Source of the DNA: a bacterium | GTDB lineage: Bacteria; SM23-31; JAUVVT01 | Reading direction: 5' to 3' | Length of the DNA stretch: 64,000 nt | NCBI GenBank assembly: GCA_030616165.1 | Contig: JAUWXV010000001.1 | Location: forward strand, 1-64,000 | In this document: piece by piece, positions 1-64,000 of the stretch | Layout of the letters: each line of letters opens with the position of its first letter | Position numbering within the stretch: the first letter of the stretch is position 1 | Program-made: the position numbers and the translations under genes | Notes under the pieces: model-generated | Told to the model about the DNA's origin: nothing | Databases searched by the model: none | Seen by the model: only the letters and a program-made list of their open reading frames with translations

Positions 1-109
1 GCCATAGGTCTGATTGGGTGTGTAATAAACCACAACAAAAATCGACTCAACTTTCAATTGTAAATTTGAAGAAGGTTAAAAAATGGGTGTATTCAGAAAG
101 ATTTTAGGA

Positions 110-138
110 TTGACATTATTGGAAATAAACATTAAATT
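110..138 (+). promoter_or_regulatory. Promoter of the tRNA-Arg pair
   Basis: TTGACA at 110-115, a 17-base spacer, and TAAATT at 133-138. The tRNA begins at 146, so initiation would fall at or just before its 5' end. The box matches the sigma-70 consensus and the spacing seen at several other genes in this window. Confidence 0.7.
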
Positions 139-145
139 AAAATAA

Positions 146-219
146 GCGCCTGTAGCTCAATCGGATAGAGTTCCTGGCTTCGAACCAGGAGGTTGGGGGT
201 TCGATTCCCTCCAGGCGTG
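146..219 (+). tRNA. tRNA-Arg (anticodon TCG)
   Basis: A complete cloverleaf can be folded by eye: acceptor GCGCCTG (146-152) pairs with CAGGCGT (212-218) with one G-U at the end, the anticodon stem CCTGG/CCAGG closes the loop CTTCGAA, and the T arm GGGGT-TCGATTC-CCTCC is canonical. Loop position 34-36 reads TCG, decoding CGA. CCA is not encoded. Confidence 0.95.
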
Positions 220-237
220 CAAAATTATTCCAATTAT

Positions 238-311
238 GCGCCCGTAGCTCAATTGGATAGAGTACTTGGCTACGAACCAAGAGGTTGGGGGTTCGAGTCC
301 CTCCGGGCGTG
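238..311 (+). tRNA. tRNA-Arg (anticodon ACG)
   Basis: Second arginine tRNA, 18 bases after the first and probably co-transcribed from the same promoter. Acceptor GCGCCCG pairs with CGGGCGT; anticodon stem CTTGG/CCAAG encloses CTACGAA, giving anticodon ACG. An ACG tRNA is normally deaminated to ICG by TadA, whose gene lies at 5898 in this window. CCA is not encoded. Confidence 0.95.
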
Positions 312-349
312 CTAAAATAAGAAATATTATTTTTCTATTGGAGAATAAA

Positions 350-598
350 ATGCCGAAAAAGAAAAAAATTGATGTAAAAACTGCTGCAATAATTGCAAAG
401 AAATATCTTGAAGAATTAACTGGGATAAAAACTTCAACTGTAGAAGAGACTGTATCATCAGAAGATTTTTGGATTATAACTCTTGGATACGTCGAACCTC
501 ATGAACTTTTCCCAGATAAGAATTATAAAGTGTTTAAGGTTGACGGCAGTAGTGGTGAAGTTGTTTCTATGGAAATAAAAGATATATCAAAAGAATAA
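350..598 (+). CDS. Small PepSY-like protein paired with a PIN-domain gene
   Basis: 82 aa from the ATG at 350, preceded by GGAG at 340-343; a longer in-frame reading would run back into the tRNA and is unlikely. The N-terminus is Lys-rich (MPKKKKID), followed by a helix (TAAIIAKKYLEEL) and a strand-rich half ending in YKVFKVDGSSGEVVSM, a pattern typical of PepSY-like or processing-inhibitor-like small folds. Its TAA stop shares its last A with the ATG of the PIN-domain gene downstream, so the two are translationally coupled. The function is unknown. The arrangement would fit an antitoxin, but no DNA-binding motif is visible. Confidence 0.75.
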   Translation: MPKKKKIDVKTAAIIAKKYLEELTGIKTSTVEETVSSEDFWIITLGYVEPHELFPDKNYKVFKVDGSSGEVVSMEIKDISKE

Positions 599-1125
599 TG
601 TTTCAAAAAAATAAATTTGATTTGGAAAATTTTTATAATAGAGGAATTATTGTAGATACTAATTTGCTTATTCTGTTTTTGGTTGGTAAATATGACATTG
701 ATTATATATCTAAATTTAAAATTACTTGTAAATATTCTAAGAAAGATTTTGAAATCTTGAAAAATTTTGTTAATAGATTTAAAAAGTTAATAATTACTCC
801 CCATATTCTTTCAGAATTATCCAATCTTTCGATGAAAATTCCAGAAAAAAGATTAGCAAGATATTTTAAATATTTCATTGGAATTTTGAAAATTTCAGAT
901 GAAATAAATATTGATAAAAATTCTATTCTTTTGAATGAATATATTGATAAAATCGGAGTAACAGATGTTGGAATCATGTTAGCATCTGAAAATGATGATT
1001 TTTTATTTATAACTGATGATATTAAATTAGCATATATTTCTCTTTCAAAAGGACTTAGTGTATTACATTTCAGTCAAATTAGAGGGGGATATATTTGGTT
1101 TAAAAAATTAGAGTATAATAAATAA
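598..1125 (+). CDS. PIN-domain protein (putative RNase)
   Basis: 175 aa. The conserved acidic residues of the PIN nuclease fold can be placed: D20 in IVDTNLL, E73 in ILSELSNL, D123 in GVTDVGIM and D140/D141 in FITDDIKLA. These coordinate divalent metal in PIN ribonucleases, which are commonly VapC-type toxins but also include housekeeping enzymes. The start overlaps the preceding stop by one base. Length is somewhat greater than a typical VapC (about 130-150 aa), with an extra Lys-rich segment at residues 38-65. Very A+T-rich, directly downstream of tRNA genes, which is a common site for acquired genes. Confidence 0.8.
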   Translation: MFQKNKFDLENFYNRGIIVDTNLLILFLVGKYDIDYISKFKITCKYSKKDFEILKNFVNRFKKLIITPHILSELSNLSMKIPEKRLARYFKYFIGILKISDEINIDKNSILLNEYIDKIGVTDVGIMLASENDDFLFITDDIKLAYISLSKGLSVLHFSQIRGGYIWFKKLEYNK

Positions 1126-1218
1126 ATTTATTTTTGTCGAAATAACACACTTTGAAATTTAACCGAATACAGTTCATACACAATTAATAAATATTTTAAA
1201 TTTAAAAATTGATGTTCT

Positions 1219-2418
1219 ATGTCGATACTAAACTTTGAAAAACTTGGTAAAGTGATTTCTATACCGGATTCTGCAAGAACTATTTTAGAGAAACCTGAAA
1301 TGGAAATTACTATGCGTCTCGACTTATTTCTGGGAGATAAGATGCTCTGTACAGATGTTTATGTAGTTTATTATAGTACCGCCAGAGGTCCAGCAAAAGG
1401 TGGGATTAGGTTTGCTCCCGATGTTACTTTAGAACGTACAAGTGTATTTGCCGAACTGATGACGTATAAAACTGCTCTTGTAGGAATACCATTTGGGGGA
1501 GGTAAATCCTGTGTGCGAATTGATCCGAAGAAATATAAGAGATTTGAATTAAACGATATTGTTAAAGAATATGTGCATATAATGTCAAGGGAAATAAACC
1601 CAAAGGTTTATATTCCTGCACCTGATGTGGGAACAGGTCCAAGAGAAATGATGGTAATTTACGGTGAGACCCATATTCCTGAGAGTGTAACAGGTAAGCC
1701 AGTATCAGTTGGTGGAATTTCAGGCAGGAAGGAGGCTACTGGAAGAGGGGTAGCTACCACTGCTGAACTTGCTGTCGAGACTTTCATGGGTCAATACCTG
1801 AAGAACAGTAGAATTGCAGTTCAAGGATTTGGGAAAGTTGGTTCTCAAGTCGCTTTATTTTTACAAGAATCGGGAGCGAAAATCGTGGCTGCATCAGATA
1901 CAAGCGGTGGGATTTTCTCTCCAGAGGGTTTTAATGTTGAAGAATTAGTAAAACATAAAGAGAGTAAAAAATCTCTTCAGGAGTATCCTGCAGAACGCAT
2001 TTCTGGAGATGAACTTTTAACGCTTGATGTAGATGTGCTTGTGCTTGCTGCTCTTGAGAATGCCATCACTGTCAAGAATGCCAATGATATTAAGGCAAAA
2101 CTAATCATTGAAGGAGCGAATAATCCTATTACTAAAGAAGCAGACGAATTACTCGAAAAAAATAATAAAATCGTTATCCCTGATATACTTGCGAGTTCTG
2201 GTGGGGTAATCGCTTCCTATGTGGAGTGGCATCAAGGCAAGTCGGGAAGTCTTACAGAGAAAGAAGAAACTTATTCAACTATCGATAAGTTAATAAATGA
2301 TACATTTTATAACATATTGGATTTTGCAAAGGGAAAAGGATTGAATTATCGTGATGCGTCATTAGCTGTGGCAGTCCAGAAGGTTATCACTTCTATGGAA
2401 GACAGAGGTTGGATTTGA
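1219..2418 (+). CDS. Glu/Leu/Phe/Val dehydrogenase, copy 1
   Basis: 399 aa NAD(P)-dependent amino-acid dehydrogenase of the glutamate dehydrogenase superfamily. Substrate-side motif GPAKGGIR (about residues 57-64), catalytic-lysine segment PFGGGKS (about 93-99), catalytic Asp in PAPDVGTG, and the dinucleotide-binding Rossmann motif GFGKVGS (about 201-207) are all present. The family normally has GGGKGG after the catalytic region; here it is GGGKSC. The N-terminus MSILNFEKL aligns with that of the paralogue at 2584, which supports this start although no strong ribosome-binding site is visible. A terminator follows, so it is transcribed separately from the second copy. Substrate (glutamate or a branched-chain amino acid) cannot be decided. 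Confidence 0.9.
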   Translation: MSILNFEKLGKVISIPDSARTILEKPEMEITMRLDLFLGDKMLCTDVYVVYYSTARGPAKGGIRFAPDVTLERTSVFAELMTYKTALVGIPFGGGKSCVRIDPKKYKRFELNDIVKEYVHIMSREINPKVYIPAPDVGTGPREMMVIYGETHIPESVTGKPVSVGGISGRKEATGRGVATTAELAVETFMGQYLKNSRIAVQGFGKVGSQVALFLQESGAKIVAASDTSGGIFSPEGFNVEELVKHKESKKSLQEYPAERISGDELLTLDVDVLVLAALENAITVKNANDIKAKLIIEGANNPITKEADELLEKNNKIVIPDILASSGGVIASYVEWHQGKSGSLTEKEETYSTIDKLINDTFYNILDFAKGKGLNYRDASLAVAVQKVITSMEDRGWI

Positions 2419-2532
2419 TTTTATCATATTTTTAAGGAAATTTTTATAATGTGATTGTAAAGACCGATTTTTTAGTGAATTGTAAAAAAGTTATAATTTT
2501 TTACAGTAAATATTTATATATTTGAAGGATTA

Positions 2533-2557
2533 AAAAGCCCCATTCATTGTGGGGTTT
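2533..2557 (+). terminator. Terminator between the two dehydrogenase genes
   Basis: Stem CCCCA/TGGGG around a 7-base loop, preceded by a run of A and followed by TTTTGTTT. It separates the two paralogous dehydrogenase genes. Confidence 0.7.
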
Positions 2558-2583
2558 TGTTTATGTTTTTGGAGGTTTGAATA

Positions 2584-3786
2584 TTGTCGATTATAAATTT
2601 TGATAAATTGAGAAAGATTATACCGATTACAGTCAATGCACAGGAATTATTATCGAAGCCCGAAAAAGAAATTACATTTCAGATTAATATACATATTAAC
2701 AAAAAGTTGTTCAGTTTTTATGGATATGTAGTTTACTATAATACAGTGCGCGGTCCTGCAAAAGGGGGGATAAGGCTTTCACCAAATGTAACTTTGGAAG
2801 AAACACGTGATTTGGCGGAGAGGATGGTTTATAAGACTGCTTTAACAGATATCCCTTTTGGAGGTGGTAAGTCTGGTGTTTGTATAGACCCGGCAAAGTT
2901 TGACCGTTATGATATTAGATGTATTCTTCAAGAATATGTTCATATTTTACAGATAGATCTGAATACTCAGACATATATTCCAGCACCAGATATGGGCAGC
3001 AGTCCATTAGAGATGATGGTCATTTATGGAGAAACTCATATTCCAGAGAGCGTAACGGGCAAACCTATTACTGTGGGAGGTCTTCCTGGTCGAAATGAGG
3101 CTACTGGAAGGGGTGCAGCTGTTATTGCTAAAGAGGCTGCTGTTAATTTTATAGATAAACCAATAAATGAAATAAACGTTGCAATTCAAGGATTTGGTAA
3201 TGTGGGAAGTTTTGCCGCATATTTTCTGTCAATGTGGGGCATGAAAGTTGTTGCTGTTTCTGATGTACAGTGTGGTATATTTAATCCAGAGGGTCTGCCT
3301 ATACCAGAAATGATGAATTGTGCGAAGAAAGATGGAACTTTATCAACACTGTGTTTGGGGGAGAAAATTTCCAATGCGGACCTTCTTACACTTGATGTTG
3401 ATATTTTGATACCTGCTGCCTGTGAAAATGTTATCAATATTGACAACGCTCAAAATATTCGCTCATCAATCATTATTGAAGCAGCTAATGGTCCAACAAC
3501 TTATGAGGCTGATGAAATCTTAAATGGTAAAAATATTAAAGTGATACCGGATATATTATCCAATGCTGGAGGTGTAATAGCTTCTTATGTAGAGTGGCAT
3601 CAAGGAAAATCTGGAATCCTTACTGATATATCCGAGACCTTTGCTGTCATTGATAAGTTACTTAAAAAAAACTTTGTCCTTGTGAAGGATATGGCTGAAA
3701 AATGGAATATTTCTCACAGAGATGCTGCACATGCAATTGCAGTTCAAAAAGTTATCACTGCTATGAAAGATAGAGGATGGATTTGA
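2584..3786 (+). CDS. Glu/Leu/Phe/Val dehydrogenase, copy 2
   Basis: 400 aa paralogue of the preceding enzyme, starting with TTG at 2584 behind a strong GGAGG at 2571-2575. Motifs: GPAKGGIR, PFGGGKSG, PAPDMGSS, Rossmann GFGNVGS, and IIEAANGPTT, which is closer to the family consensus than IIEGANNPIT in copy 1. The C-termini of both copies end in the same AVQKVIT...DRGWI pattern. The two have clearly diverged in the substrate and cofactor regions, so they probably differ in amino-acid preference or NAD/NADP use, or form a hetero-oligomer. No other nitrogen gene is adjacent. Confidence 0.9.
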   Translation: MSIINFDKLRKIIPITVNAQELLSKPEKEITFQINIHINKKLFSFYGYVVYYNTVRGPAKGGIRLSPNVTLEETRDLAERMVYKTALTDIPFGGGKSGVCIDPAKFDRYDIRCILQEYVHILQIDLNTQTYIPAPDMGSSPLEMMVIYGETHIPESVTGKPITVGGLPGRNEATGRGAAVIAKEAAVNFIDKPINEINVAIQGFGNVGSFAAYFLSMWGMKVVAVSDVQCGIFNPEGLPIPEMMNCAKKDGTLSTLCLGEKISNADLLTLDVDILIPAACENVINIDNAQNIRSSIIIEAANGPTTYEADEILNGKNIKVIPDILSNAGGVIASYVEWHQGKSGILTDISETFAVIDKLLKKNFVLVKDMAEKWNISHRDAAHAIAVQKVITAMKDRGWI

Positions 3787-3887
3787 ATAGATACATTTTT
3801 TTTAAAAAAGTTGTAAGGATAATTAAAATTTCAAATTTCGCCAGTGTTTTACGATAAATATTACATTATTCAAGCAGAAAATGAAGT

Positions 3888-4583
3888 TTATTCATAATTA
3901 GATTTTAAATTGCTTTTACCTTTTTCACGGTATCCGATTCTGTGAAAAGGATTTACTATACTTGTAGCGATGTTTCGCAAGTGAGCGCAAACCCTTTTCA
4001 GATAGCGAATATAAAGAGCAAGACAAATAGCATCGGTTGGAATTTGGGGGATTCCTTCACCTTTAGTTAACATAGATACCCATTTGTCACATTTTCTGGT
4101 TATTTCAGAGGAATTTTCCATAATTTCTCTTGCAATTTGAATGTTTGACTTTTTGAATGCATCAATCAATTGGTCGAAAGTATTTACAAGTATCTCCTCA
4201 ATTTTAACAAGTTCTTTTTCAAAGATTCCCCCTTCAAGCCGAGCGGGATGGTTCAAAGCCAGTTCAACAATATTCTTTGTATAATCCCCTATTCGTTCGA
4301 TGTCTATAATTATGCTTGTTAATACGAGGCCCGAAGCTATATCTGCGGTCCCGGATATCGAAAGATGAGTAAGAACTTTTTTTCTTACTTCTCTTTCGTA
4401 TTCGTTTATCATCAAATCTTTTTTTCTGATATCGATTTTAAGGTCAGATTTATCTTGTTTTCTCAGTGATTTAATGGACTCTACGAACATTTCACGGTCA
4501 GCATCCAGCATAATATAAGAATCTTTTAAAGCCTGATTTAAAAGGCTGTCTCTGTGAAATAAATCAAGAATTTTTCTAAACAT
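3888..4583 (-). CDS. PhoU-like protein
   Basis: 231 aa, almost entirely helical, with two repeated three-helix units in the manner of PhoU; the pattern around IIIDIERIGDYTKNI is the typical PhoU metal-binding helix (E/D-x-x-R-x-x-D). The start at 4583 has GGAG upstream. It lies 13 bases after the Na/phosphate transporter gene, and in many bacteria the same PhoU domain is fused to the C-terminus of that transporter; here the two are split. Expected role: regulation of phosphate uptake through the neighbouring transporter. Confidence 0.85.
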   Translation of the reverse strand: MFRKILDLFHRDSLLNQALKDSYIMLDADREMFVESIKSLRKQDKSDLKIDIRKKDLMINEYEREVRKKVLTHLSISGTADIASGLVLTSIIIDIERIGDYTKNIVELALNHPARLEGGIFEKELVKIEEILVNTFDQLIDAFKKSNIQIAREIMENSSEITRKCDKWVSMLTKGEGIPQIPTDAICLALYIRYLKRVCAHLRNIATSIVNPFHRIGYREKGKSNLKSNYE

Positions 4584-4596
4584 GCCGTTTACTCCT

Positions 4597-5745
4597 TTAT
4601 GTAATATATATAAATATAATTGGTATAATAAAAAATGTTATTATCACATAAATAATAGGAATTGCTCTGTTTTTTTCAATTAAAGCAGAAAATTTTGAAG
4701 CGAGAAAAATTGGAATATTCTTTAATGGTGTAAATATTATGATTCCAAATATGTTATACAAAAGATGAGCAAATGCGATGGTGACGGCGGAAATATTACC
4801 GGTTGAAAATGATGCCAGAATAGCAGTAATGGTAGTTCCAATATTTGCACCAAGAGTGTATGGATAGATTTGACTTAAAGTTAGAACACCTGCCCCTGCA
4901 AGCGGTACAATTAAAGACGTGGTTATAGAACTGCTCTGCACAATAGCAGTAAAAATCATACCAAAAAGCAGCGATAAGAAGTATGTGCGGAATATATACT
5001 GATTGAAAAAAACACCAACTTTATATACAATTAGCGATTTCACGGTCTTTGAAAAATATCTTAAAACAAAGTAAATACATATAAATGCGATTAAAACCAT
5101 AATTGTTCCAGAGCCGCCTGTGACTTTTATCGTTAGCGAGGTTAAGGGAGTAACAATTGATTTAATAGGGCTTGTAAATTTCATTCCTCCCATACCTTCA
5201 AAGATATTGGCGGTAAATTGTGCACTTTTCCCTAAAAAATTGGTATAGTATTGAATAGGAAAAATAACTATTACAACAAGCGTATTAAAAAAGTCGTGTA
5301 TGACCGCTGCTGCTGTGGCTCGACGGTATTCCACCCTTCTTGAAATGTGTCCCAAGGAGATTATTATGTTAGTTATGCTTGTCCCGATATTGGCTCCCAT
5401 AATTATAGGAATGGCATTATTAAGTGAAAGAAAATTACTTCCTACAAGAGCAACTACAATAGATGTGGTAGTTGAAGAACTTTGGATGATGCTGGTTGAT
5501 AAAATTCCTATAAAAAGTCCTGTAAAAGGATTATTTGTAGCGGATATTATCTTTTCTACGAAGTTCTTCCCAAAATATTCTAGTGCGACTCCAAGGAGAA
5601 TAATACTGTAGAAAAATAAATACAACAGGATTAACAACAGAAGAATCTTTAATATGATTGAGCGCATTGATTTTGACTTGGTTTTATATAATCTGATTAG
5701 AATGATTATTCTTCCTAATTTTATAAATTTCTCATTAAATTTCAA
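4597..5745 (-). CDS. Na+/phosphate symporter (NptA/type II Pi cotransporter)
   Basis: 382 aa integral membrane protein with the duplicated QSSS signature of the family: IIQSSSTTTSI near residue 90 and IVQSSSITTSL near residue 275, each in a re-entrant segment. About eight to ten hydrophobic segments. The frame can start with TTG at 5745 or ATG at 5667 (MRSIILK); neither has a clear ribosome-binding site and the later one gives a more usual N-terminus. First gene of a two-gene unit with the PhoU-like partner. No Pst system is seen nearby. Confidence 0.88.
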   Translation of the reverse strand: MKFNEKFIKLGRIIILIRLYKTKSKSMRSIILKILLLLILLYLFFYSIILLGVALEYFGKNFVEKIISATNNPFTGLFIGILSTSIIQSSSTTTSIVVALVGSNFLSLNNAIPIIMGANIGTSITNIIISLGHISRRVEYRRATAAAVIHDFFNTLVVIVIFPIQYYTNFLGKSAQFTANIFEGMGGMKFTSPIKSIVTPLTSLTIKVTGGSGTIMVLIAFICIYFVLRYFSKTVKSLIVYKVGVFFNQYIFRTYFLSLLFGMIFTAIVQSSSITTSLIVPLAGAGVLTLSQIYPYTLGANIGTTITAILASFSTGNISAVTIAFAHLLYNIFGIIIFTPLKNIPIFLASKFSALIEKNRAIPIIYVIITFFIIPIIFIYIT

Positions 5746-5845
5746 TTATAAAATTAAATCAGGGGATTTTTAAGTTTTGTTTTTGATGATTTGTATTGAT
5801 TTTATTAGAGTTGTGAAAAAAATAAAATATTTTAAATTATTCGTA

Positions 5846-5874
5846 TTGATAAAAATTGAATTTTAATGTATATT
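5846..5874 (+). promoter_or_regulatory. Promoter of tadA
   Basis: TTGATA at 5846-5851, 17-base spacer, TATATT at 5869-5874. It lies 23 bases before the tadA start, implying a very short leader. Confidence 0.65.
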
Positions 5875-5897
5875 ATGATTGAAAATTATGATGTAAT

Positions 5898-6368
5898 ATG
5901 ATAGAAGAACATTCTAAGTGGATGAGACATGCTTTAAAGGAAGCAGAAAAAGCATTTAAAGAAGATGAAGTTCCAGTTGGTGCTGTTGTGGTAAGTAATG
6001 GTAAAATCGTCGGGAGGGGTTATAACAGAGTTGAGGGATTAAAAGACACAACTGCTCATGCAGAAATTATTGCTATAACAGCCGCATCTTCATATTTTAA
6101 CTCGAAGTGGCTGACTGACTGCTCTTTATATGTTACACTTGAACCTTGTTCAATGTGTGCTGGGGCAGTCATTCTTGCGAGGATAAAGAATCTTATAATT
6201 GGAACACCTGACCCCAAAGCGGGTGCCTGTGGTTCAGTTATTGATATAGTGAATGATAAAAGGTTTAATCATAGGGTTAGTCTCTTTACAGGAATATTTG
6301 AAGAGGAGTGCAGTAGTCTCCTTAAAGACTTTTTTAAAAAAATGCGTAATAAAAAAGACTATATTTAG
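5898..6368 (+). CDS. tadA: tRNA-specific adenosine deaminase
   Basis: 156 aa cytidine-deaminase-fold enzyme that converts A34 to inosine in tRNA-Arg(ACG), the substrate encoded at 238. The zinc-binding and catalytic motifs are intact: HAE at residues 54-56 and PCSMC at 83-87. The length and the N-terminal helix HSKWMRHALKEAEKA match TadA. A distal guanine-type deaminase is less likely given the conserved PVGAVVV and DPKAGACGS segments, which are TadA-specific. Confidence 0.93.
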   Translation: MIEEHSKWMRHALKEAEKAFKEDEVPVGAVVVSNGKIVGRGYNRVEGLKDTTAHAEIIAITAASSYFNSKWLTDCSLYVTLEPCSMCAGAVILARIKNLIIGTPDPKAGACGSVIDIVNDKRFNHRVSLFTGIFEEECSSLLKDFFKKMRNKKDYI

Positions 6369-6499
6369 ATTCAATTTAATTATTCTTGTAACTCTGAAAT
6401 TAATTCACATAATGGATATGCAACTTTTTTAATAAAAGTTACAAAAGTGAATAAAATTTATAGTCTATATTTGCTTTTGTAATAAAACAACGAAATTAT

Positions 6500-6586
6500 G
6501 GAGAGGTGCCTGAGTGGTTGAAAGGGGCGGTCTCGAAAACCGCTGTTCCGATTTCGGAACCCAGGGTTCGAATCCCTGCCTCTCCG
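6500..6586 (+). tRNA. tRNA-Ser (anticodon CGA)
   Basis: 87 bases with a long variable arm (TGTTCCGATTTCGGAAC), the class II feature of serine tRNA. Acceptor GGAGAGG pairs with CCTCTCC (6579-6585). The anticodon stem GCGGT/ACCGC encloses CTCGAAA, giving CGA. CCA is not encoded. Its 3' half is repeated at 8220-8271, marking it as an integration site. Confidence 0.95.
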
Positions 6587-6588
6587 CT
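6537..6588 (+). repeat. Direct repeat, left end (intact tRNA-Ser 3' part)
   Basis: Left copy of the 52-base repeat, beginning in the anticodon loop and running one or two bases past the tRNA end. Differs from the right copy only at 6550 (G versus T at 8233), inside the variable arm. Confidence 0.9.
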
Positions 6589-6779
6589 AACTTGAGTTTT
6601 TGGTTATTTTATAATTAAACGATTAATAAACTGAAAATTAACATATAAATTTAAAATTTTTTTTCATGAAGTATATTTCAAAGGAAAATTTTATAACAAT
6701 TGTTAATAACAATTTTCATTTAAATATCTATTTTTCAAAATAAATGTTATAAAATTAAATTATTTTGGAGGTTTTTATA

Positions 6780-7579
6780 ATGGAAATAAAAGATTTAAAG
6801 ATTAAACAAATAACATTATCTGAATCTAATACTAGAAAAGATTTAAGTGCTGGAACCGAAGATACAGGTATCGAAGATTTGGCTGATAGTATTAAAGAGA
6901 AAGGTTTGCTTAATCCAATAATTGTTAGAAAAAAAGATTATGAAAGTTATGAATTAATTGCGGGACAGAGACGTTTTCTTGCTTGCCAGAAATTAGGATG
7001 GGAAAATATCTCTGCGATTATAAGGGATGTAAATGATGATACAGATGCAACTATAATCTCTTTAGTTGAAAATGTACATCGTGCTGATATGAATCCAATT
7101 GATAAAGCACGAGCGTATCAGAAGATTTATGATAGGTATAAAGATTATAGTAAGGTTGCAAAAGAAACTTGTATATCTATATCTACAATAAAAAAATATC
7201 TTACACTTCTAAATTTAGATCCTTCTATTCAAGAGAAATTGACTACAAAAGAGGGGCCTGCTGGTATTGCGACATTGGCAAAAATAGCTGAAACTTTTGA
7301 ACAAGAAGACCAAGAGGAAGTTCTTGATAGAATAGGTGGATTTAAGAACCAATTCAACTCGAAATAATAAAGAGAAGCAATGGAGATATTGATAAACTTG
7401 AAGAATTGAGAGAACAAGCTTTAGAAGGTGCTTTTGATACAATAATGTGTAAGGGGATAGACGAATGTCAGTTCATACCAGAAGAATTGATTGAATTGGT
7501 TAAAGAAGCAATTAAAAAGTTTGAAAAAGACGGAAACACAGAATCGTTCAAAGATATAGTAAAAAAAATGAGAAGATAA
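6780..7579 (+). pseudogene. ParB/Spo0J-like protein, frameshifted
   Basis: The start at 6780 follows GGAGG with proper spacing. The first open part, 195 aa ending at 7367, contains a ParB/sulfiredoxin N-terminal domain (about 1-95, with GQRRFLA and ENVHRADMNP) and a central helix-turn-helix (about 115-150). After a TAA at 7365-7367, an uninterrupted frame shifted by -1/+2 continues from about 7352 to a stop at 7577-7579 and encodes a charged helical tail ending in KDIVKKMRR. The best reading is one gene of about 265 codons broken by a single indel near 7350-7365. No ParA partner is present. It lies inside the tRNA-Ser island. Confidence 0.7.
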
Positions 7580-7681
7580 CTTAATACACAGACTTTATCG
7601 AAAAATTTTCAGGTGTTTTGGATTAAGAACTCTTGTTAGGAGAAAAACAAATACAGTTGATATATTTAATAAAGGATGATA

Positions 7682-8032
7682 ATGGTAATAGATATTATAG
7701 ATAAGCAATCTCATAAAAATGGCGATATTTATACAATAAAATTCCAAGAAAAAACTATAAAAATTCTTTTCCTTTTTCACGCAATAGAAAGAATCAGAAA
7801 ATGGGAGATAAAAGAAGAAATGGTAGCCGAAACACTTATTCTACCAGAGGAAGTAATAATTGGTCACAGAAATAGGTATATTGCTCACAGAAGATACGGT
7901 AATCATTTAGTAAGAGCTGTTTATGAATATGAAGGAGAATTGCCTGTATTACTTACAGTGTATTTTCCATATATAAGCCGTTATTTTAAGGGAGGTGATG
8001 TTTATGAAGATAAAATACTCAAAGGAAGCTGA
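7682..8032 (+). CDS. DUF4258 protein, putative toxin
   Basis: 116 aa from the ATG at 7682, placed 5 bases after AAAGGA; ATG at 7676 overlaps that site and is less likely. The segment HAIERIRKWEI followed by EVIIGHRNRYIAHRRYG and a terminal LLTVYFP strand is the DUF4258 pattern, a compact fold related to RelE-type nucleases. It overlaps the following DUF2283 gene by 29 bases. DUF4258 and DUF2283 genes are frequently adjacent in bacteria, which suggests a toxin-antitoxin-like pair, but this is inference. Confidence 0.75.
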   Translation: MVIDIIDKQSHKNGDIYTIKFQEKTIKILFLFHAIERIRKWEIKEEMVAETLILPEEVIIGHRNRYIAHRRYGNHLVRAVYEYEGELPVLLTVYFPYISRYFKGGDVYEDKILKGS

Positions 8033-8210
8033 TATTCTTTTGATAGAACTTAGAGATGGAACTCCTGCAGATTCAATAGATTTAAAGGAGGGGGTTATTC
8101 TTCATCTTGATAAAGAAGGATTGCCACTTGAGATTGAGATACTCGATGCTTCTAAACTTACAATGCTTAAAGAGATAAGCGTTATGGTTCCTATTGAGGT
8201 TGCAAGATAG
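8004..8210 (+). CDS. DUF2283 protein, putative antitoxin
   Basis: 68 aa starting MKIKYSKEADILLIEL, the signature of DUF2283. The start is chosen because a strong GGAGGTGA (7991-7998) sits 5 bases ahead of the ATG at 8004; GTG at 7995 and ATG at 7998 lie within that site. Acidic, strand-rich small protein. It overlaps the end of the DUF4258 gene, so the pair is coupled. It ends nine bases before the displaced tRNA-Ser fragment. Confidence 0.8.
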   Translation: MKIKYSKEADILLIELRDGTPADSIDLKEGVILHLDKEGLPLEIEILDASKLTMLKEISVMVPIEVAR

Positions 8211-8219
8211 AAAATTGGT

Positions 8220-8272
<53 letters not shown>

Positions 8273-8353
8273 TTTTATTAATAGAATAATTGCAAAATGT
8301 ATAATATGTTAGAAATAATGTGCTGTTTGTGATAACAACCAAGAGGTTTTATA

Positions 8354-9322
8354 ATGAGAAAAAGTGGAATAATCTTGACGATTATTTTTTTAATTATATT
8401 ATTAATAACAAATATAAATTGTGCAAAAAGGAAATCGACAGGGCTTAGGATTCTTGTAAGTCCTAAGGCTGTGGTTCATTCTTTCTGGGTTTCCGTGAAG
8501 GCTGGAGCGGATTCAGCAGGAAAGGAACTAAATGTTGATGTTATTTGGAAGGGACCTAAATCAGAGACTAATATTGATAATCAAATTTCCATAATCGAAG
8601 ACTACATTAATCAAAGGGTGGATGCCATTGTTATTGCCGCTACCGACAGCAAAGCATTGATCCCGGTAATAAAGCGCGCTGTTTCAGAAAATATTCCTGT
8701 TATTACAATAGATTCCGGAGTAGATTCTGACGACCCGGTGAGTTTTATTGCAACAGATAATATACTGGGGGCGAATATGGCTGGAAGAACACTTGTAAAT
8801 CTTATTGGTGGAAGTGGTAAAGTTGCCTGCATACCGTTTGTACCAGGTTCGGCAACATCCATCTGGAGAGAGACAGGCTTCAAAGAGGAAATTAATAAAT
8901 ATCCCAATGTAGAATTAGCCGCAGTTCAATATTCACAAAGCGATGTTGCCACAGCAATGGCTGTTACAGAGGATATTCTTACAGCATTTCCTGACCTTGC
9001 AGGGATATTTGCTGCAAATGAGGCCGGAGCTATCGGGGCATCGCAGGCACTGTTGGCAAGAGGGCTCGCAGGGAAGGTTAAACTTGTGGCTTTTGATGCC
9101 GCATCAAACGAAATAGAAGCTCTCAAGAAAAATATCATTCAAGCTCTGATTGTTCAGAATCCTTTTAAGATGGGGTATCTTGGAGTAAAGACAGCAGTGG
9201 ATGTTATTAATGGCAAGAAGACTCCGAAGAGGATTGATACAGGAGTTAGTGTGGTTACTATGGAAAATCTTTACTATGAGGAAATTCAAAAATTTTTATT
9301 CCCGGCGGGAAAAACTGATTAA
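8354..9322 (+). CDS. Sugar-type ABC substrate-binding lipoprotein
   Basis: 322 aa. N-terminal hydrophobic segment ending in ITNINC (Cys at about residue 24) suggests a lipoprotein with Asn before the Cys. The mature part is a periplasmic binding protein of the ribose/LacI type (Peripla_BP_4): DVIWKGPKSE, ISIIEDYINQRVDAIVI, IPVITIDSGVDSD and FAANEAGAIGASQAL. Such proteins deliver sugars or related ligands to an ABC permease. No permease or ATPase gene lies beside it, so it may be a lone binding protein or sensor component. Ribosome-binding site AGAGG at 8341-8345. Confidence 0.88.
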   Translation: MRKSGIILTIIFLIILLITNINCAKRKSTGLRILVSPKAVVHSFWVSVKAGADSAGKELNVDVIWKGPKSETNIDNQISIIEDYINQRVDAIVIAATDSKALIPVIKRAVSENIPVITIDSGVDSDDPVSFIATDNILGANMAGRTLVNLIGGSGKVACIPFVPGSATSIWRETGFKEEINKYPNVELAAVQYSQSDVATAMAVTEDILTAFPDLAGIFAANEAGAIGASQALLARGLAGKVKLVAFDAASNEIEALKKNIIQALIVQNPFKMGYLGVKTAVDVINGKKTPKRIDTGVSVVTMENLYYEEIQKFLFPAGKTD

Positions 9323-9447
9323 TAATAAATAATTTAAAATTCTAATCATAAAATTTGCCGCGATTTTTAAATAATAAATACCTTTGGTGGTCATGTATTG
9401 ATTGTAATTTTTTATTTTGATAAAAACTCCCAAGGCAGTCATTTTAA

Positions 9448-10305
9448 CTAACCGAGATATGCTCTCAGAGTTCTGCTTCTTGAAGTATGCCTTAACCTTC
9501 TGATAGCTTTTTCCTTAATTTGTCTGACACGTTCTCTTGTTAGACTAAACTTTTCTCCAATTTCTTCTAAAGTTAATGGATGTTCTCTATTCAGACCAAA
9601 GTAAAGTTTGACCACTTCTGATTCTCTTCTGGTGAGCGTATTAAGAGCTCTTTCTATCTCGATTTTCAAAGATTCATCCAATAATTGATTGTCAGGGGTT
9701 GGCTGATGGTCGTTTTGAATAACATCCAACAGTCTGTTATCTTCCCCCTGATTAAAGGGAGCATCCATAGAAATATGTCTTCCGGAGATTTTCAGTGTAT
9801 CAGAGACTTCAAAAGGTGTCATTTCAAGTTCCTCGGCAATCTCGGTAGCGCTGGGTTCCCTTTCGAATGTCTGCTCAAGATTACTAAACGCTTTCCCTAT
9901 CTTATTAAGTGCACCAACCCGATTTAAAGGCAATCTCACCACTCTGGACTGCTCCGCAAGTGCCTGAAGAATCGATTGTCTTATCCACCAGACAGCATAA
10001 GAGATAAATTTGAATCCTCTTGTTTCATCAAATCGCTTTGCTGCTTTTATTAATCCAAGATTCCCTTCATTTATTAAATCACCCAGGGAAAGACCCTGGT
10101 TTTGGTATTGTTTTGCAACACTTACAACAAACCTAAGGTTTGCTTTTGTCAGTTTTTCAAGGGACCTTTGATCCCCTTTTTTAATCTTTCTTGCAAGTTC
10201 AATCTCTTTCCCAGGAGAAAGAAGCTGTACTTCGCCTATTTCCTGAAGATATTTGTCAAGTGATTGATTCTCTCTTGTGTTCTGTTTTTTATTGATAGAT
10301 AACAT
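9448..10305 (-). CDS. rpoD: Primary sigma factor (RpoD, short FCB type)
   Basis: 285 aa. Region 1.2 begins at [11 protein letters not shown]; region 2 contains [29 protein letters not shown] and the -10-recognition helix [20 protein letters not shown]; region 3 begins RLPLNRVG; region 4 ends with [19 protein letters not shown], the -35-recognition helix. The compact form, without the large non-conserved insert, and the C-terminus RRLRHTSRS match sigma-A of Bacteroidota and related FCB phyla. Probably the housekeeping sigma, although a group 2 paralogue cannot be excluded. Confidence 0.92.
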
Positions 10306-10357
10306 TTATCCTCAACCTGTTTTAGATTCGTTAAAAGTTTTTCCCTTAAACTTATAA

Positions 10358-11446
10358 TTAATTGTAAATAATTAAATTATTTAAGATTATTTTTCCGTTT
10401 TTATATATAACGTTTTTATTCCCGTTAAGTTCCATAGATATATCGTTGATTTCGTGAATTATTTTTTCAGACTCTTCATTCTTCAATATTGTTGGCTGAA
10501 AATGTGTAACCACATTATCAACATTAATCGGTATAATTTGGGCATTCTTTATTATATTTTTATTTATTTCGGTTTTAACAATGATTCCAATCTTTGCATG
10601 TTCTCCATAAGACCCAAAAAGAAAATTACCAAGGCTGTAAAAAATTAATCCATTTTTAAAAATTTCGATGCTTTGTATAACATGCGGATGATGCCCTATA
10701 ACTATATCTGCTCCACAATTAACAGCAAAATGAGCAAAAATTCTTTGATATTCTTTCGGAAACTTTTCACCTTCAGCGCCCCAGTGGAATGAAACTATAA
10801 TAAAATCGGAAATCAAACTTACATCTTTTATAATCCTTTCCAATTCCAAAGTATCCGGATATGCACTTCCTGGAGAATCTTTTCCTGCATAAAATTCTTT
10901 AGGATAGGTCATTGAATATCCGAGAAAGGCAACCTTAATCCCTTTTTTTTCAATTATTACTGGCTTGCTGGCTTCTTCAGTATCTTTACCAGCACCACAA
11001 TAGAATATTCCATTATTAATAAGAGTTTTAATGGTGGAAAATAGCCCTCCCTCACCAAAATCCATTATATGATTGTTTGCTAAAGATACTACATCAAATC
11101 CAGGTTCGGTCAGCATCTTGATAAATTTACTGTGAACTTTAAAACTGTATTCTTTTTCAAATTCAGGCAACTCATCCGAATCAAAAAAGGGTGCTTCAAG
11201 ATTACAAAATGATATATCACTCTCCTTTATAATGTTTAAAATATGTTTAAATGGATAAAGAATCCCATGTTTTTCAATAAAAGGGGGGATTCTTTCTCCA
11301 ACCATCATATCACCAGTCAAACAAATTATAACATTTTTGTCTTCCGACTGATTGAAAAAAATGGGTTTCTCACCGGCATTTATGTTATTTATCAATATAG
11401 ATATAAGAAAAAAGCAGTATATAAAAATCCTGAAGTAAATATTCAT
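10358..11446 (-). CDS. CapA/PGA_cap-family metallophosphoesterase-like protein
   Basis: 362 aa with an N-terminal signal or anchor (about residues 3-24). Motifs of the PGA_cap family run in order: GDMMVGER, NLEAPFF, NNHIMDFGEGG, FHWGAEGE, and IGHHPHV followed by YSLGNFLFG. These form a calcineurin-like metal centre; CapA proteins take part in poly-gamma-glutamate capsule synthesis in Bacillus, but many homologues occur without capB/capC, as here. It ends 52 bases after rpoD begins and starts 15 bases after the YggT gene, so it is probably co-transcribed with the latter. Function in this organism is uncertain. Confidence 0.85.
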   Translation of the reverse strand: MNIYFRIFIYCFFLISILINNINAGEKPIFFNQSEDKNVIICLTGDMMVGERIPPFIEKHGILYPFKHILNIIKESDISFCNLEAPFFDSDELPEFEKEYSFKVHSKFIKMLTEPGFDVVSLANNHIMDFGEGGLFSTIKTLINNGIFYCGAGKDTEEASKPVIIEKKGIKVAFLGYSMTYPKEFYAGKDSPGSAYPDTLELERIIKDVSLISDFIIVSFHWGAEGEKFPKEYQRIFAHFAVNCGADIVIGHHPHVIQSIEIFKNGLIFYSLGNFLFGSYGEHAKIGIIVKTEINKNIIKNAQIIPINVDNVVTHFQPTILKNEESEKIIHEINDISMELNGNKNVIYKNGKIILNNLIIYN

Positions 11447-11461
11447 TCCTGAAACTGATAA

Positions 11462-11692
11462 TTATATTAGAAAACTTTTCAATATTCCAATTATAAAAAG
11501 TACTATTATTGGGGATATATCCAAAGCTCCTCCAATAGGAGGGATAATTTTTCTTATTGGTTCTAAGACCGGTTCTGTTAATTTATAAACCAAATAATGA
11601 AAATGTGAAGGACTTTTTGGTCTAATCCATGAAAATATCACTCTTATGATTATGATAATCATGTAAATATCTAAAATCCGAGAAATAATCAT
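11462..11692 (-). CDS. YggT family membrane protein
   Basis: 76 aa with two hydrophobic helices and the family signature IRVIFSWIRP followed by LTEPVLEPIRKIIPP and ISPIIVLFII. Starts at 11692 behind GGAG. YggT proteins are small inner-membrane proteins, often near cell-division or osmotic-stress genes; the exact role is unclear. Probable first gene of a unit with the CapA-like gene. Confidence 0.88.
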   Translation of the reverse strand: MIISRILDIYMIIIIIRVIFSWIRPKSPSHFHYLVYKLTEPVLEPIRKIIPPIGGALDISPIIVLFIIGILKSFLI

Positions 11693-11880
11693 TTAAACTC
11701 CAAAATTGTCAAGTTAATTGTAGATTAAAATGTGATGATTTGTTTTGACTTCATTAAAAAAATTGATTTTTATATTCAATTTTATCATATTAATATATTA
11801 TATTTTTATTAATCAGTCAAGGATTTTTAAATTTTTATTTAACTCTTTTAATTACAACAAGGTTGATAAAGGATTTTTTC

Positions 11881-11909
11881 TTGACATTAGATAAAAAATT
11901 TTTTAGATT
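11881..11909 (+). promoter_or_regulatory. Promoter of the ptsH-ptsI unit
   Basis: TTGACA at 11881-11886, 17-base spacer, TAGATT at 11904-11909, 88 bases before ptsH. The rest of the 305-base gap (11693-11997) is A+T-rich with no other feature seen. Confidence 0.6.
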
Positions 11910-11997
11910 TCAAGGTTATAAAATTTAATATTTAATAAAAAATAACATCTTCTTAAAAAATTTGAAGATGGCATTATTTAAATTTATTATCTAATTT

Positions 11998-12267
11998 ATG
12001 GTTAAAAAAGAATTGACTATACTAAATTCCTCTGGGCTTCATGCACGTCCAGCAGCTTCTCTGGTAAAACTGGCTTCAAGGTTTACTTCTAAAATATATT
12101 TGCAGAAAGATGGACTCGAGGTTAATGCAAAAAGTATTATGGGTGTGATGACTCTGGCTGCCGAAAAAGGAAGCAAAATATTGATTATTGTTGATGGAAA
12201 AGACGAAGAAGAGGCTTTAAAACAATTAATTAAATTGATCAAAAACAAATTTTGTGAAGAAAACTAA
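11998..12267 (+). CDS. ptsH: Phosphocarrier protein HPr
   Basis: 89 aa. The active-site histidine is H15 in SSGLHARPA, and the regulatory serine region is S46 in KSIMGVM, so both phosphorylation sites of Gram-positive-type HPr are present. It accepts phosphate from enzyme I, encoded 12 bases downstream. No HPr kinase and no sugar-specific EII gene is present in the window, so the pathway may be regulatory or use distant EII components. Confidence 0.95.
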   Translation: MVKKELTILNSSGLHARPAASLVKLASRFTSKIYLQKDGLEVNAKSIMGVMTLAAEKGSKILIIVDGKDEEEALKQLIKLIKNKFCEEN

Positions 12268-12279
12268 CTATTAAGCCAA

Positions 12280-14022
12280 ATGATAAATTTAAAAGGGAAA
12301 GCGGCATCTCCAGGAATATCAATAGGTAAAGTATATCTACTCGATGAAGATCGTATCCAGATTCAGGATGAAACTTTAACTGATGAGCAAATCAAAAAAG
12401 AAATTGAGAAATTTCTTAATGCCATAAAAAGTACTGAAGAAGATATATTAAAGATTAAAGAAAATGTTGAAAAAAGCTTAGGCGCTTCATACGGAGAAAT
12501 ATTTGACACCCATCTTATGTTTCTCAAAGACAAAGTTCTTCTGGATAAAACAATCTCTGAGATGAAAAGAACGAGAAAAAATTCGGATCATGTATTTTAC
12601 AGAATAATGAAAAAGACTCAAGAATCAATGATCTCATTAAAAGATGAATATCTTAAAGAAAGAGCATCAGACATCAGAGACATAAAAAGGAGGGTAATAA
12701 GAAAGATACAAGGAGATGAGAGACTGTGTATCTACCAGATCACAGAACCGGCAATTGTGATATCCCACGAATTAACGCCATCTCTCACAGTGAATTTAGA
12801 TAAATCTAAAATACTGGGCTTTGTAACAGAACTGGGAGGAAGAACCTCACACGCAGCAATACTGGCAAGAGCACTGGAGGTCCCTTCAGTTGTGGCAGTA
12901 AAAAATCTTATGAAAAACATTGTACCCGGGGATACAGTCGTTATCGATGGAAATAGCGGAAACGTGATAATCAATCCCGATGCAGAGGTATTAAAAAAAT
13001 ATGAAACCCAAAAAGAAGGATTATACAAATTCTCAAAAAGTCTGGAAAAGATAATCTCTCTTCCTGCCGTATCTTTAGACGGAAGAGAAGTAGAACTTTC
13101 CGCAAATATTGAATTGCCTCAGGAAATAGACTCTGTTATTGCATACGGTTCTCATGGAATTGGACTATACAGAACTGAATATCTCTACTTATTAAAGAAT
13201 CAACCACCTACCGAAGAGGAGCAGTATAATGAATATAAATCCATCGCAAAAAGAATATATCCAAATCCAGTAATAATAAGGACTATAGACCTTGGAGGTG
13301 ACAAACTTGTAAAAACTCCAAAAGGATTGAAAGAGGACAATCCTTTTTTAGGATGGAGAGCCATTCGGGTATGTTTCGATTATCCAATCATGTTTAAGAC
13401 ACAACTTAAAGCAATATTAAAAGCCAGCACAGTTGGAAACATCGCTATTATGTTCCCGATGATCTCCGGAATCGATGAACTCTATAAGGCAAAATCTTTT
13501 GTGGATGAATCTAAAGAAGAACTCACAAAAGAAGATATCAAATTTGATGAAAATATAAAAATAGGTGTAATGATAGAGCTTCCTTCAGCGGTAATGATTG
13601 CTGAAGAACTTGCAGAAGAGGTCGATTTTTTCAGTATCGGAACAAACGATCTAATTCAATATACATTAGCAGTTGACCGTGGGAATGTTCGGGTTTCGAA
13701 TTTGTTCCAATTCTTCCATCCAGCAGTTATAAAATTGATAAAAATGACAATTGATGCAGGACACAAGAAGGGAATATGGGTAGGAATGTGCGGAGAGATG
13801 GCTGGTGACCCGCTTGCAACATACTTACTTATAGGATTGAGGCTCGATGAATTCAGCGTAAGCCCTCTGATTCTGGCCGAAATCAAACAAATCATTCGTT
13901 CAATAAATTATTCCGATGCAATTAAAATTAGCGAAAATTGCCTTAATATGAAATCCGCTGAAGGAATTGAAATCTATCTTACTAAAATTATGAAAGAAAA
14001 ATTTCCCAACATACCTCTATGA
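12280..14022 (+). CDS. ptsI: PTS enzyme I (PEP-protein phosphotransferase)
   Basis: 580 aa, full length for the family. N-terminal phosphohistidine domain with H191 in ELGGRTSHAA; linker motif YRTEYLYL; C-terminal PEP-binding barrel with IRTIDLGGDK, FFSIGTNDLIQY and the catalytic Cys in WVGMCGEMAGD. Transfers phosphate from PEP to HPr, the product of the gene just upstream. Complete and apparently functional. Confidence 0.95.
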   Translation: MINLKGKAASPGISIGKVYLLDEDRIQIQDETLTDEQIKKEIEKFLNAIKSTEEDILKIKENVEKSLGASYGEIFDTHLMFLKDKVLLDKTISEMKRTRKNSDHVFYRIMKKTQESMISLKDEYLKERASDIRDIKRRVIRKIQGDERLCIYQITEPAIVISHELTPSLTVNLDKSKILGFVTELGGRTSHAAILARALEVPSVVAVKNLMKNIVPGDTVVIDGNSGNVIINPDAEVLKKYETQKEGLYKFSKSLEKIISLPAVSLDGREVELSANIELPQEIDSVIAYGSHGIGLYRTEYLYLLKNQPPTEEEQYNEYKSIAKRIYPNPVIIRTIDLGGDKLVKTPKGLKEDNPFLGWRAIRVCFDYPIMFKTQLKAILKASTVGNIAIMFPMISGIDELYKAKSFVDESKEELTKEDIKFDENIKIGVMIELPSAVMIAEELAEEVDFFSIGTNDLIQYTLAVDRGNVRVSNLFQFFHPAVIKLIKMTIDAGHKKGIWVGMCGEMAGDPLATYLLIGLRLDEFSVSPLILAEIKQIIRSINYSDAIKISENCLNMKSAEGIEIYLTKIMKEKFPNIPL

Positions 14023-14061
14023 TTATCAATTTGAAACTGTTTTCATTAAACTTTAAATATT

Positions 14062-15147
14062 ATGGATAAGACTATGAACGCTTTACTAACAACCGAAATA
14101 AAAAATATAGATAAAGAAAATATGTTTGATAAGATTGCTAACCTTTATAAACAGGTTGAATCTTCGATTGAAATATGTGAAAAAATTAATATAACCTTTA
14201 AATCCTCAAATATAAATAACATTGTTTTCAGCGGTATGGGGGGGTCTGCAGTTGGGGGGGTTCTATTAAAAGATTATCTTTATAATGAAATAAAGATACC
14301 GTTTACAATTATAAGAAACTACGATATTCCGAAATTTGTTGGAGAAGATACACTCATTTTTGTATCAAGTTACTCAGGGGATACCAAAGAAACTCTTAGT
14401 ATATACAAAAAAGCAAAACAAAAAGGTGCAAAAATTATCTCCATCACAAGCGGTGGAAAATTAAAGGAGATATCAGAAAAAGATCATACCTATGCAATAA
14501 CCGTTCCATCCGGGATGTATTCTCCAAGGTGCGCTTTAGGATATTCCTTTACAATTCCTCTAATTACTCTTATGAAACTTGGAATTATAGATGACAAATC
14601 CCTGGAAATCGAAGAAACTATTAATATCCTGAGAGTAATGTCTAAAGAATTTTCTGAAATTGAAAAACCAGAAAAAAATCCTGCCTTGATACTTGCAAAT
14701 AAACTATTTAACAAACTTCCAATTATATACTCTCCTGAACCAATACTTGCTTCTGTTGGATACAGATGGAAATGCCAGTTCTGTGAAAATAGTAAAGTAA
14801 TGTCATACAATAATTACTTTACCGAATTGAATCATAACGAAATTATGGGATGGGAATGGAAAAAATTTCACGACCTTAATCCTATAGTAATAATTCTCAA
14901 CGATAGGGAAATCGGCGAAAGAATTCAGAAAACAATTAAAATTACTTATTCACTCCTTAATGAGGAAAATGTTCCTATCGAACAATTCTGGAGCAAAGGG
15001 AAGTCACTTCTATCAAGAATCTTTTCTCTTTTGTATCTTGGTGATTTTACAAGTTTCTATCTTGCAATGTTATACAATACCGACCCGACACCTATAAAAA
15101 AAATAGAAACATTGAGGAGAATACTTAATAAAAATATTAAATATTGA
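14062..15147 (+). CDS. Bifunctional phosphoglucose/phosphomannose isomerase
   Basis: 361 aa with two SIS domains. The N-terminal SIS shows SGMGGSAVGG and the SSYSGDTKETL phosphate loop; the C-terminal signature TELNHNEIMGWE is diagnostic of the bifunctional PGI/PMI subfamily known from archaea and some bacteria. It interconverts glucose-6-P, fructose-6-P and mannose-6-P. It follows ptsI by 39 bases and may be in the same transcript, which fits a sugar-phosphate role. No other isomerase is in the window. Confidence 0.9.
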   Translation: MDKTMNALLTTEIKNIDKENMFDKIANLYKQVESSIEICEKINITFKSSNINNIVFSGMGGSAVGGVLLKDYLYNEIKIPFTIIRNYDIPKFVGEDTLIFVSSYSGDTKETLSIYKKAKQKGAKIISITSGGKLKEISEKDHTYAITVPSGMYSPRCALGYSFTIPLITLMKLGIIDDKSLEIEETINILRVMSKEFSEIEKPEKNPALILANKLFNKLPIIYSPEPILASVGYRWKCQFCENSKVMSYNNYFTELNHNEIMGWEWKKFHDLNPIVIILNDREIGERIQKTIKITYSLLNEENVPIEQFWSKGKSLLSRIFSLLYLGDFTSFYLAMLYNTDPTPIKKIETLRRILNKNIKY

Positions 15148-15240
15148 CTTTATTAAATATTTTCATTAAAATTTAAATCTCTTAACAAGTAATAAAAATT
15201 CAGTAGATTTTTGTTATTTATAGAAAATTCTACTTTATCC

Positions 15241-15516
15241 CGAAAATAAAATGTATTATAATTTTTCGTGGTTCTCATTTGTATCATGAGTGTTTAGTAA
15301 AAAAAATCTTTTATTGTTTAAACCTTTATGAAAACAAATATATATCCACGTAGGGGTGAACAAGTTCACCCCTACGGGAAAAAGGGCGGGTAAACCCACC
15401 CCTACACGAGAACAGAGTCATGAGCGTAAAACAAAATTATTAACAGTTATGTTCTTTATTCTGAAAATAGAATATATTTTCATATTTCGTGGTGCTCTGA
15501 AAGAGCATGAATGTTT
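15241..15516 (+). repeat. Intergenic region with two related hairpin segments and nested palindromes
   Basis: The 467-base gap 15148-15614 holds two similar segments, 15241-15296 and 15461-15516. Each reads roughly GAAAATA(A/G)AAT-TATT, then TTTCGTGGT, a short hairpin, and CATGA(A/G)TGTTT. Between them lies a palindromic block, 15349-15405, with arms CGTAGGGGTGAAC/GTTCACCCCTACG and then GGGCGGGT/ACCCACCCC. No open frame spans the gap. The first segment contains TATAAT at 15257-15262, but no good -35 is seen. Confidence 0.5.
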
Positions 15517-15614
15517 CCTTTGAAAAAGAAAGTAGAAAATAAAACTCTATATTATTTCTTATTTGTACCGACTACTCAAGATTTAAAAACTTGTCTATCT
15601 GGTATGGATGGAAA

Positions 15615-16562
15615 ATGAAAAAATCAATTTGGTTATTCGCAAAAATCACCCAGTTTGCGATTCTTATCCTATTTTGCTTTACTTTGAATTGCCAAAAGAA
15701 GGTTGAAGAGGAAATCACTGTTACCGAACCACAAAGCTTATCCTCGAAGGTGGCAGGTCTCACTCTGAATGGCTGGGAGATATATGATAGGGTTCTGGAG
15801 TTTACAGCGGAGAACCTTTATGAAAAAATCAATGGCCGCGCGGAATTTTACATGGCATACGACGTGATAGGGATGACTTTCGCTAGTTTTGAGAAAAGTA
15901 CCGATAATGAACATTTCATTGACATGTCTATTTATGACATGGGTACGCCTACCAACGCCTTTGGCGTCTTCTCTGGGGAGCGCTCGAAAGGAGTTCCCCC
16001 AATTGGTCTGGGCCGTGAAGCCTACCGAGCGGGCGCAAACTACTATATATGGAAGGGTCAGTATTACACTCAGATCGTTGCATCTGACACAACAGATGAA
16101 TTTCAGCAACTTGGCCTAGATTTAGCCCGGAAAGCGACCGACTTCCTTTTGGATTCTGGTGAGCCCGTTTGGGGACTGAACGCACTGCCCCAGGTAGACT
16201 TGGTGCCTGGGTCTGTGCAGTATTTCCTGGTTAACGCGATGAGTCTCGATTTCATGCGAAATACGTACATGGCACAGTATACCAAAGGCGATGCCGTAGT
16301 TACGATTTTTTTATCCCAAAGAGACTCCCAGGAAATTGCCAGGGTTACTGTGGCAAAGTACATCGATTATGCAAACCAATACGGCGAAGGGGTGAAAAGC
16401 CTAACTGTAGACGGTCTGGAATTGGTATCCTGTGACATGAATGGGAGTTATGATGTAGTGTTTCAGAAGGGCAATCTTGTGGGCGGTGTGTCGGAGGTCG
16501 AGGAGCAAAGCCTTGCCATCCAGGCGGCAATCGACCTGTGGAGGCAGCTCCCCCACGAATAA
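15615..16562 (+). CDS. Secreted lipoprotein resembling DUF6599
   Basis: 315 aa from the ATG at 15615 (MKKSIWLF); an in-frame ATG eight codons earlier is possible but would put extra residues before the signal peptide. The signal ends in FTLNC, a lipobox with Asn before Cys like the one at 8354. The mature part includes NGWEIYDRVLEF, ENLYEKINGRAEFYMAYDV and a repeat-like second half, a pattern I associate with DUF6599 proteins of unknown function. The gene is visibly richer in G+C than its surroundings, and the next gene shares this, so the two may have arrived together. Confidence 0.75.
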   Translation: MKKSIWLFAKITQFAILILFCFTLNCQKKVEEEITVTEPQSLSSKVAGLTLNGWEIYDRVLEFTAENLYEKINGRAEFYMAYDVIGMTFASFEKSTDNEHFIDMSIYDMGTPTNAFGVFSGERSKGVPPIGLGREAYRAGANYYIWKGQYYTQIVASDTTDEFQQLGLDLARKATDFLLDSGEPVWGLNALPQVDLVPGSVQYFLVNAMSLDFMRNTYMAQYTKGDAVVTIFLSQRDSQEIARVTVAKYIDYANQYGEGVKSLTVDGLELVSCDMNGSYDVVFQKGNLVGGVSEVEEQSLAIQAAIDLWRQLPHE

Positions 16563-16620
16563 GTCGGGGGTTGAACAAGGAGAACTATTTGTTATAGCCT
16601 CATATGGCAACAATATACAT

Positions 16621-16672
16621 GTCATTGCGAGGAGCGTAGCGACGCCTGCGCAGGCGTCGCAATCTCATACAT
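16621..16672. repeat. Dispersed repeat, GTCATTGCGAGGAGCG family
   Basis: Element starting GTCATTGCGAGGAGCG and ending GTCGCAATCTCATAC with an internal palindrome GACGCCTGCGCAGGCGTC. Related copies lie at 41432-41485 and 54919-55024. Confidence 0.8.
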
Positions 16673-16732
16673 TAAATAATGGAAACAATTTAATGCTCTC
16701 TGTTATAATTGAAACCATAATATGGAGGCATA

Positions 16733-17785
16733 ATGATGAACAAAAAAGAGGATTGCTATTCCATGGACCGGCGAAAGTTTATCAAGCTTTTAGCAGCGGG
16801 GGCAGTTAGTGAAACAGCTTTATTGGCAGCGGCTGGTTTTGAGACAAAATCACAAACCAAGTCTAATAATCTGATTCACCGAAATGAACAACCTTCGATG
16901 ACCTACCGGAAACTTGGCCGTACAAAATTTATGTCCAGCCGTTTGGTCTTCGGTTGCGGCGCTGCTTTGGTAGGCGGTAAAGGCGTTCGGTTGCTAGGCC
17001 GCGCATTCGAAGCAGGAATCAACCATTACGATGTAGGTGCAGAAATTTCTTATAAAGGGAGTGAACGCAGTCTGGCACCTTTTCTGAAGGCACATCGAGG
17101 AAAAATTTGGGTTGCATCGAAATCGCCCCTTTCCGTCAGGGTCAAGTCAGAGGAGTCGATAACGCTTGAACAAGCCAAGACTGCTGCAAAGTTTTGGACG
17201 AAAATGCTCAATACGAGCTTAAAAAATCTTCAGACCGAGTATGTAGATGCATATTATTTGATGATGGTTGATAATCCGTCATTTGTCCGCAGCGAAGAGA
17301 TTTACAAGGCGTTTCTCGATGCTAAGGGTGCTGGAAAAGTCGGTCATTTCGGGTTAAGTGCCCATAAGAACACGCAGAATGTCCTTGAGGCAGCGATCGA
17401 AACGGGTTGGTATGATTTGGCGATGATAGGGATTACACCAGCCGGCTGGTACGACTGGAGCACGAAGGACCTTGCGGAAGGCACGCCCCCGCTGGTCGAT
17501 CTCCAACCTCTGCTTAATAGGGCGCGAGACGCAGGGATTGGACTGATTGGAATGAAAGCCGTCAGGCACTTAGCCCCCATGGCAGCAAAAGGTCGAGGGG
17601 ACACGACCTCGTTCGACAAGGTCTACGATGGGAATTTCAAAACATCACCTCTCAACCCGTTTCAGCGTTCCATTGCCTATGTCCTCGAGCATGGACTAGA
17701 TGTTGTGAATGCTGATATGCAGAACTTTAAACACCTTGAGGAAAATATCGTCGCTGCGGCAGCTTCTCATACCTATTTTGGTTGA
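16733..17785 (+). CDS. Tat-type aldo/keto reductase
   Basis: 350 aa with GGAGG just upstream of tandem ATG codons. N-terminal Tat-like signal DRRKFIKLL with a following hydrophobic Ala-rich stretch. The TIM-barrel AKR motifs are present: MTYRKLGRTKF at the domain start, the catalytic Asp in HYDVGAE, Tyr in ISYKGSE, Lys in VASKSP. The position usually occupied by the catalytic His after the fourth strand reads DAYYLMMVDNP, so His appears to be replaced by Met. Such secreted AKRs with Tat leaders are common in Planctomycetes-like lineages. Visibly GC-richer than flanking DNA. Confidence 0.85.
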   Translation: MMNKKEDCYSMDRRKFIKLLAAGAVSETALLAAAGFETKSQTKSNNLIHRNEQPSMTYRKLGRTKFMSSRLVFGCGAALVGGKGVRLLGRAFEAGINHYDVGAEISYKGSERSLAPFLKAHRGKIWVASKSPLSVRVKSEESITLEQAKTAAKFWTKMLNTSLKNLQTEYVDAYYLMMVDNPSFVRSEEIYKAFLDAKGAGKVGHFGLSAHKNTQNVLEAAIETGWYDLAMIGITPAGWYDWSTKDLAEGTPPLVDLQPLLNRARDAGIGLIGMKAVRHLAPMAAKGRGDTTSFDKVYDGNFKTSPLNPFQRSIAYVLEHGLDVVNADMQNFKHLEENIVAAAASHTYFG

Positions 17786-17963
17786 GGTTTCAGCGGAACA
17801 TGCCTGGTGTATACTGAGTATTCAAGATGGATTTGAAATAGTCGAAAATTTTTTGGAAATTTTTTAAAAAAGTTGCTAATTTGAAAATCTGTCAATGGTT
17901 TGTGAAATAAAATAGTTACAGAATATATTAAATATTAATTTCAAATTAAAATATCGATAAAAA

Positions 17964-18938
17964 ATGAGAGCAATAATACCTGCGGCTGGAGTCGGGTCAA
18001 GAATGAGACCTCATACTTATACCACAACAAAAATTCTTATAAAGGTGGGTGAAAAGACAATTATTGATTACATATTCGAAAAACTTATAACTAACGGCAT
18101 CGATGAAATCGCTATGATACTCAGTCCTGACGGCGATAGGGTAAAATCATATATAAAAAACAGATATTCCGTAAAAACAAAGTTTTTTTTCCAATCCGAA
18201 CTTAAAGGTATCGCCCACGCAGTGAGTATGGCATCAAATGAACTCAACAATGAACCAGTTTTGATAATTCTTGGAGATACTATATTTGAAGGTGATTTAA
18301 AAAAGTTACTAGAAAGTGAATACAGTAGTTTAGGTGTAAAAGAAATAGAGAATCCAGAAAAATTCGGCGTAGCAGTTGTTGATGATAATGATTTTGTAAA
18401 AAGAGTTGAAGAAAAGCCCGATACTTTCGTTAGCAACCTTGCTCTGATTGGAATATATTTTTTCAAAAATGGGGCTAAACTAAAAAATTCTATTAAATAT
18501 TTGATTAAAAATAATATCACTACCAAAGGTGAATACCAGATTACAGATGCAATCCAAAATATGATTGAAAATGGTGAAAAAATCACTGCATTCAAAATCG
18601 AAGACTGGTATGATTGTGGAAATCCTAAAAACATTCTCTCAACAAACAGGTATATCCTTACAAAATATCCCAAAAAATCTTTCACAACTAATTCAGCAGT
18701 TATTGACCCATGTTATATTTCTCCAAATGCGGAAATCATTAATTCAGTTATTGGACCTTATGTAACAATCGGAGATGGAACAAAAGTTATTAATTCAATT
18801 ATTAAAGACTCAATTGTTGGAGAGAATTCTCATATAGAATATTTGATTCTTAAAGATTCAATCATAGGAAATAACGCATTCATAAAAAGTAAAGAATCAT
18901 CACTAAATATAGGCGATACTACTAAAATTACTTTTTGA
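17964..18938 (+). CDS. Sugar-nucleotide nucleotidyltransferase
   Basis: 324 aa. N-terminal NTP_transferase domain with the nucleotide-binding loop IIPAAGVGSRMRP, a metal-binding ILGDTIFEGDL, and EKP and WYDCGNP motifs. From about residue 245 a short left-handed beta-helix (hexapeptide repeats such as ISPNAEIINSVIGPYV) follows. This is the architecture of glucose-1-phosphate thymidylyltransferase-like and archaeal bifunctional sugar-1-P enzymes; the exact sugar and nucleotide cannot be read. It stands 76 bases before metK on the same strand. Confidence 0.85.
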   Translation: MRAIIPAAGVGSRMRPHTYTTTKILIKVGEKTIIDYIFEKLITNGIDEIAMILSPDGDRVKSYIKNRYSVKTKFFFQSELKGIAHAVSMASNELNNEPVLIILGDTIFEGDLKKLLESEYSSLGVKEIENPEKFGVAVVDDNDFVKRVEEKPDTFVSNLALIGIYFFKNGAKLKNSIKYLIKNNITTKGEYQITDAIQNMIENGEKITAFKIEDWYDCGNPKNILSTNRYILTKYPKKSFTTNSAVIDPCYISPNAEIINSVIGPYVTIGDGTKVINSIIKDSIVGENSHIEYLILKDSIIGNNAFIKSKESSLNIGDTTKITF

Positions 18939-19014
18939 AAAAGTTTTTAAATACCAGAACATTTAAAAAAGATAATATTAAACAAACACCACCAAACTAT
19001 TACAGGAGTGAACA

Positions 19015-20151
19015 ATGTCTTCATTTGTCTTTACTTCCGAATCAGTAACTGAAGGACATCCAGACAAGATAGCGGATCAAATTTCAGATGGTGTTTTGGA
19101 TGCTGTTCTAAAAGAGGACAGCTTCGGAAGAGTTGCCTGTGAAACTTTTGTCACAACAGGATTAGTTATGATTGGGGGAGAAATAACTACAAAAGCACAT
19201 CTTGATATTTCAAAAATTGCAAGGGATATTATAAAAGATATTGGCTATACAAACGGAAAGTGGGGATTAGACTACGAAAGCTGTGCAATTATTCAGAGTA
19301 TAAACCAACAATCTCCCGACATAGCATTAGGCGTTGACAAAGAGGGCGCAGGAGATCAAGGACTGATGTTTGGATATGCCACAGATGAAACCAGAGAACT
19401 TATGCCTCTTCCGATATTATTAGCCCATAAATTAGCAAAAAGACTCTCGGTTGTGAGAAAAAATAAAATCATTCCATACCTCCGTCCAGATGGGAAAACC
19501 CAGCTCTCTATTCGATACCAGGATGATAAAGCAGTTCGTATAGAAAATGTCGTGATTGCTGCACAGCATGAACCAGATATTGACCAGGAGCAAATTCAAA
19601 AGGATATAAAAGAGAAGGTAATTTTTGAAATCCTTCCAAAAGACCTTACAGGTGAAAATGAAGTAATTTGTCATATTAATTCAACGGGAAAATTTGTTAT
19701 AGGAGGTCCTCAAGGTGATGCAGGTTTGACAGGCAGAAAAATTATGGTTGATACTTATGGAGGATATGGCAGACATGGGGGAGGGTGCTTTTCTGGAAAA
19801 GATCCCACCAAAGTTGATAGGTCAGGCTCTTATGCTGCAAGATGGGCTGCGAAAAACATCGTTGCAAGCGGACTCGCAAAAAAATGTGAACTCCAGATTG
19901 CCTATGTTATAGGGGAGAAAGAACCTGTTTCAATTATGGTTAATACATACGGAACAGGTCTAATTAGCGATAGAGAAATTACAAATCTGGTTAAAAAAAC
20001 ATTTGATTTTACACCAGGAGGTATCATAGAAAGACTAAAACTTAGAAGACCCATATACCGGAAAACAGCCGTTTATGGACATTTCGGGAGAGAAGAAGAA
20101 GATTTCACCTGGGAGAAGACCGACCGAGTCGAAGACCTTAAACACACATAA
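19015..20151 (+). CDS. metK: S-adenosylmethionine synthetase
   Basis: 378 aa. Begins [20 protein letters not shown], the MetK N-terminal signature; [12 protein letters not shown] and [15 protein letters not shown] (the P-loop-like and metal sites) follow. Makes AdoMet from methionine and ATP. AGGAG sits at 19004-19008. It forms a methyl-cycle pair with ahcY, 54 bases downstream. No SAM riboswitch structure is seen in the 76-base leader. Confidence 0.96.
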
Positions 20152-20160
20152 CTCTTATAA

Positions 20161-21465
<1,305 letters not shown>

Positions 21466-21485
21466 TTTCTTTTTTAAATTATTAC

Positions 21486-21521
21486 TAAAAAAAAAGAGAA
21501 CATAAATGTTCTCTTTTTTTC
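21486..21521 (+). terminator. Terminator after ahcY
   Basis: Stem AAAAAGAGAACA/TGTTCTCTTTTT around TAAA, with A and T runs on either side. Good intrinsic terminator in both directions, directly after ahcY. Confidence 0.85.
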
Positions 21522-21566
21522 ATTTTAAATTTCAAACTATCTCTTTCGTAAAAATAAGGAACTATA

Positions 21567-22367
21567 ATGGCAGAGTGTTTGTATATATTCGATAATCTTG
21601 AAGAAATATCAAGGAAAATAAAATCATCCGAAAAGATACTATTAGGGATGGACCATGATGGGACTCTTGCAGAAATTATAACAACAATGCAGGAAGCAAG
21701 AATGACTGAACAAATGAAAAATGTTGTCCATTCTCTATGCAAAAATCCTAAAATACATATTGCAATTGTGAGCGGAAGGAAAATTAGTAATCTAAAAGAT
21801 GTTGTAAAAATAGAAATTAAAAATATCTTTTACGTTGGGAATCATGGTTTCGAGATTGAAGGATATGGAAAAGATTACACTTTTGAAGACAAAAGTATTT
21901 TAAAAAAAATAAAAAAAATTGCTCAAGATATAGAAAAACCATTTAAGGATATTGATGGTTTTGATATAGAAAAAAAGGGATGTACAACCAGTTTTCATTT
22001 TAGAAAAGTAAAACCAGGAGACCAGGATTTTGTCAGAAATGAGATTTTAAGGGCACTTAAAAAATATAAAGATATCAGAATAGTCGAAGGCAAAAAACTA
22101 TTCAATATCCGCCCTGATGTAAATATTAATAAAGGGATTGCTGTTAACATTATTGGTAATCATTTTTATAAAAATGATTGGAGAAAACACATTACCGTAA
22201 TATATATCGGCGATGATAATTCCGATGAAGATGCATTCAAAATCCTTGAAGATAAAGACATTGGAATAGTAGTTAATAAAAGCCCGCCAGAAGATACAAA
22301 TGCAAAATATTACTTAAAAAGTGTAAAAGAGGTGGAAGATTTTCTTAAGTTGGTGAATGAAATTTAA
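21567..22367 (+). CDS. otsB: Trehalose-6-phosphate phosphatase-like HAD hydrolase
   Basis: 266 aa. HAD motif I is MDHDGTLAEI (nucleophile Asp and DxD), motif II SGRKISNL, the trehalose-phosphatase loop GNHGFEIEG, and motif IV YIGDDNSDEDAFK. These match OtsB, which dephosphorylates trehalose-6-phosphate. AAGGA precedes the start. No otsA-type synthase is in the window, so the synthase must be elsewhere, or the enzyme acts on a related sugar phosphate. Confidence 0.85.
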   Translation: MAECLYIFDNLEEISRKIKSSEKILLGMDHDGTLAEIITTMQEARMTEQMKNVVHSLCKNPKIHIAIVSGRKISNLKDVVKIEIKNIFYVGNHGFEIEGYGKDYTFEDKSILKKIKKIAQDIEKPFKDIDGFDIEKKGCTTSFHFRKVKPGDQDFVRNEILRALKKYKDIRIVEGKKLFNIRPDVNINKGIAVNIIGNHFYKNDWRKHITVIYIGDDNSDEDAFKILEDKDIGIVVNKSPPEDTNAKYYLKSVKEVEDFLKLVNEI

Positions 22368-22373
22368 TGTTTT

Positions 22374-23318
22374 TTATTTTTGCTCTGGAGTTGTAATAAA
22401 TTTATGTTCTAATTTAATAAATGCTTTTCCTTTATGATTTTCTATAATTTTAACTGCATCTGTACCTATGAATGTATGAGTAGTCGCGTGGAAAATAGAT
22501 AGATATAAATCTTGGATTTTGGGATTGGATTCCAAATTTTCTATTTTTAATTTCATTTCTTTTGCCTGTTCTCTAGATATATGGCGAGAATGACTTTTTA
22601 AATCAGACCGAGATAATTCTTCTGAAATTTCATTTGCCTTTTTTGATGCGTCTTTTTCACCCTTAAACATATAATTTTCTAACCAATTTTTTAATAAGTC
22701 TTTAGACAAATTTATTGCATTTTTACATTCCATTAATAATGAAGGACCATATTGAGGAAGAATTGGTATCCAAACCCCTAACATATCAGGATTTTTGCAT
22801 TCTTCTACTGCAAAATTAAATTGATCTAATATAGCATTAGCTGGTACTAATATATTTCCAAATTGAGTAGGAATAACCATTTGTGGGTCTATAGGTCCAA
22901 TAAATGAATGTTTGCCCATTATAATGATATCTGAACCACAGGCAAGCATTGTTGCAGCTGACATTGCTAAATTAGGTATAATAACTCGAATATGAGTATA
23001 TTTTGTTCGTAAATAACTCAATATAGCTTCAGCAGACTCTGCGCTTCCTCCAGGACTGTGAATTATCAAATCTAAATTCGAGCCCTTTAAACCATGCATT
23101 ACTTCCATTAATCCCTGAATATCTTCATCATTAATACTGATAAATTCAGGGTTGTCAACTTTACCTTGAGTAAATTTTGAAGCATAAAGAATTGTATCTC
23201 GTTTAGTCTCTCTGTAAACATTACTTAAGTATTTGCGTCTTAATCTATCATATGGAGCTGGATCTTTATCATCTATTAATTTTTTAATTTCATTAAGAAT
23301 TTCACTCCATGTTGGCAT
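22374..23318 (-). CDS. SDH_sah-family ClpP-fold serine protease-like protein
   Basis: 314 aa. ClpP/crotonase fold: oxyanion segment IHSPGGSAESAE (about residues 86-97), catalytic-Ser helix NLAMSAATMLACGSD, and HSFIGPIDPQM. This arrangement is the serine dehydrogenase proteinase (SDH_sah) family, distantly related to SppA. No signal peptide or membrane helix is evident, so it is probably cytoplasmic or peripheral. Its stop is only a few bases from the converging otsB stop. Physiological substrate unknown. Confidence 0.8.
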   Translation of the reverse strand: MPTWSEILNEIKKLIDDKDPAPYDRLRRKYLSNVYRETKRDTILYASKFTQGKVDNPEFISINDEDIQGLMEVMHGLKGSNLDLIIHSPGGSAESAEAILSYLRTKYTHIRVIIPNLAMSAATMLACGSDIIIMGKHSFIGPIDPQMVIPTQFGNILVPANAILDQFNFAVEECKNPDMLGVWIPILPQYGPSLLMECKNAINLSKDLLKNWLENYMFKGEKDASKKANEISEELSRSDLKSHSRHISREQAKEMKLKIENLESNPKIQDLYLSIFHATTHTFIGTDAVKIIENHKGKAFIKLEHKFITTPEQK

Positions 23319-23396
23319 CTATAATAAAATTCCTTATATTTAATGAATAATATTTCAAATACCAAAAATCAGTTTTTATATGAAAATAATCTATTA

Positions 23397-23600
23397 TTAT
23401 GTTGAAGAAGAGTTTTGAATTCTAGATCTATTTTTATAATATTGGTACATAATTTTAAAATAAGAATTATATTTAAAATTAATTTTAGAATATTTATTAT
23501 AAATATCCATATAATCAGCAACACCCGGGTTTTTCATTGCCTCATCTAACATTCTTTCTTCTTCATTTTCTATTTTAGATTTAGTTATTTTATTTTTCAT
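23397..23600 (-). CDS. Small hypothetical protein
   Basis: 67 aa, strongly charged at the N-terminus (KNKITKSKIENEEERMLDEAMKNPG) and Tyr/Asn-rich afterwards. The N-terminal helix plus DEAMKNPGVADYM looks like a real coding pattern rather than noise. It lies 78 bases upstream of the SDH_sah gene on the same strand. No family recognised. Confidence 0.5.
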   Translation of the reverse strand: MKNKITKSKIENEEERMLDEAMKNPGVADYMDIYNKYSKINFKYNSYFKIMYQYYKNRSRIQNSSST

Positions 23601-23679
23601 TTTAGACCTTTAATTAATTTTAATAATTTAAATTCAATAATTTAATATATTATAATATCGACAAAAATCAAAGAGTTTT

Positions 23680-24534
23680 TTAAAATTTTATAAAATAAGA
23701 TTGAAAACTATGATTCAATTTCTTCATAAAAATCACCATGGTGCTGTACATAACATAACATTCAATTGCAAATACTGGAAATCCTAAATATCCAACAACC
23801 GGCATTTCAAAAATCTTAACATCGCCCCAATAAGGTACAGTGTAAATCCACTTTGTATACGCCCAGAAATTCCAGAACTCCCATAGTATCCCGCATATAA
23901 TCCCTGCGGTGAAGTGTGTGAGAAATTTCTGACTGCTTCCACTCTTTAACTCCCTTATAAAAGAACCTCCATTTAATAAATAATTGATAGGTTCAAGGAA
24001 AAATATAAAACCAGTCCAGACAATTGGTGCGTAATATTCAGAAGGATTTACAAATGGTAAAATAAGAAATATGAAACCAATAAAAATAATTACAATTAAC
24101 CATAATCTTTTAGGTTCAAATTCACGGAAAGAACAATTCTTAAAAATACCAAAACTCTCAAGCAGGTCTCTTGTCTCAAATATGGCAGGATAAATAGTGG
24201 AAAATGACCAGCAGTAGCCAATATACCTTATAGGCAGATTTTCAGGAAGATTTACATAATGCCAGTTTTTAATAAAAAGATTGTATCCTTCAAATATAAG
24301 CCAGAATCCAACAGATAGAAAAAGCAGAATTACAAATTCTTTAAAATGATGTGATATAAAAGATTCCCCCTTATTTCTATATATTATACTGTCGATAAAA
24401 AGTATATATCCCGACCAAACCAATGGAGTAAACCAGACTCCAATGATTTGATTATCAAAAAATAAAGCAATCTCGGCAAATATTATAATAAATAAACCAG
24501 CAAAACCGTAAATGTAAACAATCCTTTTTTTCAT
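23680..24534 (-). CDS. Multi-pass membrane protein of unknown function
   Basis: 284 aa with about eight hydrophobic segments spread over the whole length and many aromatic residues (Trp, Tyr, Phe) at the boundaries, for example GVWFTPLVWSGYILF and APIVWTGFIFFLEPI, which look like an internal duplication. It begins five bases after the Ser/Thr kinase gene stops and is the last gene of the envelope-signalling cluster. No enzyme motif is recognised. Confidence 0.75.
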   Translation of the reverse strand: MKKRIVYIYGFAGLFIIIFAEIALFFDNQIIGVWFTPLVWSGYILFIDSIIYRNKGESFISHHFKEFVILLFLSVGFWLIFEGYNLFIKNWHYVNLPENLPIRYIGYCWSFSTIYPAIFETRDLLESFGIFKNCSFREFEPKRLWLIVIIFIGFIFLILPFVNPSEYYAPIVWTGFIFFLEPINYLLNGGSFIRELKSGSSQKFLTHFTAGIICGILWEFWNFWAYTKWIYTVPYWGDVKIFEMPVVGYLGFPVFAIECYVMYSTMVIFMKKLNHSFQSYFIKF

Positions 24535-24539
24535 TTATC

Positions 24540-25901
24540 CTATTTGATGTTTTTTTCCGCAGCCAGAATCAAGTTCTTAACAATCTTATTAGAGGGATCT
24601 TTTTCAAGCACGCTCTTCCATTCTCTAACCGCTTCACTGTATATATCAGCCTGAAAATACATTTTACCAAGGTTAATTTTATATTCTAAGTTATCTGGGT
24701 TAAGCCTGACCGCAATCTCCCAGGAAATTATGGATTTATCAAGCATTCCCAATTCAGAGTATATCCTACCAAGATAAGGATATGCCCTTGGATTATCCGG
24801 TTTGAGTTTTACTGCCTTTTCTAAAAATATTCTCGCCTGATTATACTCTCCGTAACCTAAATTAAAAAGTTCCACACCCTTCTGTAGCAGTTCTTCCTGA
24901 TTCTCACTCCTTTTGAAAAACTCTATACTTCTAAACCTCTGATAAATACTTAAAAATTCATCCTTTTTCAAATATCCGATAGTAATGATAAAAACAAATA
25001 ATAAAAAGGCAAAAGTAACTTTTAATGAAGTTCGAGATTTCTTAACTCTTTTTATTTTGAATTTTGAGATTTTGGATTTTTGGTAAAGTTTTTTCAAATC
25101 ATTTTTTAACTGATTAATATCTTTATAGCGGGATGAAGGAACGATTTCCGTCGATCTTTTTATAATATGAGTAAAATTCTCAGACCAGGGGCAATCTAAA
25201 TATTTTTCAGGGAGTTCGGTTATCTGACCACCTGGTGGGGGCACAATCTTGGTAATCGTTGTATAAATTGTTTTTCCAAGCGAGTATATATCGACCTGAG
25301 AGGTGATTGGTTTAGATTTGCTTATCTGTTCGGGGGCGGCGTATGCAGGAGCTCCAACAACTGAAGAAATCATATCTTCATCAGAATAAAACTTTGCTAT
25401 GCCGAAATCGACAATCTTAACAATCTTCCCCTCATACACAAGAATATTATCGGGTTTAATATCCCTGTGAATTATCTTATTTTTATGAAGAAATGCAAGC
25501 CCCTCACATACCTGAAGGCTGAAGTTTATATGCTGGTTGAATGTATATTCTTTACTCAGAATATTACCATGAGGAATAAACTCAGTAATAAGATAAAAAC
25601 TGGGCATACCATCTACGTCAACAATAGTTCCAAAATCCTCAATCTTTATAATATACCTGTGATTAAGTTCCATCAATATTTTTATCTCAGCCTGAAAATC
25701 GTTTATAACCCTATCGAACTTTCTAATAATACTGGGTTTCAGAACCTTTACTGCAAATTTCTTTCTGGTCTTTGCCTTAACTGCAAGATATACCTCAGCA
25801 AAAGTATTTCTTATATCTCTACTCAGCGGTGTGCTTTTCAGTATCATGTATTCGTCGTGCTCGCCAAATATAAATCCTGCTGGAAAATTTAACTCAGTCA
25901 T
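24540..25901 (-). CDS. Membrane Ser/Thr protein kinase with extracytoplasmic TPRs
   Basis: 453 aa. Kinase domain about residues 15-275: ATP-anchoring Lys in FAVKVLK, catalytic loop IIHRDIKPDN, DFGIAKF, and AYAAPEQ. The glycine-rich loop is degenerate (no clear GxGxxG). A single membrane segment follows at about 300-320, then three TPR motifs (about 335-450, e.g. PRAYPYLGRIYSELG). So the sensor half outside the membrane is TPR rather than the PASTA repeats of PknB/PrkC. It sits with two FHA genes, which bind phosphothreonine, and with PBP and FtsW genes; probable role is control of envelope synthesis. No PP2C phosphatase is nearby. Confidence 0.9.
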   Translation of the reverse strand: MTELNFPAGFIFGEHDEYMILKSTPLSRDIRNTFAEVYLAVKAKTRKKFAVKVLKPSIIRKFDRVINDFQAEIKILMELNHRYIIKIEDFGTIVDVDGMPSFYLITEFIPHGNILSKEYTFNQHINFSLQVCEGLAFLHKNKIIHRDIKPDNILVYEGKIVKIVDFGIAKFYSDEDMISSVVGAPAYAAPEQISKSKPITSQVDIYSLGKTIYTTITKIVPPPGGQITELPEKYLDCPWSENFTHIIKRSTEIVPSSRYKDINQLKNDLKKLYQKSKISKFKIKRVKKSRTSLKVTFAFLLFVFIITIGYLKKDEFLSIYQRFRSIEFFKRSENQEELLQKGVELFNLGYGEYNQARIFLEKAVKLKPDNPRAYPYLGRIYSELGMLDKSIISWEIAVRLNPDNLEYKINLGKMYFQADIYSEAVREWKSVLEKDPSNKIVKNLILAAEKNIK

Positions 25902-25923
25902 AAATATATTTTTTTAAAATCTT

Positions 25924-26643
25924 TTATTTATTATCAATTAGTTCAGGTTTGGGTGACTTTGAGATTACTTCAAATTCCCCGATAAAAAGGTATTCTCCCG
26001 TTTTTTCCTTATACTCTTCATGAATTACATTTTTCAATCCCACAGATTTTTCCATTACTGTTAATCTCCTGAAATCTTTAATAAGATTAATATTTTTAAG
26101 GATTGTTTCTGATTCAAAACTAATTCCTGCCTGAATAGATGCATTTTCTATAGCATTCCTGATTGCTTCATCTCTGTCTGCCATTCTGCCGTTTTTCCTT
26201 TCATCAGAATACCCCTTTGCAATAACAATTTTCACATTGTCAGTGGGCTCTTTGGTTAGAGAATGAATCTTCTTCTGATCTGTTGTGATGAGTTCCGAAT
26301 CTCCTATAAAGGGGGTAAAATTTACGGTGCAGCCCTCGGGTGGGAACTTCAAACCTTTATGAAGGCATATCCCTTTTATTGTTTTTTCTACCGTCTGATT
26401 TGGTGGTATAATAACAAACCCAGCCCCTGATGTAATAATTATACTCTGATAATAAGAGGCATCAACCTTTGCTATCTCAAGAATTCTTCCTTTTTCGAGA
26501 TTTAACTTTTTCCAGTTATTTGAGTTATTCTTAAATGTTATAGTCAGAGTAAAATCGGTTGCATGGATACCTTTTAAAGGGGAAAAAGACAATATAATAA
26601 TTAAAATAAATATTTTTTTAAAAAACATATATGTTCCCTTCAT
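25924..26643 (-). CDS. Secreted protein in the kinase cluster
   Basis: 239 aa if started at 26643, where ATG overlaps the preceding TGA; an ATG five codons later (26628) has AAGGGA upstream and begins the signal peptide MFFKKIFILIIIL, so it may be the true start. The mature part has two halves: a beta-rich domain (about 30-130, LTITFKNNSNNWKKL, Cys-containing KGICLHKG) and a domain with DRDEAIRNAIENASIQAG that resembles LPP20/FlgT-N-type secreted domains. Function unknown; its position directly before the kinase gene suggests an extracytoplasmic partner of the TPR domain. Confidence 0.7.
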   Translation of the reverse strand: MKGTYMFFKKIFILIIILSFSPLKGIHATDFTLTITFKNNSNNWKKLNLEKGRILEIAKVDASYYQSIIITSGAGFVIIPPNQTVEKTIKGICLHKGLKFPPEGCTVNFTPFIGDSELITTDQKKIHSLTKEPTDNVKIVIAKGYSDERKNGRMADRDEAIRNAIENASIQAGISFESETILKNINLIKDFRRLTVMEKSVGLKNVIHEEYKEKTGEYLFIGEFEVISKSPKPELIDNK

Positions 26644-27599
26644 TTTAACACGACTTTATCGACGATGACATTTATTTCAACATCATCATCAATTTTATTA
26701 ATAGCCTGATTTGCAGCCGAACTTTCTTTGAGACTGAATTTAATCCTCATTGCAGAAAGGTTCGGAAAAATCAGTTTTTCCCCATCGGTCTCTAACTCCA
26801 TTAAATCAACCCTGCGTTCCATATCAAGGGATATAAAATTATGCTTTCTCCAGAATGCGAGTATTGTATTCATACCCGCTTTTTTGAATTCGGGAGCGGA
26901 ATATACCCTGTAAGCAACTTCTCCGTAAGTATCTCCAAAAAACGTAGGCAGACTAATAGTAGTAGGATATCTACTTTGAGCCCCATCTGGCAGAAGGTAA
27001 TCCTTCTTAAAATCCTGAATACGCTTGATACGTTCCTTTATTAATTGATTAATCTTTTTAACTCCAGTAGAATATCCAGGAACAGTCTTAACTTTAAAAA
27101 CAGGAGTTCCAAAATATACTATAAGTAATAAAGAAATAATAAATAATAAAGAAATACCAATTATGACAAGCAGTGGTGATTTTTTCTGGTAAGGATAGAA
27201 CTCCTCTTCAAGTAAATCTTCTGTTTTTTCTTTTTCAGGTAACTCAATCTCCTTTTTATATACCTTTTCTATAATTTCGTTCTTGATTTTTGACTTCAAT
27301 TCCTGATATGAAACCTTCTTAAAATTTTCAAAAGCAATAGAAGCAGCAACCCTCACACCTTTATCTTTATCAAATCCCTTTAACTTGCCTATTTTTTTAA
27401 GGGCTTTTTCATTTCCCATAACACCCAGTACCATTACCGCATTTAATCTTACTTCGGGATTTTTATTTTTAAGGAGTGACATAACCTCCTTTACAAATTC
27501 AATTTCACTGCTTACACAAATTAAAGTTCCTGCCCTCTCCATGGATTCTTTGTCTCCAGAGCCAAGTTCGTCCACCAAAAATTTAATTCTCTTATCCAT
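26640..27599 (-). CDS. HEAT-repeat membrane protein
   Basis: 319 aa. Residues about 1-110 form two to three HEAT-like repeats (NPEVRLNAVMVLGVMGNEKAL, KGVRVAASIAFENF). A single transmembrane helix at about 150-172 (LLVIIGISLLFIISLLLI) is followed by an extracytoplasmic domain of about 145 residues. Its stop overlaps the next start by four bases (ATGA), so it is coupled to the secreted protein. A bitopic scaffold in the envelope cluster is the most economical reading; no enzyme motif is seen. Confidence 0.75.
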   Translation of the reverse strand: MDKRIKFLVDELGSGDKESMERAGTLICVSSEIEFVKEVMSLLKNKNPEVRLNAVMVLGVMGNEKALKKIGKLKGFDKDKGVRVAASIAFENFKKVSYQELKSKIKNEIIEKVYKKEIELPEKEKTEDLLEEEFYPYQKKSPLLVIIGISLLFIISLLLIVYFGTPVFKVKTVPGYSTGVKKINQLIKERIKRIQDFKKDYLLPDGAQSRYPTTISLPTFFGDTYGEVAYRVYSAPEFKKAGMNTILAFWRKHNFISLDMERRVDLMELETDGEKLIFPNLSAMRIKFSLKESSAANQAINKIDDDVEINVIVDKVVLK

Positions 27600-27699
27600 A
27601 ATAATTTTCTTCCTTTTTAATTTTACTTTCTCTTGAAAAAGAACCTGCTTTCTTTGAAAAAAAATAGGCTCCGCTTAAGGCGGATAAGAAACTTTATGC

Positions 27700-29019
27700 T
27701 CATTTCCTCAAGTACTCTTGTGATGAATGAGAAATGGTTAAATTTTTTTCCATCTCAGAAGCAGCCATAATAAATCCAACCATAAAAGAGAAAGTCAGGT
27801 AAGCAAATCCTCCTTTACTTAAGAAGGGGAGTGGAATCCCTGTCAAAGGTATCAAATTTATCACACCTCCAATGTTAACAAAAGTTTGAATACCGATAAT
27901 AATACTGAAACCCAAAACACAATACCTGACAAAATTATCACTGCATTTGAATCCTGTTATTAATCCCGAAATCAACAAAGAAAAATATATCAAAATTAAA
28001 GAAAGTGTTCCAATAAATCCTATTTCTTCTGCATGAACATAATAAATGAAATCAGTGCTGGATTTCGGTTTTAAATCAGTATAACCCATCCCAAAACCGA
28101 CTCCAAATAAGCCACCCGAATGAACCGCAAATAGAGAATTTAACGGCTGATATATCCTGCTGAACCATTCAGTGGATGGAAATCCATTCCAGAAGTCAGT
28201 CCAGATTTCAAATCGTGCAACTACATATTCAGGCAAAAACCTGTATAAAAATGGAATTATATAAATAATAAAAAATATAAACAAAACACCACTAAAAAAA
28301 TATACAAACTTTCCAGATACAGCAAAAAACAAAAATAAAATAAATAAACTAAATATTATAATCTGCCCCAAATCTCCCATCGCTATAAACAATATCTGTG
28401 GAATAATCCATAAAAGAAAAATAGGACAAATTATAATCAAAATCAAAACAAAAAAATTGTTTTTCTTAATAAAAATTATCGAATATTCACTTAAAAACCC
28501 TCCTATTACAAAAACTATCGGAATCTTTGCAAGTTCCCAGGGCGTTCTCGAAAAAAGAAATTTTTCTCCGATTATATTGGAAATGATTGACCAAATAAAT
28601 AAACACAAAATAGTTGTACCAAATAAAAGATAATATCTCCTTTTTAATTTTGCAATCCAATTATTTCTAAAATAAAAAATAATAATCGGTATAAATAAAA
28701 TACCAAGAATCAGGGATATAATAAAAGTAGAAAATAATCGAGTGGATGGAGAAGATAGAGCAAATCTGTAATTTAATGAGAGATTTATTCCAGTTAAAAA
28801 AGATATCACAATTAATGGTATGTAATTACCTTTAAACTTCATAACCTTTAAAACAGCATAGACAATTAAGAATAACAGCATTATTGAAATATTTCTTATA
28901 AAGGGCGGAGTGCTCGCGAAGTTCCCAGTCAGAAAGGCTGAATAATAAATCTCAAAATGTGCGAGAACAGTCATCATAATCGAGAGTATAATTAAGTATA
29001 ATTCACATCTGTTTTTCAT
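27700..29019 (-). CDS. FtsW/RodA/SpoVE-family peptidoglycan glycosyltransferase
   Basis: 439 aa with about ten membrane helices. Signature elements of SEDS proteins: AMGDLGQIIIFSLF, a Tyr/Trp-rich periplasmic loop (WFSRIYQPLNSLFAVHSGGLFGVGFG, given here as separate parts RIYQPLNSLFAVHSGG and FGVGFGMG), HAEEIGFIG, and the C-terminal FVNIGGVINLIPLTGIPLP. SEDS proteins polymerise lipid II with a cognate class B PBP, which is encoded just upstream at 29338. The gene arrangement (PBP, then SEDS) points to a dedicated elongation or division pair. Confidence 0.92.
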   Translation of the reverse strand: MKNRCELYLIILSIMMTVLAHFEIYYSAFLTGNFASTPPFIRNISIMLLFLIVYAVLKVMKFKGNYIPLIVISFLTGINLSLNYRFALSSPSTRLFSTFIISLILGILFIPIIIFYFRNNWIAKLKRRYYLLFGTTILCLFIWSIISNIIGEKFLFSRTPWELAKIPIVFVIGGFLSEYSIIFIKKNNFFVLILIIICPIFLLWIIPQILFIAMGDLGQIIIFSLFILFLFFAVSGKFVYFFSGVLFIFFIIYIIPFLYRFLPEYVVARFEIWTDFWNGFPSTEWFSRIYQPLNSLFAVHSGGLFGVGFGMGYTDLKPKSSTDFIYYVHAEEIGFIGTLSLILIYFSLLISGLITGFKCSDNFVRYCVLGFSIIIGIQTFVNIGGVINLIPLTGIPLPFLSKGGFAYLTFSFMVGFIMAASEMEKNLTISHSSQEYLRK

Positions 29020-29042
29020 ATTTTTAATTTTAAGTTTTCTTT

Positions 29043-29070
29043 GCCACTTTCTTTTTTAAAAGAAAGTAGC
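29043..29070. repeat. Palindrome before the FtsW/RodA gene
   Basis: GCCACTTTCTTTT/AAAAGAAAGTAGC hairpin, located 24 bases upstream of the FtsW/RodA start. It resembles the common AAAGAAAGTAGC-type dispersed palindrome. It could stall transcription or stabilise mRNA between the PBP and SEDS genes. Confidence 0.5.
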
Positions 29071-29173
29071 ATATTTAATAAAAATTAACTAAAGTCTATT
29101 AATTTAATCAACAGAACTTTGATAAATTTCTACTGTAGATAATTCGAAACATTCTGAAACAAATAAAGGCTGA

Positions 29174-29284
29174 CTGTCATGCTGAATCCTGTGCTGAACT
29201 TGATTCAGTATTATTTCAGCATCTTAGCAATTAATAAACAATAGATTCCGTCCCTTGTAGGGGCGGTTCGTGAACCGCCCTTAC
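29174..29284. repeat. Two dispersed repeats between PBP and FtsW/RodA genes
   Basis: 29174-29225 is an element of the CTGTCATGCTGAA...TTTCAGCATC type, with inverted ends; a relative lies at 34991-35106. 29257-29284 is the palindrome GTAGGGGCGGTTC/GAACCGCCCTTAC, of which a close copy lies at 33173-33200. Together they fill most of the 318-base gap 29020-29337. Confidence 0.75.
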
Positions 29285-29337
29285 CTGTGCTTTTGTGAAT
29301 TAATAGAACCAATATATTTACAAAAAATAACAATTTT

Positions 29338-30903
29338 TCAAAATTTATCAGAGTTTTGTTTATCAAAATAACCCTGATTTTTAGCTTCGATTAAAATTTT
29401 TTTAGCAATTGAAGCAGCATCCTCACCGCCATACCCTCCATTCTCAACAACCACCGCAAGGGCAATTCGTGCATTATTATATGGAGCAAACGCAGTAAAC
29501 CAACTGATATTTCCCATTCCCGCCTTTTCAGCGGTTCCAGTCTTTCCAGCAACCTCAAGACCAGAGATATTTACCCGAAAACCAGTTCCATTTTTCACAA
29601 CATTTCTCAAAATATCTTGTAGCCTTTTCGCAGTAGATTTTTTAATTAACCTCCAACCTTTTTTATCTTTTTTATTTTTTTCGATTTTTGGATACACCAG
29701 AATCCCGTCATTTGCAATAGCGGCTGTAAAAAGTGCTACCTGCATTGGTGAAACAAGAACTCTTTGCTGACCGATAGATGCCCAGGCTAAATCAGATTCA
29801 GAAATATCTTCATACTCGGAGAAAAAACCCGTATTGATAGAAAAATCCTTTTTGAATAAATCATTAGTAGAATTCCATTTAAGTTTTTGGTTAAATCCGA
29901 ATTTTTCTGCATACTTTTTAATAGTCTCTCTCCCAAGTGCAACACCAAGTTTGGAAAAATATACATTGCTCGATTTTTCCATTGCACTCTCTAAATCCAA
30001 ATATCCATGCCCTTTCCATATCTTTCCCTTTTTTTCATAAATTCTCTTTTCAATGTCAAATATTCTTCTTTTCGTTCCAGATGGTAGATAGCCCTCTGGT
30101 GCACAGTAAAACCTTCTATTAAAATTATTTTCAATTGCAGCAGCGGCAGTTACAATTTTAAAAACCGATCCGGGGGGATATCTACCCTTCAAAGCCCTGT
30201 TAAACATTGGTGCTTCTTCTGAATTATTAATTATGCTCATCCAGGTCTGCTCATCGGAAATGTCATTCGTCGGAAAACCCGGAGAACTCACGAGACACAG
30301 CACTTCCCCGGTTTTTGGAATCAAAACAACAGCAGCCCCGCACCTTTCTCCAAAAGAAGAATATGCCTCATGCTGAAGTTTACTATCTATTGTCAGATGG
30401 AGATCTTTTCCCTTTTGCTTTTTCATTGAAAAGTAGTTTAAAAAATTAAATTCTTTACCAACCAAAAAATCGTGATAACACCTTTCTATTCCTGCACCAC
30501 CCCTCTCAATATCCCAATATCCAACAAGATGTGATGCCGCCTTACCTAATGGATATATTCTTTTCTTCTGATTATTAATCCTGATGCTTAATGCCAAATT
30601 TTCCCCCCCTGTTCTATCTAAAATTTTTCCCATTTCTACTCTTTCATCCTTGAGCCATTCCCTTCTGTCAAAAAGCCTGATGCTCTGATTCATCCTCTCG
30701 TCCTTGCAAAACAACTGCCACTTTGATTGATATATCAGAACGGATAAAAATAAAAGGAAAAAAAACAATGCGGTCGAAAAAAATATAATTCCTGATTTTA
30801 CCTCTCTTGTTATATGTCTTGCAGTTGCAATTAAAATATTTATACTTGCCACCGTCAATCCAAAAATATAAATGAATTTCAAAAATATGTATAATATCTT
30901 CAT
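29338..30903 (-). CDS. Class B penicillin-binding protein (transpeptidase)
   Basis: 521 aa. Two N-terminal hydrophobic segments (about 1-30 and 38-62), a short dimerisation region, then the transpeptidase domain with all three active-site motifs: SxxK in PPGSVFKIV, SxN in SSNVYFS, and KTG in VAGKTGTAE. The ERGGAGIERCYHDFL linker is typical of PbpA/PBP2-type proteins. It cross-links peptidoglycan together with the adjacent SEDS protein. The second N-terminal helix is unusual for class B PBPs, which normally have one. Confidence 0.92.
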   Translation of the reverse strand: MKILYIFLKFIYIFGLTVASINILIATARHITREVKSGIIFFSTALFFFLLFLSVLIYQSKWQLFCKDERMNQSIRLFDRREWLKDERVEMGKILDRTGGENLALSIRINNQKKRIYPLGKAASHLVGYWDIERGGAGIERCYHDFLVGKEFNFLNYFSMKKQKGKDLHLTIDSKLQHEAYSSFGERCGAAVVLIPKTGEVLCLVSSPGFPTNDISDEQTWMSIINNSEEAPMFNRALKGRYPPGSVFKIVTAAAAIENNFNRRFYCAPEGYLPSGTKRRIFDIEKRIYEKKGKIWKGHGYLDLESAMEKSSNVYFSKLGVALGRETIKKYAEKFGFNQKLKWNSTNDLFKKDFSINTGFFSEYEDISESDLAWASIGQQRVLVSPMQVALFTAAIANDGILVYPKIEKNKKDKKGWRLIKKSTAKRLQDILRNVVKNGTGFRVNISGLEVAGKTGTAEKAGMGNISWFTAFAPYNNARIALAVVVENGGYGGEDAASIAKKILIEAKNQGYFDKQNSDKF

Positions 30904-30945
30904 AAATCTCGCAAATTTTTATTTTCTATTTAAAATTTTTGTATT

Positions 30946-30970
30946 GCAACTTTTTTGTAAAAAAAGTTGC
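30946..30970. repeat. Hairpin between FHA and PBP genes
   Basis: GCAACTTTTTT/AAAAAAAGTTGC, a perfect short hairpin without a following T run on either strand, so it is not a convincing terminator. A variant is at 6420-6442, after tadA. Confidence 0.5.
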
Positions 30971-30985
30971 GTAAAAAACTTTAAA

Positions 30986-31687
30986 CTATATTTCCATTAA
31001 TTCCAGCACTACAGTTCTTTTTCTGCCGAGATATATCTTATCACCTGGAATAATATAAACACCATTTTTTACAGGAATTAAGTCATCATTTAAATACGTT
31101 CCGTTTTTGCTTTTGCAGTCCGAAATCTTTATATCACCAGAAGAAGATAAAACCAAGTTTGCATGACATGCAGAAACATACGGATTATCAATGTGAATGT
31201 ATGCCTCCATTTTTCTACCAATTTCATATTCCCCGGGTCCATCAATTATCCACATTTTACCTTCCTCATTAAGAAGTTTTAAATAATAACTTTTTTCTTT
31301 AATTATTGTGTCTTCCTCATTTGAAGAAAAGCAGAGTAACTTAATTTCATAATCTTTCAAGTATGACAAAGGATAAAAATCTATTATAATTTTCTCATTT
31401 CTTAACCGACAGCCAAGAAATAAAAAATATTCTTCAATTTCCTTCTTTAAGCAAAATATCAGTATTTCTTTTTTCTTTTCTATCTTTCTATATGTTTTTT
31501 GACTCACACAAATCAAGAACCTATAAGGAACAGATTTAATATCTTTTCTGTTGTTAACAAAAAAACTATTTATTTTTTCTACAATATGAAAGTATAATCT
31601 ATCCTTATGGTCTGATGGAATCAAACACCAGAACGGAAAAGTCACTAAATTTTTAATTTTTTTATTTAAATTTGTTGTAATTCCCAT
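30986..31687 (-). CDS. FHA-domain protein
   Basis: 233 aa. The C-terminal approximately 80 residues are a forkhead-associated domain: EYEIGRK, then NPYVSACHANLVL and KSKNGTYLNDD, where the serine/histidine and NGT residues contact phosphothreonine. The first 150 residues are Lys- and Tyr-rich and not recognised. In actinobacterial clusters FhaB occupies the same position, next to PBP and SEDS genes, and recruits phosphorylated partners. It is likely read by the kinase at 24540, by inference. Confidence 0.85.
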   Translation of the reverse strand: MGITTNLNKKIKNLVTFPFWCLIPSDHKDRLYFHIVEKINSFFVNNRKDIKSVPYRFLICVSQKTYRKIEKKKEILIFCLKKEIEEYFLFLGCRLRNEKIIIDFYPLSYLKDYEIKLLCFSSNEEDTIIKEKSYYLKLLNEEGKMWIIDGPGEYEIGRKMEAYIHIDNPYVSACHANLVLSSSGDIKISDCKSKNGTYLNDDLIPVKNGVYIIPGDKIYLGRKRTVVLELMEI

Positions 31688-31720
31688 CCTTACTTAAAAA
31701 CCAGTTTTTTCAAAATTTAA

Positions 31721-31831
31721 CCACAGAGAACACCCACAGGGCAGGCAGAGTCCGACTGTGGCGGAAATATCAATGAGTTAAGGGAAATACTATTCTCTCC
31801 TCTCTGCCTGCCCTGTGGGTGGTCTCTGTGG
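31721..31831. repeat. Long inverted repeat between the two FHA genes
   Basis: Arms of 30 bases at 31721-31750 and 31802-31831 are complementary with one mismatch; the left arm begins CCACAGAGAACACCC. The 51-base loop has no open frame. As RNA this would be a very stable stem in the 183-base gap between the FHA genes. The arm sequence belongs to a widespread CCACAGAGA-type dispersed repeat. Confidence 0.85.
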
Positions 31832-31870
31832 TTTCATATTTTATCCTCGTTTTTCATAGAACTTTTGACA

Positions 31871-32758
31871 CTACCTAAAAACCAATAATTTTAATTCGAA
31901 AGTATAATCTCCCATTTTAATCTGGTCTTTAATAAAAATTTCTCTTTTCTTTCCGAGTTCCAGCTTTTCTTCATTCAAATATGTACCATTAATCCCAAGG
32001 GGCATGACAAATATCTTGTCATTTTCCATGATTAATTCAATATGCCTTCGAGAAATTTTATGGTCGGTGCTTTTAAGACAAATATCACATCTTTCACTTC
32101 TCCCAACAGTATAAACTCCATCCTCGAGGTCAATGTATTTTTCTTCATCATTATAAGAAATTTTCAAGATGTAAATCCTATTCTTGTCTTTATCAAAAGA
32201 GGTCTTGTTCTCTTGTATTATCTTTATTGCATCATCTGATATCAGCGGCAAAAACTTCCTTTCCGCGTTCAACAAAGGATTATTATCATTTTCCAGGTCA
32301 AATTTGTCCTCGATTAATGTCTGCTGTAATGAACTAACTCTCTCCGAAAATTTATTTTCTCCCGTTTTTAAGATACTTCTGTCCAGTGAACATTCAATAT
32401 AAAATTCTCCCGGCTTTAAATCGTCATCTGATTGGATTTCTACATAAAAATGTTCTATATTACGATTATTCCATTCCTTAGAAAGATTGTATAATTCTTC
32501 TTCAAGTTCACTTTTCAGTATGTCTTCGATATCACGGCGCATATTTCTATCAAACTGGCTGAAAAATATCTCGAATCTATTCGGTATAACTACTTTTTTA
32601 CCAATTTCATCGATGTTTTCTTCTATTGCACATTTTAGTTTTTGGGAAATCTTTGAAAATGGTATTTTTCTGCTTTTAGAAAATCCACTTTTATCGAAAT
32701 TGGATAAATTAAGCAAAAAACTTTTGAATGCTTCAAAAAAATTATTTAATGTCATCAT
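31871..32758 (-). CDS. FhaA-like protein (DUF3662/FhaA_N plus FHA)
   Basis: 295 aa. The N-terminal region matches the pattern of actinobacterial FhaA_N: FSKISQKLKCAIEENI, then KVVIPNRFEIFFSQFD (compare the conserved VPNRY segment), and FYVEIQSDDDLKPGEF. The FHA domain is at about 205-290: YTVGRSERCDICLKS, HKISRRHIELI, NGTYLNEE, with the phosphothreonine-binding Arg, Ser/Arg-His and Asn-Gly-Thr residues. GGAG precedes the start. Its presence beside kinase, PBP and SEDS genes mirrors FhaA in the actinobacterial cell-wall cluster. Confidence 0.85.
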   Translation of the reverse strand: MMTLNNFFEAFKSFLLNLSNFDKSGFSKSRKIPFSKISQKLKCAIEENIDEIGKKVVIPNRFEIFFSQFDRNMRRDIEDILKSELEEELYNLSKEWNNRNIEHFYVEIQSDDDLKPGEFYIECSLDRSILKTGENKFSERVSSLQQTLIEDKFDLENDNNPLLNAERKFLPLISDDAIKIIQENKTSFDKDKNRIYILKISYNDEEKYIDLEDGVYTVGRSERCDICLKSTDHKISRRHIELIMENDKIFVMPLGINGTYLNEEKLELGKKREIFIKDQIKMGDYTFELKLLVFR

Positions 32759-32787
32759 AATTTCTCCAGGTTGTTTTTTTATAAATA

Positions 32788-32991
32788 TTATTGATTTTTT
32801 CTCATTTTTTCTTCAATTATCCTCTTGATTTCAGCAACATTTTCATCATTAAAAACCCTCCATCCCCTCCAATCCTTTTTTACTTTAGAAATCTTTCCCT
32901 CTTTTTCCCATGTAAATAGAGTCTTTTTGGTAACATCAAACATTTTACAGATTTCGTGAGCAGTGTATTTCTTCTTATGTGCTTTTTCCAT
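32788..32991 (-). CDS. MerR/HTH_17-type DNA-binding protein
   Basis: 67 aa from the ATG at 32991, with AAGGAG seven bases upstream; a longer reading through the promoter region is not real. KYTAHEICKMFDVTKKTLFTWEKEGKISK is, in parts (YTAHEICKMF and VTKKTLFTWEKEG), a winged helix-turn-helix of the MerR/excisionase type, without an effector domain. First gene of the envelope-signalling cluster, 29 bases before the FhaA-like gene. It probably regulates its own promoter, where a palindrome lies at the initiation region. Confidence 0.8.
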   Translation of the reverse strand: MEKAHKKKYTAHEICKMFDVTKKTLFTWEKEGKISKVKKDWRGWRVFNDENVAEIKRIIEEKMRKNQ

Positions 32992-33044
32992 TGATAAACT
33001 CCTTATATATAATAAAAATAATATAATAACTATAATTTCTATAA

Positions 33045-33084
33045 TTACTATAGTAAATATAATAATTAATTTTCTGTTTGTCAA
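33045..33084 (-). promoter_or_regulatory. Promoter and palindromic operator of the envelope-signalling cluster
   Basis: Read on the minus strand: TTGACA (33084-33079), 17-base spacer, TATATT (33061-33056), immediately followed by the perfect 12-base palindrome TTACTATAGTAA (33056-33045), with further CTATAATT half-sites just downstream. The palindrome sits at the transcription start, where binding by the HTH protein would block initiation. Confidence 0.75.
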
Positions 33085-33172
33085 GGAAAAAATTAATTTT
33101 TTGTAAATTTTTTTAATTTAGTTTAATTTTACATTATGGCAGGAGATATTCACAGAATTTTTATTGTAATAT

Positions 33173-33200
33173 GTAGGGGCGGTTCTCGAACCGCCCTTAT
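33173..33200. repeat. GTAGGGGCGG palindrome
   Basis: GTAGGGGCGGTTC-TC-GAACCGCCCTTAT; nearly identical to the palindrome at 29257-29284 and related to that at 15349-15376. Confidence 0.8.
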
Positions 33201-33316
33201 AAAAATTATATTATAATATTGTTTTGCTAATCATGGATTTGCTCACCAATTTTTTGGATTTTCCTTACCCGATTCCCATTCTAATGGACTATTAATGGGG
33301 CATTCGCGAATTAGGT

Positions 33317-33389
33317 GTAAGGACGAAGCATTTAACTAAATAGTTTTCAAAAAATTTACAGCATAGACAAAAAAATGCTTCGCCCTTAC
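33317..33389 (-). repeat. 73-base palindromic element, copy A
   Basis: Ends GTAAGGACGAAGCATTT and AAATGCTTCGCCCTTAC form an inverted repeat. The reverse complement aligns along its whole length, without gaps, with 47990-48062 (about 85 percent identical by eye), including the interior TTTTTGTCTATGCT and GAAAACT segments. Confidence 0.8.
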
Positions 33390-33407
33390 TGATTTTGGTT
33401 TCATTTA

Positions 33408-34847
33408 TTAGATATGGACAACCTTTATCCCTGCGAGCTCGCAGTATGCTTTGAATGGAATCTCCAGGTCGCTGTAAATAAAGAGCTGGTGGAATCCCTT
33501 CGTGTCACGGACATCAGGGACACCGTCCACCTCAATCTCCATGGATGTACGGCAGCCACCTGCAGGTGGAGTATCGATATTGCGAAGTACCCGACCTGTG
33601 CCGAGAAGTATGGAATCTGGTCTGGTGAACTGCATTATTGTAATCTTTTGGCCAACGCGCCAGAGAACCTGTGGTGAGACTCCGAGTTCAGACTCATTAT
33701 GGTTGCGGAGGATGAAGGGCTCGTGGGACCTGTTAAAACCGTCGAGTCTGGTGGGGCTGGTGCAATGGGCAGCCATCAGTGTATTATTGACTGTGTTAGG
33801 CGCGGGATCTTGCATGAAGCCTGGTCGGTCGAAGAGAAGGCTCGTGAGACGCTGGGATATGGTGTGGTTCACGCTGGCTTCGCAGGTCCCGACATAGCCT
33901 TCGTCGAGGAGCCGTAGCAAGGCTATGCAGGGTGGACACGGGATCTGGCGGTCACCAACCAAACCCAGGCAGTCCATTGAGATGCCATGGCAGTTCTCGG
34001 CTTCCATGATTCTGCGGGAAACAATGTAATTCTTCGCTGCATTTATCCTGTCACCTCTGTTCGGCTCAACGATCCTCTCACTCCTGGATTCGTAGTAGTC
34101 GGCGATTGCTCGAATCTCTTCGGTTGTCTCCGTCTTTTTGAATTCCTCTGAAAAGCGGTTGCGGGGGATATAGTGAATCGTCGTGCCGATGGTATCGAGC
34201 TGCCGGTCATAAGTCTTATTGCCTCGCATGATGCATATGCGGGTGTGTTTCATCTGCCATATGGTATTGAGCATCCGCATAGCGAAGTTGAGCCAGCTGA
34301 CATCCTGAGTGGCACCAACCGTGACACCTGTGATATTTCGGGTTCCCTGGAGGTGTTGGGTAAAGGAAGTTCCCATCTGGCTGAACACAACCATCGGGAT
34401 TTCTCCATGGTTCTCGGCAATGTGATTAATGTTACCCCAGGCTGGGTCGTTGAGGCTCATTGAGACAATCACGATGCCGTCTGGCGGAGCCTTCTCGAGG
34501 CTCTCGAGGAATGCGCTGATGGTATTGGAATCATGCAGTGGCGCCTCGATTATCTCAAGGTCAATTCCAAACTTCTTGGCAGCATCTGTCAGCACCTTCG
34601 TATACTGAACCTGGTGACCTTTAATGTCGAAGGAGGCTCCCGGCCAGCCCATCCAGTATTTCTCGACATCTGGACGAACAAATGCTGCCCGAACCAGAGG
34701 CTTCCTCGATGTCTTGACTTGCACAGCTGAGTTCGGCGCGTCGAAATCGACAAATCCTCTATCCAAATTTATCTTTGGCAGTACTGCAGCTGCACTTACA
34801 CCAGCAGTAAACTTCTTTAAAACTTCTCTCCTTGTTATTTTCTTCAT
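33408..34847 (-). CDS. Tat-exported L-fucose/L-arabinose isomerase-like protein
   Basis: 479 aa. Tat-like leader TRREVLKKFTAGVSAAA (residues 4-20). The rest has the fold pattern of the fucose/arabinose isomerase N- and middle domains: EKAPPDGIVIVSMSL, GNINHIAENHGEIPMVVFS, GISMDCLG, and CEASVNHTISQRLTSLL, ending with a C-terminal beta domain GTGRVLRNIDTPPAGG. A periplasmic location is unusual for a sugar isomerase, so it may be a binding or repurposed protein. AAAGGA precedes the start. Clearly GC-richer than its surroundings, which suggests transfer from another lineage. Confidence 0.75.
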   Translation of the reverse strand: MKKITRREVLKKFTAGVSAAAVLPKINLDRGFVDFDAPNSAVQVKTSRKPLVRAAFVRPDVEKYWMGWPGASFDIKGHQVQYTKVLTDAAKKFGIDLEIIEAPLHDSNTISAFLESLEKAPPDGIVIVSMSLNDPAWGNINHIAENHGEIPMVVFSQMGTSFTQHLQGTRNITGVTVGATQDVSWLNFAMRMLNTIWQMKHTRICIMRGNKTYDRQLDTIGTTIHYIPRNRFSEEFKKTETTEEIRAIADYYESRSERIVEPNRGDRINAAKNYIVSRRIMEAENCHGISMDCLGLVGDRQIPCPPCIALLRLLDEGYVGTCEASVNHTISQRLTSLLFDRPGFMQDPAPNTVNNTLMAAHCTSPTRLDGFNRSHEPFILRNHNESELGVSPQVLWRVGQKITIMQFTRPDSILLGTGRVLRNIDTPPAGGCRTSMEIEVDGVPDVRDTKGFHQLFIYSDLEIPFKAYCELAGIKVVHI

Positions 34848-34990
34848 TTTAATTTTCCTTTCTATACTTTTATGAAATTATATTTTCTAACCTGAATAAT
34901 TCATAAAATTCTTTATTTTATTAGGCATATTTTTGATATTATTAAAATTGCTATAGAATTACCTTAAAACAATGTTGAGTGTCGCTACTA

Positions 34991-35106
34991 TTGTCATCCT
35001 TAACCCTGTGCTGAACTTGATTCAGTATTGTTTCAGGATCTAATATTAAATCTGAAGATAGATTCCGAAGATCCTGAACATGTTTCAGGATCGGAATGAC
35101 AGTCGG
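34991..35106. repeat. Dispersed repeat, GTCATCCT...TTTCAGGATC family
   Basis: Contains TTGTCATCCTTAACC, CTGAACTTGATTCAG and two TTTCAGGATC boxes and ends TCGGAATGACAGTCGG. It is related to 29174-29225. The gap 34848-35323 contains this repeat and the promoter at 35246, with no gene. Confidence 0.75.
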
Positions 35107-35245
35107 TGTTTCGGAATGATAAAAACAGGATTTACGAATAAATCAGGCTAATTAATAGAAATATTTTTTACAAGGTTATGTTAAAATATAAAAAAAATAT
35201 TACAATTTTCAAAAATATTTTCTAAAATTAAAAAATATTTTTCTC

Positions 35246-35274
35246 TTGACAAAGATTTTAAAAAAGGGTAAATT
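35246..35274 (+). promoter_or_regulatory. Promoter of the Wzi-like gene
   Basis: TTGACA (35246-35251), 17-base spacer, TAAATT (35269-35274), 49 bases before the TTG start at 35324. Confidence 0.7.
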
Positions 35275-35323
35275 CCTAACACATTGAAAGTATTTTATTT
35301 ATGGTTAAACAATTAAAGATAAA

Positions 35324-36886
35324 TTGAAAAAGGTAATTTTTACAATTTTTTTATTTATAATAATTATCATCCCTATTAACGGGCAATACGTCAATCTACC
35401 AATTGACCATTGGGCATACCTTTTTCTTGATAGACTTGAAACAAAAGGTTTTATTGATAATCTCTATTACCGTTCAAAACCTTTTACTAGAAGCGAGTTT
35501 TCTGAGATAATAATTCAAATTTCTAAGAAAATAGAAAGTGGTATGATTCCACTTTCAGAAACAGATATGGCTCTTTTTGAAAAACTGAAAGGGGAATTCT
35601 TTGATGAGTTAAAAAATAAAAATATTGATATAAACTCCAAAGAAAGAGAACCGCACCTGTTTAGTTGGGGCGAAAAAAAGAGCATGTTGCATTATGACGG
35701 ATATTTAATAGAAGATGCAAAGTATCTTCCTCAAAATGAAAATTCCAATTATTCTTCAAGATTTACATTGGGTTCAATTATTAGAGGTGTAGTTGAGGAT
35801 AAGATACACTTTTATCTTGACTTTAGAAACACCCTGATAAAAGGTGAAAAGGATTTGGAAAAAAATTACGACCCTTCGATGGGACCTCCCATTACTGTTG
35901 CTGGAAGAAACATTTACAGTGATCAGGCAACTGCATATTTTGTTTATAAATTTTCGTGGTGTGAATTCTCTGTGGGAAGGGACAATTTTAACTGGGGACC
36001 GGGATATCGGGGAAGTCTGGCACTTTCTAAAAACAGTGAAGTCATCGACATGTTCAGGATAAAAGTTGAATACAAACGATTTAAATTCATTGGGATGTCA
36101 GGTTTTTTGAATTCCGGATTGGGTAAAAAAAACATAGCCGCTCACAGAATAGAGGTCAGAATATTACCAAATTTAATACTTGGTGGAAATGAAACTGTTA
36201 TTTATGGCAAAAGGGGACTTGAACTTATATATGTCAATCCCATTATGCCGTATCATATAGCAGAACATTATCAGCAGGATAAAGATAATAATACTATGGG
36301 ATTTGACCTCATCTATCTTCCTTTTAATAATATCAAGTTTTACTCTGAACTTTTCATCGATGATTTTAACTCATCAAAAAATCCTTTTAAATACTACGGT
36401 AATAAATTTGCATTTCTTACAGGATTACATTGGACTGACCCGTTAAAAATAAAAGATACAGATTTCAGAGCAGAATACACAAGGATTGAACCTTATGTTT
36501 ATACCCATACATATCCCATAAACATATACACCAACTACGACCGAATTATTGGACACTGGCTGGGTCCCAATTCAGATAACCTTTTCACAGAGTTCGCATA
36601 CCAGTATAACCGGTATTTCAGAATTACAGCATCATTCGAACAGTTCAGAAGGGGGGAGGGAGATGTTAATACACCACATAAGGACGAAGACGGAGAAGAA
36701 AAGCATTTTCTCAATGGAATTGTTGAAAACAAAAAATCTTTCCGCTTGGGATTTTCTTATGAAATCAAAAGGGATGTCTATATTTCTCTCGATTATAAAA
36801 TCACCCAGACAAAAAATACTGATAGAATCCTAAATAAAAATAATAGAAATAATGAATTATATTTTATTTTCTGGATTAATAGATAA
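35324..36886 (+). CDS. Wzi-like outer-membrane beta-barrel protein
   Basis: 520 aa. Signal peptide at residues 1-20 (TIFLFIIIIIPINGQ), a short N-terminal region PIDHWAYLFLDRLETKGFI resembling an SLH-like segment, then alternating amphipathic strands (for example FSVGRDNFNWGPGYRGS, the hallmark of the capsule-assembly Wzi family). Starts with TTG; an upstream ATG runs into a stop. Wzi proteins in E. coli anchor capsule at the cell surface, but homologues in FCB bacteria are of unknown role. Alone in its transcript. Confidence 0.8.
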   Translation: MKKVIFTIFLFIIIIIPINGQYVNLPIDHWAYLFLDRLETKGFIDNLYYRSKPFTRSEFSEIIIQISKKIESGMIPLSETDMALFEKLKGEFFDELKNKNIDINSKEREPHLFSWGEKKSMLHYDGYLIEDAKYLPQNENSNYSSRFTLGSIIRGVVEDKIHFYLDFRNTLIKGEKDLEKNYDPSMGPPITVAGRNIYSDQATAYFVYKFSWCEFSVGRDNFNWGPGYRGSLALSKNSEVIDMFRIKVEYKRFKFIGMSGFLNSGLGKKNIAAHRIEVRILPNLILGGNETVIYGKRGLELIYVNPIMPYHIAEHYQQDKDNNTMGFDLIYLPFNNIKFYSELFIDDFNSSKNPFKYYGNKFAFLTGLHWTDPLKIKDTDFRAEYTRIEPYVYTHTYPINIYTNYDRIIGHWLGPNSDNLFTEFAYQYNRYFRITASFEQFRRGEGDVNTPHKDEDGEEKHFLNGIVENKKSFRLGFSYEIKRDVYISLDYKITQTKNTDRILNKNNRNNELYFIFWINR

Positions 36887-37142
36887 ATTATTGTTTTCTT
36901 TGAGAAATTATAAGACAGATAGTTTGTCAAGCGAATTTAAATAAAGTTTTTGTTTTTGAAAAATGTAATTTTCATTATCAGATTCATCAGTAATATCCAA
37001 AACACAATGCCATTCAGTATTGAACGTGATTATAAATTCATCCTTTATTTTCTTTTTTTAGTGCATAAATTTTTTTTATTATTTTCAATTACAGACCTAT
37101 TTTAAAATAAACTTTTTAAAAATTTGATTAAGAGGTTTTAAG

Positions 37143-39551
37143 ATGAAAAGAATAGTATTGTTATTCATTAATGTCTTATTTAGTATTCATTTTATAGTAT
37201 TTCAGGTTTCTTTATTTGCAAGTGATGAATTTGCTACTGCTCTGCAAACTGACGAGTTGGAGATTCTGCAAGACACGAAACCTTTAACCTGGGAGGGTGA
37301 CCTGTCGAAAAGAATGATGGACGGCGCCCATCGGTATATTGAGCGGAAAATCGACGAGTCAGTTACAGTCCGCCAGAAATACTGGAAGCGGGATCTCTCG
37401 TCACGAACTGCATATGAAAAATCCATCGAGCCGAACCGCAAGCGCTTCATGAAATGCATCGGTTTAGTGGGCGAGCGCGTGCCGGTTGTGATGCAGCGTC
37501 TTTGTGAAGATGCTAACCCAGAACTGGTTGCCGATACGGATAAATATAGCGTGTATCAGGTTCGCTGGTCGGTGCTGGATGGAGTGTTTGGCGAGGGGCT
37601 TTTGCTCGAGCCGAAGGTCAAGCCTACTGCTTATGTCGTGGCAGTTCCCGACGCGGGTCAGACTCCCGAACAAATTGTCGGCTTGGCAAGCGGCGTACCG
37701 AAAGAAGCACAGTATGCACGCCGCCTTGCCGAAAACGGCTTCCAGGTCGTGGTGCCGGTGATTATCAGCAGGTCTTCGGATTTTTCCGGGCACCAGGACC
37801 AGACACACCGTGAATGGATTTATCGCCAGGCGTTTCATATGGGCCGGCACATTATCGGCTACGAAATGCAGAAGGTGCTTGCAGTTGTGGACTGGTTCAA
37901 GAAAATAGCCGGAGAGGAGGCGAAGATAGGTGTTGTCGGATACGGTGAGGGAGGATTGATAGCGTTTTATGCCGCGGCAGTGGACACACGGATAGATGCA
38001 GCACTGGTCAGCGGTTATTTCCAATCGCGTCAGGGTGTGTGGAATGAGCCGATATACCGTAATGTGTGGGCGCTGCTGCATGAGTTTGGAGATGCCGAAA
38101 TCGCCACTCTGATTGCTCCACGTCCATTAGTAGTTGAATACAGCAGAGTGCCAGAGGTTGACGACTATGCAGAGAGGTTGCGGAGGAACCCTTATGTCAC
38201 GAGTGGTTTTACTGTCGACGGGTATAAGGGCCAACTGCGCACTCCGTCGTTTGAATCTGTCAGGGAGGAATTCAACCGAATTGACATACTGACGAAGCCG
38301 TCTTTTCAGCCGAAGAGCCTAATCAGCGGCAAGAACGGCTCTACTGTGGCCCCCGGCTCGGTACAAGCGATGCGGGAATTTGCCCAATTGTTTGGAGTCC
38401 GATCGTCTATGACGCTGTCAATCGACCTGCCCATTGATCGCCGCAAGTCGCTCGATTCTGCCGAATTGCAACACCGGCAGCTCAAAGAGCTTGAATACCA
38501 TGTGCAGCGGCTGATTCGCGATGCAGATTATGTCCGTGACCAATTCTTCATGTACAAGGTGATGCCCGAATTTGCAAAAAAGAGGTGGAGCACCGCACAG
38601 CGACACGAGACATATCCATCGCAGAAGTTCATAGAAGGAACAAAGGAGTACCGTCAATACTTCTGGGAGGAAGTGATAGGTAAGTTCGATGAGCCAATGC
38701 TTCCGATGAATCCGCGAGCAAGGAAAATTTATGACGAACCGAAATGGGCAGGCTACGAAGTGGTGCTGGACGTGTTTCCGGATGTGTTTGCCTGGGGCAT
38801 CCTGCTGGTTCCGAAAGACCTGAAAGCCGGTGAGAAGCGACCATTGGTGGTATACCAGCACGGACGCAATGGTCTGCCCAGGAACTCCATCAAGGGAGGG
38901 CGGGAAGTTGCAGCGAAACTGGCTGACCGAGGATTTATCACCTTTTCACCGCACAACCTTTACCGTGGTGAGGATCGGTATCGCTTTCTTGACCGCAAGG
39001 CTAATGGAGTTAAGGCATCATTGTTTTCTTTCATCCTCGCTCAACACGAGCAGATTCTAAACTGGCTTGAAAAACTGCCGTTTGTGGATAGTAAGCGAGT
39101 AGGATTCTACGGGATTAGCTATGGGGGTGAGACGGCGGTGCGTGTGCCGCCGTTGCTTGAGCGATATTGTCTGTCAATCTGCTCAGCCGACTTTAACGAC
39201 TGGGCGCGCAAGGTTGCCAGCACTCACCCTCAAGGCAGATACAGTTTTATGTACACTATTGAATGGGAGATGCCGTACTTTGACATGGGCAGTACGTTCA
39301 ACTATGCAGAGTTGGCATACCTGATGGTGCCGCGTCCGTTCATGGTCGAGCGTGGCCACCACGACACTGTTGCACCTGATGAGTGGGTTGCTTATGAGTA
39401 TGCAAAAGTGCGCTGGCTGTATGCACAACTGGGGCTTGCTGATAAAACAGAAATAGAATACTTTAACGGCGGACACGCCATTAACTTCAGCGGTACATTC
39501 AAGTTTCTGCACAAACACCTGAACTGGCCGGAGCCTGCGGGGCAAGAATAA
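37143..39551 (+). CDS. Secreted tandem alpha/beta hydrolase (acetyl-xylan-esterase-like)
   Basis: 802 aa with a signal peptide (about 1-26) and two alpha/beta hydrolase domains. In the first (about 100-400) the nucleophile elbow reads VGYGEGG, with Gly in place of Ser, so it is probably inactive. In the second (about 520-795) it is YGISYGG, with the acid in GHHDTVAPDE and the His in NGGHAINF, so it looks active. Similar proteins are annotated as acetyl xylan esterases or prolyl-oligopeptidase-like hydrolases. The 256-base gap before it is A+T-rich with no feature recognised. The gene itself is distinctly GC-rich, which suggests acquisition. Confidence 0.85.
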   Translation: MKRIVLLFINVLFSIHFIVFQVSLFASDEFATALQTDELEILQDTKPLTWEGDLSKRMMDGAHRYIERKIDESVTVRQKYWKRDLSSRTAYEKSIEPNRKRFMKCIGLVGERVPVVMQRLCEDANPELVADTDKYSVYQVRWSVLDGVFGEGLLLEPKVKPTAYVVAVPDAGQTPEQIVGLASGVPKEAQYARRLAENGFQVVVPVIISRSSDFSGHQDQTHREWIYRQAFHMGRHIIGYEMQKVLAVVDWFKKIAGEEAKIGVVGYGEGGLIAFYAAAVDTRIDAALVSGYFQSRQGVWNEPIYRNVWALLHEFGDAEIATLIAPRPLVVEYSRVPEVDDYAERLRRNPYVTSGFTVDGYKGQLRTPSFESVREEFNRIDILTKPSFQPKSLISGKNGSTVAPGSVQAMREFAQLFGVRSSMTLSIDLPIDRRKSLDSAELQHRQLKELEYHVQRLIRDADYVRDQFFMYKVMPEFAKKRWSTAQRHETYPSQKFIEGTKEYRQYFWEEVIGKFDEPMLPMNPRARKIYDEPKWAGYEVVLDVFPDVFAWGILLVPKDLKAGEKRPLVVYQHGRNGLPRNSIKGGREVAAKLADRGFITFSPHNLYRGEDRYRFLDRKANGVKASLFSFILAQHEQILNWLEKLPFVDSKRVGFYGISYGGETAVRVPPLLERYCLSICSADFNDWARKVASTHPQGRYSFMYTIEWEMPYFDMGSTFNYAELAYLMVPRPFMVERGHHDTVAPDEWVAYEYAKVRWLYAQLGLADKTEIEYFNGGHAINFSGTFKFLHKHLNWPEPAGQE

Positions 39552-39618
39552 GAGGAAAAGGTATTTTTGATAAAATAATTTCACATTATCTCAATAGAAC
39601 TACAATATTCTCTACATA

Positions 39619-41346
39619 TTAAAGCACGGGATGTTTTAAATGAAAATCGGTTGAATCCTGATAAACCTTTGCCAGAGCAAGCATTTCTGCCTCGCCGTAA
39701 AGTCTTCCAGTGAATGTGATGCTTGTAGGAGTGCCTTTTTTTGTAAATCCATTGGGCATAACTACAGCAGGATGTCCGGTCAGATTGGTTAAAAGAAGGT
39801 TGTTATTACCGCGAGTAGGTACCACGTAAACGTCAATATCAGACATCAATTCAGCCATAGCCTTCATAATTATAGTGCGAAATCGATTGGCTTGAATATA
39901 TTCAACAGCGGGAACCATTCGGGCAAGTCGGAAAGTATTTGGCCAGGCACCTCTATTTTGTCGAACAAGAAGGTCATCTTTGTTACTTCTCGTAAGTTCA
40001 TCAAAGGCAGCAGCCGCTTCAACTCTTAAGATGAAGTTTATTGCATTGATAGGATAATCAGGTAACTCGATAGGTATGAGGTTGATACCAAGGGAACGCA
40101 GCTTTTCAAGAGTGGCTTTATCGTTTGCTTTCCATTCTTTGTCTTTTCGCTCATTCTCGAATGCGCTTTTTATATATCCTACACGCAAATTTTTTATACC
40201 TGAATTACTATCCCAGTTGAACGGGATGTCCACAACGGTTCCATCTTTTCCATCTGGACCATAAATGGTGTTTAAAACCAGAGCGCAGTCTTCCACACTC
40301 CTGCACATAGGTCCGATTTTATCCATACTCCAACTCAAAGCCATAGCACCATACCGACTTATCCGCCCGAATGTAGTGCGCAGTCCTGTAACACCACATC
40401 TGGTTGACGGGGAAATAATAGAACCCAAAGTTTCTGTTCCAATGGAAAATCCAACTAAGCCTCCTGCTGTGGCTGCTCCCGGACCGGCTGAAGAACCGCT
40501 TGAACCCTGTTCGGGATTCCAGGGATTTTTCGTTTCGCCTCCAAACCATACATTTCCCATAGCGAGCGCACCGCTGGTTAATTTTGCAACTAACACCGCA
40601 CCTGCCTCTTCAAGACGCTTGACGACTGTCGCATTATCATCGATTACCTGGTCTTTGTAAGGCATTGCTCCCCATGTGGTTTTATATCCTTTCGTGGAAA
40701 AAAGGTCCTTAACTCCCCAGGGAATCCCGTGCAGTGCCCCTCGATACCGGCCTTTGGCAATTTCATCACCTGCTTTTTTCGCCTGCTCTATGGCTAATTC
40801 TTCTGTCAGAGTAACTATGCACTGGAGTTTGGGACCGTACTTTTTCAATCTCGACAGATACATTCTTGTAAGTTCTCCAGAACTTACCTTTCCTGATTTG
40901 ATGAACCGAGATAAATGCGTTACTGGCAAAAAAGCCAGTTCTTCAAGATTTGAAGGAATTTGAGATATCTGTACATTGCTTATTTTAATAGGTTTAGATT
41001 TTTTCTCAAAAGACATTCCGGGCAAGATTGGATTAAACTGAAGAGCAGGAGCCACGCTGTTTCCTAATGGAATCTTTCGAAGTTCTTCATATTTTTTAAG
41101 GTAATCATTTAATCCATCAACCATTAATTCCCGCTCTTCGTCGGTAAATTCTAAACCGGCTAACCCTTCAGCCTCTTTAAGCATATTTTTGGTAATCTTC
41201 TCATCTTTCTTACCCTGACATCTTACAAAGAGTATGCCCGGAAGGAGAGTAGAAGACAATCCAATGCCGGTAAAATAAGACAGAAAGAGGCGGCGGGTTA
41301 AATCTCTGTCTTTAGATGAATTTTTTGATTGTAAAAGATTCGGCAT
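39619..41346 (-). CDS. Exported amidase (amidase signature family)
   Basis: 575 aa. Tat-like leader TRRLFLSYFTGIGLSS. Amidase-signature catalytic residues: Lys in GIPWGVKDLF, cis-Ser in QGSSGSSAGPG, and nucleophile Ser in IGTETLGSI. A preceding region of about 100 residues follows the leader. Hydrolyses amide bonds; specificity cannot be read from sequence. AAAGGA precedes the start. Exported amidases of this kind are often mis-named GatA, but no gatB/gatC is present. Confidence 0.87.
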   Translation of the reverse strand: MPNLLQSKNSSKDRDLTRRLFLSYFTGIGLSSTLLPGILFVRCQGKKDEKITKNMLKEAEGLAGLEFTDEERELMVDGLNDYLKKYEELRKIPLGNSVAPALQFNPILPGMSFEKKSKPIKISNVQISQIPSNLEELAFLPVTHLSRFIKSGKVSSGELTRMYLSRLKKYGPKLQCIVTLTEELAIEQAKKAGDEIAKGRYRGALHGIPWGVKDLFSTKGYKTTWGAMPYKDQVIDDNATVVKRLEEAGAVLVAKLTSGALAMGNVWFGGETKNPWNPEQGSSGSSAGPGAATAGGLVGFSIGTETLGSIISPSTRCGVTGLRTTFGRISRYGAMALSWSMDKIGPMCRSVEDCALVLNTIYGPDGKDGTVVDIPFNWDSNSGIKNLRVGYIKSAFENERKDKEWKANDKATLEKLRSLGINLIPIELPDYPINAINFILRVEAAAAFDELTRSNKDDLLVRQNRGAWPNTFRLARMVPAVEYIQANRFRTIIMKAMAELMSDIDVYVVPTRGNNNLLLTNLTGHPAVVMPNGFTKKGTPTSITFTGRLYGEAEMLALAKVYQDSTDFHLKHPVL

Positions 41347-41431
41347 ATTGTTATCCTTTCTTATTATGATTTTATTAAAAGTCTGATTAAGAATAATAAA
41401 TAATGTATTTAAATTGACATAAAGTTAATTT

Positions 41432-41757
41432 GTCATTGCGAGTGAAGTCTCCCGAGTACTCGGGGGATGAAGCGTGGCAATCTCAACAATTGAATATATT
41501 AGTGATTTAAATAAAAGATTTTAATTTTCAGAGTTTGCCAAATTTATTTAATATAAAATATTAGTCAGTATTTTTCAATATAATTTATCTGACCTATTTA
41601 TAAAATTTTAGAGTAGGATAATTTGTCATTTCGACCGGAGTCTCCTGAGTACTCAGGGGACAAAGTGTCCTCCGAAGGCGGATCCGCCTTTGGCGGAGAG
41701 AAATCTCAAAAGACGAGATGTCTCGTCCCGACGGTTCGGGTTAAACATGACAAATTG
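41432..41757. repeat. Two dispersed GTCATT-type repeats upstream of the amidase gene
   Basis: 41432-41485: GTCATTGCGAGTGAAGTC...CGTGGCAATCTC with an internal CCCGAGTACTCGGG palindrome. 41624-41757: GTCATTTCGACCGGAGTC...AACATGACAAATTGAG, a longer composite with several internal palindromes, among them CTGAGTACTCAG. The gap 41347-41918 contains only these and A+T-rich DNA. Confidence 0.75.
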
Positions 41758-41918
41758 AGATATGCACAATTACTTGTATTTATACGAGTTCATGCAAGGC
41801 GAGGTGTTCTTCAAATCGCCACTTTCAAATTTTCAAGAAGTTTTAACTATTTTTTAAAAAACTGGAGGATATAATATTATGAGTTTGAATCGGCGAAATT
41901 CTTCTCATCCCATATCTC

Positions 41919-43331
41919 TTAATTTCCAAATCGGGGATTTACAACATTGCTGTAAATAGACCCGAATGTGTATCTCAATCCTATTGAAAAATAGTAACTA
42001 TATTGAGTGGCAAGTTGTTTCTGACGCAGCAGAATTTCCTCTTCCGTTGCACCCTTCTTGGGTAATGACAATTGGTCGTGAATCCTCGATGCGCTTCCTA
42101 ATAAACTCAGGGAGAATCCTTCAAAGAGACGCAGGGATAAATTACTAAATAATACTAATCTGTTTTTGCTGAAATCGTGAGAATAGTGTGAACCCGCTAA
42201 TGTGGTACTCACAGAGCCCCATCTTTCCTTAACCTCATACGTAGCGGAAAGACTTTCACTAACTAAGTTCTCTCTGAGTTTTTCATAAATAGTTTCTTCG
42301 TCGTAGCGAATGTTAGTATTACCCACTCTGTAAAGAAAACGAAATTCTCTTCGTGTGGATTGAGCGTATGGAAATACATTGTATTCAATGGCAGGTGCAA
42401 CATTGAAAGAAAATTTAGTATTAGTATAGATTGATGATAGTGCATCCCCATATACTCCAATCGACCAGTGTCCACCAAGACTTTTAACGAGTAACCCACG
42501 AAATGAGTGAGACCTTATAAAACTGGAGATTGTATTATCACCTATTTTGTAATTGGTTTCATTATAATTTGTACTAAAAGAAAGGCTTGTTTTCCAGTCG
42601 GGTGCTACTCTATCTGCAGAAACAGACCCATAAATCGACATACTTTTTATGGATTCCTCTCCATTAAAAAAACCCCTGATACTGCTATTAAATACCCAGT
42701 AGTCCCATTTGTCCACCACAGCACCCGGGTCTGTCCTCTTCCTGTAATTAATAGAAATATATTCGGCAAGAGGAGTTTTAGATACATAAGGCATTAAGCC
42801 CATTTTAAGAATCCTCACAATCCCGCTCCTGCGGATTTCTTGTGTGTCTGTTTGTCTTGATACGTACTTTAGCGTATCATTCTGATTAACAAAGTTTTGC
42901 TGCCCGGTAAGAGTCAGTGTGTATTCTAATCCTCCGGCACCAGTCCTCTGAGTTGTCAGCATTATATAGACCTGTGCTTGTTTCCTGTCCCGCACGTAAT
43001 TCACGAAAGGGATTTCCCTTTTAATGTGATCCTGATAGGAAGACAATCTGTCGAGGAAGATTCTTACGGCACTCTCCTGCAGTTCTGTACTGTCACTTTC
43101 GACCTCTTGTGAATAAGATTGGGGAATTGAAATAAAACAAATCAAAAATAGTATGGTGCTGAGATAAAGAAAAGTCAATGACAGGGCAGTTCTAAAGCGA
43201 GAAATGACTGCAGTCATTGAGGGGAATACCATCACAAAACGCTGTTTGTAGTTTTTATTCATACAACTAAGTGAGCGCTTTGAATTACCGAACAATACAA
43301 AACAAGAAAAAATGCGAATAAATTGATTCAT
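41919..43331 (-). CDS. Outer-membrane beta-barrel-like protein, paralogue 1
   Basis: 470 aa. A leader of about 30 residues (with SLSCMNKNYK) comes before a good signal peptide (RFRTALSLTFLYLSTILF, cleaved near IPQSYSQ). The first mature domain contains RDRKQAQVYIMLTTQRTGAGG, a pattern common in uncharacterised FCB proteins, and the last 250 residues are alternating strands ending in YSIGLRYTFGSIYSN, suggesting a barrel. It is roughly 70 percent identical by eye to the protein at 43988 and lacks that protein's glycine-rich tail. Function unknown. Confidence 0.75.
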   Translation of the reverse strand: MNQFIRIFSCFVLFGNSKRSLSCMNKNYKQRFVMVFPSMTAVISRFRTALSLTFLYLSTILFLICFISIPQSYSQEVESDSTELQESAVRIFLDRLSSYQDHIKREIPFVNYVRDRKQAQVYIMLTTQRTGAGGLEYTLTLTGQQNFVNQNDTLKYVSRQTDTQEIRRSGIVRILKMGLMPYVSKTPLAEYISINYRKRTDPGAVVDKWDYWVFNSSIRGFFNGEESIKSMSIYGSVSADRVAPDWKTSLSFSTNYNETNYKIGDNTISSFIRSHSFRGLLVKSLGGHWSIGVYGDALSSIYTNTKFSFNVAPAIEYNVFPYAQSTRREFRFLYRVGNTNIRYDEETIYEKLRENLVSESLSATYEVKERWGSVSTTLAGSHYSHDFSKNRLVLFSNLSLRLFEGFSLSLLGSASRIHDQLSLPKKGATEEEILLRQKQLATQYSYYFSIGLRYTFGSIYSNVVNPRFGN

Positions 43332-43477
43332 AGTGAATTACTCCCTGAGTTTATATTTAAAAGGTATTTCGACTAACTTGTTATTTAAGATGACACGGCA
43401 AAAAGTAAAAATTAAGGAGTTTAATGATGGGTTCAATAAATAAATTCTATTGTAAATTAAGAACTTATACACCAGAC

Positions 43478-43506
43478 TGTCATTCCCGCGAAAGCGGGAA
43501 TCCACC
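43478..43506. repeat. Dispersed palindrome CTGTCATTCCCGCGAAAGCGGGAATCC
   Basis: The palindrome TCCCGC-GAAA-GCGGGA with its GTCAT lead is a very common bacterial intergenic repeat. It lies in the 5' leader region of paralogue 1. Confidence 0.8.
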
Positions 43507-43768
43507 TTTTGCCGCTTCGTCATTTGAAGAATATGGATTATGATAGTATATGTTCAATTTTTCAGTCCTATAAATATATGACTATCTAAATTTGTTAATA
43601 GTTTTACTAAATTTAATATGCGGAGTTCCTTATTAATACAATGTTAGGACGGATTACGCTGGTGTTAATCTCTGTAGTTCTGTAATTTTTATAAAAAGGA
43701 TTATAAGAAAAAAGACAATTATTCCCCCATCTAATCATTTTCCAATTTTTATTTCTTTTATATATTTA

Positions 43769-43797
43769 AATATAATAAAATCAAATAAATTAGTCAA
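43769..43797 (-). promoter_or_regulatory. Promoter of barrel paralogue 1
   Basis: On the minus strand: TTGACT (43797-43792), 17-base spacer, TATATT (43774-43769). It lies 438 bases before the start codon, leaving a long leader that contains a repeat. The sequence from about 43722 to 43820 is clearly homologous to the promoter region of paralogue 2. Confidence 0.7.
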
Positions 43798-43852
43798 GGT
43801 ATTCTTTAAGTTTTATGTAAAAATTTATCACATTGAATATTAATCAAAGAAT

Positions 43853-43887
43853 AAAAAAGCCCATTGCATTAACAATCTGTAATGGGC
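43853..43887 (-). terminator. Terminator after barrel paralogue 2
   Basis: GCCCATT (43859-43865) pairs with AATGGGC (43881-43887); on the minus strand the stem is followed by TTTTTT. It separates the two paralogous genes. Confidence 0.75.
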
Positions 43888-43987
43888 AAAAATATTTGTT
43901 ATTATTTTATCAACTATTGGTGGAAGGGCCCTTTTTATTCGTATTATAAATGCAGTCTGAACAACTTCTAATCCATGTCACTTAATC

Positions 43988-45445
43988 TCAACGAAATCCA
44001 CCTCCTCCTCCACCCCCACCACCTCTACCTCGAGGACTTCCAAATCGAGGATTTACAACGTTGCTGTAAATAGACCCAAATGTGTATCTAAATCCCACTG
44101 AAACCATGTAGTCATATTGAGTGGCAAGTTGCCTCTGACGCAGCAAGATTTCCTCATCCGTTGCCTCCTCCATAGGTAATGATAATTGGTCATGAATCCA
44201 GGATACGTTTGCGAATATAGTTATGGAAAGTCCTTCAAAAAGGCGAAGGGATAAATTACTGCGTAATTCTAAACGCTTTTTCCTGAAATCGTGAAAGTAG
44301 TGTGAACCTTCCAATGTGGATGTCACAGAGCCCCATCTTTCCTTAACCTCATACGTAGCAGAAAGACTTTCATTAAATAAGTTCTCTCTGAGTTTTTCAT
44401 AAACGGTTTCTTCGTCATAGCGAATGTTAGTATCGCCTATTCTGTAAAGAAAACGAAATTCCCTTCTCGTAGATTCAGCATAGGGGAACACATTGTATTC
44501 AATTGCAGGTGCCACACTGAAAGATAATTTAGTGTTAGCATAGATTGATGATAGTGCAGACCCATATCCTCCAATCGACCAATGTTCACCAAGACTTTTG
44601 ACAATCAACCCCTGAAATCTCTGAGACCTTCTATAACTGAGAATAGTACCGTCTTCTGTTACGTAACGGCCTTCATCATAGTCTGTGTCTATACCAAAGT
44701 TTATTTTCCAGTAAGGGGTTACACGGTCAATAGAAAAAGAGGCATCAATTGAATAGCTTTTTCTCTTCTCTTCTCCATTAGTGCGACCGCTGATATTGGT
44801 ATTGAAAACCCAATAGTCCCACTTATCCACCACAGCAGTTGGCTCTGCCCTCAGCCTGTAATTAACAGAAATATAATCACCAAGCGGAGTTTTAGACACA
44901 TAGCGTACCAAGCCCATCTTAAGAATCCGTACAAGCCCGCTCCGAATGATTTCCTGGGTATCTGCTTGTTTTGATACATACTTCAATGTATCGTTCATGC
45001 CGACAAAATTTTGCTGTCCGATGAGTGTTATTGTGTATTCCATTCCTCCAGCGCCGGTCCTCTGCTGTGTTAGCATCACATAAACCTGCGCTTGTTTCCT
45101 GTCCCGAACATAATTCACGAAAGTAATCTCCCTTTTGACATGATCTTGATAAAGACGCGATACGTCAAGGAAAATTTTTACGGCACTCTCTCGCAATGCT
45201 GTGGTATCACTTTTTGCTTCCTGAGAATAAGAGTGAGGAACCGAAATAAAACAAATCAAAAATAGTATGGCACCTAAATAAAGAAGGGTCAATGACAGGA
45301 CAGTTTTAAAGCGAGAAATTGGTGCCGTCATTGAGGAAAATACCATCAGAAAACGGTGTTTATAGTTTTTATTCATACAACTAAGTGAACGCTTTGGACC
45401 TCCGAACAATAAAAAACAAGATAAAATGCCAACAAATCGTTTCAT
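43988..45445 (-). CDS. Outer-membrane beta-barrel-like protein, paralogue 2, with Gly-rich tail
   Basis: 485 aa, paralogue of the protein at 41919 with the same leader, signal peptide (RFKTVLSLTLLYLGAILF), RDRKQAQVYVML domain and strand-rich C-terminal half. The start at 45445 has AAGGAGAG upstream, which supports the long leader. The C-terminus carries an extra tail after NPRFGS, PRGRGGGGGGGGGFR, nine consecutive glycines flanked by Arg. Such tails are often low-complexity surface or secretion features. Function unknown. Confidence 0.75.
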   Translation of the reverse strand: MKRFVGILSCFLLFGGPKRSLSCMNKNYKHRFLMVFSSMTAPISRFKTVLSLTLLYLGAILFLICFISVPHSYSQEAKSDTTALRESAVKIFLDVSRLYQDHVKREITFVNYVRDRKQAQVYVMLTQQRTGAGGMEYTITLIGQQNFVGMNDTLKYVSKQADTQEIIRSGLVRILKMGLVRYVSKTPLGDYISVNYRLRAEPTAVVDKWDYWVFNTNISGRTNGEEKRKSYSIDASFSIDRVTPYWKINFGIDTDYDEGRYVTEDGTILSYRRSQRFQGLIVKSLGEHWSIGGYGSALSSIYANTKLSFSVAPAIEYNVFPYAESTRREFRFLYRIGDTNIRYDEETVYEKLRENLFNESLSATYEVKERWGSVTSTLEGSHYFHDFRKKRLELRSNLSLRLFEGLSITIFANVSWIHDQLSLPMEEATDEEILLRQRQLATQYDYMVSVGFRYTFGSIYSNVVNPRFGSPRGRGGGGGGGGGFR

Positions 45446-45799
45446 TGTAGATCTCTCCTTAAGTTCAGGTTAAAGTGGATACTTATATAACTCGTTTATA
45501 TTCAAGGTATTTCGGATTTCTATTACTGTAAATTTATTGTTTTCCTTATTATTTCATTATCTACTTGAGTTTTTAATCTTGCTTTATATACATTTTTTAT
45601 CCAAAATAATTCAAAAAAGAATTTTATTTATTAAAAAATTTTGTTTTATATTAACTTAAGAATTAAAAAAAACAAAATCGGAGACTGGTGAAAAAGTTTT
45701 ATGAAATAAGTTGAATCTGATTTTTAAAACGGAGAAATAACATCAAATCATGTTCCACCATCTAATCATTTTCCAATTTTTATTACTTTTATATGCATA

Positions 45800-45828
45800 A
45801 ATATAATAAATTCAAGGACATTAGTCAA
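45800..45828 (-). promoter_or_regulatory. Promoter of barrel paralogue 2
   Basis: On the minus strand: TTGACT (45828-45823), 17-base spacer, TATATT (45805-45800), 355 bases before the start codon. The same flanking sequence (CCATCTAATCATTTTCC and neighbours) is found at paralogue 1. Confidence 0.7.
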
Positions 45829-45907
45829 GTTATTCTGAAAGTTTTATAAAATTTTTTTTTTTTAAAAATCTGGCATTTTTAATTTTGTAACCTGATAAAA
45901 TTTTAAT

Positions 45908-45940
45908 AAAAAAGCCCATTAATAAAAATTATTAATGGGC
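45908..45940 (-). terminator. Terminator after the Cys-rich secreted protein gene
   Basis: GCCCATTAAT (45914-45923) pairs with ATTAATGGGC (45931-45940); followed on the minus strand by TTTTTT. A T run also follows on the plus strand after a short gap. Confidence 0.8.
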
Positions 45941-46018
45941 TTGGGTGTTTTTTATTTCTGCAGAGTATGAATTATATTCCCCAACTATATATATTTACAT
46001 AATTTTTATTTAAAAATA

Positions 46019-46444
46019 TCACTTATTAGATTCAGCGGTAGAAGTTTGACAACTTGGACAACTGCTTCCTGACTCAGCAGTCTTTGAATCCTGTAATTTC
46101 AAATCAGTGAAATTAACTTTTTTGGATACCGGGCAGATATAACCGCTTACTTCTACATTTTTCCCCACATAATTCTCAAGAGTTGAAACTTTCTTTGCTT
46201 CTTCGTTAAAAAGATGGATTTTCCCATCTGATGTCTTAAGAGCATATTTATGATTACATGATTCACCTTCACTCTTCTCAGGATGGGTGGAAGCACAGTC
46301 GCCGCTGCATTCTTTTCCTTCTTCGTTAATAAGAACTACTGCTCCTTTTAACGACTTTGAGGAATCATCGGCTGCAATTGAAGTTGAGACAAAAAATAAA
46401 AATAACGCAAGAAACAATGACACTATCAAATTTTTTGAATTCAT
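46019..46444 (-). CDS. Small Cys-rich secreted protein
   Basis: 141 aa from the ATG at 46444, chosen for AAGGAG upstream. Signal peptide about 1-24 (LIVSLFLALFLFFVSTS). The mature part has a CSGDC pair, a single Cys, then a small strand-rich domain (KYALKTSDGKIHLFN, NYVGKNVEVSGYICP) resembling an OB-like fold, and a tail with SCPSCQTS. Two Cys pairs suggest metal binding or disulphides. No named family recognised. Confidence 0.75.
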   Translation of the reverse strand: MNSKNLIVSLFLALFLFFVSTSIAADDSSKSLKGAVVLINEEGKECSGDCASTHPEKSEGESCNHKYALKTSDGKIHLFNEEAKKVSTLENYVGKNVEVSGYICPVSKKVNFTDLKLQDSKTAESGSSCPSCQTSTAESNK

Positions 46445-46614
46445 AGCACACTCCTTAACTGTTAAAATGATTATTAAGTGCATTTCATATTTTTTGTATT
46501 AGAAAAACTGCGAGAAGTTTTAAATATCTAACATAAAATATTTTTTTAAAGTTCCCTCATCTAAAAAATTTATTAAAAAAAATTCGAAAAAGGGTATTCA
46601 GTCAGCGAAGGAAT

Positions 46615-46893
46615 TTATTTCTTATCTTTCCAGTTCCACCATTTTAGAAGTTTCGGGTTGTGTTTTTTGTTGGATGCATAATAGACAGCACAGCGGAATA
46701 CATAAAGCATACATCTGTCTATATGTGTGCCCTTTTGATGTGAAAGTTTGAAGTAAAGTTCTTCAGGGTTCCGGTTTTTAAAATCTTGAACTTAACGGAA
46801 ACCCAGGTTCCACAAACCTTTGGCGATTTTTTTACCGACACCGGAAATCTGCTGTAAATCTTTCAATACGGATTGTTTTTTAGATTTTGTCAT
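46615..46893 (-). pseudogene. Cdd1 (Pathogenicity locus) HhH protein with in-frame stop
   Basis: Reading minus from ATG 46893 gives 92 codons with a helix-hairpin-helix start (KDLQQISGVGKKIAKGLW) and, after an internal TAA at codon 34 (46794-46792), the rest of the family: EELYFKLSHQKG, DRCMLYVFRCAVYYAS, LLKWWNWKDKK. This is the Cdd1 family (about 90 aa), complete but for one nonsense codon. No frameshift is needed. Either a recent pseudogene, a sequencing error, or a recoded stop. Confidence 0.8.
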
Positions 46894-46904
46894 ATAATCC
46901 TGTA

Positions 46905-47882
46905 CTATATAAATTTCCAGTCGTTAAAGATAATTTCTTCTATACTGGCAACTTCCCGTCCAGTTTCGCCGTTAACGGCAGGATTGTAGTCGTCAAGCAC
47001 AGCCTGAGTAAAATCCTCAATTAAGGGCTGGTGAAAGTTTGCTTCAGGCGGGTGCTCTTCGGTGCGGTCTCCGGTTTGTGTCCTTACGGTCATATAACCT
47101 GCGTTAAGGACCGGAACATGAATTGAACCCTTATCGCCGAATATATCCATCGTGTCCTGAGGTTCGTATGCCGCATGAGTTATGTTCAAGATAGCGTTTG
47201 GTCCGGAGTTAAAAGAGAAAAATGCAGTAGATGTGTCTTCCACTTCCCTATCAAAAAGAACTCTACTGATAAAGCCCTTTGTATATTTCACCGGACCAAA
47301 TATGTTAAGCAGTACCTCTATACGATGGCATCCGAAATCAAACATCGGACCTCCGCCTGCCTGTTCTTTCCTTAGGAACCAGTATTGGCTGTCGGTGGGT
47401 AGCGGATTGAAATACTCGAATGCATTTATCTGGGAGAAGACAACTTGACCTATTTCACCGGAAGCGATGATTTCTTTTATGCGGTCGATGACAGGATAAA
47501 AATTACGGTAATATGCAATTCCAAGTTTAACGTTGTTGGCACGGCAGGCAGATATCATCCTGTCGCACTCGGCAACTGTCAATGCCATTGGCTTCTCGCA
47601 CAGCACTTGTTTGCCTGATTCTGCGGCGGCGATAGTCTGCGGGCAGTGAAGATTCACCGGCGTTGCTACATATACTGCGTCAATTTCATCATCGGTAACC
47701 AGTTCCTGCCAGGTTTTGTGCCATTTTCGGGCACCGAATTCAGAAGCAAAGGATTCAGCCAGTTCGTAATTTGCCCTGTTTATTGCAAAAAACTCGCAGT
47801 TGGGCAAATCTCTTAAAGCAGGCGCAACACGTTTTCTCGAGATGTCCCCGCAGCCAATAAGTCCCCATTTTAGTTTTTTCAT
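46905..47882 (-). CDS. Gfo/Idh/MocA-family oxidoreductase
   Basis: 325 aa from the ATG at 47882; a TTG two codons earlier has a slightly better spacing from GGGGAG and is possible. N-terminal Rossmann domain GLIGCGDISRKR, then EKPMALTVAECD with the conserved Lys, and YYRNFYPVIDRI; C-terminal substrate domain with GGGPMFDFGCHRIEVLL, where the conserved Asp and His lie. NAD(P)-dependent oxidation of a sugar or cyclitol. GC-richer than surroundings. It ends 11 bases from the start of the interrupted Cdd1-type gene on the same strand. Confidence 0.88.
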   Translation of the reverse strand: MKKLKWGLIGCGDISRKRVAPALRDLPNCEFFAINRANYELAESFASEFGARKWHKTWQELVTDDEIDAVYVATPVNLHCPQTIAAAESGKQVLCEKPMALTVAECDRMISACRANNVKLGIAYYRNFYPVIDRIKEIIASGEIGQVVFSQINAFEYFNPLPTDSQYWFLRKEQAGGGPMFDFGCHRIEVLLNIFGPVKYTKGFISRVLFDREVEDTSTAFFSFNSGPNAILNITHAAYEPQDTMDIFGDKGSIHVPVLNAGYMTVRTQTGDRTEEHPPEANFHQPLIEDFTQAVLDDYNPAVNGETGREVASIEEIIFNDWKFI

Positions 47883-47989
47883 TGTCAAAGAAACTCCCCG
47901 AAAATATTAATAGATTTACTTGTACAAACAGAATAAATTAAATATATTAATGGATAATATTAATGTCAATGTTTTAATTGGAAGAAAAG

Positions 47990-48062
47990 TAGGGGCGAAG
48001 CATTTTTTTGTCTATGCTCTGAATTTTTCGAAAACTCTTTAATTGAATGCTTTGCCCACACT
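47990..48062 (+). repeat. 73-base palindromic element, copy B
   Basis: Same element as 33317-33389 in the opposite orientation: starts GTAGGGGCGAAGCATT, ends AATGCTTTGCCCACAC, with matching interior. Lies in the intergenic gap upstream of the Rrf2 promoter. Confidence 0.8.
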
Positions 48063-48129
48063 ACTTTTTTTTAAACTCAAGCATTTTCTTAATTTATGAT
48101 GCTTTTTTAAATACTCTTTAAAAAAATAC

Positions 48130-48178
48130 TTGACAGGGAATTTTTGTTTTTGTATATTTCCTACTAATTTGATAGGAA
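48130..48178 (+). promoter_or_regulatory. Promoter and Rrf2-type operator of the cysteine cluster
   Basis: TTGACA (48130-48135), 17-base spacer, TATATT (48153-48158). A dyad TTCCTA (48158-48163) ... TAGGAA (48173-48178) with a 9-base centre begins at the last base of the -10 and spans the transcription start. Its size and form fit operators of Rrf2-family repressors such as CymR/IscR, and the first gene downstream encodes such a protein. Confidence 0.8.
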
Positions 48179-48247
48179 TAGTTGGAATAATATTTTGAAT
48201 CAAGTATAAGTTTAAATTAAATATTCGGATAGAAGGGGTGATGGCTA

Positions 48248-48691
48248 ATGATGAAACTTTCTACAAAAGGACGATATGGCGCGAGGTTAATGTTGGACCT
48301 TGCCATACACTATGATGATGGATTTGTTTTGTTAAAGGATATTGCTAAAAGGCAGGATATATCTGAAGGATATATGGAGCATCTTCTTCCTCATCTCAAG
48401 GCGGCAGGACTGATAAATTCATTGCGAGGTGCACGAGGTGGTTATAAACTGGCTAAAGCCCCTTCTGAAATATCTCTTAAAGAAGTAGTTCAATCTCTGG
48501 AAGGACCATTAACTCCAGCAGAATGTGTTGTTGCTCCTTCTGTTTGTAAGAGAGTTAGTTTTTGTGTTACACGGGATATATGGAAAGAAGTAGGAGAAAA
48601 AATCTCTCAGACTTTAGAATCAGTAACTCTGAAAGATATGGTTGAGATGCAAAAGAATAAAGGAAAGGCATCTCTCACATATAACATTTAA
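48248..48691 (+). CDS. Rrf2-family regulator (IscR/CymR-like)
   Basis: 147 aa; tandem ATG codons at 48248 and 48251. N-terminal winged helix [17 protein letters not shown] through [12 protein letters not shown], the family signature. Three Cys at residues 93, 100 and 106 lie where IscR binds its [2Fe-2S] cluster, so it may sense iron-sulfur or sulfide status; CymR lacks these. As first gene of the cysteine cluster with an operator across its own promoter, it probably represses the whole operon when cysteine or Fe-S supply is adequate. Confidence 0.9.
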
Positions 48692-48716
48692 CAATTTAAG
48701 AAAGGAGGATAATATA

Positions 48717-49553
48717 ATGAAAAGATTTATTAATGTTTCAGAAAAGCAGATTACAAGAGCGATTGTGAATGAATTTTGTAAGGATTTTCTTGATAATATC
48801 TACACAGAAGTTATCATTGTGGGTGCGGGGCCCAGTGGGCTTATAGCTGGGAGAGAATTGGCAAAGGAAGGATTCAAAGTGCTAATTATAGAGGCTAACA
48901 ACTATCTAGGTGGTGGCTTCTGGCTTGGTGGTTATTTGATGAATGGACTTACGGTAAGAGAACCTGCGAATGAAGTGCTTGATGAATTAGCGATTCCTAA
49001 TGAAAAAGTGGAAAAAGGCTTATATTTTGCAAATGGGCCCCATGCTTGTTCAAAACTCATAGCTGCAACATGTGATGAGGGAGCAAAGATTTTGAATATG
49101 ACTAAATTCGATGATGTTGTGCTCCGGGAAAATAATCGCGTAAGTGGGGTGGTAATTAATTGGACTCCAGTATCAAGTTTACCGAGGCAGATTACATGTG
49201 TGGACCCCGTTGCTCTTGAATCCAGAATTGTTATTGATGCTACGGGACATGATGCGTGTGTAGCTAACTCCTTAGCACAGAGAAATCTACTTAAGATTAA
49301 AGGATTTGGGGGTATGTGGGTAGAAAAATCTGAGGATTTGGTGGTAGAAAAGACCGGTGAGGTTCACCCTGGCTTAATCGCTACGGGAATGGCTGTAGCA
49401 ACTATCTTTGGAATCCCAAGAATGGGACCGACCTTTGGAGGAATGCTGCTTTCAGGAAAGAAAGCTGCCGAGGAAGCAAAGAAACTGCTAACCAAGGAGA
49501 AAGTGGATTTAGAATCTTTAACTATTGAAATAAAAGAAGAAATTGCAGTTTAA
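48717..49553 (+). CDS. Thi4-type thiazole synthase
   Basis: 278 aa from ATG 48717, behind AAAGGAGG; a longer frame overlaps the previous gene and is not needed. FAD/NAD-binding motif [14 protein letters not shown] (about 32-45), [14 protein letters not shown], and the C-terminal [21 protein letters not shown] typical of archaeal Thi4/ribulose-1,5-bisphosphate-derived thiazole synthases. The residue before the VDP motif is Cys161 (ITCVDP), the position of the sulfur-donating Cys of yeast THI4; archaeal sulfide-using enzymes have His there. So this copy may be of the self-sacrificing type. Placed between the regulator and cysK. Confidence 0.85.
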
Positions 49554-49613
49554 AAGAGTTTTACTTTTTAATTTTTTAGCTATTTTAAATTTAACCAATA
49601 TAGGAGTAAAAAA

Positions 49614-50546
49614 ATGGCAAAGATAGCGGATGATATAACAAAATTAATAGGGAATACCCCATTAGTCAGGCTAAACAGAATAGGAACTGGGTTAGAAGCG
49701 ACTCTAATAGCTAAACTTGAAAGTTTTAATCCTTTATCGAGTGTGAAGGATAGGATTGGAGTTTCTATGATTGAAGAAGCAGAAAAGGAAGGATTTATTA
49801 AAAAGGATACAGTAATCATAGAACCTACCAGCGGCAACACCGGGATATCACTGGCTTTTGTCTGTGCAGCAAAGGATTATCGTTTAATATTAACGATGCC
49901 GGATACTTTTTCAATTGAACGCAGACAACTATTATCAGTATTTGGAGCAGAGGTTGTCTTAACCCCTGGTCAGGAAGGGATGCCGGGAGCGGTGAGAAAG
50001 GCAGAAGAACTTTTAGAGAATACTCCTAATTCTTTTATGCCGCAGCAATTTAAAAATCCTGCAAATCCAAAGATACATAGGGAAACCACTGCGGAAGAAA
50101 TATGGCAGGATACGGATGGCAAGGTAGATATTTTGGTGAGTGGTGTAGGTACGGGTGGCACAATCACAGGAGTTGCTGAAGTAATAAAAGAAAGGAAACC
50201 TGAGTTTAAGGCAATTGCTGTTGAACCTATAGATTCGCCTGTTCTTTCGGGAGGGCAACCTGGTTCACATAAGATTCAGGGAATTGGAGCAGGATTTATA
50301 CCCGATGTTTTGAGAATGGAACTGGTTGATGAAGTAATAAAAGTTACTAATGATGACGCCGGAGAGTTTGCAAGGAGATTGGCAAAAGAGGAGGGAATAC
50401 TCGCAGGTATATCCTCTGGTGCTGCTGTACGTGCGGCAGTTGAGGTGGCAAAAAGAAAAGAAAACAAAGATAAACTTATTGTAGTCGTTTTACCGGATAC
50501 TGGTGAGCGATATCTAACTACCTGGCTCTTCCAGGAGCTTTATTAG
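49614..50546 (+). CDS. cysK: Cysteine synthase A (O-acetylserine sulfhydrylase)
   Basis: 310 aa fold-type II PLP enzyme. PLP lysine K45 in [11 protein letters not shown], Asn loop [11 protein letters not shown] phosphate loop [10 protein letters not shown], and C-terminal [11 protein letters not shown]. Makes cysteine from O-acetylserine and sulfide. AGGAG precedes the start. A second, diverged homologue fused to a TusA-like domain is in the same cluster at 52616, so two cysteine-synthase activities are probable. Confidence 0.93.
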
Positions 50547-50583
50547 GGAGCAACGGCTATATAAAAGGACAAAATGAATTTTA

Positions 50584-50805
50584 ATGGAGGATGACATAAC
50601 AGGAGAACCAGAAATAAATGTTGATGAACTAAGAAAAAGTGGCGTAGTAAAACTAAAAGATAAAGATATGTTTTTCCTATGGATTAAAACAACGTGTTCT
50701 AATCTAAACTCAAAGTGGTTGAGGAAACTCGCTGATAATGTAAAAGAAGAACTTGGCGAAGTTTATTTATCATTAGACCGCTGTGATGTGAATAGGAAAA
50801 GATAG
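50584..50805 (+). CDS. Orphan sulfite-reductase ferredoxin-like half-domain
   Basis: 73 aa. INVDELRKSGVVKLKDKD, then FFLWIKTTCSNLNSKWLRKLADN, resembles in order and spacing the first 70 residues of the sulfite reductase at 50870 (FEALKSGGFIKQ, TVRLRCPGGKLTSRQLRKAAE). That region is the N-terminal NIR/SIR ferredoxin-like half-domain, without haem or iron ligands. So it is an independent copy of the half-domain: possibly a remnant of a duplicated reductase, or a small subunit. Parts written separately because of length limits. Weak ribosome-binding site. Confidence 0.65.
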   Translation: MEDDITGEPEINVDELRKSGVVKLKDKDMFFLWIKTTCSNLNSKWLRKLADNVKEELGEVYLSLDRCDVNRKR

Positions 50806-50869
50806 TAAGTATGCTGAACAAACATTCATAATGAAATCAATAAAGTTAATTGAATAATCAGGAGGAGAA

Positions 50870-51826
50870 TTGGACGTAGAACAGAAACGAGAAGCTCGCC
50901 GTTTGAAGTTGGATTTTGAGGCACTCAAAAGCGGGGGATTTATCAAACAAACCCAGGAGAACCTCTTTACGGTGAGGTTGCGATGCCCAGGTGGGAAATT
51001 GACATCACGACAATTGCGGAAGGCTGCCGAGCTTGCTGAGAAGTATGGGAAAGGAGAGATTCATAATTCGGTTCGACAGTCAATAGAAATCCCTTATGTT
51101 CACTATCAGTACTTCGATGATATTACGGACGAACTGAAGGAAATTGGTTGGTTGGTCGCATCTTGTGGCCCTCGCATAAGGGTGCCAACTGCATGTGCTG
51201 GATGCACATGGAACCCTAATGGTCTTATGGATTCACAGTTAATGTGTCAGATGGTAGATAAACGATATTTTGGAAGAACCACAGGTCACCATAAATTTAA
51301 AATTTCCTTTTCTGGGTGTCCAATAGATTGTGCCCGAACCAGGGGGATGGACTTGGGCTTTCAAGGAATTGCTGAGCCAGAATTAGTAGAGGAATTATGT
51401 AACGGATGTGGACTCTGTATTTCAAGCTGTAGTGAAAATGCACTTACCTTAGTGAATGACCTCCCTGTAAGGGATTGCAGTAAGTGTATCTATTGTGGTG
51501 ATTGTATCAAAGTCTGTCCGATAGATGCTATAGTGGTGGGGAGGAAGGGATGGCTCGTTCGTGTGGGTGGTAAGCATGGTAAACACCCTATCTATGCCTA
51601 TGAGGTAGCTAAGTTCGTTTCTGATGAGAAATGTTTCCTACTTATTGAGAAAACCATGGAATGGTACCAGGTCAATGGTGAAGGTAGAGAAAGAATCGGA
51701 ACAGCAATTGTTCGGTTAGGTCTCTCCAAATACCTTGATGAAGTTGTAAAACCATTGAGTCTGGAGATTATCGATAAGTCTGAAGAGAGAAGAAAGTTCT
51801 GGACTGAAGGGAACCTGTATGTCTGA
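50870..51826 (+). CDS. Siroheme-type sulfite reductase with ferredoxin domain
   Basis: 318 aa; TTG start behind GGAGGAG. N-terminal half-domain (1-75), siroheme/4Fe-4S domain with C109 and C112 in ACAGCTWNPNG and C150/C154 in SGCPIDC, then two 4Fe-4S motifs (C177, C180, C183, C187 and C206, C209, C212, C216). The usual first siroheme-cluster motif is Cx5C; here the second Cys position is Asn and an extra Cys lies at +3. The architecture resembles AsrC and archaeal short sulfite reductases. Reduces sulfite to sulfide for the two cysteine synthases beside it. Confidence 0.85.
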   Translation: MDVEQKREARRLKLDFEALKSGGFIKQTQENLFTVRLRCPGGKLTSRQLRKAAELAEKYGKGEIHNSVRQSIEIPYVHYQYFDDITDELKEIGWLVASCGPRIRVPTACAGCTWNPNGLMDSQLMCQMVDKRYFGRTTGHHKFKISFSGCPIDCARTRGMDLGFQGIAEPELVEELCNGCGLCISSCSENALTLVNDLPVRDCSKCIYCGDCIKVCPIDAIVVGRKGWLVRVGGKHGKHPIYAYEVAKFVSDEKCFLLIEKTMEWYQVNGEGRERIGTAIVRLGLSKYLDEVVKPLSLEIIDKSEERRKFWTEGNLYV

Positions 51827-51893
51827 TGAAGTTGCATATTGAGCGAAATATAGCTAATGATTATTATTAGAAAATATAAAAGGATTGTTAAAA

Positions 51894-52619
51894 ATGGAAA
51901 ATAAAATTGAGCATGCCAAAAGATTGATTGAAGAGGCAATAAAAAACTATCCAAGGGTGGGGGTAGCATGCTCTTTTGGGAAAGACAGTATAGTAACGGT
52001 TCATCTGGCAAGAGAGGTAGACCCAAATATAGAGGTTTTCTCAATAATGACCCAGTACAAACCAAAAGAAACTTTTGAGTACCTCAGGTTAATGAATAAA
52101 AAGATGAATCTTAGAATCACTGTTTATATGGTAGCTGATAGCGTTCCGGAGGCTCTTAAGGATGGTTCTCTAAAAGTAAGACTGTTACCAACTGATGAAT
52201 TTCACCAAAGAACATCTGAAATAAAGACTCAAACCGGCAAAAAAATTTATGAAATAAATCCGGATGAATGCTGCCGACTACTTAAAGTAGAGCCGGCCAA
52301 AGTAGCTGTGAGCAATCTTGACGCTTGGATATGTGGCTTAAGAAACACTGAAGGCAGAATAAGAGAAAATTATCAGGAAGTAGAAAATAAGGGTGGGCTT
52401 ATCAAGATAAACCCAATTCTAACATTTACCGAAGCCGAGATATGGAGATATATAGCCACCAGAGGTATTGAACCACATACCTGGTATAGGAAAGGTTATC
52501 GGTCTCTCGGCTGTGCGCCTTGCTCGCGAGCAGGAGGAGAACTTGAGCGAGACGGTAGATGGAAAGATACAAGCAAATGTGGAGGGGAGTGCGGCATACA
52601 CACTCAAATATTAAAATGA
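51894..52619 (+). CDS. cysH: APS/PAPS reductase
   Basis: 241 aa from ATG 51894; AAAGGA upstream. PP-loop SFGKDS (27-32); C126-C127 and C207/C210 (CAPC) form the CC...CxxC pattern that binds a 4Fe-4S cluster in APS-type reductases; the C-terminal catalytic Cys is C233 in ECGIH. Reduces adenylylsulfate to sulfite, feeding the reductase upstream. No ATP sulfurylase or APS kinase is in the cluster. Its TGA overlaps the next start by four bases. Confidence 0.92.
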   Translation: MENKIEHAKRLIEEAIKNYPRVGVACSFGKDSIVTVHLAREVDPNIEVFSIMTQYKPKETFEYLRLMNKKMNLRITVYMVADSVPEALKDGSLKVRLLPTDEFHQRTSEIKTQTGKKIYEINPDECCRLLKVEPAKVAVSNLDAWICGLRNTEGRIRENYQEVENKGGLIKINPILTFTEAEIWRYIATRGIEPHTWYRKGYRSLGCAPCSRAGGELERDGRWKDTSKCGGECGIHTQILK

Positions 52620-53836
52620 TAAATCAAGAAAAATATTCAGAAAACAGAAGACAGGGTAAAGAATTAGACCATCAATTAAGGGTCTATTCTGATATAACAC
52701 AACTAATAGCCAGTCCACAGAATCCGACACCATTAGTTAGATTAAATAGAATCAACCCTGATAAGGATTTTCAAATTTATATTAAACTGGAAAGATATAA
52801 TCCATTTGGTTCAGTTAAAGATAGGATTGTTTATGAAATGCTAAAGGCATTGGAAGTAAGGGATAGAACAGTGGTTGAGCCATCATCGGGAAATACGGGG
52901 ATTGCGTTAGCTTGTGTTGCCAATGCATTGGGAATACCGGTTGAGATTGCTGTTCCAGAGAGAATTCCTGATGAAAAAAAGGTAATGCTAAAATTTTTAG
53001 GGGCTAAGGTAACAGAAGCTGATGACGCACTGTGCCCTTTATTTCCTACTGAAGGAGCCAGGGGTTTAGTAAACGCCTTGATAAAAAGCCCGGCTACTAA
53101 AAATAGCTATGTTAGCCCCAATCAATACGAGAATGAATTGAATGTTCAAGCCCATTACCAAACCACGGGACCAGAAATATGGAAGCAAACACAAGGTAAA
53201 ATCGATTATTTCTTTGCTGGATTTGGCACCTGTGGCACAATAACTGGTGTCGGTAGATATCTCAAAGAGCAAAATCCAAAAATAAAGATTATTGGCGTAG
53301 AACCTTCTTCCCCCAACCATAAATTGCCCGGGATGAAGAGAATAACCGGGTTAGATGAGGAGTTTATACCGAAAATTCTAGACCGCTCATTAATCGATGA
53401 TATCGTATCAGTAACCGATGAAGAAGGTTATAGAACTGCTATAAAATTAGCCAGAAAAGATGGAATTCCTGTTGGTCCTACCACGGGGGCTATACTTTGT
53501 ATTGCCTTAAATTATGCCAAACTAAATAGAGGTTTAGCTGTTGTTATATCACCTGATGACGCATTCAAATACGCAAGTTACTACAAGGTTATCTTGGAAA
53601 CAGGATTCAGAGAAATTAAGGAAAAAGAGTATGATTTGTGTGGTTTAGTTTGCCCTCTATCAAAGATAAAAGCGATAGAATTATTAGATAATCTTGGTGA
53701 AGGAGAAACTGCAAGAGTAATACTAGGAGATAGCGAATCTCTCAAAAGCGTGGTGCAAGAATTAAAAACCAGAGGAATAAAACCAGGTTTTGAACAAGAG
53801 AGCGAAAGTAGATTTATATTGACTATTACTATATGA
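52616..53836 (+). CDS. Cysteine synthase-TusA fusion protein
   Basis: 406 aa, ATG overlapping the cysH stop (ATGA). Residues about 20-330 are a CysK/CBS-type PLP enzyme: K68 in FGSVKDR, PSSGNTGIA, GFGTCGTITG, GPTTGAILC. After a linker, residues about 340-406 form a TusA/SirA-like domain: DLCGLVCPLSKIKAIELL, GDSESLKSVVQELKTRG, ending with a strand RFILTITI. The sulfur-carrier Cys of TusA (CPxP) would be C346 in CPLS, with C342 as a second thiol. So the domain could carry persulfide to or from the PLP site. Cluster context makes sulfur delivery the likely job. Confidence 0.88.
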   Translation: MINQEKYSENRRQGKELDHQLRVYSDITQLIASPQNPTPLVRLNRINPDKDFQIYIKLERYNPFGSVKDRIVYEMLKALEVRDRTVVEPSSGNTGIALACVANALGIPVEIAVPERIPDEKKVMLKFLGAKVTEADDALCPLFPTEGARGLVNALIKSPATKNSYVSPNQYENELNVQAHYQTTGPEIWKQTQGKIDYFFAGFGTCGTITGVGRYLKEQNPKIKIIGVEPSSPNHKLPGMKRITGLDEEFIPKILDRSLIDDIVSVTDEEGYRTAIKLARKDGIPVGPTTGAILCIALNYAKLNRGLAVVISPDDAFKYASYYKVILETGFREIKEKEYDLCGLVCPLSKIKAIELLDNLGEGETARVILGDSESLKSVVQELKTRGIKPGFEQESESRFILTITI

Positions 53837-53892
53837 TAAGATTATATTAACAGAGCAAACAGAACTAAAAATAAATTTAAAAGTGGATTTGA

Positions 53893-54120
53893 ATGGAAAG
53901 CCACAAAAGAAGCATCATAAAAGCTATTACTTGGCGGGTTATTGCTTCTCTAATTATATTCGTAATTGCTTATTTATTTACAAAAGAAGTAGTATTATCA
54001 GTGGGTATAGGCATTTCCGATACAATTGTAAAAATTGTTACTTATTACTTTCATGAAAGGATGTGGAATAAAATAGATTTTGGAAGAGAGAAAAGAGATG
54101 AAGAAGATTATTCGATATAA
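53893..54120 (+). CDS. DUF2061 membrane protein
   Basis: 75 aa with two hydrophobic helices and the family pattern RSIIKAITWRVIASLIIF, then YYFHERMWNKI. DUF2061 proteins often accompany sulfate-assimilation genes and may be associated with sulfate or sulfite handling at the membrane, but the function is not established. Confidence 0.88.
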   Translation: MESHKRSIIKAITWRVIASLIIFVIAYLFTKEVVLSVGIGISDTIVKIVTYYFHERMWNKIDFGREKRDEEDYSI

Positions 54121-54174
54121 GGATTAAATCGAAATTGGTAGAGACTATTCGAATAATAAATACAGGAGAATAAA

Positions 54175-54843
54175 ATGAGAAGTCTTATGTTTAAGACATT
54201 GAAGGAAGATATTCAAACAGTTTTCAGTAAAGACCCGGCTGCCAAAAGCGTGATAGAGGTTATCTTTTGCTATCCTGGACTCCATGCCATTTGGATGAAT
54301 AAAATTGCACATTTCTTCTGGATGCATAAGTTTCTCTTTATTGGAAGGTATATTTCCCATGTTAATCGCTGGCTGACGGGGATTGAGATTCACCCGGGAG
54401 CAAAGATTGGGAGAAGATTTTTTATTGACCATGGAATGGGAGTAGTAATAGGAGAAACTGCCGAGATTGGTGATGATGTTTTGCTTTATCAGGGCGTGGT
54501 TTTAGGTGGCAGAAGTTTCGAAAAGAAGAAACGGCATCCTACTCTCGGAGATAATGTTGTTGTTGGAGCAGGGGCTGTTATTTTAGGTCCAGTAAATATC
54601 GGGGAAGGTGCAAAAATAGGGGCAGGGAGTGTGATACTTCAGGATGTTCCTTCGGGTGCAACAGCAGTTGGTGTTCCAGGGAAGATTAAAATGGGATTAT
54701 CAGCTAAATTGATGGAGGATTTGGAACATGGGAAAATACCAGACCCTATTTTCAGTACTATTCAGTTTATGATAGAGGAACAGGAAAAACTTGCAAAAAG
54801 GGTAAAAGTGTTAGAGTCTCAAGGCAGCAACTTTTCGAATTAG
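54175..54843 (+). CDS. cysE: Serine O-acetyltransferase
   Basis: 222 aa. N-terminal helical part ([15 protein letters not shown]) and a left-handed beta-helix with [25 protein letters not shown], where the catalytic Asp-His pair lies, and hexapeptide repeats to about residue 180. Makes O-acetylserine, the substrate of both cysteine synthases in the cluster. AGGAG precedes the start. Confidence 0.93.
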
Positions 54844-54918
54844 AAAAGAATTTGCAAAGAAAAAAAAAGGATAAAGAGAAGAAAAACTCTTAATAAAATA
54901 AAGTATCTGTATTATTGA

Positions 54919-55024
54919 GATTGCCACGCTTCATCCCCCCGCTGAAAGCAGGGGGACTTCGCTCAACACGATAAATTAACTGCAAAGAGAGGAGCGACGC
55001 CTGCGCAGGCGTGGCAATCTCATA
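54919..55024. repeat. Dispersed repeats between cysE and the PLP gene
   Basis: Starts GATTGCCACGCTTCATCCC (inverted relative to 41432-41485), has a CCCCGCTGAAAGCAGGGG hairpin, and ends GGAGCGACGCCTGCGCAGG...GTGGCAATCTCATACA, which closely matches 16621-16672. Appears to be two elements joined head to tail. Fills most of the 247-base gap. Confidence 0.8.
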
Positions 55025-55090
55025 CAAATTTGCAAATGTTTTGTAATTTAAAAAAATAACAAGGATTTTATCTTTTTAACAGACTAAATA

Positions 55091-56272
55091 ATGAAAGATA
55101 AATTGAAATCGTCAACCAGGTGTGTTCACTATGGTGAGAATAGAAAAGAACCGTATTATTCTGTTATCACACCAATTGTCAATTCGGCTCCATATAGATT
55201 TAGTTCCAGCAAAGAATTATTGGATTTTGTTACAGGTAAATCATCAAGAACCCAGCCAGAATATGGGCGAATGGGAAATCCCACGGTTACATCCGTTCAG
55301 GAAAAACTTGCAAGGTTAGAGGGTGGGAAAAATGCACTGCTTTTTGCAAGTGGAATGTGTGCAATTACGACAGCATTATTTGTACTTTTGAAAAAGGGTG
55401 ATCATATTGTCATAACCAATGATTCATACCGTCGGACAAGAGACTTTGTTTTAAATTTTCTTCCAAAGTTCGGGATTAAATCAACAATAACAAAATCGAC
55501 TTCATCTGATATTAAGAAAGCATTAAGGAAAACAACAAAAATAATCTTTTCAGAATCCCCGACAAATCCTTACCTTCATGTTTTAGATTTGAAAGCAATT
55601 GCTGATATTGGAAAGCAGAATAATATTATAACTATTATAGACAGCACTCTTGCCACTCCTGTAAACCAGAAGCCATTACAATATGGGATTGACCTTGTCA
55701 TACACTCGGCTACAAAGTATTTGGGAGGGCATAACGACCTGATTGCAGGCGTTTTAATTGGTTCAGATAAACTGGTTCAGCCGATTGCTGAATTATTAAT
55801 GACCATAGGAGGTATTTGTGACCCCAATACGTCGTATTTAATCGAAAGAGGTTTAAAAACGCTCGATTTGCGAGTAAAAAGACATAATGAAAATGGGCAA
55901 AAAGTAGCACAATTTCTTGAGAAGCATCCAAAAGTTTTAAAGGTTTTTTATCCGGGTTTAAAAAGCCATCCAGACCATAAGATTGCAAAACGTCAAATGA
56001 AAGGATTTGGAGGATTACTTTCTTTTTTACTCCAAACCGATTTTAAGGGAGCAATGAAATTTATTGATAGCTTAACAATTCCCCAGATTGCTCCAAGTTT
56101 TGGTGGACCCGAATCGCTTATTGAACAACCTGCGCTGATGTCTTTTATGGATATCAAAAAAAAGGAAAGGGAGAGAATAGGAGTTTTTGATAATTTAGTA
56201 CGATTATCTCTCGGTCTTGAGGACAGTGAAGATATCATCGAAGACCTGAAGAGAGGTCTGGAAAAACTATAG
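55091..56272 (+). CDS. Cys/Met metabolism PLP enzyme (cystathionine gamma-synthase/beta-lyase family)
   Basis: 393 aa. PLP-binding Lys in HSATKYLGGHNDLI, aspartate in IIDSTLATP, Tyr/Arg region YGRMGNPTV, and GMCAITTAL. The family includes cystathionine gamma-synthase, beta-lyase, gamma-lyase and O-acetylhomoserine sulfhydrylase; the motifs do not settle which. In this cluster it would link cysteine to homocysteine or desulfurate. Separated from cysE by repeats, so it may have its own promoter. Confidence 0.88.
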   Translation: MKDKLKSSTRCVHYGENRKEPYYSVITPIVNSAPYRFSSSKELLDFVTGKSSRTQPEYGRMGNPTVTSVQEKLARLEGGKNALLFASGMCAITTALFVLLKKGDHIVITNDSYRRTRDFVLNFLPKFGIKSTITKSTSSDIKKALRKTTKIIFSESPTNPYLHVLDLKAIADIGKQNNIITIIDSTLATPVNQKPLQYGIDLVIHSATKYLGGHNDLIAGVLIGSDKLVQPIAELLMTIGGICDPNTSYLIERGLKTLDLRVKRHNENGQKVAQFLEKHPKVLKVFYPGLKSHPDHKIAKRQMKGFGGLLSFLLQTDFKGAMKFIDSLTIPQIAPSFGGPESLIEQPALMSFMDIKKKERERIGVFDNLVRLSLGLEDSEDIIEDLKRGLEKL

Positions 56273-56495
56273 ATTTGCTTTTACTCTGCTGTTATTCGTT
56301 CTCACCTATATATACTATTAAGAAAAGCATATATCAATAATGCAGGATTTTTTAATAAATAATATTGTCATTAACCAAGTATAGATTATATAACAGTAGA
56401 AAAACAAGACATAGATTTATTTAAGATATTTTTCTCCTTTTCAATAAGGAATCATTTGAACTAATTTTAAATTAGACTAATAGGCGCGCATCGAA

Positions 56496-59096
56496 ATGGA
56501 CTTATTTTTACAAGATGGGGCGAGGGTAGGAATTATAGGTGGGGGTCCCTCTGGGAGTTTTACGGCTATTCATTTATTGAGCATTGCAGCTTCGCTTAAC
56601 AAAAAAATTAAGGTATTCATCTTTGATAAAAAAGATTTTACATCTGGTTTAGGGTGTAATTTTTGTGCAGGCATTCTTTCTAATACACTAATTAAAGAGT
56701 TAGTCCAATATAATATTATTATCCCGCCAGAGATAATCCAAAGAGAGATTAAAGGATACTATTACGAGACGAGAGAGGGGACAGCATATTTCCCAAAGCC
56801 ATCTACTTCATCAATTTTCAGTGTGTTCCGAGCAAATGGACCTTGCAGCTCAAAAGAATTATATAACGTTAGTTTTGACTATTTTCTTCTACAAGAAGCG
56901 ATTAAAAGGGGAGCAAACAAAATAGACACCAATATCAATGAAGTCATTTTTCCTTCCACTCCACAGGATCGAGTATCACTTTACTCACAGGAGCAAAATA
57001 CATATTATGAATTTGAACTGGTATTCGGTGCATTTGGAATAAATACTCCTTTTATTAAAGAATTAGAAAAATCAGGAATCGGATACAAAGCCCCAAAATA
57101 CCTGCATTCTGGTCAGGCTGAGATCCCCTACGATATATCTTTGAATAAAAAGTTTCATGACAATGTCACTGTTTTTCTTATTCCTCTCAGGAATTTATAC
57201 TTCTTTTCCTTTACACCAAAAGCAGAGTATTTAACGGTTACCGCTATTGGTCCTCATGTTACAAAAGCAATGCTGGAGGAAATATTTACCATTCCGCAGG
57301 TTATGAAATATTTTCCAGACAAATGGCAGTTCCCATTGGAGTATTGTCACTGTCATCCAAGAATATCTGTTACTATTGCGGAAAATTTCTTCTATCACCG
57401 TTTTGTGGTTGTCGGAGATGCTTGTTGGTCAAGGTATCTCAAGGATGGTATTGCATCTGCATTTTATACCTCAAAATTCGGAGTTGAATGTGCTTTCAAA
57501 TATGGGATTTCACGTAATGCGTTCCGGGACAGATACTTTAGGGAAATTACTCGGATGGATAAAGATAATACTGTAGGAAAAATTTTATTTAAAATCCATA
57601 ATAGATTGAAAAGGTCGCAGACTGTGCGGGGCTCTCTTTTTTCGATGACCAGAGATTACTATCATAAAACAATTCAGGAAAATGTACGATATATCCTATG
57701 GGGTTTATTTACAGGTGATTACTCTTATAAGAAGATAATGAGAAAATCTTTTAGGATTTCATTTATCGTGCCCTTTATTATAAATATTATTAATGCATAC
57801 CTGAAGATTATCTTTAATAATCTGTCAAAAATTAATAAAAAAACAAAATTAAGACCAATAAAAAATCAGAGCAGTAATGTAACAGTGTCAAATTTAGTAA
57901 ACGGAGATACAATTATTGTTATTGGTGGGGGACCAGCAGGCACTTCTTGTGCAATACATGCAAAAAAACTTGCTGTAAATAATAATATAGACTTGTCAGT
58001 CATATTAATCGAACCTAAAACTTTTAGCATACATTACAATCAGTGTGTTGGTGTTCTTTCCCCTAGGATAAAACAATTGATGGGAGATATAGGTATAGAC
58101 TTCCCGGAACATTTAATTCAAACAAAAATTCCAGGGTATTATTTGAATGCAAATGGTGAAGAAATATATCTTCCTTCTGATAAACATAACGATATTGGAC
58201 TTGCTTTAAGGCGGAATGAGTTTGATGCTTTTATGATAGAGCAGGCTTTGCGGAACGGAGTACAAGTTGTCCGGGGAGAAGTTGTGACATTCGATTATTC
58301 AAAAAATGACAAAAAGAATAAATTCATTGTTTATTGCAATTCCGGCACTTATAAGTGCAATTTTATTGTAGGTGCTTTTGGTGTCGGGAATGGGATTGCC
58401 CTTGATTTTTTTAAAACTTTCCGGTACCGACCTCCACATATTCTTCAATCAATTGTTTCCAAAATTCATCCTCTGGATAATTTATATATTGATGAAATTT
58501 TTGGAAATAATATCCATACTTATCTCCCTAAATATAAAGCAATTGAATTTGGAGCAATAACTCCAAAGGGCAACCATTTAACAGTCAATATCGCCGGTGA
58601 AAAAATCAGTTTTAAAGATATGGAATATTTTCTAATGATAGATGAAGTAAAAAAATGGATTCCCCCCCATAAAGAACGAACTTACTTTAAAGGTCAATTC
58701 CCAACAAGTCCTGCACATCGATTCTATGGAGATAATTACTTGATCATAGGTGATGCGGCTGGTTTAGTTCGGCCATTTAAAGGAAAAGGTGTAAATTCAG
58801 CAATTCTCTCAGGTAAAATTGCTGCTGAAACTATCGTGAATTATGGCACAACGGCTCTTGCAATAAAACGAAACTTTGTACAACATCCACAGATACAAAA
58901 AATATTAATCGATTATAAATATGGAAAAATTATAAGAAAATTAACTATTCAGGCTTCACATCATAATCTTTTAAAATATATAATTAATTATGCAAAAAGA
59001 AATAAAACGTTCGAAACCGCTCTATATAATGCTGTCTCTGCTAACAGACTTTATAAGGATATTATTTTATGTACTTTAAGAAACTTAGTGAGTTAA
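56496..59096 (+). CDS. Tandem-duplicated FAD-dependent oxidoreductase
   Basis: 866 aa made of two related flavoprotein units of geranylgeranyl-reductase type. Unit 1: dinucleotide motif IGGGPSGSF (about residue 14), NFCAGILS, and VVVGDACWS; unit 2 from about residue 470: VIGGGPAGTS, NQCVGVLSPR, and LIIGDAAGLVRPFKGKG. Between them is a hydrophobic stretch (ISFIVPFIINIINA), perhaps membrane-associated. Such a fusion is uncommon. It precedes a NapC-like multihaem cytochrome by 66 bases, so it may pass electrons from FADH2 to the quinone/cytochrome system. The substrate is unknown. Confidence 0.8.
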   Translation: MDLFLQDGARVGIIGGGPSGSFTAIHLLSIAASLNKKIKVFIFDKKDFTSGLGCNFCAGILSNTLIKELVQYNIIIPPEIIQREIKGYYYETREGTAYFPKPSTSSIFSVFRANGPCSSKELYNVSFDYFLLQEAIKRGANKIDTNINEVIFPSTPQDRVSLYSQEQNTYYEFELVFGAFGINTPFIKELEKSGIGYKAPKYLHSGQAEIPYDISLNKKFHDNVTVFLIPLRNLYFFSFTPKAEYLTVTAIGPHVTKAMLEEIFTIPQVMKYFPDKWQFPLEYCHCHPRISVTIAENFFYHRFVVVGDACWSRYLKDGIASAFYTSKFGVECAFKYGISRNAFRDRYFREITRMDKDNTVGKILFKIHNRLKRSQTVRGSLFSMTRDYYHKTIQENVRYILWGLFTGDYSYKKIMRKSFRISFIVPFIINIINAYLKIIFNNLSKINKKTKLRPIKNQSSNVTVSNLVNGDTIIVIGGGPAGTSCAIHAKKLAVNNNIDLSVILIEPKTFSIHYNQCVGVLSPRIKQLMGDIGIDFPEHLIQTKIPGYYLNANGEEIYLPSDKHNDIGLALRRNEFDAFMIEQALRNGVQVVRGEVVTFDYSKNDKKNKFIVYCNSGTYKCNFIVGAFGVGNGIALDFFKTFRYRPPHILQSIVSKIHPLDNLYIDEIFGNNIHTYLPKYKAIEFGAITPKGNHLTVNIAGEKISFKDMEYFLMIDEVKKWIPPHKERTYFKGQFPTSPAHRFYGDNYLIIGDAAGLVRPFKGKGVNSAILSGKIAAETIVNYGTTALAIKRNFVQHPQIQKILIDYKYGKIIRKLTIQASHHNLLKYIINYAKRNKTFETALYNAVSANRLYKDIILCTLRNLVS

Positions 59097-59162
59097 ATTT
59101 ATCTACTAATAAAAAATCAGCATATGAATATAAAATTAAACTAATTTAAGGAAAATTTTATT

Positions 59163-60671
59163 ATGACAAGGAAATTGCCACCCTTATTGTTAAATCCTAT
59201 TAGTTTAATAGGGATTCTTATTGCTTTGACCAGTTTCATTGCCATTATAATTCTCTTTTTTGCTCATATTTTTTTAGCACCTGATAATCCATATATTGGA
59301 ATAGTCACTTACCTGATTTTCCCAATCTTTTTAATAATAGGATTACTTATAATTCCCTTCGGTATGTTTATTGAGAGACGGCAACAATTAAAAAGAAAAG
59401 GAATAAAAGAACGGCGTCTTCCAATTATCGATTTTAACCAGCAAGATCAGAGAAACGCTTTTATACTCTTTTTGATAGTTTTAATTATTTTTATGATATT
59501 GAGTGCTGTTGGAAGTTACAGAGCTTATGTTTTCACCGATTCAGTAGTTTTTTGTGGGAAAATCTGCCATTCTATAATGCATCCTGAATATATTACTTAC
59601 ATGGAGAGCCCTCATGCCCGGGTGTCATGTGCTGAGTGTCATGTTGGAACAGGAGCCAACTGGTATGCCAAATCAAAGCTTTCCGGTGCATATCAGGTTT
59701 ATGCTACAATAGCACAAAAATATCCTAAGCCTATTCCAACACCTATCAAAAATTTACGACCAGCTCAGGAAACCTGTGAGCAGTGTCACTGGCCAGGGCA
59801 ATTTTTTGGTGGGAAACAGAAAATATTTACTTATTATTTAAGTGATGAAGAAAACACCAAGTATGAAATTAATATGTTAATGAAGGTTGGTGGCGGAAAT
59901 CCAAAATCCAGTAGAACTTCGGGTATTCACTGGCATATGAATATTCAGAATAAGATAGAATTTATATCAACGGATAATAAAAACAAAATTATTCCTTGGA
60001 TTCGTTCTACTAACCTATTAACTGGGGAAGTAAAAACATTTACTGATGAAGAGAACCCACTATCAGAAGAATTATTGTCAAAGAGTAAGCCTCATGTAAT
60101 GGATTGTATGGATTGTCATAACCGACCAACTCATATCTTTAAGTCTCCAAGTCTTTCCGTTAATGAAAAAATTCTATTAAATCGAATTAATAAATCATTA
60201 CCTGAGGTTAAATATATATCTGTTGAACTTCTTTCAGATGATTATGAAACAACTGATATTGCAGTGAACACAATTGCCGAAGAGATTTGGAAATTTTACA
60301 GAGAAAATTATCCCAAGGTTTTTGAAAAGGAAAGGGATAGTATAAAACAATCAATCAGAGAATTGCAGGAGATTTATCAGAGGAATATTTTTCCAGAAAT
60401 GGGTGTAAAGTGGTCAGTTTATCCTGACCACATTGGACATCTTGATTTCCCGGGTTGTTATAGATGTCATGATAATAAACATATTACGGAATACGGAGAC
60501 CGACTGGCGAATGATTGTAATCAATGTCACACAATTTTGTCGCAGGAGTTTGGAGGCGAAAAAGAAGAGACTCTCGACCCAAAAGGAATAAAATTTAAAC
60601 ATCCAGTTGATATTGGAGATGACTGGAAATTAGTAGGATGCCATGAATGTCATACAGGATTAAATCCTTAA
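59163..60671 (+). CDS. NapC/NirT-like multihaem cytochrome c with CX3CH haem site
   Basis: 502 aa; AAGGA precedes the start. Three N-terminal membrane helices (about 13-38, 42-62, 98-122) then a periplasmic multihaem domain. Haem sites: CAECH, CEQCH, CMDCH, CYRCH, CNQCH and CHECH (about residues 156, 204, 314, 431, 451, 492), plus a CX3CH motif, FCGKICHSIMH, at about 129. So seven probable haems. The first, C-x3-C-H, is non-canonical; similar sites occur in related NapC-like proteins. Likely a quinol-oxidising electron relay. Confidence 0.88.
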   Translation: MTRKLPPLLLNPISLIGILIALTSFIAIIILFFAHIFLAPDNPYIGIVTYLIFPIFLIIGLLIIPFGMFIERRQQLKRKGIKERRLPIIDFNQQDQRNAFILFLIVLIIFMILSAVGSYRAYVFTDSVVFCGKICHSIMHPEYITYMESPHARVSCAECHVGTGANWYAKSKLSGAYQVYATIAQKYPKPIPTPIKNLRPAQETCEQCHWPGQFFGGKQKIFTYYLSDEENTKYEINMLMKVGGGNPKSSRTSGIHWHMNIQNKIEFISTDNKNKIIPWIRSTNLLTGEVKTFTDEENPLSEELLSKSKPHVMDCMDCHNRPTHIFKSPSLSVNEKILLNRINKSLPEVKYISVELLSDDYETTDIAVNTIAEEIWKFYRENYPKVFEKERDSIKQSIRELQEIYQRNIFPEMGVKWSVYPDHIGHLDFPGCYRCHDNKHITEYGDRLANDCNQCHTILSQEFGGEKEETLDPKGIKFKHPVDIGDDWKLVGCHECHTGLNP

Positions 60672-60752
60672 AGCAAGTTTTAATAAAAATATAATTTACA
60701 ATTTTTTATAAATATTATATATCGGACTCGATGTTTATCTGTCAATTAGATT

Positions 60753-61979
60753 TTATTGAGAAGATTCCTTTGCAATAGAAGACAGAGGTGTTGTTGCAGC
60801 TTCAGGCCATGGCGGAAGGATTTTTATGATTATATACAATACGAATAGTGGAAGAAATAATAATGCAATGGATATCAAAAGACCTTCGATTCCTAAAAGT
60901 TCCATCTTATAATGGGTTAGTCCTCGAAGGCTTTTCGAGAATAATTGACCACCTATCACGACGTTCCACCTTGTGCTGAATATCCCAATTTGAACTAAAA
61001 TTGCCGCTCCAAAATAGATTAACCTACGTAACTCATCGGGGAGCCGGAATAGTTTTACAGATGCTAATGAACCCAAAGGCAGTAAAGTTCCCAGGAGTAT
61101 TTGAATTACAACAAGACTTATAAACAATTTTTGTGATATCAACTGGCCTAAAATGTGGATGGATTCAACAGACTCATACATCCGGTGGATAAAATCCAGG
61201 GTCTCGAGAGAAATATCAAGTATCATCGCATACAGCAGAAATGACGCCAGTTTGTCCATGCATGCCATATCGATTGGTTTCCAACGAAAAAGGGTTGTTA
61301 CACCATATATCAGGATCATCAACGCGATTCCTGAAACAATAGCCGAAAACAGAAATACAATAGGCATCAACACGCTGCTCCACCAGGGATTTGCCTTCAC
61401 GGAGCCAAAAATAAAACCTACATATCCATGCAGTAAAAATGCTGACGGGATACCGATTATGGTAATAAACTTTCCTGCTTTACGGTCAAATCGTATTGCC
61501 TTTTCGGACAGGTCCAGTGAGCCTAATGAAAGAAGATAGTACATATACTTTCGCCATCCTTTTTTACTCCGAGCCCAATAAACGATGTCCTTCCTATAAT
61601 CAAACCATATTTCGAGCATTAACACTATCATCAAGTACCAGGCGTAAACAAATCCGAACATTGCCATTGCTGACTTTAATTGAGGAGTGAGAAAAATTTC
61701 AATTGACCGTTCGGGGTAACTAAGGTGTGCAAGGAGCGGAAGTGGGGCTATGATCAGAAATGCCAGCGCAGTCAACATAGACAGGCGGTATGTAGGTTGA
61801 ACTTCTTTTACTTCAAAAACACGCTCCAGTGAAGCAAGGATGAATGCCCCTGCGACAAGCCCTGTGATATATGGATATACGACTATCAAAATCCCCCAAT
61901 GGAGTTCCACCTCGTTTGGATAAATATACCCAACCACTTGTTTTAAGATTGGCTGTAGTTGTTCGATTAAATTTTCCAT
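60753..61979 (-). CDS. NrfD/PsrC-like membrane subunit
   Basis: 408 aa with about ten membrane helices; HWGILIVVYPYITGLVAGAF is the typical first NrfD helix, here cited in parts (IVVYPYITGLVAGAF). Member of the polysulfide reductase/NrfD family that binds quinol and passes electrons to the ferredoxin subunit. Last gene of the cytochrome-ferredoxin-NrfD operon, two bases after the ferredoxin gene. Confidence 0.88.
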   Translation of the reverse strand: MENLIEQLQPILKQVVGYIYPNEVELHWGILIVVYPYITGLVAGAFILASLERVFEVKEVQPTYRLSMLTALAFLIIAPLPLLAHLSYPERSIEIFLTPQLKSAMAMFGFVYAWYLMIVLMLEIWFDYRKDIVYWARSKKGWRKYMYYLLSLGSLDLSEKAIRFDRKAGKFITIIGIPSAFLLHGYVGFIFGSVKANPWWSSVLMPIVFLFSAIVSGIALMILIYGVTTLFRWKPIDMACMDKLASFLLYAMILDISLETLDFIHRMYESVESIHILGQLISQKLFISLVVIQILLGTLLPLGSLASVKLFRLPDELRRLIYFGAAILVQIGIFSTRWNVVIGGQLFSKSLRGLTHYKMELLGIEGLLISIALLFLPLFVLYIIIKILPPWPEAATTPLSSIAKESSQ

Positions 61980-61981
61980 AA

Positions 61982-62740
61982 TTATCTCACTTCCCCATCC
62001 AAGTTAGCGTAATAAATTTTTGGTTCCGTATTAAGATGAGGTTTCAGAACCTGGACTTTGTTGAAACGCATGAATCGGGCTAATAGGCTGCTGCGCAAAC
62101 CGATCTCGCCAAATATCCTCGCTTCGGTTGGACAAACTTCAACACAAGCGGGCTTTAGACCCCGGGATAAACGATGATAGCAGAATGTACATTTTTCCGC
62201 CGTACTGGTCACAGGGTTAAGAAACCTTGCTCCGTACGGACATGCCTGAATACAATAACGACACCCGAGGCAGTAATCTTTATCGATCAATATCACTCCA
62301 TCCTTAGTGATAAATGTAGCACCTACCGGACATACCTGCACGCATGGTGGATTAGCACACTGGTTGCACAATTTTGGCACAAAGAAGGTCCGCATGATCT
62401 CATTTTCGGCAACCATTTCAGGAAAACCCTCACTTCCCCCATTTGGGCTATCAACCTGTGCTGTCCCATCAATAAGAATTATGTACCGCTCAACCCAAGT
62501 CCGGAAAAAGAATGGTTCACGAGGTACATCATTTTCCCGCTTACATGCATCTACACACTGTCCACAACCGATGCACTTGTCGACCTGAATTCCCATCCCG
62601 TATTGATGTATTGGTTCATTATCATTTGATGAATCAGAATCTTCTGAAGCAGGAGACCCGAATAATAACAGTACGGTTCCTACAAGTGTGCTTTCCCGTA
62701 GAAACTCTCGGCGATTCATCAATTCACGTTTCTTTTTCAT
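61982..62740 (-). CDS. NrfC/ActB-like ferredoxin with Tat signal (four 4Fe-4S sites)
   Basis: 252 aa from ATG 62740, which has GGAGGTG upstream and overlaps the previous stop by one base. Tat signal NRREFLRES and a following hydrophobic stretch. Four Cys motifs: CIGCGQCVDAC, CNQCANPPCVQVC, CLGCRYCIQAC, CTFC...CVEVC. This is the electron-transfer subunit that links the NrfD quinol site to a partner, here the octahaem cytochrome. Confidence 0.93.
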   Translation of the reverse strand: MKKKRELMNRREFLRESTLVGTVLLLFGSPASEDSDSSNDNEPIHQYGMGIQVDKCIGCGQCVDACKRENDVPREPFFFRTWVERYIILIDGTAQVDSPNGGSEGFPEMVAENEIMRTFFVPKLCNQCANPPCVQVCPVGATFITKDGVILIDKDYCLGCRYCIQACPYGARFLNPVTSTAEKCTFCYHRLSRGLKPACVEVCPTEARIFGEIGLRSSLLARFMRFNKVQVLKPHLNTEPKIYYANLDGEVR

Positions 62741-63525
62741 CAGCGCACCTCCGGATAATGTGGATAATGACATTGCCAGCACGCATGATCAGGCTCATGT
62801 GACTGAAGGTCCACCCGCGGTATTTCCCCGGCACTTTCTGCATTTTCTCCATGACAACCACCGCAAAATGTTCTCTTCCGTGGTTTACTGGGACGAAATG
62901 ACCGGGGATCTTTTTTATGTGCTTCAGGAGCAGAGTGACACTGGGTACACTCCAGGGCAGCATGGTGTGAGACAGCTTTTGTCCGCGCAATTTCCCCGTG
63001 ACATGCTCCACATTCCTCAGGGGGTTGCGGAGGTTTGGGATCATGGGGTTCGTGACAAGACATACAGGGTTCTAAAGGATTATGTGTGACTATATTAATT
63101 TGGGGGAATCCCGTTGGCTTGGACGCATTATATATATGACAGAGGGGACATAAACCCCGCTGACGTGGAGCCGAAGGAGTATTTTCGCTGGGATCCTCAA
63201 CATGGTTTGCACCTGGCCCATGGCATACTTCGCAGGCAACATTCTGATGATAAGATGTTTGTTTTAACGCTACATATTCATCGTGACACTCTGAACACGC
63301 TTCCTGCCCAGCATAATGGATTGGAAGAGCTAATATAGAATCTATGGCAGCTGCTCGGTAGTGTCCCTCTTTTACAAAGGTGGGCGGCATTAAGTAATTC
63401 CGGACGGTAATGAGCATTATCACTAAAATAATAAAAATAATAAGTAAGCGTTTTATTTGGTCTGGAAAAGGAATTGATTTCCAGCCCGGCATTCTTAATT
63501 CTGGACGAAATCGAAAATTTAACAT
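62740..63525 (-). CDS. Membrane-anchored octahaem cytochrome c
   Basis: 261 aa if started at ATG 63525; the frame extends upstream for 27 codons but that part is low in quality. N-terminal anchor (about 22-42, LLIIFIILVIMLITV), then eight CXXCH sites: CSECH, CEVCH, CPLCH, CMSCH, CGACH, CTQCH, CGGCH, CWQCH. First gene of an operon with ferredoxin and NrfD, the arrangement of octahaem (Ohc) membrane redox complexes of sulfate reducers, where the cytochrome exchanges electrons with periplasmic donors. Confidence 0.88.
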   Translation of the reverse strand: MLNFRFRPELRMPGWKSIPFPDQIKRLLIIFIILVIMLITVRNYLMPPTFVKEGHYRAAAIDSILALPIHYAGQEACSECHDEYVALKQTSYHQNVACEVCHGPGANHVEDPSENTPSAPRQRGLCPLCHIYNASKPTGFPQINIVTHNPLEPCMSCHEPHDPKPPQPPEECGACHGEIARTKAVSHHAALECTQCHSAPEAHKKDPRSFRPSKPRKRTFCGGCHGENAESAGEIPRVDLQSHEPDHACWQCHYPHYPEVR

Positions 63526-63745
63526 GTTTTTTGTCTGAATCAGCTTTTTAATATCAATTAAGTAATGAAAAACGAGATAATGAAAAATTTCATGGAATTT
63601 TAACAAATTCAGTAAAATGAGAAAATCTATACGAATTTGGAACTTATATCACTTGACTATTGTTAATCATTTGAAATTGTAATTTTCAATAAAAGATTTA
63701 TATTTTGAAAAAAATATGGAGAAATTTTGAAAATTGTTAAAAAAT

Positions 63746-63775
63746 TTGACATACAACCCCAAATGAAAATATGTA
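63746..63775 (+). promoter_or_regulatory. Possible upstream promoter
   Basis: TTGACA (63746-63751), 18-base spacer, TATGTA (63770-63775). It is followed by very A+T-rich DNA and a second, better promoter at 63890. The region 63607-63952 has no gene. Confidence 0.35.
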
Positions 63776-63889
63776 TTATCAATCCCTTTTTATAATTGTA
63801 TAAATTATATAAATAATATAAAATATTTTAAATTAAATATCAATAATTTTTTTATTAATATTTTTTATAATTTATATATTTTATTTATC

Positions 63890-63918
63890 TTGACTTTTTT
63901 AAAAAAAAATTATATTAT
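63890..63918 (+). promoter_or_regulatory. Promoter of the gene at 63953
   Basis: TTGACT (63890-63895), 17-base spacer, TATTAT (63913-63918), 35 bases before the ATG at 63953. Confidence 0.65.
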
Positions 63919-63952
63919 TAAGAAAAATTTCATACTTAATAACCAAACGATA

Positions 63953-64000
63953 ATGGAAGAGAGAAACACATCAAGAAAGAGTTTTATTAATTACCTGTTA
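63953..64000 (+). CDS. Partial gene at right edge, N-terminus only
   Basis: Sixteen codons (MEERNTSRKSFINYLL) running off the window, with a promoter just upstream. The SRKSFINYLL motif looks like the start of a Rieske iron-sulfur protein or another Tat/Sec-exported redox protein, which would fit the neighbouring quinone-linked genes, but the evidence is thin. Confidence 0.5.
   Translation, partial: MEERNTSRKSFINYLL

Follow-up and report, generated by a model that had tools for sequence, protein, structure and literature searches.

A cysteine synthase-like enzyme fused to a divergent TusA domain in an assimilatory sulfate-reduction operon: a candidate for carrier-coupled cysteine synthesis

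Introduction

In the textbook view, free sulfide passes from sulfite reductase to cysteine synthase, a PLP enzyme that converts O-acetylserine into an enzyme-bound α-aminoacrylate, to which the sulfur nucleophile then adds. The mycobacterial CysM-CysO-Mec+ system works differently, in that sulfur reaches the cysteine synthase on a small carrier protein, the ThiS-like CysO, which bears it as a thiocarboxylate and is released by a JAMM peptidase.

The free-sulfide view has recently been challenged (PMC13188885, 2026). In that study assimilatory sulfite reductases release zero-valent sulfur (S0), which is proposed as the intermediate, while CysK and CysM accept glutathione persulfide to give a GS-cysteine mixed disulfide, which has to be reduced. 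A DsrC carrier was sought and none was found; no protein carrier was identified, and the authors left the carrier, the opening of the mixed disulfide and its in vivo reductant unsettled. DsrC, itself a small cysteine carrier that takes up sulfur from the siroheme enzyme of dissimilatory sulfite reduction, offers an analogy here (PMC13188885), although it belongs to a different protein family and the carrier described below would feed cysteine synthesis.

That TusA keeps company with sulfite reductase is already known. Burroughs and colleagues (PMC1779556, 2006) described sulfate-assimilation operons with PAPS reductase and sulfite reductase which also hold SirA (TusA) together with ThiS, JAB and E1-like genes, and predicted a rhodanese-like role for SirA. 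The locus described here resembles their class 4e operons in combining PAPS reductase, sulfite reductase and TusA/SirA. It differs in that their TusA is a separate protein and ThiS was thought to be the acceptor, whereas the TusA described here forms one polypeptide with a cysteine synthase-type enzyme or, in relatives, with sulfite reductase. Within the open-access literature, as surveyed by titles, abstracts and term counts, we came across no account of a TusA-cysteine synthase fusion, of this sister family of CysK, or of a TusA domain that swaps between the two enzymes.

Results and Discussion

The fusion gene and its operon

The gene lies in a 64,000-nucleotide stretch of bacterial DNA, referred to here as the window. 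It occupies 52616..53836 on the forward strand, which also carries the other window genes given below with both end coordinates, and encodes 406 amino acids: a PLP domain related to CysK and CysM (residues about 20-330), followed by a TusA domain. Pfam finds PALP at residues 35-306 (228.5 bits, 1.4e-67) and TusA (PF01206) at residues 337-405 (35.8 bits against a curated cut-off of 28.6).

The fusion is part of a sulfur gene cluster, which begins with an Rrf2-type regulator (48248..48691, by profile match), a type of gene that recurrently heads these operons. A Thi4-type thiazole synthase follows (48642-49553, TIGR00292), which is likewise recurrent beside sulfur genes in related operons; its listed TTG start overlaps the upstream gene, and an internal ATG is the likelier start. 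Next come a canonical cysteine synthase CysK (49614..50546), scoring well above the cysK equivalog cut-off, a siroheme-type sulfite reductase that is AsrC/DsrB-like with a ferredoxin insert (50870..51826), and cysH, encoding an APS/PAPS reductase (51885..52619). The last two were identified from profile matches, and CysH retains its CC, CxxC and ECGIH cysteines. The fusion ATG (52616-52618) overlaps the cysH TGA (52617-52619), the two being read as ATGA. Downstream of the fusion are a small DUF2061 membrane protein (53893..54120, by profile match), which is a recurrent neighbour in related loci, then CysE (54175..54843, above the cysE cut-off), the serine O-acetyltransferase that supplies O-acetylserine, and a Cys/Met-metabolism PLP enzyme starting at 55091. 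The sequence-only reading had proposed a CysK-type enzyme joined to a TusA-like domain, translationally coupled to cysH and close to sulfite reductase and CysE, and had pointed to K68, C342 and C346 (in a CPLS motif). All of these features are present as it described them, the TusA match being above its curated cut-off and a TusA fold being predicted.

Profile searches of the window genome found the TusA domain of the fusion to be the sole PF01206 match, and the sulfite reductase two genes upstream to be the sole NIR_SIR match; the lack of a second copy is bounded by a genome completeness of 90%. No gene for ThiS, a MoaD-like carrier, a JAMM/JAB peptidase or an E1-like protein was recognised among the neighbours of the window gene, which is a further difference from the class 4e operons.

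Two other reading frames in the region were noted. A 73-residue ORF (50584-50805) looks like an internally deleted N-terminal piece of a second sulfite reductase half, with 40% identity to the two-copy sulfite reductase of locus L003 (residues 6-90), which suggests that such a second half is decaying in the window genome. Farther downstream, an 866-residue ORF (56496-59096) resembles, by eye, two tandem flavoprotein halves of the geranylgeranyl-reductase-like kind.

The enzyme half is a sister family of CysK and CysM

The PLP domain shares fold type II, the catalytic lysine and the substrate and phosphate loops with the O-acetylserine sulfhydrylases CysK and CysM. K68 (codon 52817..52819), the expected Schiff-base lysine, is invariant across the family, and together with the motifs [PA]SSGNTG, GTCGT and GPTTGA it aligns with the catalytic lysine and PLP/substrate loops of CysK and CysM. 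Identity is 38% to E. coli CysK and 35% to E. coli CysM, and structural comparison with such enzymes gives a Z of about 30.

Despite these likenesses, the domain falls under every NCBIfam cut-off for CysK, CysM and CBS (cysK 242.7 against 350.95, cysM 245 against 394.2, cysKM 268.9 against 344.15). On the tree the family separates from the CysK and CysM references with support 100/99, at a point where long branches meet. It also carries signatures that are missing from the references, namely C140-P141 and P144 in an inserted loop, N169, E172, E174-L175, H235 and P288. By sequence, then, this is a CysK/CysM sister family of its own, and an uncharacterised one. Searches for a solved structure inside the family found none: a profile search returned only generic cysteine synthases, CBS and related enzymes, and comparison of the whole model gave matches to the PLP domain only.

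C140 (codon 53033..53035) is present in 46/46 family members and absent from the CysK/CysM references; C206, in GTCGT, is found in 39/46. The C140 loop immediately precedes the stretch that aligns with KGM of E. coli CysK, the Met of which is residue 120. M120 acts as an active-site gate of CysK, and entries for H. influenzae CysK M120 mutants are among the PDB structure matches of the fusion model. On the alignment, C140 is thus an invariant loop cysteine adjoining the CysK active-site gate.

In a scan of genome contigs, Chloroflexota, Planctomycetota, Kiritimatiellota, Fidelibacterota and Gammaproteobacteria yielded relatives sharing about 54-89% identity. A Phycisphaerales group is more distant (42-47%), and generic cysteine synthases come after it. 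The plasmids searched hold distant relatives only, under 60% identity. Few of the sampled Chloroflexota and Planctomycetota genomes contain a family member (8/197, 2/294 and 4/400).

The C-terminal domain is a divergent TusA

The fusion protein was modelled with good confidence (pLDDT 90, pTM 0.81). Its C-terminus is predicted to form a βαβαββ fold in which C346 (codon 53651-53653) sits just ahead of helix 1 (348-359). When the TusA domain (residues 337-406, 53624..53833) was folded alone (pLDDT 88.8), the solved structures that matched it best were the YeeE-YeeD complex (Z 11.8), followed by the SirA-like DSY4693 (11.4) and E. coli TusA (10.6, 10.3 and 9.8). The domain shares with TusA, YeeD and SirA-like carriers both the fold and the CP acceptor cysteine: C346 and the proline after it are invariant in 22/22 aligned TusA sequences.

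It differs from these carriers in its divergence and in its fusion to a PLP enzyme. It scores 36-39 bits with PF01206, whereas the highest-scoring TusA copies of related genomes reach 79-94. In NCBIfam the best equivalog score is 25.9 bits against a cut-off of 79 (YedF), the score is also far below the YeeD cut-off, and the TusA equivalog gives no match. The window motif is CPLS, having lost the second proline of CPxP, which is intact solely in L007 and L012 among the aligned TusA domains of clade A (defined below). The C-terminal domain is a genuine but divergent member of the TusA family.

Of the two cysteines named by the sequence-only reading, one is conserved and the other is not. C346 is found in 20/20 aligned clade-A TusA domains, fused or adjacent, but position 342 is Cys in only 8/20, and a conserved C342/C346 redox pair was rejected.

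The TusA partner persists through fusion and separation

Clade A takes in the Chloroflexota type together with the window copy and those of two Fidelibacterota/FCB bins, 29 distinct loci in all. The sources of the loci are draft bins, which may be mislabelled (L011, for example, is labelled Planctomycetota and L028 Undinarchaeota). TusA accompanies the enzyme in 26/29 of the clade-A loci. It is fused in 16 (the window, L002-L004, L006-L010, L012-L014, L021, L023, L116 and L118); in the other 10 it is encoded by the adjoining gene, no more than 69 bp on (L005, L011, L015-L017, L019, L031 and L120-L122). In L020 (901-2289) an enzyme of the same family is fused instead to a rhodanese domain, which replaces TusA. 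L018 and L022 have neither domain nearby, although L018 comes from the same isolate as L031, where the split pair is found.

Fused and split states are interleaved on the tree, where the starred branches require no fewer than four changes, and it follows that the association has outlived repeated fusion or fission. It was considered that the split forms could be assembly frameshifts. This was rejected, since the architecture recurs across the tree and all seven of the split tusA starts inspected follow purine-rich Shine-Dalgarno-like runs; L021 alone resembles a frameshifted fused gene. We regard it as very probable that TusA is a working partner of the PLP enzyme.

Operons of the Dehalococcoidia type go on, as in L008:7312-9184, with an 80-residue NIL-domain protein, an IscS-type desulfurase and an IscU-like scaffold, and some of them contain a ThiF homologue.

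In relatives TusA sits on sulfite reductase

Outside clade A the partner is arranged differently. In three Planctomycetota loci (L024, L030 and L039) the enzyme itself carries no fused TusA, and directly upstream of it lies a long sulfite reductase with a C-terminal TusA, whose end is 25-103 bp away. In the genomes of L024, L025, L026 and L030 the sole TusA detected is the one inside sulfite reductase. L028 has a separate TusA gene between sulfite reductase and the enzyme, and L040 has DsrE and TusA genes downstream. The planctomycete loci also carry ThiS, ThiF and JAMM genes. A Kiritimatiellota locus (L134:3115-5907) encodes a 931-residue protein which joins an N-terminal JAB domain (JAB/JAMM peptidase) to sulfite reductase and TusA; the same cluster holds genes for ThiS, ThiF and CysK.

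In the Phycisphaerales loci L049-L051 a rhodanese gene adjoins the enzyme (identified in L049, with the same cluster in the others), and a profile search detected no TusA in the genomes of L048, L050 and L051. Neighbours at other loci include a TauE sulfite exporter, and an arylsulfotransferase with an ABC transporter, which are compatible with sulfite as the source. The gammaproteobacterial members have no carrier directly adjacent, which implies that the enzyme can function without a linked TusA.

A possible route for protein-bound sulfur

What is observed is that TusA is joined to the enzyme and has followed it in evolution; everything beyond this we infer. The best overall explanation, which we consider probable by a modest margin, is that the protein is a carrier-coupled cysteine synthase within an assimilatory sulfate-reduction operon. 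C346 would be loaded with sulfane sulfur, either by sulfite reductase or by a persulfide derived from its product. The PLP domain would form α-aminoacrylate from O-acetylserine on K68, and the C346-S-SH persulfide would attack it to give a TusA-S-S-cysteine mixed disulfide, C346-SSH taking the role of glutathione persulfide in the published scheme (PMC13188885). Reduction of this disulfide, perhaps by C140 or thioredoxin, would free cysteine and reset TusA. Transfer from the carrier to the PLP-bound aminoacrylate would then be of the CysM-CysO type. The analogy is one of how the systems work (M. tuberculosis CysM was compared with the fusion), and the carrier differs in being a cysteine-based TusA held in cis.

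These parts are not equally secure. We lean towards TusA as the sulfur donor of the PLP enzyme, as the sequence-only reading had suggested: the persistence of the partner whether fused or split, the rhodanese swap and the presence of TusA on sulfite reductase in relatives all speak for it. A functional C342/C346 pair is not supported. The gene content of the operon (CysH, sulfite reductase and CysE), and the location in it of the sole TusA and NIR_SIR matches of the genome, also favour the carrier-coupled reading. Whether sulfite reductase is the direct source is close to an even question, tilting slightly to the negative. It is doubtful that C140 participates, as a candidate resolving thiol at the mouth of the pocket. 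Taken as a whole, the idea that reduced sulfur stays protein-bound from sulfite reductase to cysteine, with TusA as the missing assimilatory S0 carrier, its persulfide serving a dedicated cysteine synthase as direct nucleophile, and an invariant cysteine at the active-site mouth resolving TusA-S-S-cysteine, is tentative. Against the carrier-coupled synthase stand L018 and L022, which have no carrier nearby, the divergence of the window TusA and its loss of the second CPxP proline, and the gammaproteobacterial members. The canonical CysK in the same cluster means that free sulfide may also be used.

The sulfur could also flow the other way, with the PLP domain acting as a β-lyase on cysteine or cystine and loading TusA, which would in turn supply tRNA thiolation, Fe-S clusters or other acceptors. 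Cysteine is the usual source of TusA sulfur, as established for IscS-TusA, no other TusA was detected in the window genome, and several related operons have IscS and IscU genes. However, the enzyme sits with CysH, sulfite reductase and CysE, in a route that makes cysteine from sulfate, several such operons own a dedicated IscS-type desulfurase, and the planctomycete TusA is on sulfite reductase, the upstream supplier. Loading of the carrier from cysteine, which the sequence-only reading had offered as its alternative, is on these grounds graded as less likely, and we consider the reverse direction improbable. The same holds for a TusA domain that is a docking or regulatory module, binding sulfite reductase or sensing persulfide while the PLP domain uses free sulfide. 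CysK enzymes are indeed regulated by small partners at the active-site mouth, and the gammaproteobacterial relatives manage without an adjacent carrier, yet fused and split forms alike keep the acceptor cysteine without exception, and rhodanese shares persulfide chemistry with TusA but not its fold, so that the swap argues for sulfur transfer.

An origin of the sulfur in thiosulfate also appears unlikely. TusA would in that case carry thiosulfonate or a thiosulfate-derived persulfide, and the enzyme would be CysM-like. This would suit the closest solved fold, which is YeeD of a thiosulfate-uptake complex, the alignment of K241-R242 with the Arg-Arg of E. coli CysM, and the statement in PMC4175335 that thiosulfonate can be carried by TusA and DsrE. 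Set against this, the genes of the operon are those of sulfate and sulfite reduction, the neighbour profiles gave no recognisable YeeE-type transporter next to the window gene, and the exporter found at other loci is the TauE sulfite exporter.

Returning to the carrier-coupled synthase, the occurrence of TusA on the cysteine synthase-type enzyme in one clade and on sulfite reductase in another is evidence at the genome level in favour of a carrier protein linking the two steps, and the single polypeptides make this idea testable. If true, it would add to CysM-CysO a second way of making cysteine that avoids free sulfide.

Origin of the window copy

On the tree the window copy groups with the Chloroflexota type, at a fork with support 82/88 that is not starred. 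Because it does so while the relative G002 holds the other, unfused enzyme type, horizontal acquisition of the window copy is likely. A misbinned Chloroflexota contig is not favoured: the GC content of the window (36%) matches that of the genome's other contigs (32-37%) and lies below that of the Chloroflexota-type relatives (about 44-59%). Of the six genomes examined from the phylum to which the window's genome belongs, two have the enzyme, each a different type, and this suggests that it was acquired horizontally on separate occasions.
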